Below are positions 1 through 22,757 of a DNA stretch of 22,757 nucleotides, one piece after another. Under the pieces are notes generated by a model. It was not told where the DNA came from, ran no database searches, and was given only the letters and a program-made list of their open reading frames with translations. Location of the stretch: positions 1 to 22,757 of the IMG/VR virus record IMGVR_UViG_3300025030_000429, one strand, 5' to 3'. Source of the stretch: a virus. The translations under genes were made by a program, and so were the position numbers. Each line of letters begins with the position of its first letter. Within the stretch, counting starts at the first letter, position 1.

Positions 1-66
1 CTCGGCGAGCGCGCGCCAGCGGAGCACGGCCGCGAGGGGCTTGACGGGCCGCTCCTCAGCGCTCAC
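1..66 (-). CDS. hypothetical protein, 5' end only (runs off left edge)
   Basis: A GTG at 66-64 sits in a GTGA overlap with the membrane protein stop, and the frame is open to the left edge. The 22 codons visible encode VSAEERPVKPLAAVLRWRAL and two more residues. This is too little to identify. The start position and junction match the style of the rest of the cluster, so it is probably a real gene. Confidence 0.45.
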   Translation of the reverse strand, partial: MSAEERPVKPLAAVLRWRALAE

Positions 67-416
67 GTCCCGCCTCCGCCCGCCGGCACGATCCTCAGGT
101 GCCCCTCTCGGCAGGGCGGGGCGGCCTCGAGACGGTCCAGTCGGTCACCCAGCGCGCCGAGCCGCGTCCGCTCGATCGCGGCCTCCTCGCGCGTCGTCGC
201 GTGCAGCGCGCGGTCCTCGGCGACCGCATCGACGACCTCGCCGAGCCGGTGGTGGACGCCGCGGACCTCGACGCCCAGCGCGCCGACCGTGGCCGCGAGC
301 ACGTCCACGCGTCGGACGAGCGCCACGAGCACGCCGCCGAGCCCGACGACGGCGGCCACGAGGGTGCTCCACCACACGGCGGGCGGGATGTCGAGGATCA
401 CGGGGGGCACCTCCAT
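63..416 (-). CDS. single-pass membrane coiled-coil protein, possible lysis-module member (117 aa)
   Basis: ATG 416 opens a 117-residue protein with no strong ribosome site. After a short N-terminus (MEVPPVILDIPPAVWW), residues about 14-34 are hydrophobic (STLVAAVVGLGGVLVALV) and end at an RR pair, indicating one membrane pass. The remainder is a charged heptad-like coiled coil to about residue 98, then a Gly-rich end. Proteins of this shape just after the tail genes are often holins or holin partners, but a single pass plus a long coiled coil also fits a structural or spanin-like role. Its stop overlaps the next start as GTGA, which supports coupling to whatever follows, perhaps an endolysin gene outside the window. 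Confidence 0.6.
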   Translation of the reverse strand: MEVPPVILDIPPAVWWSTLVAAVVGLGGVLVALVRRVDVLAATVGALGVEVRGVHHRLGEVVDAVAEDRALHATTREEAAIERTRLGALGDRLDRLEAAPPCREGHLRIVPAGGGGT

Positions 417-463
417 CTACGCTGTAGACACCGAGTAGGTTGCGTCGACGGGCACGCTCCTGG

Positions 464-1033
464 TCAGTCCAGATCGCCCGCGACGGCGATCTCCTCCTCG
501 GTGCAGGCGTCGCGGTACATCGTCAGCGTGCCCCCGACCGCGGCCTGCACGTCCTGCACGATCTCCCACTCCGTCGAGCCGTCGAGCCTTACGCCCGCGA
601 GCGCGAGGAGCGTGTTGTCGTGGTTCGCGAGCGCGTTGATCGTGAAGGCCGCCGTCGCTACGAGCGCGCCGCCCGTCGAGTAGACCCGGTAGCGCACGAT
701 CGCGCCGGGCACGTCCGATCCCGCGCGCAGCAGGAACCGCAGGTCCACGACGCCCGCGGGGGCCGGGCCGGTGATCGGGTAGTACCGAGCGATCTCCGCG
801 TAGGCCGGATTCGGATACTTCGTCCCAGCGATGACGAGCCCGGTGTTCGTTGAGCCGTCCCACCCGCGCCACTGCCGCGCCCAGTGCGACCGGCGGAAGC
901 GCCGCCCGCGGAGCCAGTGGACGTTCTCCACGAGGTCGCGGAACTGCCGCTCCTGCGCGTTCGCCCCCGAGTAGATCGTCGCCGGGATGTCCCGGAGGTG
1001 GTATCCCGTTTCGCCTGGGAGTGTCACGGCCAT
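464..1033 (-). CDS. putative tail-tip accessory protein (189 aa)
   Basis: ATG 1033 lies three bases after the previous stop. The 189-residue product begins MAVTLPGETGYHLRDIPATI. The first third is aromatic and basic (VHWLRGRRFRRSHWARQWRG), then a beta sandwich with GVVDLRFLLRAGSDVPGAIV, YRVYSTGGALVATAAFTINA and VRLDGSTEWEIVQDVQAAVG, finishing on an acidic tail. The layout resembles a small carbohydrate-binding or adaptor domain, but no specific family is recognised. As the last structural-looking gene before a membrane protein, it may belong to the tip or to host contact. 47 bases separate it from the next start. Confidence 0.58.
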   Translation of the reverse strand: MAVTLPGETGYHLRDIPATIYSGANAQERQFRDLVENVHWLRGRRFRRSHWARQWRGWDGSTNTGLVIAGTKYPNPAYAEIARYYPITGPAPAGVVDLRFLLRAGSDVPGAIVRYRVYSTGGALVATAAFTINALANHDNTLLALAGVRLDGSTEWEIVQDVQAAVGGTLTMYRDACTEEEIAVAGDLD

Positions 1034-1036
1034 GGG

Positions 1037-2500
1037 TCACGTCGGTCCGTGGACCGTCTCCCACGCGTAGACGCCGCCCGCGTAAAAGTCGGGGTAGTCG
1101 GCGTAGGTCCCCTCCTTGCGCGCCTCGATCGTGAGGAGCTGGCGGTAGGTCGCCGCCGTCCCCTTCGTCACGATCGGGATGTGCGTGAACATGACCCACG
1201 TCCCGCCCTCGACGCCGAGGAACCGACTCTCGACCGGGTACGCGCGCGCCTCGCCGATGTCCCACGCGCGCGGGAAGACGCCCGCGTCTCCGGGGCCGTT
1301 GACGCTATTCGTCGAGCCGAGTGCGCCGGCGATGTCCTGCGTCGTGATCCGCACGTCGGCGCGGGAGGCCACGTCCTGACCGAAGAGGCCGACCATCACG
1401 TGAATCCCAGGGTCGCTGCCGCTCTGGCTCAGCGTGATCTGGTACTCTGCGATCGTCGTGTACGCCGCGCCTACGCGGATGAACTGCGGCAGGATGAACG
1501 GGTCCTGAACCAATAGCCGCTTCGAACGGTAGAGCGTGTCGCACGCGCGGAGCATCGAGGAGATGGGCGACGCGCGGAACTTCTGGCGCTCGTAGCGCAC
1601 GATGTCCGGCATGAAGGCCGCGCTGTCCGCACTCGTGAGGTTGTCCTCGTAGACGGAAATCGACTCGAACTCGACGATGGGGCCGCGGGCCAACTCCCAG
1701 GAGTCACCCGCTCGCGGTTCGTTGTTCCACTCTCCGTCGATGATCAGCCCACCGACCGTGGCTCCCACCGTGGCCGCCTTCATCACGCGTCGCCACGGGA
1801 GTTGCTCGTCGCCGGCTGGACTCACGGTCCGAACGTAGTAATCCATCACGTCATACAGCCCGTCCGTAGTGGCCGCTACGCCGTCGATGGTCGAGAAGTC
1901 CTCCGATGTGTCTACGATCGCACGCGTAGCACCAGTGGAGTCCATGACGCCCGTCGAAAGGCCCGTGTTGTTGAGAACGGGCGTCATCGCCTCGCGGTGG
2001 GTCATCCACAGCCGCCACGTCTGCGCCTTTCCGCGGCGGATCGCGAACGTGTGCCGCGCGGACGCGAGCGCTGGATAAACAGCTTGCGCGCCGGTCCCGA
2101 GCACGGCGAGCACGCTCGCGTCGGTCACGTCGCCGGGCGGGGACGAGGAGGACCCCTGCCCGTCGACACCGGCCCACAGGTAGACCGTGATCCCGGCGGG
2201 CACCTCCGCGCGCACGCGCAGGGCTGCGCGGATCGCGTGCGGGCTTGCGTCCAACCGGATCGGTCCCGTGATCGGCTTCCACCTCGGGGCCGTCGACACG
2301 CGGTAGGCGAGGGCATCGTCTCTCGTGCCCGACAGCGGCCATGACTGTGCGAGCATCCGGCGGCCCGCCTTCGCGATGCAGTCGTTCAGATTGCGCGCGA
2401 CGAGCTTGCCTGTCAGCGCGTCGTACGCCTCGCCCTCGTCCGCGGCAGAGCCGTAGGCGTCGTCGTCGAGCGCGACGAAGGGACCGACCGTGACGCTCAC
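1037..2500 (-). CDS. putative tail-tip protein (487 aa)
   Basis: GTG 2500 begins the protein inside a GTGA overlap; the frame above is shadow of the hub-like gene. The 487-residue product starts VSVTVGPFVALDDDAYGS. It has a beta-rich N-terminal third with LRVRAEVPAGITVYLWAGVD, then RHTFAIRRGKAQTWRLWMTH, a region with DYYVRTVSPAGDEQLPWRRV that looks like a fibronectin-type or carbohydrate-binding sandwich, and a C-terminal part ending VYAWETVHGPT. Its place after the hub-like gene suggests a peripheral tip or receptor-contact protein. I see no enzyme motif and no collagen-like or trimeric stem repeat. Function inferred from position. Confidence 0.6.
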   Translation of the reverse strand: MSVTVGPFVALDDDAYGSAADEGEAYDALTGKLVARNLNDCIAKAGRRMLAQSWPLSGTRDDALAYRVSTAPRWKPITGPIRLDASPHAIRAALRVRAEVPAGITVYLWAGVDGQGSSSSPPGDVTDASVLAVLGTGAQAVYPALASARHTFAIRRGKAQTWRLWMTHREAMTPVLNNTGLSTGVMDSTGATRAIVDTSEDFSTIDGVAATTDGLYDVMDYYVRTVSPAGDEQLPWRRVMKAATVGATVGGLIIDGEWNNEPRAGDSWELARGPIVEFESISVYEDNLTSADSAAFMPDIVRYERQKFRASPISSMLRACDTLYRSKRLLVQDPFILPQFIRVGAAYTTIAEYQITLSQSGSDPGIHVMVGLFGQDVASRADVRITTQDIAGALGSTNSVNGPGDAGVFPRAWDIGEARAYPVESRFLGVEGGTWVMFTHIPIVTKGTAATYRQLLTIEARKEGTYADYPDFYAGGVYAWETVHGPT

Positions 2501-4998
2501 GACCCGTACCTCTTCGCCGCGACGGCCGTGCCGCCGAGCGTGTCGTCGGTGCCGGCGAGGTAGGCGTACTTCTGCTGGTTCGCGGTCGGGGTGCCCACGT
2601 CGTAGCGCGCGAGCACGATGCAGTCGCCGGCCGTCAGCGCGTAGGGCACGCCGCCGAGCGTCCACTGACCCGAGAGGCGGATCACGTCGCTCGCCCCGGT
2701 GGTGATGGAGATGACCGTCACAGCGTTGTCCGACAAGCGCGCGCGGCGGAGGCTCACCACCTGCACGTAGTCGCCGACCGCGAATCCCGCCGAGTCCCGC
2801 GCCGGCACCGTGCCCGTCGCGACGGTCGGCGTGAAGTCGTTGACGTTGATCGTCACGTCGTACTGCGGGCCAGCACCGACGATCGCATACGCGGTGATCG
2901 ACCCCGCCGGTCCGATGACCGGGCGCTTCCCGCCGAGATGCTCCCACGTCCCGTCTGTCACCCCGTCGAGCGGTCGCGGCCGGCGAGCCACAAGCCGCCA
3001 CGCGCCGTCGTCCGCGGCCGTGAGCCCGTAGGAGCCGCGGCGGTTCGGCACGCGCTCGTTGGGCAACTCCCACGTCGCCTTGGTGCCGAGCGGCAGGAGC
3101 GCCAGGTGCTCCGGGAGCGCCGTGGTGAGGCGCGGCGGCGGGGCCTCGTAGCGCGTCACGAGGTCTATCCCTCGGTCCTGGAGGAGAGCGAGCGCGAGCC
3201 CGTCGCCCGGGTCGAAGCCGTCGGCCTCCACGGTCACGCCGCGATCGCTTGACACGCGGCGCTCGCGCGCGACACGCGAGGCCACGTCGACGACCATCGG
3301 CGTGCCATCCGCGCGCGCGCCCGAGAACTCGATGCGGCCGATCTGCGCGTCGAGGCGCGGGTCGTAGCCCGGGAACTCGGCCGCGCCCCGGGTCCGCGCG
3401 GCGAGGTCCCCTGTTCCGTACGCCGCGACCGTCTCCACCTCGTACGCCGACTCGTCCACGCCGAGGTTGATCTGTCCGTCCGCGACGAAGAGGAAGAGCC
3501 CGCAGGGTTCGAGGATGTGCTCCTGGATCCACTTCGCCGCGTTGAAGGCGCGGCCGTCGGCTCCCATCACGAACCGATCGAGCGCGAGGCCCGCGAGCCG
3601 AGAGTCGTCGCGGATGGCCTCGAACGATGCGACGTTCACACGGTCGATCGGCACACCGAGCCCCATCTGCGGCGCGGGGAGCGTGTCGTAGGAGTACGAG
3701 CCGTCGTTGTTTCCGCCGCCCGCTGTCAGGTCGCTCGTGCCCGTCGACAGGAGGAGGTTGAGGAGGATGGTCGCGGGGTGACTCGACGGTGTGAAGATGC
3801 CGGTGCCGATGTTCCACGAGCCGAACCACTTGCGCGTCGCGCTGTCCGCCCACCGCGTCTCGTCACTGTCGGTCGGCCACACCTGCAACACGTCGTCGCC
3901 GGGCGCGAGCTCCTGCCTGGGCGTGCCGAACAACTCGCGGCGCAGCACGAGGAAGATCCGCAAGGGCACGAAACGCGCGACGAGTTGCACCTCGATCAGC
4001 TCATCGCCGCACTTGAGCACGCCGCGCGCGTTCGCAACGTCGGGCGGGAACGGCGGGTCGTCATGCCCGCTCGTCACGTGGAGAAACCCGCCCGCGTCGA
4101 CCGCGCCGAACACGGACACCGGGTTCCGCACGTCACGAAGCAGGCTGAACGCCGTGATGCGCCGGCCGCTCTGTCCCAATGCGATCCGGCGCTCCATGGG
4201 GCCGGTGATCGTGCCCGTGAAGAGCGACCGTCCGATCTCGCCGTCGAGCCGCGCGAGGTCCGACCGCGCGCGGATGACCCACGTCCCCGGCGCTCCTGCG
4301 TCGAGCCGGTACTCGATCGAGTCGATCGGCCCCGACCACAGCTCGTCCACGTTCGCGGCCGTCGCGGGGTCGAGGTCGTAGTCGCCGCGGTAGACGATGA
4401 GCCTGCGGCCCGTCCAGAACGGCGGGCGCGTGAAGACCGCATCATCGTGGTACTCGGTCCCGTCGCTCGCGGGGTGGTCGGTTTCGATCGTGCCGAACGC
4501 GCCGCGCGTCGTGACGTTCCAGGTCGTGCCGGCCGCGAGCGTCCCGAGCACGATCGCCTCGCGGCCGATCCAGAGCACGTCGTGTTGCGCGAGCCCCGTG
4601 TTGCTCGCCACGTCGATCGTGGTGTCGCCGGTCATGAAGTCGGCGTCGATGGACGTGTGAGCCGCGGGCGGGTACGAGAAGAGGTAGGCGAACGAGTCGA
4701 TCGTGCTGCCGGTGACGAACGTCTCGCCGCGAAGCTCCGTCAACTCGACGGTGATCGCGCCGAGCCGGGTCGCCCCGGTCACGAGGTCGATCGACTCGTC
4801 GATGCCCGCGGGTACCGAGTGGAGCACGTCCACCGCGCGAGCGCTCGCCCATGTCGGGTTGACGCGCGTCGCGAAGAAGTCCCACGTTGGGTCACCGCCC
4901 GGCGCGGCCCCCGCGTCGAAGCGCCCAGGCAGCCCCTCGAGGCGCACGAGCGTGATCGGCCGGTTGCCGCGCAGGGCGATGGTCGTCGCGAGCGTCAC
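2497..4998 (-). CDS. large tail-tip / baseplate-hub-like protein (833 aa)
   Basis: It starts at GTG 4998 within a GTGA overlap. The 833-residue product opens with TTIALRGNRPITLVRLEGLP and is beta-rich throughout. Notable blocks are TTIDVASNTGLAQHDVLWIG followed by TTRGAFGTIETDHPASDGTE, a surface-like turn pattern that I have seen in tail proteins of environmental phages. Later come AKWIQEHILEPCGLFLFVAD and the C-terminal TGTVPARDSAGFAVGDYVQV. Size, position after the distal-tail-like gene and the WIQEHILEP...F...DG hub-like segment fit the tail hub that anchors the tip. No carbohydrate-cleaving motif is visible. Family assignment is not secure. Confidence 0.62.
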   Translation of the reverse strand: MTLATTIALRGNRPITLVRLEGLPGRFDAGAAPGGDPTWDFFATRVNPTWASARAVDVLHSVPAGIDESIDLVTGATRLGAITVELTELRGETFVTGSTIDSFAYLFSYPPAAHTSIDADFMTGDTTIDVASNTGLAQHDVLWIGREAIVLGTLAAGTTWNVTTRGAFGTIETDHPASDGTEYHDDAVFTRPPFWTGRRLIVYRGDYDLDPATAANVDELWSGPIDSIEYRLDAGAPGTWVIRARSDLARLDGEIGRSLFTGTITGPMERRIALGQSGRRITAFSLLRDVRNPVSVFGAVDAGGFLHVTSGHDDPPFPPDVANARGVLKCGDELIEVQLVARFVPLRIFLVLRRELFGTPRQELAPGDDVLQVWPTDSDETRWADSATRKWFGSWNIGTGIFTPSSHPATILLNLLLSTGTSDLTAGGGNNDGSYSYDTLPAPQMGLGVPIDRVNVASFEAIRDDSRLAGLALDRFVMGADGRAFNAAKWIQEHILEPCGLFLFVADGQINLGVDESAYEVETVAAYGTGDLAARTRGAAEFPGYDPRLDAQIGRIEFSGARADGTPMVVDVASRVARERRVSSDRGVTVEADGFDPGDGLALALLQDRGIDLVTRYEAPPPRLTTALPEHLALLPLGTKATWELPNERVPNRRGSYGLTAADDGAWRLVARRPRPLDGVTDGTWEHLGGKRPVIGPAGSITAYAIVGAGPQYDVTINVNDFTPTVATGTVPARDSAGFAVGDYVQVVSLRRARLSDNAVTVISITTGASDVIRLSGQWTLGGVPYALTAGDCIVLARYDVGTPTANQQKYAYLAGTDDTLGGTAVAAKRYGS

Positions 4999-5798
4999 AC
5001 GTAGAGCCTCAGCGGTAGCCGCGCCTCGTAGAGGAACACGGCCGGGTACTGGAGGCGCGTCGCGCCGCCGCTCGCGCCGCCGATCACAGAGTCGTCAACG
5101 AGCCGCTCGATCCACGTCGGGTCCGCGATTGCGGCACGCACGTACGAGGTTGAGGTCACGTCCGAGTAGAAGCGGAAGTCCGCGACCGCCGCGGGGTCAG
5201 CCCACAAGGCTTGCAGCGCCTCGTTCGTGTAGCCCGCCTCGCCCGTGCGGATCTTGCCGAGCGGCAGGTGCTCCACGGAGGCGTGATGGGTCGTGTGCAC
5301 CGCGAGCTCGTGGACGCGCACGCGCCCGGACACGGCGACGGACGCCGCGCCGACGCGCTCCACGAGCGCGCCCTCGTAGCTTTTGAGGTAGCGCTCCGGA
5401 TACCAGCCCGACTCGTGCTGCACGTCGCCGGCCATCGACGCGACCGTGGCGCGGTCGCTCGTGAAGCCCATCTCCACGCCGAACGGTGCGCCGACCGGAG
5501 TCGTCGCCCACAGGATCGTGAAGGTGCCGACCGCGCGCGAGATCGTGATCGTGCCCGTCGTCGAGACGACGGCCGAGAAGTTCGCCGCGCCGCCCCCGGC
5601 GACGCACGCCGCGTTCAGCCGCGTCACCACCTCGGCGAGCAAGTCGGAGGCGGTCCCGTCGCCCGACACGTACCAGTCGCCAGCCGTGATCGTGGCGTCC
5701 TGCGCCCCGCCCATGTCCGAGGCGGTCAGGCGGATCGTGTCGTTGACGCCCGTCTCCACCGTGATCGGCCACAGCAGGCGGGGTCGCGTGAGTGCCAT
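4995..5798 (-). CDS. putative tail-tip protein, distal-tail-like position (267 aa)
   Basis: ATG 5798 has GAGGAGGAG immediately upstream. The product is 267 residues. The N-terminal half is Thr/Gly/Ala-rich beta sequence (TRPRLLWPITVETGVNDTIR, GDWYVSGDGTASD). Then comes ESGWYPERYLKSYEGALVER, and a C-terminal half with DFRFYSDVTSTSYVRAAI, LQYPAVFLYEARLPLRLYV. The closing tyrosine-rich strand resembles ends of tail-tip or distal tail proteins that attach to the tube. Its stop is overlapped by the next start as GTGA. Being first after the tape measure and its satellite gene, it is the best candidate for the distal tail component. No diagnostic motif is seen. Confidence 0.6.
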   Translation of the reverse strand: MALTRPRLLWPITVETGVNDTIRLTASDMGGAQDATITAGDWYVSGDGTASDLLAEVVTRLNAACVAGGGAANFSAVVSTTGTITISRAVGTFTILWATTPVGAPFGVEMGFTSDRATVASMAGDVQHESGWYPERYLKSYEGALVERVGAASVAVSGRVRVHELAVHTTHHASVEHLPLGKIRTGEAGYTNEALQALWADPAAVADFRFYSDVTSTSYVRAAIADPTWIERLVDDSVIGGASGGATRLQYPAVFLYEARLPLRLYV

Positions 5799-5808
5799 CG
5801 GCTCCTCC

Positions 5809-6021
5809 TCACTCGACGACGCGGCCGGAGCCGCGGCAGGCGACGCGGGACAAGTCGGCGTGCTCCCGCGTCGGCGCTCGGTGCCAGTCGAGCCGCGTGA
5901 CGCGCGTCAGGAACACGTAGCGCGCGAACACCTCGGAGCCGCACACCGAGCATCGCGTGAGGTGCGGCACCCGCGCTCGGCGCATGCGACCACTCGGCGC
6001 GATGGTCGCGCTCCACGTCAC
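5809..6021 (-). CDS. zinc-ribbon-like small protein after the tape measure (70 aa)
   Basis: The frame begins at GTG 6021, inside a GTGA overlap with the tape measure stop. Its 70 residues contain RCSVCGSEVFARYVFLTRV (C24, C27), then H47, H54 and C62. The C-X2-C knuckle followed by a His/Cys pair suggests zinc binding. Small genes between tape measure and tail tip are common in long-tailed phages, though I do not recognise this family. The overlapping frame ending at 5726 is Arg-rich shadow. The next gene starts 11 bases after its stop. Role unknown; a tail-tip assembly factor is possible from position. Confidence 0.5.
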   Translation of the reverse strand: MTWSATIAPSGRMRRARVPHLTRCSVCGSEVFARYVFLTRVTRLDWHRAPTREHADLSRVACRGSGRVVE

Positions 6022-7628
6022 GCGGCTCGCCTCGAGCGGTAGCCGAGCGACGCGGCGCGGTCGACGCCCTCCGCGACCGCCAGCGCGATCTCGTCGCGCG
6101 TGGCGAGCGCGCCTTGCACCGTGACGGACACGTTCACCGCCGCGCCCGCGCCGCCTTCGCCCGGTCGCCGGACGCCCGTCGTGCGCTCAACGGAGCCTGT
6201 GAGCGGCCCGCGCGCGGCCCCACCGCCGGCCGTGTTCGCGCCCTGCGAGATGAGCGCCGCCGCGCCCTTCAAGGCGCCGCCGAACGCGATGAGGGCCACG
6301 CCCGCGGCGGCGGCGGCGCCACCGGACAGCGAGAAAAATGGGATGGCCGTCAGGAGCGCCGCCGAGAGCAGACCGAACGTTCCGAGCTGGATCGCCATGG
6401 AGCCGACCATCGACAGGAAGTTTGCGAGCGTCGCCTTGCCGCCGCGGTCGCTGCCCGACACGAGGTCCTCGAAGAACCCGCCCATCACGTTGGCCGACCC
6501 GGACACGAAGTCGGCGAGCAAGTCGGACCGCGCCTGGAACCCGGACTCCTCGATCGCGTAGAGCCGGTCCTGGTACGCGGCCTCGCCGTCGATCAGGCGG
6601 TTCCGAGATGCCACCTCTGCGGCCTCGCGCGCGTGGCGGCGCTCCGTCTCGCGCGTCTCGGGAGCGGGTCCCTGCGCCTCGCCGATCACGCCCGCGGCGG
6701 AGAGGTCTCCCGGGGCCCCCGTCTCCTCCAGGAGCTTCGAGATCGAGCCGGCCCCGCCGCCCGCGACCGCGAGGAGGTCCGTCACCTCGCCCCGCACTGC
6801 TCGAATCGACGCGCCGTGGAACGTCCACGCGCGCGTCGCCTCCGCGAGCGGCGGCACTTGCGCTTCGAGCGCTGCCGCGAGCCGGTTGAACTCGTCGCGG
6901 GTCGTGACCCCCGCCTCATGATCGGCCACGAGCGCGGCGCGCTGGCGCTCGAGCACCGCGATCTCCTCCTCCGTCTGCACGCCGAGCTTCTCGGCCATGA
7001 TCCCGGAGGCGGTCATCGACCGGCCGAACGACTCGATGTCCCCGCCCGCGTTCGACACCGCGCGCGAGAGGCGCAGGACGCGCGTCTCCATCGATGTGGT
7101 GAACTCGCCCGTCCGCACGAATTCCTCGCCGAGCTTCTTCGTCTCGGCCGCGACGCGCTCCGGCGTGAGCGCGGTCAGCGCGCGTTGGAGCTTGTCCGTG
7201 TGGTCAATCAGGTCGCGAGACGCGTGCTGCGCGTCGCGGTAGGCGCCGACCGCCTTGATCGTGCCCGCCACGAGCGCCGTGAGCGCCGCGAGCGCCAGGA
7301 CGATCGGGTTCATGGCGAGTGCGAGAAGCTGCGCCCCGAGGGCCTTCACGCCGCCAGCGACCGACGCGAGAAGCGGGGCGAGCGACATCAGCGCGCCCGC
7401 CACGTTGCCGCTCATCGCCGCGCCCAACGTGTGAGACACCCCGTTCGCGATCAGCATGCTCTTGGCCATGCCGTCGAGCTGCTGGCCGAACGCCTTGGCC
7501 GCCTGCCCCGTCTGCGCCGCGGCCTTGCCGGTCGCGCCGAGCGCGGCCGAGGCGCTCGCCGCCACGGCCGGGACGTTCGTGGTCGCGGTAATGCCGATCG
7601 TCACCGAGCCCGCGCTCAGATCGGCCAT
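6018..7628 (-). CDS. tail tape measure protein (536 aa)
   Basis: Start ATG 7628 follows the chaperone extension closely, with GAGAGGTGA just upstream. The 536-residue product has an Ala-rich helical N-terminus and a hydrophobic region at about residues 76-128 (SLAPLLASVAGGV, NPIVLALAALTALVAGTI). A charged coiled-coil middle runs from about 130 to 370, and a second hydrophobic stretch from 403 to 462 includes LLSAALLTAIPFFSLSGG. It ends VNVSVTVQGALATRDEIALA, a common tape measure ending. These proteins set tail length and enter the host envelope during ejection. At roughly 0.15 nm per residue the tail would be about 80 nm, an upper estimate. The small size and lack of a lytic domain are notable. 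The stop overlaps the next start as GTGA. Confidence 0.85.
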   Translation of the reverse strand: MADLSAGSVTIGITATTNVPAVAASASAALGATGKAAAQTGQAAKAFGQQLDGMAKSMLIANGVSHTLGAAMSGNVAGALMSLAPLLASVAGGVKALGAQLLALAMNPIVLALAALTALVAGTIKAVGAYRDAQHASRDLIDHTDKLQRALTALTPERVAAETKKLGEEFVRTGEFTTSMETRVLRLSRAVSNAGGDIESFGRSMTASGIMAEKLGVQTEEEIAVLERQRAALVADHEAGVTTRDEFNRLAAALEAQVPPLAEATRAWTFHGASIRAVRGEVTDLLAVAGGGAGSISKLLEETGAPGDLSAAGVIGEAQGPAPETRETERRHAREAAEVASRNRLIDGEAAYQDRLYAIEESGFQARSDLLADFVSGSANVMGGFFEDLVSGSDRGGKATLANFLSMVGSMAIQLGTFGLLSAALLTAIPFFSLSGGAAAAAGVALIAFGGALKGAAALISQGANTAGGGAARGPLTGSVERTTGVRRPGEGGAGAAVNVSVTVQGALATRDEIALAVAEGVDRAASLGYRSRRAA

Positions 7629-7632
7629 GGTG

Positions 7633-8085
7633 TCACCTCTCGTGCGGCGCGGGGCCGCCCTTCACCGTCGCGAACGACAGCCCGCCGGCCGCCTGAGACC
7701 GCATCTCGGCCGACCGCTCGCGCGCCTCGATGACTTCGAGCCGCTCCCACACGCCGCAGACGACATCGAGCGCGTCGAGCGTCTTCGCGTCCTGGTCCGT
7801 CGAGCCGCCCGCGCTCGGCAGGAGTCCGTGCAAGCGCAGGTAGCGCGCCGGCCGGAGCATCGACCGCGCCCACTCGGCCGCGTCGTGAACGAGTCGCGGG
7901 CACGTCGTGAGGTCGAGCGCGTCGGTCACGCCTTCGAGCCCGATCGCGACCGGCACCAGCCCGGGCACGGGACACGACCGCTCCGCCTGCGTCTCCTCCG
8001 GGCACGTCGAGCACTCGTAGCGCCGCCGCCGCGGCCCGTTCTCGGAGCCGAGACACCACGCGACCTCGGCGGCGCACGTCAGTCC
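7633..8085 (-). CDS. likely -1 frameshift extension of the tail chaperone (T-like segment)
   Basis: Protein-like sequence in the -1 frame relative to the chaperone begins around its stop, at about GLTCAAEVAWCLGSEN, and continues to the stop at 7633. It then contains YECSTCPEETQAERSC, CPRLVHDAAEWARSM, LDVVCGVWERLEVIEARE. No ATG, GTG or TTG lies near its beginning; the only upstream starts are deep in shadow sequence, and a CTG at 8082 is the sole nearby alternative. A -1 shift, as in lambda G-T, is the simplest explanation and would give a fused protein of about 275 residues. No classical slippery heptamer is visible in the overlap. The cysteine-rich segment could bind zinc. The exact fusion point is unknown. 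Confidence 0.5.
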   Translation of the reverse strand, partial: GLTCAAEVAWCLGSENGPRRRRYECSTCPEETQAERSCPVPGLVPVAIGLEGVTDALDLTTCPRLVHDAAEWARSMLRPARYLRLHGLLPSAGGSTDQDAKTLDALDVVCGVWERLEVIEARERSAEMRSQAAGGLSFATVKGGPAPHER

Positions 8086-8462
8086 CGCGCTTCGTCCTCC
8101 GTGAGACCGGAGTCGCGGATGATGGCCGCGGCGAGCTCGTCGACGAGCGTGAAGCCCATCTCCTCGCGGAAGAACCTGCGACGGTTTGCGAGCCCGGACG
8201 GGTACTCGACGGGATGGCCCGCTCGCGTGAGGCACCGGACCGTCACGATCGCACGCGCGCAGATGCCGGCCGCGTAGGCGTGCGGGTCCGGCTCGGGGAG
8301 CCCGCGCGGGCGGACGGTCGACTCCTCGTGCGCCTCGGAGCGCATCGCGTGCGTGAGGCGCTCGTAGCACCACACGGTTCGCGACGGGTGTTCCGGGGGC
8401 AGGGGTCGGTCCTCCGCGAGCATGTACTCGCGGAGCTTGTCGAGAGGCTTGAGGTCGGGCAT
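8079..8462 (-). CDS. tail assembly chaperone (G-like, 127 aa)
   Basis: ATG 8462 follows the tube gene after 31 bases, with GGAG nine bases upstream. The product is 127 residues and begins MPDLKPLDKLREYMLAEDRP. It has HPSRTVWCYERLTHAMRSEA and FFREEMGFTLVDELAAAIIR and ends TEDEARD, a mostly helical acidic protein. Lambda-like phages carry a G gene at this point, between tube and tape measure, whose product (with a longer G-T form) keeps the tape measure soluble during assembly. The overlapping open frame on the -1 side downstream fits that scheme. Sequence identity to lambda G is not visible, so the assignment is from gene order, size and frame architecture. Confidence 0.65.
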   Translation of the reverse strand: MPDLKPLDKLREYMLAEDRPLPPEHPSRTVWCYERLTHAMRSEAHEESTVRPRGLPEPDPHAYAAGICARAIVTVRCLTRAGHPVEYPSGLANRRRFFREEMGFTLVDELAAAIIRDSGLTEDEARD

Positions 8463-8493
8463 GGCGTCGTCTCCGGCGACGGGGGGCGGGATG

Positions 8494-9486
8494 TTACGTG
8501 AAGGTGAGGACGAGTTCGTCGTTGCCCGCGTCGGCGCTTCGGCAGCACACGCCCGAGAGCGTGAGCATGCGGATCCCGTTTTCGGCGGACGGCGAGATGC
8601 TCGTGATGCGCGCGACGGGCGCGGTGATCGTGAGACGCTGCTGCACCGTCGAACCGACCTGGATCGACAGCGCGTAGGGCGTGTTCGCGAGCATGTTCGC
8701 GCGGAAGGCGTGCGTCGCTTCGAGCGGCTCGACGACCTTCATCGTGAACTTCGTCTCGCCGCCGGCCAACTCGAAGTTCGACACGCCGTCGGCCGCGTTC
8801 GCGGACGGGACCTCGGCAATCACGTTTGCAATGTCGAACGCGAACTCCCCGATCGCGGGGGTGTACGCGCCCGCGCCGCTCGGCGTCAGTGACGTGAGGC
8901 TGGCGGAGATCCACGCGACCGCGTTGACCGAGTCGATCGAGATCGACGGCAGAGCCGCTGTGGTCGGGGCCGCCATGTGACCGCGCGCGGTCCACTCCGC
9001 GATGACGGGCTCGCCGACCTTCGCGCCGAACTTCAGCGACCCGCGGCACCCGAGCGCCTGGACCTTCGTCCCGTCGACGAACTTCTCGATACAGGCAGAG
9101 TTGCCGTTGCCCGTCGATGCCGCGGCGGATGCGCGGCGGAATGCGACCGACCCGAGGTTGTCGTTGCCCGTCTCCGGCGTGTACGTGACGGCCATGCCGC
9201 ACATGGCGAAGAGCGGGTCGAACTCCGCGGGTACGCCCGACGCGCCGTTCGCGGCGTCGACACCGAGCAGGTACGTCTTGAACGAGATCGGCCGGCGACG
9301 CGCGCCGATCACCGCGCCGCTCGGGGACAGCGACACGTCCGTGTTTCGCATGACGTGGGAGTCGTAGTCCTCGCCGAACTCCACGTCCCACGCGCGCACC
9401 TCGTCGCCCTGCACGGCCGTCGGGTCGGTGCCCTCGGTGGCCTCGCTCTTCGCGCGAAGCACCGTGAACTTGTCGCGGAGTGCCAT
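8494..9486 (-). CDS. major tail tube protein
   Basis: This gene has the best ribosome site in the cluster, AAGGAGGT seven bases before ATG 9486, fitting a protein needed in many copies. The 330-residue product begins MALRDKFTVLRAKSEATEGT, like tail tube proteins of the Phage_tube_2 type. It has EFDPLFAMCGMAVTYTP in the region that builds the ring, CRGSLKFGAKVGEPVIAEWTARG in the middle and a beta-rich C-terminal half ending LTLSGVCCRSADAGNDELVLTF. Its position before the tail chaperone and tape measure genes supports the call. The capsid-to-tube interval holds no sheath-like gene, so the tail is probably non-contractile. Confidence 0.82.
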   Translation of the reverse strand: MALRDKFTVLRAKSEATEGTDPTAVQGDEVRAWDVEFGEDYDSHVMRNTDVSLSPSGAVIGARRRPISFKTYLLGVDAANGASGVPAEFDPLFAMCGMAVTYTPETGNDNLGSVAFRRASAAASTGNGNSACIEKFVDGTKVQALGCRGSLKFGAKVGEPVIAEWTARGHMAAPTTAALPSISIDSVNAVAWISASLTSLTPSGAGAYTPAIGEFAFDIANVIAEVPSANAADGVSNFELAGGETKFTMKVVEPLEATHAFRANMLANTPYALSIQVGSTVQQRLTITAPVARITSISPSAENGIRMLTLSGVCCRSADAGNDELVLTFT

Positions 9487-9498
9487 TCTCGGACCTCC

Positions 9499-9972
9499 TT
9501 ACGGACCGCCCAGCGTGTCCGTGACGTACTCCACGACGGGGAGCGTCAGCACGGCATGGTGACAGACCACGCCGCCGATCTTCTCGACATCGACCACGCG
9601 CACCGAGACCGGAGCGGCCACGAGGTTCGGGTTGCTCCCGAGCGACATATCGCGCCGGAAGGCCGTACGCACGGACTCGATCAGGTCCTGGAACGTCGTC
9701 TCGGTCGAGGCGTCTGCCGAGATCGCGTAGTACGCCTCGATCACCACAGTGTGCCGGTCGATGAAGAGTTGCGCGTTGCCGTCGGGCGTGTCGGCCGCGG
9801 TGGCCTCGCGCGTGATGAGCCACGCGTTAACGGGCCCGCTGGCGGTCGCGAGGAGCTGCGCAAGGGCGACGGCTCGATCGGGGATCCGGCGCAGATACTG
9901 ATGAACCTTGCCCACGCCACTTACGGCCGCGAGCACCGTCGCGGCGCCTGCGATCGCGGTGCTAAGCGCCAC
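9499..9972 (-). CDS. putative tail terminator / minor tail protein (157 aa)
   Basis: It starts at GTG 9972, overlapping the 3' end of the gp10-like gene by 11 bases, with GAGGA upstream at slightly long spacing. The product is 157 residues. It has an N-terminal helix (STAIAGAATVLAAVSGVGKV), a segment ITREATAADTPDGNAQ, then the strand-rich IDRHTVVIEAYYAISADAST and a helix TTFQDLIESVRTAFRRD, followed by two strands. Alternation of a long helix with paired strands is the usual tail-terminator fold, and the gene stands between the gp10-like gene and the tail tube, where such genes occur. No diagnostic motif is visible, so assignment is from size, order and secondary structure. Confidence 0.68.
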   Translation of the reverse strand: MALSTAIAGAATVLAAVSGVGKVHQYLRRIPDRAVALAQLLATASGPVNAWLITREATAADTPDGNAQLFIDRHTVVIEAYYAISADASTETTFQDLIESVRTAFRRDMSLGSNPNLVAAPVSVRVVDVEKIGGVVCHHAVLTLPVVEYVTDTLGGP

Positions 9973-10507
9973 GAAGTCGCGTCCTCAGCGCCGCGTCATA
10001 CACCGCCGCGAACTTCCGCCCGATCGATGCCCGCGCCGCGAGCAGTCCGCCGGCCATGTAGTGCCGGCCCTTGATGCCCCGCTTCTTGATCACGGCCGCG
10101 ACCGCCCAGGCCATCTCTGTGACGGTCATGGGTCGATCCGGCTTCGTCTTGTAGTGCCGCGTCCAGGCGAGCCCCTTGCGCTTGACCCACAACTCGATCG
10201 CCGGGATTGCCGCCTTGCCCGGATGCTTCCCCGGCTCGCGCCCATCTTCCATGGGCGCGGCGTAGACGGCCGTGCTCCCCGCCTCGGCCCGCGCCTCGGT
10301 CGGGGTCGACGACACGCCGCGCGCCGCGATGCTTGCCCGCAACGCGCCCGTGTTCACCGGGGCGCGCCTCCGAGCCTCGCTCGCGATGTCGAGCGCGACC
10401 GCCTCCACGGCGTCGGCCATTGCAGCCTGTGACGCAGCCGCGAAGCCGTCGAGCCGCTTCATCGTCTCATCGAGGCCGGCGACGGTGATGGTGATCGACG
10501 TGCTCAT
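9962..10507 (-). CDS. HK97 gp10-like head-tail joining / tail completion protein
   Basis: Start ATG 10507 lies in an ATGA overlap with the previous stop; the upstream ATG at 10552 would force a longer overlap and is not needed. The 181-residue product begins MSTSITITVAGLDETMKRLD, the usual strand plus helix, and has ARRRAPVNTGALRASI (45-60), the hallmark R-x-P-x-x-T-G-x-L-R-x-S motif of the HK97 gp10 family. Later YAAPMEDGREPGKHPGKAAI resembles the family's Tyr/His-containing loop. These proteins bridge the neck and tail terminator. The longer loops with basic residues (WVKRKG, IKKRGIKGRHY) are compatible with larger family members. Confident family call. Confidence 0.88.
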   Translation of the reverse strand: MSTSITITVAGLDETMKRLDGFAAASQAAMADAVEAVALDIASEARRRAPVNTGALRASIAARGVSSTPTEARAEAGSTAVYAAPMEDGREPGKHPGKAAIPAIELWVKRKGLAWTRHYKTKPDRPMTVTEMAWAVAAVIKKRGIKGRHYMAGGLLAARASIGRKFAAVYDAALRTRLRGA

Positions 10508-11262
10508 CGCAGGATGAAGAACGGCGCGTATCGATCGTAGTTCGGCTCCCACTTCGAGAGCACGACCGTGTGCATGAACAACAACTGCCGCCTCGCTTCA
10601 CCCCAGTTGACGAAGCCGCCGACCGTCTCGTGCGCGTCGGCGTTGAGAACCTTGTCCTGATACTGCTTGAGGTAGCGCGCGCCGAGCCGCTCGAACCTCT
10701 CGAACTGTGTCATCTGGTCGACGATGCCGGCCTCGATGTTCGAGTCCACGAGGTCGCTCGTCTCGCCCATCAGCATCGCCGCGCCGTAGTGGGCCGAGAG
10801 GTCCATGAGCGCCTCGTCGTCGCTCTTCGGGACCGTCGTCGTCGTCTGTGCGGTCGTGTCGTCGACGTTCGTCTTGAGACCGTTGAGCGCGTGCGACGCG
10901 GTGTAGATCATCGCCCACGAGGTCGACGACGGCGGGGAGACCGTGCGGAACCGAAGGCGCGCGGAGCCGTCGCTCACGCGCTCCACGCGCGTCTCGTCGC
11001 GCGGCAGGAACACGGGGTCGTCCTCGCCGGTCGGGTACTCGACGGCGAGCACCTCCGACTCGTCGACGATGAAGTCCGTCGGCAACGAGCCGTACGGGTT
11101 GCCCGTGCCCACGGTCGCGGCCGTGATGCGCACGCGCGGCAGGTCGTCCGAGTACTTCTTCAACGCCTGCCGCACCGCGTCCTCTTGGAGCGTCGCGGTA
11201 AAGCGCGAATCGCTCCCGAGCCTGCGCAGCGCGCCCGCAGCGGTTTGCGCGTAGGTCGCCAC
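10504..11262 (-). CDS. putative head-tail connector / neck protein (252 aa)
   Basis: The frame begins at GTG 11262, four bases after the fibre stop, and overlaps the next gene by ATGA. It encodes 252 residues. The N-terminal third is helical (TAAGALRRLGSD, DAVRQALKKYSDDLPR) and is followed by a beta region with SLPTDFIVDESEVLAVEYP. An acidic, Thr-rich linker leads to a helical stretch containing DDEALMDLSAHYGAAMLMG. This helix, beta and helix layout with DALMDLAAHYAA-like sequence resembles adaptors that dock under the portal. The immediate downstream HK97 gp10-like gene supports a neck role. No family-defining motif is recognised, so the name rests partly on position. Confidence 0.6.
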   Translation of the reverse strand: MATYAQTAAGALRRLGSDSRFTATLQEDAVRQALKKYSDDLPRVRITAATVGTGNPYGSLPTDFIVDESEVLAVEYPTGEDDPVFLPRDETRVERVSDGSARLRFRTVSPPSSTSWAMIYTASHALNGLKTNVDDTTAQTTTTVPKSDDEALMDLSAHYGAAMLMGETSDLVDSNIEAGIVDQMTQFERFERLGARYLKQYQDKVLNADAHETVGGFVNWGEARRQLLFMHTVVLSKWEPNYDRYAPFFILR

Positions 11263-11266
11263 GTGG

Positions 11267-14005
11267 CTACGGCGCCAGGCAGAACGAGATGATCATCTCG
11301 GCCGCGAAGGCCGGGTCGGCGTCAACCCCCGCGCTCGACACGAGCACATCGAGCTTCGATCCCGCGGCGATGACCGGGGCGTCGATCACATCAGCGCAGG
11401 TCGTCTCGGCCTCGTCGATCGTGCAGGTGAGTACCGTGGACCCACCATCGTCGCGGAGCGTGACGGCCCACGGATCGTTGAGAGCGCCGGGGGCCACGTC
11501 CACGAGGACGCTGAGGTTGTGCGCGGTCAACTCCGTGACGGTCCGATACTGATCCTCGTCCGTTTCCGTCACGCTGAACGACGCGGCGCCCGTCGCGACA
11601 TCCACCGCCGACAGGCTCACGTAGTCGTCGGTGGCGCTCGCCTCGGTTGGGTTGTAGAAGACCGTCACCATCTGGGTGCAGACCGTATCGGCGATCTCGC
11701 TGTCGCCAATCTCTCCATCTCCGATCATGGCCGCCGTCACGATGGCCGTGTCGCCGGTGGTCACGACGGTCCCATCCACGTCGTTCACCGTGTACGTTCG
11801 GTCCGCCGTAAGATCGGCCACAGCGAACGTCCCCACGAACGACCCGGCGCCGCCGCTCGGCGGCGCGAACCCGATCACGTCATCGTTCGCGCCCGCACCC
11901 TCGACCAACAGCTCCACGCCGTGGACGGTAGCCTCTGTAGCCGTCCACTCGTAGTGGGAGGCGCCGCCCGTGCCCTGCGGATAGAAGTACAGGGCGTCGT
12001 TCACGCCGTTCGTGATCGACAGGAACGCATCGGTCGCGCTGTCGATCGCGGGGACCGCCGCAGGGAACGCGGCGGAGGCGCCAACGAACAACATGAGTGC
12101 GTTGTCGTCGTTGGCGGGTCCCGCCTCCGCCGTGATGCGGGAGTAGCCGCGGTAGTCGGGGCCAGCGCCACCGGCCGCGTCATCCGCGTGGTGGAGCAAC
12201 TGAATCCGCGGGTTCGCAGCGGCGCCATCGCCAAGGAGGGCGTCGGGGTCCCCCGCACGGAAGAGGACCATCTTGGCCTGGTCGTTGTCGATCGTGAGGT
12301 CGGCCGCGCCGAAGTCGAGCGTCGTGTTCACGTCTGTTCCGTCGACGCAGGTCACGCAGGCGAGGCCGTCCGCGGCTCCACCTTCTGACGCGCTGCTCGC
12401 GTAGTTGCCGGCGGTATCGGTCCCGAGGTCGATCTGCTCGCACGTAGCGGCTCCCGCGGCTGTCACGCCGCGCGCCCAGGTGGCACCGGCCGGGCAGTCC
12501 TCGCCGTCGGCCGCGAGCCCAACGGCCGTGTCCGCGGCGATGACGTTCGATGCGGCGTCGAGCGTAGCGTTCGTGATCGTCCCGTCTGTCGCCAGATCCA
12601 GACCTGTCGAAGTGATTGTGACCGTGTTCGCGCCACCACCGATAGACACCGCTCCGGTGCTAGTACCGGTAGCGATGTTGACGATGTTGTTGTTGTTGTG
12701 ATTGAGACTCACAACCCCGCCAGCCATCGTGAGTGCGGCGCCCCCAACGATGTTCGCTGCGACGTCGATGCTACCGTCAACCTCCAAAAAATCGGAGACA
12801 TAGACATCTCCGTTGCCGGACGCGCCACTCTCGGCCGTTCCGCTGCCGAAGGATACCATCTGGCCGGTGAGCACAAGCCCAGTACCATCGACCGTGATCG
12901 TGTCGGCGAGTTGCGTACCGTCGATCCCGTCCGCAGCGATTCCGATGTCTCCGGCCACGCTCAGGGTCGCCGGACTGGAGGCCGATACGGCGACGGTGCC
13001 AGCCGCGTTGGGGAAGTTCCATGCGCGGTCGGCCGTCAGGTCGACGGCGGAGAGCGTGCCGGTGAATCGCCCCGCGCCACCTGCCGTTACCACCCACGCA
13101 AGGATGTCGTCGGTCGCCGTCGCGGTCCGTACGTCGGCCGTGCCAAGCACACGGAGCGAGCCCGCCTCCAGGTAGCCGCCCACGTCGAGGCCCTCGGCTC
13201 CGTTCAGCGTGTCCACGCAGATGAAGCCGCTGGCCCCGGTGCTACTCCAGCAGGCCGCCACCGCGTCGTTGTCGTTCGCGAGCCAGTCGATCGAGCCGAC
13301 CGAGGCCATCGCCCCGGTCGTGATGGTGAGCGTCCCCCCCATGCCGAGGTCGGTCACGCCCGACACCGCGCCCGTCGTCGACACGTCCATGCCCGTGGAA
13401 GCGATCTCGACGGTGTTGCTCCCGCCGCCGATCGTGACGGCGGCGTTCGTCGTCCCCGTCCCAAGGTTCGTGGTGAAGTTGCTGGACGCGTTCATGCTCA
13501 CCGTCCCCCCCGTGACGGTCATGCCCGCGGCGCCGGTCATCAGCCCCAGCACGTCGAGCGCGCCATCCGCCTCGAGCGCGTCCGTCACGTACAGGTCCCC
13601 GTCCCCGACGGCCACCTCGGCCGTGCCGGTGCCGTACTTCGTGATTCCGCGGACCGTGAACGTGTCCGTCGCGGCGTTGCCGAGTAGGGTGTTCCCGGTC
13701 GCGGTCAGGTCTGTCACGGTGAGTGCGCCGACCCCCACGACACCGGTCACGTCCAGGTCGCCGTTGATGCACAGGTCGTTCGCGCCCGTTGCGGTTGAGC
13801 ACGCGGTCGTCCCCGTCTGAACGAGTCCCGTGCGCGTGACCGAGAACGTCCGCGTCTCGGAGCTGTTGCGCGCCTCGATCGAGTAGGTGTCGTAGCTCTT
13901 GGGCGTGACGCGCAGCCAGTCCATGTCGGTGGCGTCCGCGTAGACCACGGCCGACACGAGAGCCAGCGTCACCGCGAGCGGGAGCCAGTGCTTGACGTTC
14001 TTCAT
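11267..14005 (-). CDS. repeat-rich fibre or decoration protein with signal peptide (912 aa)
   Basis: Start ATG 14005 has GGAGG six bases upstream. The N-terminus is MKNVKHWLPLAVTLALVSAV with VYA-DAT after it: a basic n-region, a hydrophobic core and an A-x-A-like site, so cleavage after A23 is plausible. The rest is low in charge and rich in Gly, Thr, Ala and Val, with short beta repeats typical of trimeric fibres. Two long repeats (residues 124-213 and 386-476) and two shorter DLTADR-containing repeats (293-341 and 702-750) are visible. The C-terminal 140 residues form a distinct domain with four cysteines. Its position, after the capsid and before the connector, suggests a head fibre or decoration rather than a tail fibre. 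A signal peptide on a virion gene is unusual. A host-surface or secreted role cannot be excluded. Confidence 0.72.
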   Translation of the reverse strand: MKNVKHWLPLAVTLALVSAVVYADATDMDWLRVTPKSYDTYSIEARNSSETRTFSVTRTGLVQTGTTACSTATGANDLCINGDLDVTGVVGVGALTVTDLTATGNTLLGNAATDTFTVRGITKYGTGTAEVAVGDGDLYVTDALEADGALDVLGLMTGAAGMTVTGGTVSMNASSNFTTNLGTGTTNAAVTIGGGSNTVEIASTGMDVSTTGAVSGVTDLGMGGTLTITTGAMASVGSIDWLANDNDAVAACWSSTGASGFICVDTLNGAEGLDVGGYLEAGSLRVLGTADVRTATATDDILAWVVTAGGAGRFTGTLSAVDLTADRAWNFPNAAGTVAVSASSPATLSVAGDIGIAADGIDGTQLADTITVDGTGLVLTGQMVSFGSGTAESGASGNGDVYVSDFLEVDGSIDVAANIVGGAALTMAGGVVSLNHNNNNIVNIATGTSTGAVSIGGGANTVTITSTGLDLATDGTITNATLDAASNVIAADTAVGLAADGEDCPAGATWARGVTAAGAATCEQIDLGTDTAGNYASSASEGGAADGLACVTCVDGTDVNTTLDFGAADLTIDNDQAKMVLFRAGDPDALLGDGAAANPRIQLLHHADDAAGGAGPDYRGYSRITAEAGPANDDNALMLFVGASAAFPAAVPAIDSATDAFLSITNGVNDALYFYPQGTGGASHYEWTATEATVHGVELLVEGAGANDDVIGFAPPSGGAGSFVGTFAVADLTADRTYTVNDVDGTVVTTGDTAIVTAAMIGDGEIGDSEIADTVCTQMVTVFYNPTEASATDDYVSLSAVDVATGAASFSVTETDEDQYRTVTELTAHNLSVLVDVAPGALNDPWAVTLRDDGGSTVLTCTIDEAETTCADVIDAPVIAAGSKLDVLVSSAGVDADPAFAAEMIISFCLAP
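11756..11902 (-). repeat. fibre repeat B, copy 2
   Basis: Encodes residues 702-750 with DDVIGF, GGAGSFVGTFAVADLTADR and GTVVT, aligned residue for residue with the copy at 12983-13129 without gaps. Confidence 0.6.
12578..12850 (-). repeat. fibre repeat A, copy 2 (compositionally different)
   Basis: Encodes residues 386-476, with matching landmarks GNGDVYVSDFLEVDGSIDV, SIGGGANTVTITSTGLDL. Relative to copy 1 it carries one extra residue near the start, an Asn run (NHNNNN), and many more A/T-ending codons such as TCT, TTT, TTG and GGT, so it stands out from its surroundings. Confidence 0.7.
12983..13129 (-). repeat. fibre repeat B, copy 1
   Basis: Encodes residues 293-341 with DDILAW, GGAGRFTGTLSAVDLTADR and a closing GTVAV. 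The DLTADR..(Y/W)..P..GTV motif recurs in many phage fibre proteins as a stem repeat. It pairs with the copy at 11756-11902. Confidence 0.6.
13367..13636 (-). repeat. fibre repeat A, copy 1
   Basis: Encodes residues 124-213 of the fibre protein, running from YGTGTAEVAVGDGDLYVTDA through TIGGGSNTVEIASTGMDV. It aligns along its length with copy 2 at 12578-12850. Base composition is as GC-rich as the rest of the window. Confidence 0.7.
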
Positions 14006-14017
14006 GAGGAGCCTCCC

Positions 14018-14033
14018 GAGCGCGACGGCGCTC
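14018..14033 (-). promoter_or_regulatory. hairpin directly upstream of the fibre ribosome site
   Basis: The 158-base gap between the capsid stop and the fibre start (14006-14163) is the longest non-coding stretch in the window. It ends with a perfect six-base inverted repeat, GAGCGC-CGTC-GCGCTC, that abuts the GGGAGG ribosome site of the fibre gene. A weaker five-base stem (14098-14102 with 14111-14115) lies earlier in the gap. Neither is followed by a T run, so they are not typical intrinsic terminators. They could moderate readthrough or translation, or protect a processed end. I see no convincing promoter. Confidence 0.35.
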
Positions 14034-14163
14034 GATGATGCGGAAAACCTTGCGGCAGAAGGTGGCGCGGCGGGAGCCAGGCTCGGAGAGCACGGGCGGT
14101 CCCCGGGAGAGGACCAGAGTGCAAGCCGGCCCCCGCCGCGTCCACGCAGATCGTTCGAGCCCG

Positions 14164-16107
14164 TTACGCGACGATCGCGCCCTGGAGCGGGCGGAAGTCG
14201 ACGCAGCCGATGCCGAACGGGAACTTGATCTTCCACTGCTGCTCGTCGTCGGTGAACACGCGGCCCACCGTCGGCGTCGAGTTCAGGAAGATCTCCGGCT
14301 CGGTCTGGTTGTCCAGCACGCCCACCACGATGCCCGGGCGCTTCTGCGGCGACGCAGCGCCGTAGTAGTTGTTCGTGTCGGCCCGGAGGTACGGCGACAG
14401 CACCACCTCGTACTGCTGGTAGTGGATGTTCTTCGCGTTGTTCGCCGTGTGCGGGAGCTGCTCGGTGTTGACCAGCTCGAAGGCAGTGGCCTCGAGGTTG
14501 ACCGGCACGATCAGGACCTCGGGGAAGAGCCCGATCGCCTGGAGCGCCTGCGGGTCGGTCTGCGCCCACATCTGCCGGCGGAAGATGTTGAGCCCCTCGG
14601 CCGACAGCGCCGTCGCGCTGAGGTTGTTGTGTGTCGCGTGGTACAGCACGAGGCCCGCGCCATCGCCGGCGTAGACCGTGTCGTTGATCGCGGCCGTGTA
14701 GCCGATGAGCGAGTCTGCGCACGCCTGCTCGATCGTGCGGAGGCCCGCGTCGCCGAGCTGGGCCAGCACGCGTTGGATGAGCCCGAGGTCGTCGTTGCGG
14801 AGCGCCATCTCGGTGACGCCGAGCACGTTGCCGCGGCGGGCCACCGTGACGTTCGTCGACTCCTGCGTGCGCACCGTGTTGCCGATCAGGTCCGTGTAGG
14901 TGGTCTGATCGTTGGCGAGCGTGCTGAGCGCGGGCATCACGCCGTAGCTCAGGTAGGCGACGGCCTTGAAGTCCTTGTGCGACTCGACCTTCGTGAACTT
15001 CGTCCACGTCGGCGGGATCGCGCGGAAGGCCGTGAGCACGGCGCGGTTGGCGCTCGACGACAGCGCCGTATTGTAGATCGACTGGTTGACCGTGATCGCC
15101 TCCGTCGCGCGGCGCGACGTCGCGGGGAGCACGCCGCGGATCATCCGCTCGTACAGCGGGGTCATGCGCTCGTGGTGCGACTCGTGGGCGCGCACGAACT
15201 CGCGGCCGTCGGCCGCCGCGGGCGAGTAGCCCGAGACGACCATGCACAGCTCGCCCCAGGACTGCGGGGCGCGCACGGCCGCGTACCGCTTGCGCGCCTC
15301 GGCGAGCGTGCCTCCGCCGACGAAGAGACCGCGCACCGCGTCCTCCTGCTGGCCGTGCAGGACCGCCTCCGCGACGCGCCCGCGCGCGCGCGGCTGCATG
15401 CCGAAGTCGTACGGGAGCTTGTTCGGATCGAGGCCGAACGCCTTGTCCACCGCGATCGCCTTGATCTCGTTCTCGTCGATTCCCATCTCGACGGCGCGCG
15501 CGTGCCGGCTCGCGCTCCAGCCGAGGTGCGGGGAGTCCTTCGGGGCCGCGGCGGCGAGCTTCGCGACGCGCTTGATCGCGGCCTCGACGACGGCGGCCTC
15601 GACGACGCGGCCGGCGAACTCCTCGCGGAGCGCGTCGCGGTAGGCGTCGGGGAGCATCGCCGCGTCGATGAGCGCGGCCGTGCGGGCCGCCGCGGTCGCG
15701 GCCATCTCGCGGGCCTCGGCGTCGGCCGCGAGCTTCTCGAGCCGGGCGACCGCCTCGCTCGCGCGCTGCTCCGTCGCCCCCGCCGCCTCGGTGTCCCCCG
15801 CGGGGGGCGGAGCGACGGGCGCGTCGCCGGGCGCCATCGCGGACATGACCTCGATGCACGTCTCGAGGTAGCCGACGCACTCGTCCATCTTGCCTGCGGT
15901 GCATGCGTCGAGCGCCTTCTGACACAGCGTGGCGAGTGCGGTCATGTCGTGCCCCGCCTCCTTCGCGCGCGTCGCGAGGTTCGCCTTGAGCACTTCGAGC
16001 AGCGCGGCGTCGGTCGCGACGTTCTCGACCGCGCGCCCCGCCGACTCCGCGCCGCGGAGCAGCGCGGCGAGGATCTTCGTCGCCAGGTCCTTGATCTTGG
16101 GATTCAT
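14164..16107 (-). CDS. possible internal-start product: scaffold domain plus major capsid (647 aa)
   Basis: Inside the fused frame, ATG 16107 is preceded by GGAAGGA with five bases of spacing, a stronger ribosome site than that of the full-length start. The ATG falls just after the last conserved protease strand (residues 170-190) and before the helical scaffold-like domain, exactly where a separate capsid gene would begin. A ribosome starting here would make the capsid precursor without the protease, giving many capsid copies per protease copy, comparable in logic to lambda C and its nested Nu3 scaffold start. This second product is inferred from sequence only; the two products share the same frame and stop. 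Confidence 0.5.
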   Translation of the reverse strand: MNPKIKDLATKILAALLRGAESAGRAVENVATDAALLEVLKANLATRAKEAGHDMTALATLCQKALDACTAGKMDECVGYLETCIEVMSAMAPGDAPVAPPPAGDTEAAGATEQRASEAVARLEKLAADAEAREMAATAAARTAALIDAAMLPDAYRDALREEFAGRVVEAAVVEAAIKRVAKLAAAAPKDSPHLGWSASRHARAVEMGIDENEIKAIAVDKAFGLDPNKLPYDFGMQPRARGRVAEAVLHGQQEDAVRGLFVGGGTLAEARKRYAAVRAPQSWGELCMVVSGYSPAAADGREFVRAHESHHERMTPLYERMIRGVLPATSRRATEAITVNQSIYNTALSSSANRAVLTAFRAIPPTWTKFTKVESHKDFKAVAYLSYGVMPALSTLANDQTTYTDLIGNTVRTQESTNVTVARRGNVLGVTEMALRNDDLGLIQRVLAQLGDAGLRTIEQACADSLIGYTAAINDTVYAGDGAGLVLYHATHNNLSATALSAEGLNIFRRQMWAQTDPQALQAIGLFPEVLIVPVNLEATAFELVNTEQLPHTANNAKNIHYQQYEVVLSPYLRADTNNYYGAASPQKRPGIVVGVLDNQTEPEIFLNSTPTVGRVFTDDEQQWKIKFPFGIGCVDFRPLQGAIVA

Positions 16108-16716
16108 GTCGGTCCTTCCGTGCTCTCCGGGTTGAGACTGCCTCGCTGCTACCAATCGCGTGAAACAGCCGCCGGCCGCCGGGTCGTGAACGATGTCCAC
16201 GCTCCGCACGTGCCGCACGGCGTCCACAAACATCACCTGATGCCCCTGCGCGATTCCAGCGTGACTCTCCACGTCGACATCGACGGAGAGTCCGATGCGC
16301 GCGCCTTCGCCGCCATCGAGCCAGCCCGCCGCGGCGTACTCGCGCAGACGCTCGGCGATGACCGCGCACGACTCGAACACCACGAGGTCCGCTGTGAGCG
16401 CGAGCTTGCCGTCGTCGCCGCGCTCGGCCGTCACGTTTTCGTAGCGGCCGACCCAGTTGCCGATCACGCCCGGGAGCACCTCGAACGCCTCACCGGGCAA
16501 GTGAATGATCTTCTCGCCGTACTGGTAATAGCCCGCGGGCTTCGCCTCGAACATGCTCGCCGCGGCGTCGAGCGTCGATGCCGGCCAGAAGCGGCCGTTG
16601 AGCGACAGCCCCTCGCGGATGAGCGTCACGCGCCAGCGCGCGCCCGTCTTCGCGGCAAGGTCCTCCGCCGACGCGACGGCAAACCCCGCGAGGAACTCCG
16701 TCACGCGCTGGATCAC
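14164..16716 (-). CDS. prohead protease / scaffold / major capsid protein fusion (850 aa)
   Basis: One uninterrupted frame appears to encode three head-assembly functions. Start GTG 16716 overlaps the upstream stop as GTGA. Residues 1-190 resemble a prohead serine protease: EGLSLNGRFWP (36-46), probable catalytic H72 in IIHLPG, probable nucleophile S144 in ARIGLSVDVD, and the closing strand VRSVDIVHDPA (170-180). Residues 204-395 are helical and rich in Ala and Glu with a Pro-rich break near 298-310, like a delta/scaffold domain. From about 480 to 850 is the HK97-fold capsid, with VTEMALRND, DGAGLVLYHATHNNLS (685-700), LIVPVNLEATAFELV (735-749) and a closing FGIGCVDFRPLQGA. Such fused protease-capsid genes are known in other phages. 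An internal start at M204 may yield a 647-residue capsid without protease. The third triad residue is not assigned. Confidence 0.87.
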   Translation of the reverse strand: MIQRVTEFLAGFAVASAEDLAAKTGARWRVTLIREGLSLNGRFWPASTLDAAASMFEAKPAGYYQYGEKIIHLPGEAFEVLPGVIGNWVGRYENVTAERGDDGKLALTADLVVFESCAVIAERLREYAAAGWLDGGEGARIGLSVDVDVESHAGIAQGHQVMFVDAVRHVRSVDIVHDPAAGGCFTRLVAARQSQPGEHGRTDMNPKIKDLATKILAALLRGAESAGRAVENVATDAALLEVLKANLATRAKEAGHDMTALATLCQKALDACTAGKMDECVGYLETCIEVMSAMAPGDAPVAPPPAGDTEAAGATEQRASEAVARLEKLAADAEAREMAATAAARTAALIDAAMLPDAYRDALREEFAGRVVEAAVVEAAIKRVAKLAAAAPKDSPHLGWSASRHARAVEMGIDENEIKAIAVDKAFGLDPNKLPYDFGMQPRARGRVAEAVLHGQQEDAVRGLFVGGGTLAEARKRYAAVRAPQSWGELCMVVSGYSPAAADGREFVRAHESHHERMTPLYERMIRGVLPATSRRATEAITVNQSIYNTALSSSANRAVLTAFRAIPPTWTKFTKVESHKDFKAVAYLSYGVMPALSTLANDQTTYTDLIGNTVRTQESTNVTVARRGNVLGVTEMALRNDDLGLIQRVLAQLGDAGLRTIEQACADSLIGYTAAINDTVYAGDGAGLVLYHATHNNLSATALSAEGLNIFRRQMWAQTDPQALQAIGLFPEVLIVPVNLEATAFELVNTEQLPHTANNAKNIHYQQYEVVLSPYLRADTNNYYGAASPQKRPGIVVGVLDNQTEPEIFLNSTPTVGRVFTDDEQQWKIKFPFGIGCVDFRPLQGAIVA
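16113..16119 (-). promoter_or_regulatory. internal ribosome binding site in the protease-capsid gene
   Basis: The minus strand reads GGAAGGA here, five bases before an in-frame ATG at 16107. It lies at the boundary between the protease part and the scaffold/capsid part of the fused gene, where no start would be needed if only the full-length protein were made. Confidence 0.5.
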
Positions 16717-17117
16717 GACGCGCCTCCCGCGATGCGGCCAACCGCCGCCGTGGCTTCGTCGACCGCGTGCGTGAGCGTCGCCACCTGCGCGCGCAGGCTC
16801 GCGGCCTCGGCCGTCGCCGTGGCGTGTTGTGAGCGCAGCCCTTCCAGCGTCTCCGCGAGCGCGCGTGACTCCTTCGTCACGGCCGCAGGCTCGATCGCCA
16901 GCACGGCCACGCCGTGCTCGTCGAGCCACGCCTTCGCCTCGGCGGTCGTGAACTCGCCCGCGTCGAAACGGTACGACTGCGCGACCACGTACTCCGACCC
17001 GAGCGGTCGACCGAACACGAGGTCGACGCCGGCCGCGATCGGCTTGCGGCGGAAGGACTCCGGCTCGAACTCGCCGGGGTCCTTCACGCGGGCCGTGTGC
17101 TCGGTCGGGTAGGGCAT
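16713..17117 (-). CDS. small virion-region protein with coiled-coil C-terminus (134 aa)
   Basis: ATG 17117 is chosen because the frame above it is Arg-rich shadow overlapping the previous gene; the start lies four bases after that gene's stop. The product begins MPYPTEHTARVKDPGEFEPE and has VDLVFGRPLGSEYVVAQSYRF, then AEAKAWLDEHG. This PYPxEHxxR...FG...Q..RF...A..WL pattern is one I associate with a small domain found beside or inside phage prohead protease genes. A predicted coiled coil covers about residues 85-130. The stop overlaps the GTG of the protease-capsid gene as GTGA, so the two are probably coupled. Role is probably in capsid assembly or maturation; uncertain. Confidence 0.65.
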   Translation of the reverse strand: MPYPTEHTARVKDPGEFEPESFRRKPIAAGVDLVFGRPLGSEYVVAQSYRFDAGEFTTAEAKAWLDEHGVAVLAIEPAAVTKESRALAETLEGLRSQHATATAEAASLRAQVATLTHAVDEATAAVGRIAGGAS

Positions 17118-17121
17118 CGCG

Positions 17122-17460
17122 TTACTTCTTGCCCTCGTCCTTGCCGCCCTTCTTCTCGGCCGCGTCGAGCGCGGCCTGGTCGAACACGTGCCGCTGCCCA
17201 TGGAGCGTGACGACGGAGAGCTCCACGTCGCCGGTGATCGGGTTCTCGCCCCAGCGGAACCCGGCCACGTAGTCGGCCGTCACGCCCTTGCGCTCCGAGA
17301 AGTCAGCGCGGTGCGCGTCCTTCTCGCCGACGCGCCCGCGCGGCTCGCGGAAGGTGAGCTTCGACAGGAGCGCCGCGAACCGCGGGTCGGCCGCGACGGT
17401 CTTTGCGCGCGCCTTCGCGCTGAGTGCGGCGAGCTGCTCCTTCGTGTACGCGTCGGCCAT
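17122..17460 (-). CDS. hypothetical virion-region protein (112 aa)
   Basis: Start ATG 17460 has a clear GAGGAG seven bases upstream. The product is 112 residues, begins MADAYTKEQLAALSAKARAK with a charged helix, contains FREPRGRVGEKDAHRADF in the middle and a beta-like segment ending VTLHGQRHVFDQAAL, and finishes with a Lys-rich tail (KKGGKDEGKK) unusual in this Arg-rich genome. I do not recognise a family. Its place between the minor head protein and the protease-capsid gene suggests a small capsid accessory, for example a scaffold or decoration component, but this is inferred from position only. Confidence 0.65.
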   Translation of the reverse strand: MADAYTKEQLAALSAKARAKTVAADPRFAALLSKLTFREPRGRVGEKDAHRADFSERKGVTADYVAGFRWGENPITGDVELSVVTLHGQRHVFDQAALDAAEKKGGKDEGKK

Positions 17461-17474
17461 CGGGAGTCTCCTCG

Positions 17475-18356
17475 TTACACGGCGATCGATGCCGCCGTGG
17501 TGCAGTGGCAGTTGACGACTTCATCGACCGGGAGCGCCGGGTCGTGAGGTCCATCCGCCATGGTTCCGTTCACGTCGAATTTCTCGTGCGCCGGGATCGT
17601 CGTCCCGTTGAGCGCGCGGTGTGCGGGCCGCGGGTTCATGCTCGACGACCACAGCCACGTCTTTGTCATCAGCCCCGGGACGCGCTTGCTGAGGCCCGTC
17701 ACCGCCGAGTTGTGCGACCGATTGAACGCGCCGAGGAGCTCCGTCCGGACGATCGCCTCGGCCCTGTAAAGCGGGCTCTTGAACGCGCCACCAGTGGGAA
17801 GCCCCTGCTTGTCGTCGTCGCCGACGATCGCGGTCATCGCGTCGAACGGCGTCCCGCCTCCGCGGATCACGTTGCCGACGGCGGTCCTCACGCGCCGCCT
17901 CACCTCGTCCGTCACGTCCCGCACCATGTCCCCGGCCGTCTCGGACGCGAGCGCCATGGCGCGCAGATCCAGCACTGGGACGAGCGCGTCGTAGCCCGCC
18001 TTCGCGCCGCGCACCGTGGCGAGCGGCCTCGTGAGCGACGCGCGGCCGAGGTGCGCGGCGTCGCGCGCGCCGTCGGTCACGGTCGCCGTCAGCCTGCGAT
18101 CGAGGTCGTCGATCGCGCGGTCCAACTCGGCGAGCACGGCGCGTCGTTGCGCGAGGCCAAAGTCGGTCTGCCCCTTCTGCGAGAGAAGCCGCCGCATCTC
18201 GGCGCGGGCCGCGAGCACTTCGCGTTGCACGGCATCGATCCGCGAGCGGTCGAGGTCCTCCATCTCGCGGAGCACGCGCGCTATCGCGTCCCGCCACTCG
18301 GGCGCGCCGCGGGTCGGCCGCCGGGCCTCGCCCGCGCGCACGACCCCCAACATCAC
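17475..18356 (-). CDS. minor head / head morphogenesis protein (Mu gpF-like)
   Basis: Proteins of this family are capsid-interior minor head components usually encoded right after the portal, as here. The start is GTG 18356 in a GTGA overlap with the portal stop; ATG 18353, one codon later, is equally possible. The 293-residue product has an N-terminal coiled-coil region (about 20-100), a helical core, then RAEAIVRTELLGAFNRSH (198-215), which fits the family helix with a conserved Arg-Thr-Glu. The C-terminal module has AHRALNGTTIP (245-255) and VVNCHCTT (280-287), the His, Gly and Cys-x-Cys pattern typical of phage Mu gpF-like domains. This C-terminal pattern makes the family call secure, while its precise task in assembly is less certain. 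Confidence 0.85.
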   Translation of the reverse strand: MMLGVVRAGEARRPTRGAPEWRDAIARVLREMEDLDRSRIDAVQREVLAARAEMRRLLSQKGQTDFGLAQRRAVLAELDRAIDDLDRRLTATVTDGARDAAHLGRASLTRPLATVRGAKAGYDALVPVLDLRAMALASETAGDMVRDVTDEVRRRVRTAVGNVIRGGGTPFDAMTAIVGDDDKQGLPTGGAFKSPLYRAEAIVRTELLGAFNRSHNSAVTGLSKRVPGLMTKTWLWSSSMNPRPAHRALNGTTIPAHEKFDVNGTMADGPHDPALPVDEVVNCHCTTAASIAV

Positions 18357-19927
18357 GCCGCCGACTTCGCGCGCGCGCGGCGGTAGGCGCGCTCCGCTCC
18401 GCGTGCGCCCTCGTCGCGCGCCACGTCCTGCGGCGTCGCAGCGGGGGCGGTGGCAGCCTCGTCGGCCGCGTTGACCTCCACGCCCGTGACGGTCGAGATC
18501 ACCGACGCGAAGACGCGCATCGCCGTCTCGTGCGACACCCAGCCCTCCATGCGGGCCGCCGACAAGGCGGACGCAAGGGCCGCGACCATCGCGCCGGACG
18601 CGACCGACCGTTCGCCCTGGTCCACGATCGGAGACGCGGCGACCGAGTACGACCCGCGCGCGAGAGCCTCGCGCGGGAGTTCGTTCCGCGACACCGCGTA
18701 GGCGAGCTGATCATCGATCGCGCACTCAATCAGCCGACCGAACAGCGCCTGCCGCTCTATCAGGCCGCGGATCGCGGGCGACCCCATCGCCGATGCCGTG
18801 GCGAGATTCACGTCCTCCGGGTTCGACAACCAGTGCGGGGGCATGCGCGCGGCGCGTGCCGCGTGGTCGAGGAAGAGCCCGGCGATCTGCGCCGTGTCCG
18901 CGCCCTTGTAGTCGGGCGCGAGCGGGCTCCACCGCTGCTTCGCGTCGTGTACGTTGAGCGTGCCCGGCGCCGGCGGGTCCTTCATCCGCTCCTCGAACTT
19001 CTTCAGGGCCGGGTCCGTGAGCCCCTCGATCGACACGTCCCAGACAACGTTCTGCTGGTACTCGGTGCGGATCAACGTCCCATCGAGGAACGTCGTGAGC
19101 CAGTCGGCCGCGTCGAACCCTGACACGAGGTCCGGGAGTCCCCAGTCGCCCGGCTCCACCTGGTTGACATTCACAAGGAAGCACTCGCCGCCGCCGAACG
19201 TCGCGCGCTCGGCCCGCGCCTCGGCGCTCAGCGCAAGCGACTCGTCACCGCTCATCACCACGCGGAGGGTCGTGCGCTCCGGGGCCAGCGCGTTGCTCCC
19301 GAGCGTCACGCCCGTGATGACGCTCGCGTTCTTCGGGTCGCGTGCGAGGCCCGCCACCGAGTGCGGCGACACGTACCGAAGCCGCGTCACGCCGTCCGCG
19401 TCGCGCCGGCGATCGAGCACGAGCATCCCGAACATCGCGAGCGCGCGGACGAACGTCGTCTGCCGAGCCGGCCAGTCTCCGAACGCGCGGTCGTACCAGT
19501 GGCGGTCGATGACCGCCTGCACCTTCGGGTCCTTCGCCGTGACGGTGAAGCCCGAGCCGACGACGAACGACGTGTGGATGTCGATCGCGCTCTTGACCAC
19601 CGAGTTGCTGAGGTAGAGCTGCGTGGACAGCTCCAACGCGCGCCGCCGGGCCTCGTAGCTCAAGTCGTATCGAGCTGCCTGCCCGCCGCTGATCCGCCGG
19701 AAACCCGCGTCCTCCACGGCCGCGCGCGAGCGGTAGTTATCGGCGATCGACTCCGTGGCGCGCCCGTCCTCACCCCATGCGGCGCGCACCTGCGCGCGCG
19801 CCTCACGCACCGCGCCGGCGAGCGCCACCGTCGCGCGCACGGACCCCGCCCACGTCTCGCGAGCGAGGCGCGGCGCGCGGGCGCGCGCGTCCTGCCATCG
19901 CGAGCGGAGACGGTCACGCACGGCCAC
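18353..19927 (-). CDS. portal protein
   Basis: The portal is the dodecameric ring at the capsid vertex through which DNA passes. I chose GTG 19927 because AGGAGG sits five bases upstream; GTG 19933 would place the ribosome site against the start codon. The product is about 524 residues. An N-terminal Arg-rich helix is followed by the clip/stem region with VKSAIDIHTSFVVGSGF, typical of portals, then a wing-like beta region and a helical C-terminal crown segment ending in a basic tail. Residues around 330-390 (AQIAGLFLDHAARAARMP and ATASAMGSP) resemble conserved portal helices where bound subunits pack. Placement between large terminase and the Mu F-like gene fits. It shares a GTGA junction with the next gene. 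Confidence 0.88.
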   Translation of the reverse strand: MAVRDRLRSRWQDARARAPRLARETWAGSVRATVALAGAVREARAQVRAAWGEDGRATESIADNYRSRAAVEDAGFRRISGGQAARYDLSYEARRRALELSTQLYLSNSVVKSAIDIHTSFVVGSGFTVTAKDPKVQAVIDRHWYDRAFGDWPARQTTFVRALAMFGMLVLDRRRDADGVTRLRYVSPHSVAGLARDPKNASVITGVTLGSNALAPERTTLRVVMSGDESLALSAEARAERATFGGGECFLVNVNQVEPGDWGLPDLVSGFDAADWLTTFLDGTLIRTEYQQNVVWDVSIEGLTDPALKKFEERMKDPPAPGTLNVHDAKQRWSPLAPDYKGADTAQIAGLFLDHAARAARMPPHWLSNPEDVNLATASAMGSPAIRGLIERQALFGRLIECAIDDQLAYAVSRNELPREALARGSYSVAASPIVDQGERSVASGAMVAALASALSAARMEGWVSHETAMRVFASVISTVTGVEVNAADEAATAPAATPQDVARDEGARGAERAYRRARAKSAA

Positions 19928-19942
19928 GGTCACCTCCTCGCG

Positions 19943-21388
19943 TCACCGCCCGCCGCCCCACATCCGCGACCGCATCCGCGACCGCGTGCGCGTTCGACGC
20001 GACTCGTCGAGCGCCACGACGTTCCCGCGCGGCGTGATCTTGTTCACCGGCTCGCCGCGCGCCAGGCCGTTGCACGCGTAGCGCATCGCGTCTACCGCGT
20101 CGTCCTGCACCTTGAGCGGCTCCTCGCGAGCGGCGAGCGTCATCGGCCGCCAGCGGTAGCCCTCGATCTCGCGAATGACGTTGACGCACCGCTCGTGGAC
20201 GAACAATCGCGGCGCGACCGCGGGGAGGTCCCCGCTCGATGACGCGTGGTGCATCCACGTCGCGATCCGCTGGATGCCCTCGTGCACCGCGTCGTCCGCG
20301 CCGCGCGCGGGGAGCCCGTGTCTCACGTACGCGTCGATGTTTTCCGGCCGGTCCGGCCCGCAGTCCACGGACGCGACGCCCCACCGCTCGCACTTCGCAC
20401 GCGCTCGAGACACCCACGAGTCTCCGCCCTCGACGGGCTCGACGAGCAGCCCGGACGCGTACTCCTCATCCACGACCCACACGTTCCCGTCTGCATCGGT
20501 CCCTGCGACGACCAGCGCGCCCGGGTGCGACCACCCCCAATCTTGACCCGCGACCACGTGAAGCAGAGCCGGGACGCGCGTGTCATCGACGACGTGGACC
20601 GAGCGCGAGAACTCCTCGTAGACCTGCCCCTGCCACGCCTCCCACGACGCCTCGTAGTCGCGCCGGAAGATCCGCGGCGGGAGCTGCCGGCGGGCCTTCG
20701 CCACGTCCGCCTGTGTCTCGGGCGAACACGTGTTCTCCGCCGTCGTCCAGTGGTGGTAGCCGTACTCGGGATCGTGGTGCGCGTCGTTCTCCAGAGCTCG
20801 CCGCGCGAACGCCTCGAAGAACCAGTTGCGGCCGAGCGGCGTCGAGTCGACGATGCACCACCCGCCCGGCCGTCCCGGTCGGGCGGAGAGCCGCGAGCGG
20901 ATGCCGTCCGTCCACGCCTCGGACTTGAGACGCGCGGCCTCCGTGATCCACGCGCCGTCTAGCCCTTCTGCTACCAGGCTATCCGGCCGGTCGCCGGACT
21001 TGTACTCGATGAGCACTCCGCCTGCGAGCCACACCCGGTGGCCTGCGCGGTGTAGCACGAGCTGCTTCCAGTACGGCGCGAGCATCGACGAAATCTCACG
21101 CCGCTGAATCAACGTCTGCGAGTAGACCGGGCCGATCGCCCAGTAGCGCAGCAGCGGGTCCTGGTCCTCCCACGCGGCCCCCGGCGTGTAGCGCCACCGC
21201 TCGCCGCGCGCGTGGACGCGCTCGATGTCCCGAACGATGCGCCGCATGAACGCGCGCGCGCCCGCCCACGTCCCTCCGCTCCGCGTGCCCTTCACGATCA
21301 CGATGAACCTGTGATCGTCGACTATCGCACGGCCTTGCTTCCGGTGCGGCCGACTGCCGGCGAGAATGTTGATGCGATCCGCCGCCAT
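19943..21388 (-). CDS. terL: terminase large subunit (packaging ATPase and nuclease)
   Basis: This is the motor that cuts concatemeric DNA and pumps it through the portal. Start ATG 21388 has GAGGAAGG immediately upstream; the product is 481 residues. The N-terminal ATPase carries KGTRSGGT at residues 33-40, matching the deviant Walker A form in which the lysine sits at the start of the loop, as in lambda gpA. The Walker B-like stretch is AWITEAA (146-152), with Thr where Asp or Glu is usual and E150 as the probable catalytic residue. A DSTPLGRNWF coupling-motif segment lies at about 181-190. The RNase H-like nuclease domain has D283 (GQDWGW), D342 (VDCGPD) and D433 (AVDAMRYA). The C-terminus is a basic, Arg/Met-rich tail. 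The portal follows at once. Confident family call. Confidence 0.93.
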   Translation of the reverse strand: MAADRINILAGSRPHRKQGRAIVDDHRFIVIVKGTRSGGTWAGARAFMRRIVRDIERVHARGERWRYTPGAAWEDQDPLLRYWAIGPVYSQTLIQRREISSMLAPYWKQLVLHRAGHRVWLAGGVLIEYKSGDRPDSLVAEGLDGAWITEAARLKSEAWTDGIRSRLSARPGRPGGWCIVDSTPLGRNWFFEAFARRALENDAHHDPEYGYHHWTTAENTCSPETQADVAKARRQLPPRIFRRDYEASWEAWQGQVYEEFSRSVHVVDDTRVPALLHVVAGQDWGWSHPGALVVAGTDADGNVWVVDEEYASGLLVEPVEGGDSWVSRARAKCERWGVASVDCGPDRPENIDAYVRHGLPARGADDAVHEGIQRIATWMHHASSSGDLPAVAPRLFVHERCVNVIREIEGYRWRPMTLAAREEPLKVQDDAVDAMRYACNGLARGEPVNKITPRGNVVALDESRRTRTRSRMRSRMWGGGR

Positions 21389-21534
21389 CCTTCCTCGGCC
21401 CTCTCGATCGTGCTCGCCGACGCCGCACACGCCTCAGAGCAGTATAGCGCGGCCCCCGTCGCTGGCACGTAGACCTCGACGAACGCGCGCTCATCCTCCG
21501 TGGCGCGCCCACATCCGCCGGCGCACACCGTCAC
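21322..21534 (-). CDS. zinc-finger-like mini-protein between the terminase genes (70 aa)
   Basis: The frame starts at GTG 21534-21532 in a GTGA overlap with the small-terminase stop and ends at 21322. It has two paired cysteine motifs, CAGGC (C4, C8) and YCSEAC (C32, C36), a four-cysteine arrangement like small treble-clef or YHS/MYND-type zinc-binding domains. The rest is a short helix followed by a basic tail. Its 3' end overlaps the start of the large-terminase gene by 67 bases, which implies tight translational coupling or a somewhat later terminase start. The role is unknown; a DNA- or protein-binding partner of the terminase is plausible from position only. The extended frame to 21957 is shadow sequence. 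Confidence 0.55.
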   Translation of the reverse strand: MTVCAGGCGRATEDERAFVEVYVPATGAALYCSEACAASASTIERAEEGWRRIASTFSPAVGRTGSKAVR

Positions 21535-22061
21535 TCGGGCCTCTCCGGCTTCGTCGGGTCCACGTCGTCCTCCCAGCCGCCGTCGAGTTGCGCCGAGAGA
21601 CGCACCTCGATCGGCGCGCCCGTCGTCTCCGCGTTGCGCAGCGCCACGAGGTGTGCGAGTGCCTTCGTCTCCGCGTGCGCCCACTGCGCGGCCACGCTGT
21701 GGTAGGTCTCCTCGAGCTTGAACTTGCCCTCTGCGTGCGCGCGGTCGATCCGCACGCGTTGGTGCCGCGCCGCGTGAAGCGCGTGCAACGCCTTGTCGGC
21801 CTCGGTCGGCTGCGTCGCCGCTTCCGCCCTCACCGCGGCGGCGGCGGCTTCGTCGGCCGCGTCGAAGAAAACGTGCGCGGCGGCGAAGCGCGAGCACGCG
21901 CCGTGCGTGAGCCCCTGCGGCTTCCACCCCGGGGGTGCGCCGCCGTGATTCTCGCACCCGTCAAGAAAGTGCCCCTTCGCGTCGAGCGCGCGGTTCGCCT
22001 GACACCGCCGGCCGTTGGCGAGCGGCGTCAGGCACTTCACGCGGCGTCGGTGTCCGGCCAT
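21531..22061 (-). CDS. probable terminase small subunit
   Basis: The likely role is recognition of phage DNA at the packaging start and its delivery to the large terminase. The start chosen is ATG 22061, with GAGGGG about five bases upstream; an upstream start at 22097 would add 12 residues and has no comparable ribosome site. The 176-residue product has a basic N-terminus with C10, C20, C36 and H39, then GCENHGGAPPGW and LTHGACSRFAA. This HGG...HG block is familiar from small terminase and related packaging proteins. A long helical, Ala/Glu-rich middle (about residues 60-150) follows, then an acidic tail. Position directly upstream of the large terminase, separated only by a mini-gene, supports the call. 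The family is divergent, so this is partly positional. Confidence 0.6.
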   Translation of the reverse strand: MAGHRRRVKCLTPLANGRRCQANRALDAKGHFLDGCENHGGAPPGWKPQGLTHGACSRFAAAHVFFDAADEAAAAAVRAEAATQPTEADKALHALHAARHQRVRIDRAHAEGKFKLEETYHSVAAQWAHAETKALAHLVALRNAETTGAPIEVRLSAQLDGGWEDDVDPTKPERPE

Positions 22062-22135
22062 CGGAACCCCTCGGTTGTCGATCGCGCGCGGGGGCACACC
22101 GACACAGCGGGCGACGCGTCACACGGGTGCGCGTG

Positions 22136-22357
22136 CTACGCGTGCGCCCACTGGCTCCACTCGCCCTGGTAGTCCTCGTCGTCGAGTATGTCATCTGCGG
22201 CCCACGCGAACACGGCCGCGGGCGGGAACCGCACGCCCGCGGGCCACGCCACCGTCCGCCCGTACTCCACGTGATGCCCGCGCGGCAGGAGGAGGTAGAC
22301 CGCGGAGCCGTCCGGGTGCTCCCACACGGGGCCCTGCGCGCGTCGAGCGGCTACCAC
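22136..22357 (-). CDS. hypothetical protein (73 aa)
   Basis: The chosen start is GTG 22357-22355, which overlaps the last codons of the previous gene (GTGGTAG); the stop is TAG 22138-22136. The product is rich in Trp, Tyr and Asp, for example VWEHPDGSAVYLLLPRGHH, and ends DDEDYQGEWSQWAHA, an acidic aromatic tail. It looks like a compact beta-rich domain, but I do not recognise a family. Sequence upstream of the chosen start in this frame is Arg/Gly-rich and overlaps the neighbour, so I left it out. A gap of 74 bases follows before the small terminase. Confidence 0.5.
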   Translation of the reverse strand: MVAARRAQGPVWEHPDGSAVYLLLPRGHHVEYGRTVAWPAGVRFPPAAVFAWAADDILDDEDYQGEWSQWAHA

Positions 22358-22518
22358 GCGCCCCCGCGCAGTACCAGGAGCGTCCTGGTGAGGCGCGAGC
22401 CATCGCACCCGACGCGCCTCCACTCGCCTGGGTCGCCGCGCTCCATCGCCGCCGGCACCACCGCGCCCTCGTCGACGAGCCAGCCCGCGGAGCAGCCGCT
22501 GCACCGATAGAGGATCAC
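22351..22518 (-). CDS. small Cys-containing hypothetical protein (55 aa)
   Basis: This short frame starts at GTG 22518-22516, inside a GTGA overlap with the preceding stop, and ends at TAG 22353-22351. The product begins VILYRCSGCSAGW, giving a C-X2-C pair at residues 6 and 9, with a third cysteine near residue 38. That resembles half of a zinc ribbon, though only three cysteines are present, so metal binding is a guess. The longer frame reaching 22668 is rejected because its extra N-terminus is Arg-rich shadow sequence and overlaps the upstream gene heavily. The next gene begins inside the last codons of this one. Function unknown; small genes ahead of the terminase pair are common in phages. 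Confidence 0.5.
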   Translation of the reverse strand: MILYRCSGCSAGWLVDEGAVVPAAMERGDPGEWRRVGCDGSRLTRTLLVLRGGAW

Positions 22519-22757
22519 GCGGCCACCTCGACCACGCGGAGATTCCCTGGGCTCGCGTCGAGCACGTCGCCGCTCACGTGGACGACGCGCTCGGTCGCGA
22601 GGAGCGGCCTGCGGAGGAGCTCGCGCTCGGCGACGATCTCGGCGTAGGGCCGGCCGCGCTGCTCCCACCCGCGCGAGGTCACGCGGAGCGGCTCGCCGCG
22701 GGGGCCGTCGAGGCGGAGGGTCAGCGAGCGGAGAGAGGAGCGCGGTCCGGGGGCGCG
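22515..22757 (-). CDS. hypothetical protein, 3' part only (runs off right edge)
   Basis: An open frame enters from the right edge and stops at TGA 22517-22515; no ATG start is visible, so only the C-terminal 80 or so residues are present. The translated end contains WEQRGRPYAEIVAE and finishes VLDASPGNLRVVEVAA, and this mixed residue use looks like real protein rather than the Arg/Pro/Ala-rich shadow frames around it. Its stop overlaps the GTG start of the next gene by four bases (GTGA), the same junction used throughout the cluster, which supports it being a real upstream member of the operon. I do not recognise a family, and no function can be given. Confidence 0.55.
   Translation of the reverse strand, partial: RAPGPRSSLRSLTLRLDGPRGEPLRVTSRGWEQRGRPYAEIVAERELLRRPLLATERVVHVSGDVLDASPGNLRVVEVAA

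What the first reader, a model, noticed from the sequence alone, without database searches (positions are those of the whole stretch)
14164..16716. Protease, scaffold and capsid fused in one frame, with a strong internal start that could separate them
The frame runs without a stop from a prohead-protease-like domain (H72, S144) through a helical scaffold-like region into the major capsid domain. GGAAGGA five bases before ATG 16107 lies exactly at the protease/scaffold boundary, while the full-length start is a GTG relying on overlap with the upstream gene. Fused protease-capsid genes are known. The inference is that two initiation sites set a low protease to high capsid ratio from one gene, with the capsid released by self-cleavage in the minor form.
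Basis: partly seen in the sequence, partly recalled or inferred. Interest (0 to 1): 0.6.

Follow-up and report, generated by a model that had tools for sequence, protein, structure and literature searches.

The report
Hidden second start in capsid gene
A phage gene that joins a protease, a scaffold and the capsid protein in one reading frame carries a second translation start just after the protease, and the same hidden start is found in nearly all of about 150 distantly related fused genes, which suggests that such phages make many protease-free capsid subunits and fewer protease-bearing ones from one gene.

Summary
One open frame (850 aa, minus strand, GTG 16716 to TAA 14164) joins a prohead-protease-like domain (residues ~25-196), a helical region and an HK97-type capsid domain (545-843). 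ATG 16107 (codon 204), with GGAAGGA five bases upstream, lies at the protease/scaffold boundary. I tested the internal start against about 300 fused relatives. An in-frame ATG with a Shine-Dalgarno at this boundary occurs in 59 of 65 representatives with three protease types (60 of 99 boundary ATGs have an SD; 30 of 831 other internal ATGs; p 4e-45), and in 73 of 83 representatives of the window's own protease type; nine of those ten exceptions have a GTG/TTG or a slightly differently placed ATG with an SD. The site is also depleted of mRNA structure (window: rank 9 of 780 codons; relatives p 6e-13). The closest relative (L282) keeps it. A low protease-to-capsid ratio is plausible, not shown. 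It works like the Mu I/Z and lambda C/Nu3 nested scaffolds, with the capsid fused on as in Gifsy-2. No protein data were available.

The parts
14164..16716 (-). Fused protease-scaffold-capsid frame, 850 aa, GTG start, TAA stop
   Evidence: homology
16723..16728 (-). GGGAGG, Shine-Dalgarno of the full-length start, 6 bases before GTG 16716
   Evidence: -10.3 kcal/mol duplex
16714..16716 (-). GTG, full-length start; overlaps the TGA stop of the upstream gene (GTGA)
   Evidence: similar distance from the protease domain as the ATG start of L282
16129..16644 (-). Prohead-protease-like domain, residues 25-196
16501..16503 (-). H72, probable catalytic histidine
   Evidence: identical in Mae-JY22 and aligned to His in L282; role inferred
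16285..16287 (-). S144, probable catalytic serine
   Evidence: invariant in 16 relatives; role inferred
16113..16119 (-). GGAAGGA, Shine-Dalgarno of the internal start
   Evidence: synonymous-shuffle p 0.009
16105..16107 (-). ATG codon 204, internal start at the protease/scaffold boundary
15121..16107 (-). Scaffold-like helical region, residues 204 to about 532 (right border approximate)
   Evidence: helices in the model (low to moderate confidence); border from the separate capsid gene of L019
14167..15120 (-). Major capsid (HK97-type, Phage_capsid_4) domain, residues about 533-850
15943..15945 (-). ATG codon 258 with AAGGAGG (15957-15963) at 11-base spacing; probably not a start
   Evidence: not conserved in L282; structured
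16713..17201 (-). Upstream gene (162 aa) whose stop overlaps the full-length start

Best explanation
The gene is a tripartite capsid gene with two in-frame translation starts. Initiation at GTG 16716 gives a full-length protease-scaffold-capsid chain; initiation at ATG 16107 gives a 647-residue scaffold-capsid chain without protease. Both co-assemble through their shared scaffold and capsid parts, so a limited number of protease domains is built into the prohead covalently; these then cut the scaffold off all subunits, and off themselves, during maturation. Shown here by sequence: the fusion, the boundary start with SD, its conservation and its low mRNA structure. Inferred: that both products are made, their ratio, co-assembly and trans cleavage.
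For: Boundary ATG with SD in 59/65 representatives (<70% identity) with ClpP-like, S78-like and window-type proteases; 60 of 99 boundary ATGs have an SD against 30 of 831 other internal ATGs, odds ratio 41, p 4e-45. Single-linkage clusters at 50%: 34 of 39; at 40%: 9 of 9. Closest relative L282 (40% id) aligns its ATG with AGGAG to codon 204. The window's SD uses rare codons GGA AGG, p 0.009. mRNA opening cost at codon 204 is 5.7 kcal/mol, rank 9 of 780, median 16.3; 72 relatives have a median 7th percentile, p 6e-13. Unfused relatives (L008, L083, L189, L198) start their capsid gene with an SD at the corresponding place.
Against: No protein, ribosome-profiling or genetic data. In this window the full-length GTG has the stronger SD, so the direction of the ratio is not certain. 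The linker at the boundary could be unstructured for protein reasons. A synonymous-shuffle test over the first family set, combined across genes by Fisher's method, was not significant (p 0.13), because the amino acids of the linker (K, E, G, R) already encode much of the SD. Some fusions lack any SD there (L037, L074, L084, L287). The scaffold N-terminus of the window has no clear sequence match to distant relatives.
Confidence: 0.82

Rival explanations
1. The internal start is a relic: protease and scaffold-capsid were once adjacent genes, the stop between them was lost, and the old ribosome site remains without use; only the full-length chain is made and processed.
For: Unfused relatives have a capsid gene with its own SD at the same place (L008, L083, L189, L198), and one lineage (L041) has the two halves in different frames.
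Against: The site persists in fusions with less than 50% and 40% identity (34/39 and 9/9 clusters), with start codon changed to GTG or TTG but SD kept, and with mRNA structure kept low. An unused site should decay.
Confidence: 0.1
2. The SD-like string and ATG are a by-product of the linker's amino acids (Lys, Glu, Gly, Arg, Met) and carry no translational role.
For: Synonymous shuffles already give an SD at about half of the boundaries (33.4 of 65 expected).
Against: Observed 59 of 65; the string occurs in all three codon phases (37, 17, 5); in the window it needs two rare codons (p 0.009); over most of the rest of the genes observed SDs do not exceed expectation.
Confidence: 0.05
3. The functional internal start of the window is ATG 15945 (codon 258, AAGGAGG), not ATG 16107.
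For: Stronger SD (-11.7 kcal/mol); its distance to the conserved downstream 'LP' motif (alignment) is nearer that of relatives.
Against: 11-base spacing; SD expected from the coding (0.95 of shuffles); not present in L282, whereas codon 204 is; structured mRNA, opening cost 14.1; well past the protease end, where relatives mostly have their start within about -8 to +20 codons.
Confidence: 0.05

Closest known systems
Gifsy-2 tripartite capsid gene and NCBIfam NF045540/NF045541 prohead protease/major capsid fusion proteins
   Same: One frame with N-terminal protease, middle scaffold-like region and C-terminal HK97-type capsid (Gifsy-2 architecture from memory; title and reference seen); the C-terminal part of the window matches both NCBIfam models.
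   Different: The window scores far below the curated cut-offs (142 of 525 and 126 of 475 bits) and its protease is another type. Whether the Gifsy-2 work (Virology 2010, 402:355) describes an internal start could not be checked; the paper is not held.
Phage Mu I/Z and D3112-like PaMx73 protease/scaffold nested genes (PMC4378225)
   Same: In-frame start with SD inside the protease gene gives the scaffold; spacing about 8-9 bases.
   Different: There the major head subunit is a separate gene; here the capsid is in the same frame. The arrangement with a separate capsid exists among the window's own relatives (L019, L346).
Lambda C/Nu3 (from memory)
   Same: Nested in-frame scaffold start within the protease gene.
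   Different: Capsid E is a separate gene; lambda C is a ClpP-like protease.
Microcystis phage Mae-JY22 fused gene (PP438414, XAI95674)
   Same: Similar gene order and the same protease and capsid types, fused; ATG with GGAG at the boundary.
   Different: 771 aa, shorter scaffold; annotated as hypothetical protein.

Membership tests
Tripartite protease-scaffold-capsid fusion (Gifsy-2 kind) | Single frame with protease N-terminal and HK97-type capsid C-terminal | tested here: met
NCBIfam NF045540/NF045541 fusion families | Curated score cut-off of the fusion models | tested here: not met
   Only residues 532-844 match, 142 of 525 and 126 of 475 bits; so it is not a member of these two curated families
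Nested in-frame scaffold start (Mu I/Z, lambda C/Nu3) | In-frame start codon with SD at the protease/scaffold boundary, conserved | tested here: met
Nested in-frame scaffold start (Mu I/Z, lambda C/Nu3) | Internal product made in vivo | not testable with these tools
   needs proteomics or ribosome profiling
Nested in-frame scaffold start (Mu I/Z, lambda C/Nu3) | Capsid encoded by a separate gene | tested here: not met
   Capsid is in the same frame; it works like these systems but is not a member
Prohead protease of T4 gp21 kind (Pfam Peptidase_S77) | Profile match | tested here: inconclusive
   Window none; 3 of 16 relatives, best 7e-5; PHROG head maturation protease 4e-5 for the window
Prohead protease of T4 gp21 kind (Pfam Peptidase_S77) | Fold match to a solved prohead protease | tested here: inconclusive
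   Model pLDDT 73; no PDB match below E 0.001
Phage_capsid_4 (PF25209) capsid | Profile score above curated cut-off | tested here: met
   96 bits, cut-off 27

The most novel reading that the evidence does not exclude
A second in-frame start between protease and scaffold is a general rule of fused protease-capsid genes across different protease types, so that these phages set the number of protease domains per prohead by the ratio of two starts on one gene and build the protease into the shell as a covalent minor capsid subunit.
Probability: 0.65. Interest if true: 0.65.

Novelty: new variant of a known kind. Interest (0 to 1): 0.57.

Why it matters
Fusing protease to capsid should force one protease per subunit, which phages with separate genes avoid. 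A conserved second start would solve this for a large, mostly metagenomic class of phages, would mean that annotated 'fusion proteins' hide a second, probably major, product, and gives a cheap test (one synonymous SD change) of how protease dose controls head maturation.

Tried and rejected
Single-protein search of viral contigs found no relative; alignments were needed. Fisher combination of synonymous-shuffle p values over the first set was not significant; comparison with other internal ATGs, start-codon swaps and mRNA structure were used in addition. Scaffold N-terminus similarity did not discriminate codon 204 from 258; an N-terminal residue profile favoured 204 only weakly. Protease fold search gave nothing significant, and the scaffold-capsid model was poor (pLDDT 51) and is used only for helicity. 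I first counted L292 and L296 as having a separate capsid gene; L292 is a fusion interrupted by TAG and L296 is fused with a second capsid-like gene. Profile comparison of the window's protease type with the S78 type was weak (probability 49%). Literature searches found no description of an internal start in fused protease-capsid genes, but the key Gifsy-2 paper is not held.

Full report
What is there. The window is a 22,757-base virus record from IMG/VR, 70.7% G+C, with a head-and-tail gene run on the minus strand: terminase large subunit, portal, Mu F-like protein, two small genes, the fused frame, then connector and tail genes. The frame GTG 16716 to TAA 14164 is open for 850 codons. Residues 545-843 match Pfam Phage_capsid_4 at 6e-27 and the C-terminal parts of the two NCBIfam protease/capsid fusion models. 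Residues 25-196 match the N-terminal part of a fused gene of Microcystis phage Mae-JY22 and PHROG 'head maturation protease' at 4e-5; 13 of 16 relatives match that family and three match Pfam Peptidase_S77, the T4 gp21 kind. H72 and S144 are identical in Mae-JY22 and S144 is invariant in 16 relatives. The region between protease and capsid is predicted helical, with modest confidence.

The two starts. The full-length GTG is not without a ribosome site: GGGAGG lies six bases before it and pairs better with the anti-SD than GGAAGGA does. However, in a simple folding model the region around GTG 16716 costs 14.6 kcal/mol to open and that around ATG 16107 only 5.7, the ninth lowest of 780 codons of this very G+C-rich gene, whose median is 16.3. 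The GGA and AGG codons are rare in the window's genes; synonymous shuffles give as good an SD there in 0.9% of trials.

Conservation, all protease types. Searches of viral contigs, genome contigs and phage records gave 190 fused genes, 65 representatives below 70% identity, with ClpP-like, S78-like and window-type proteases. 59 of 65 have an ATG with SD within -5 to +62 codons of the protease end (33.4 expected from synonymous shuffles). Of ATGs 0-60 codons past the protease, 60 of 99 have an SD; of other internal ATGs, 30 of 831 (odds ratio 41, p 4e-45). Sequences are not fully independent, so I also clustered by single linkage: 34 of 39 clusters at 50% identity and 9 of 9 at 40% have the site.

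Conservation, the window's own protease type. Further scans gave 152 fused genes, 83 representatives below 60% identity: 73 have the ATG with SD, and in 66 it is the strongest internal ATG-SD of the gene. Of the ten exceptions, L238, L249, L310 and L334 have GTG and L350 has TTG with a strong SD at the place; L242, L284 and L325 have an ATG with an SD at 11-base spacing, L255 an ATG with SD two codons outside my limit; only L287 lacks an SD. A start codon that changes among ATG, GTG and TTG while the SD stays is what initiation predicts and what a conserved methionine residue does not. In 72 representatives the site lies at the median 7th percentile of mRNA opening cost of its own gene (p 6e-13); an unstructured linker could contribute to this.

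The closest relative. L282 (40% identical over 324 residues, contig ends in the scaffold) aligns its internal ATG, preceded by AGGAG, with codon 204 of the window, and keeps the AGG arginine codon in the SD. The competing ATG 15945 (codon 258, AAGGAGG at 11-base spacing) is absent from L282, its SD is what the codons give anyway (0.95 of shuffles), and it sits in structured RNA. So 16107 is the better candidate.

Fusion and its alternatives. Relatives with a separate capsid gene exist. L008, L083, L189 and L198 begin the scaffold-capsid gene with an SD at the place of the internal start. L019 and L346 have protease(-scaffold) and capsid as separate genes, and L019 keeps a candidate start between protease and scaffold (ATG with GGAGG at 11-base spacing), the Mu I/Z layout. 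For Mu and for the D3112-like phage PaMx73 the in-frame scaffold start within the protease gene is described (PMC4378225). The window's gene therefore combines two known ideas: nested scaffold start and tripartite fusion.

Mechanism. Most likely both starts are used; scaffold-capsid chains and fewer full-length chains co-assemble, and the built-in protease domains clear the scaffold of all chains. The ratio is inferred: across the 65 representatives the internal SD is stronger than the best candidate full-length SD in 48, but in this window it is weaker, with lower mRNA structure in compensation. Note that the internal start does not free the capsid: about 330 residues of scaffold remain to be removed in both products.

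Limits. All evidence is from sequence. Anti-SD energies assume the standard 16S tail; the host is unknown. The folding calculation ignores translating ribosomes. Literature search was limited to the held library; the Gifsy-2 paper could not be read, so priority for an internal start in tripartite genes is open.

Noticed in passing
window 11267-13999 (-): A 910-aa frame directly after the capsid gene begins with a signal-peptide-like stretch (MKNVKHWLPLAVTLALVSAVVYA) and is rich in Gly/Thr/Asp/Ala; no Pfam or PHROG family. Unusual place for a seemingly exported protein.
   Followed up: partly
L350, L238, L249, L310, L334: Internal start codon at the protease/scaffold boundary is TTG or GTG instead of ATG while a strong SD is kept.
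   Followed up: yes
L292:2660-2662: Fused frame interrupted by an in-frame TAG near the scaffold/capsid border, with the capsid frame continuing directly and no good start codon; readthrough, reassigned stop or error.
   Followed up: partly
L296:5496-6608: Genome with a fused protease-scaffold-capsid gene followed by a second capsid-like frame.
   Followed up: no
L041:3557-5107: Protease and capsid halves of a ClpP-type fusion lie in different frames; capsid part has its own AAGGAGG-ATG. Natural split or sequencing error.
   Followed up: no
L100-L179: In enteric mEp043-like fusions the GAGGA before the boundary ATG is unchanged in all variants seen while neighbouring codons vary.
   Followed up: partly
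window 15943-15963 (-): AAGGAGG eleven bases before ATG 15945 inside the scaffold region; best anti-SD match in the gene but probably incidental.
   Followed up: yes
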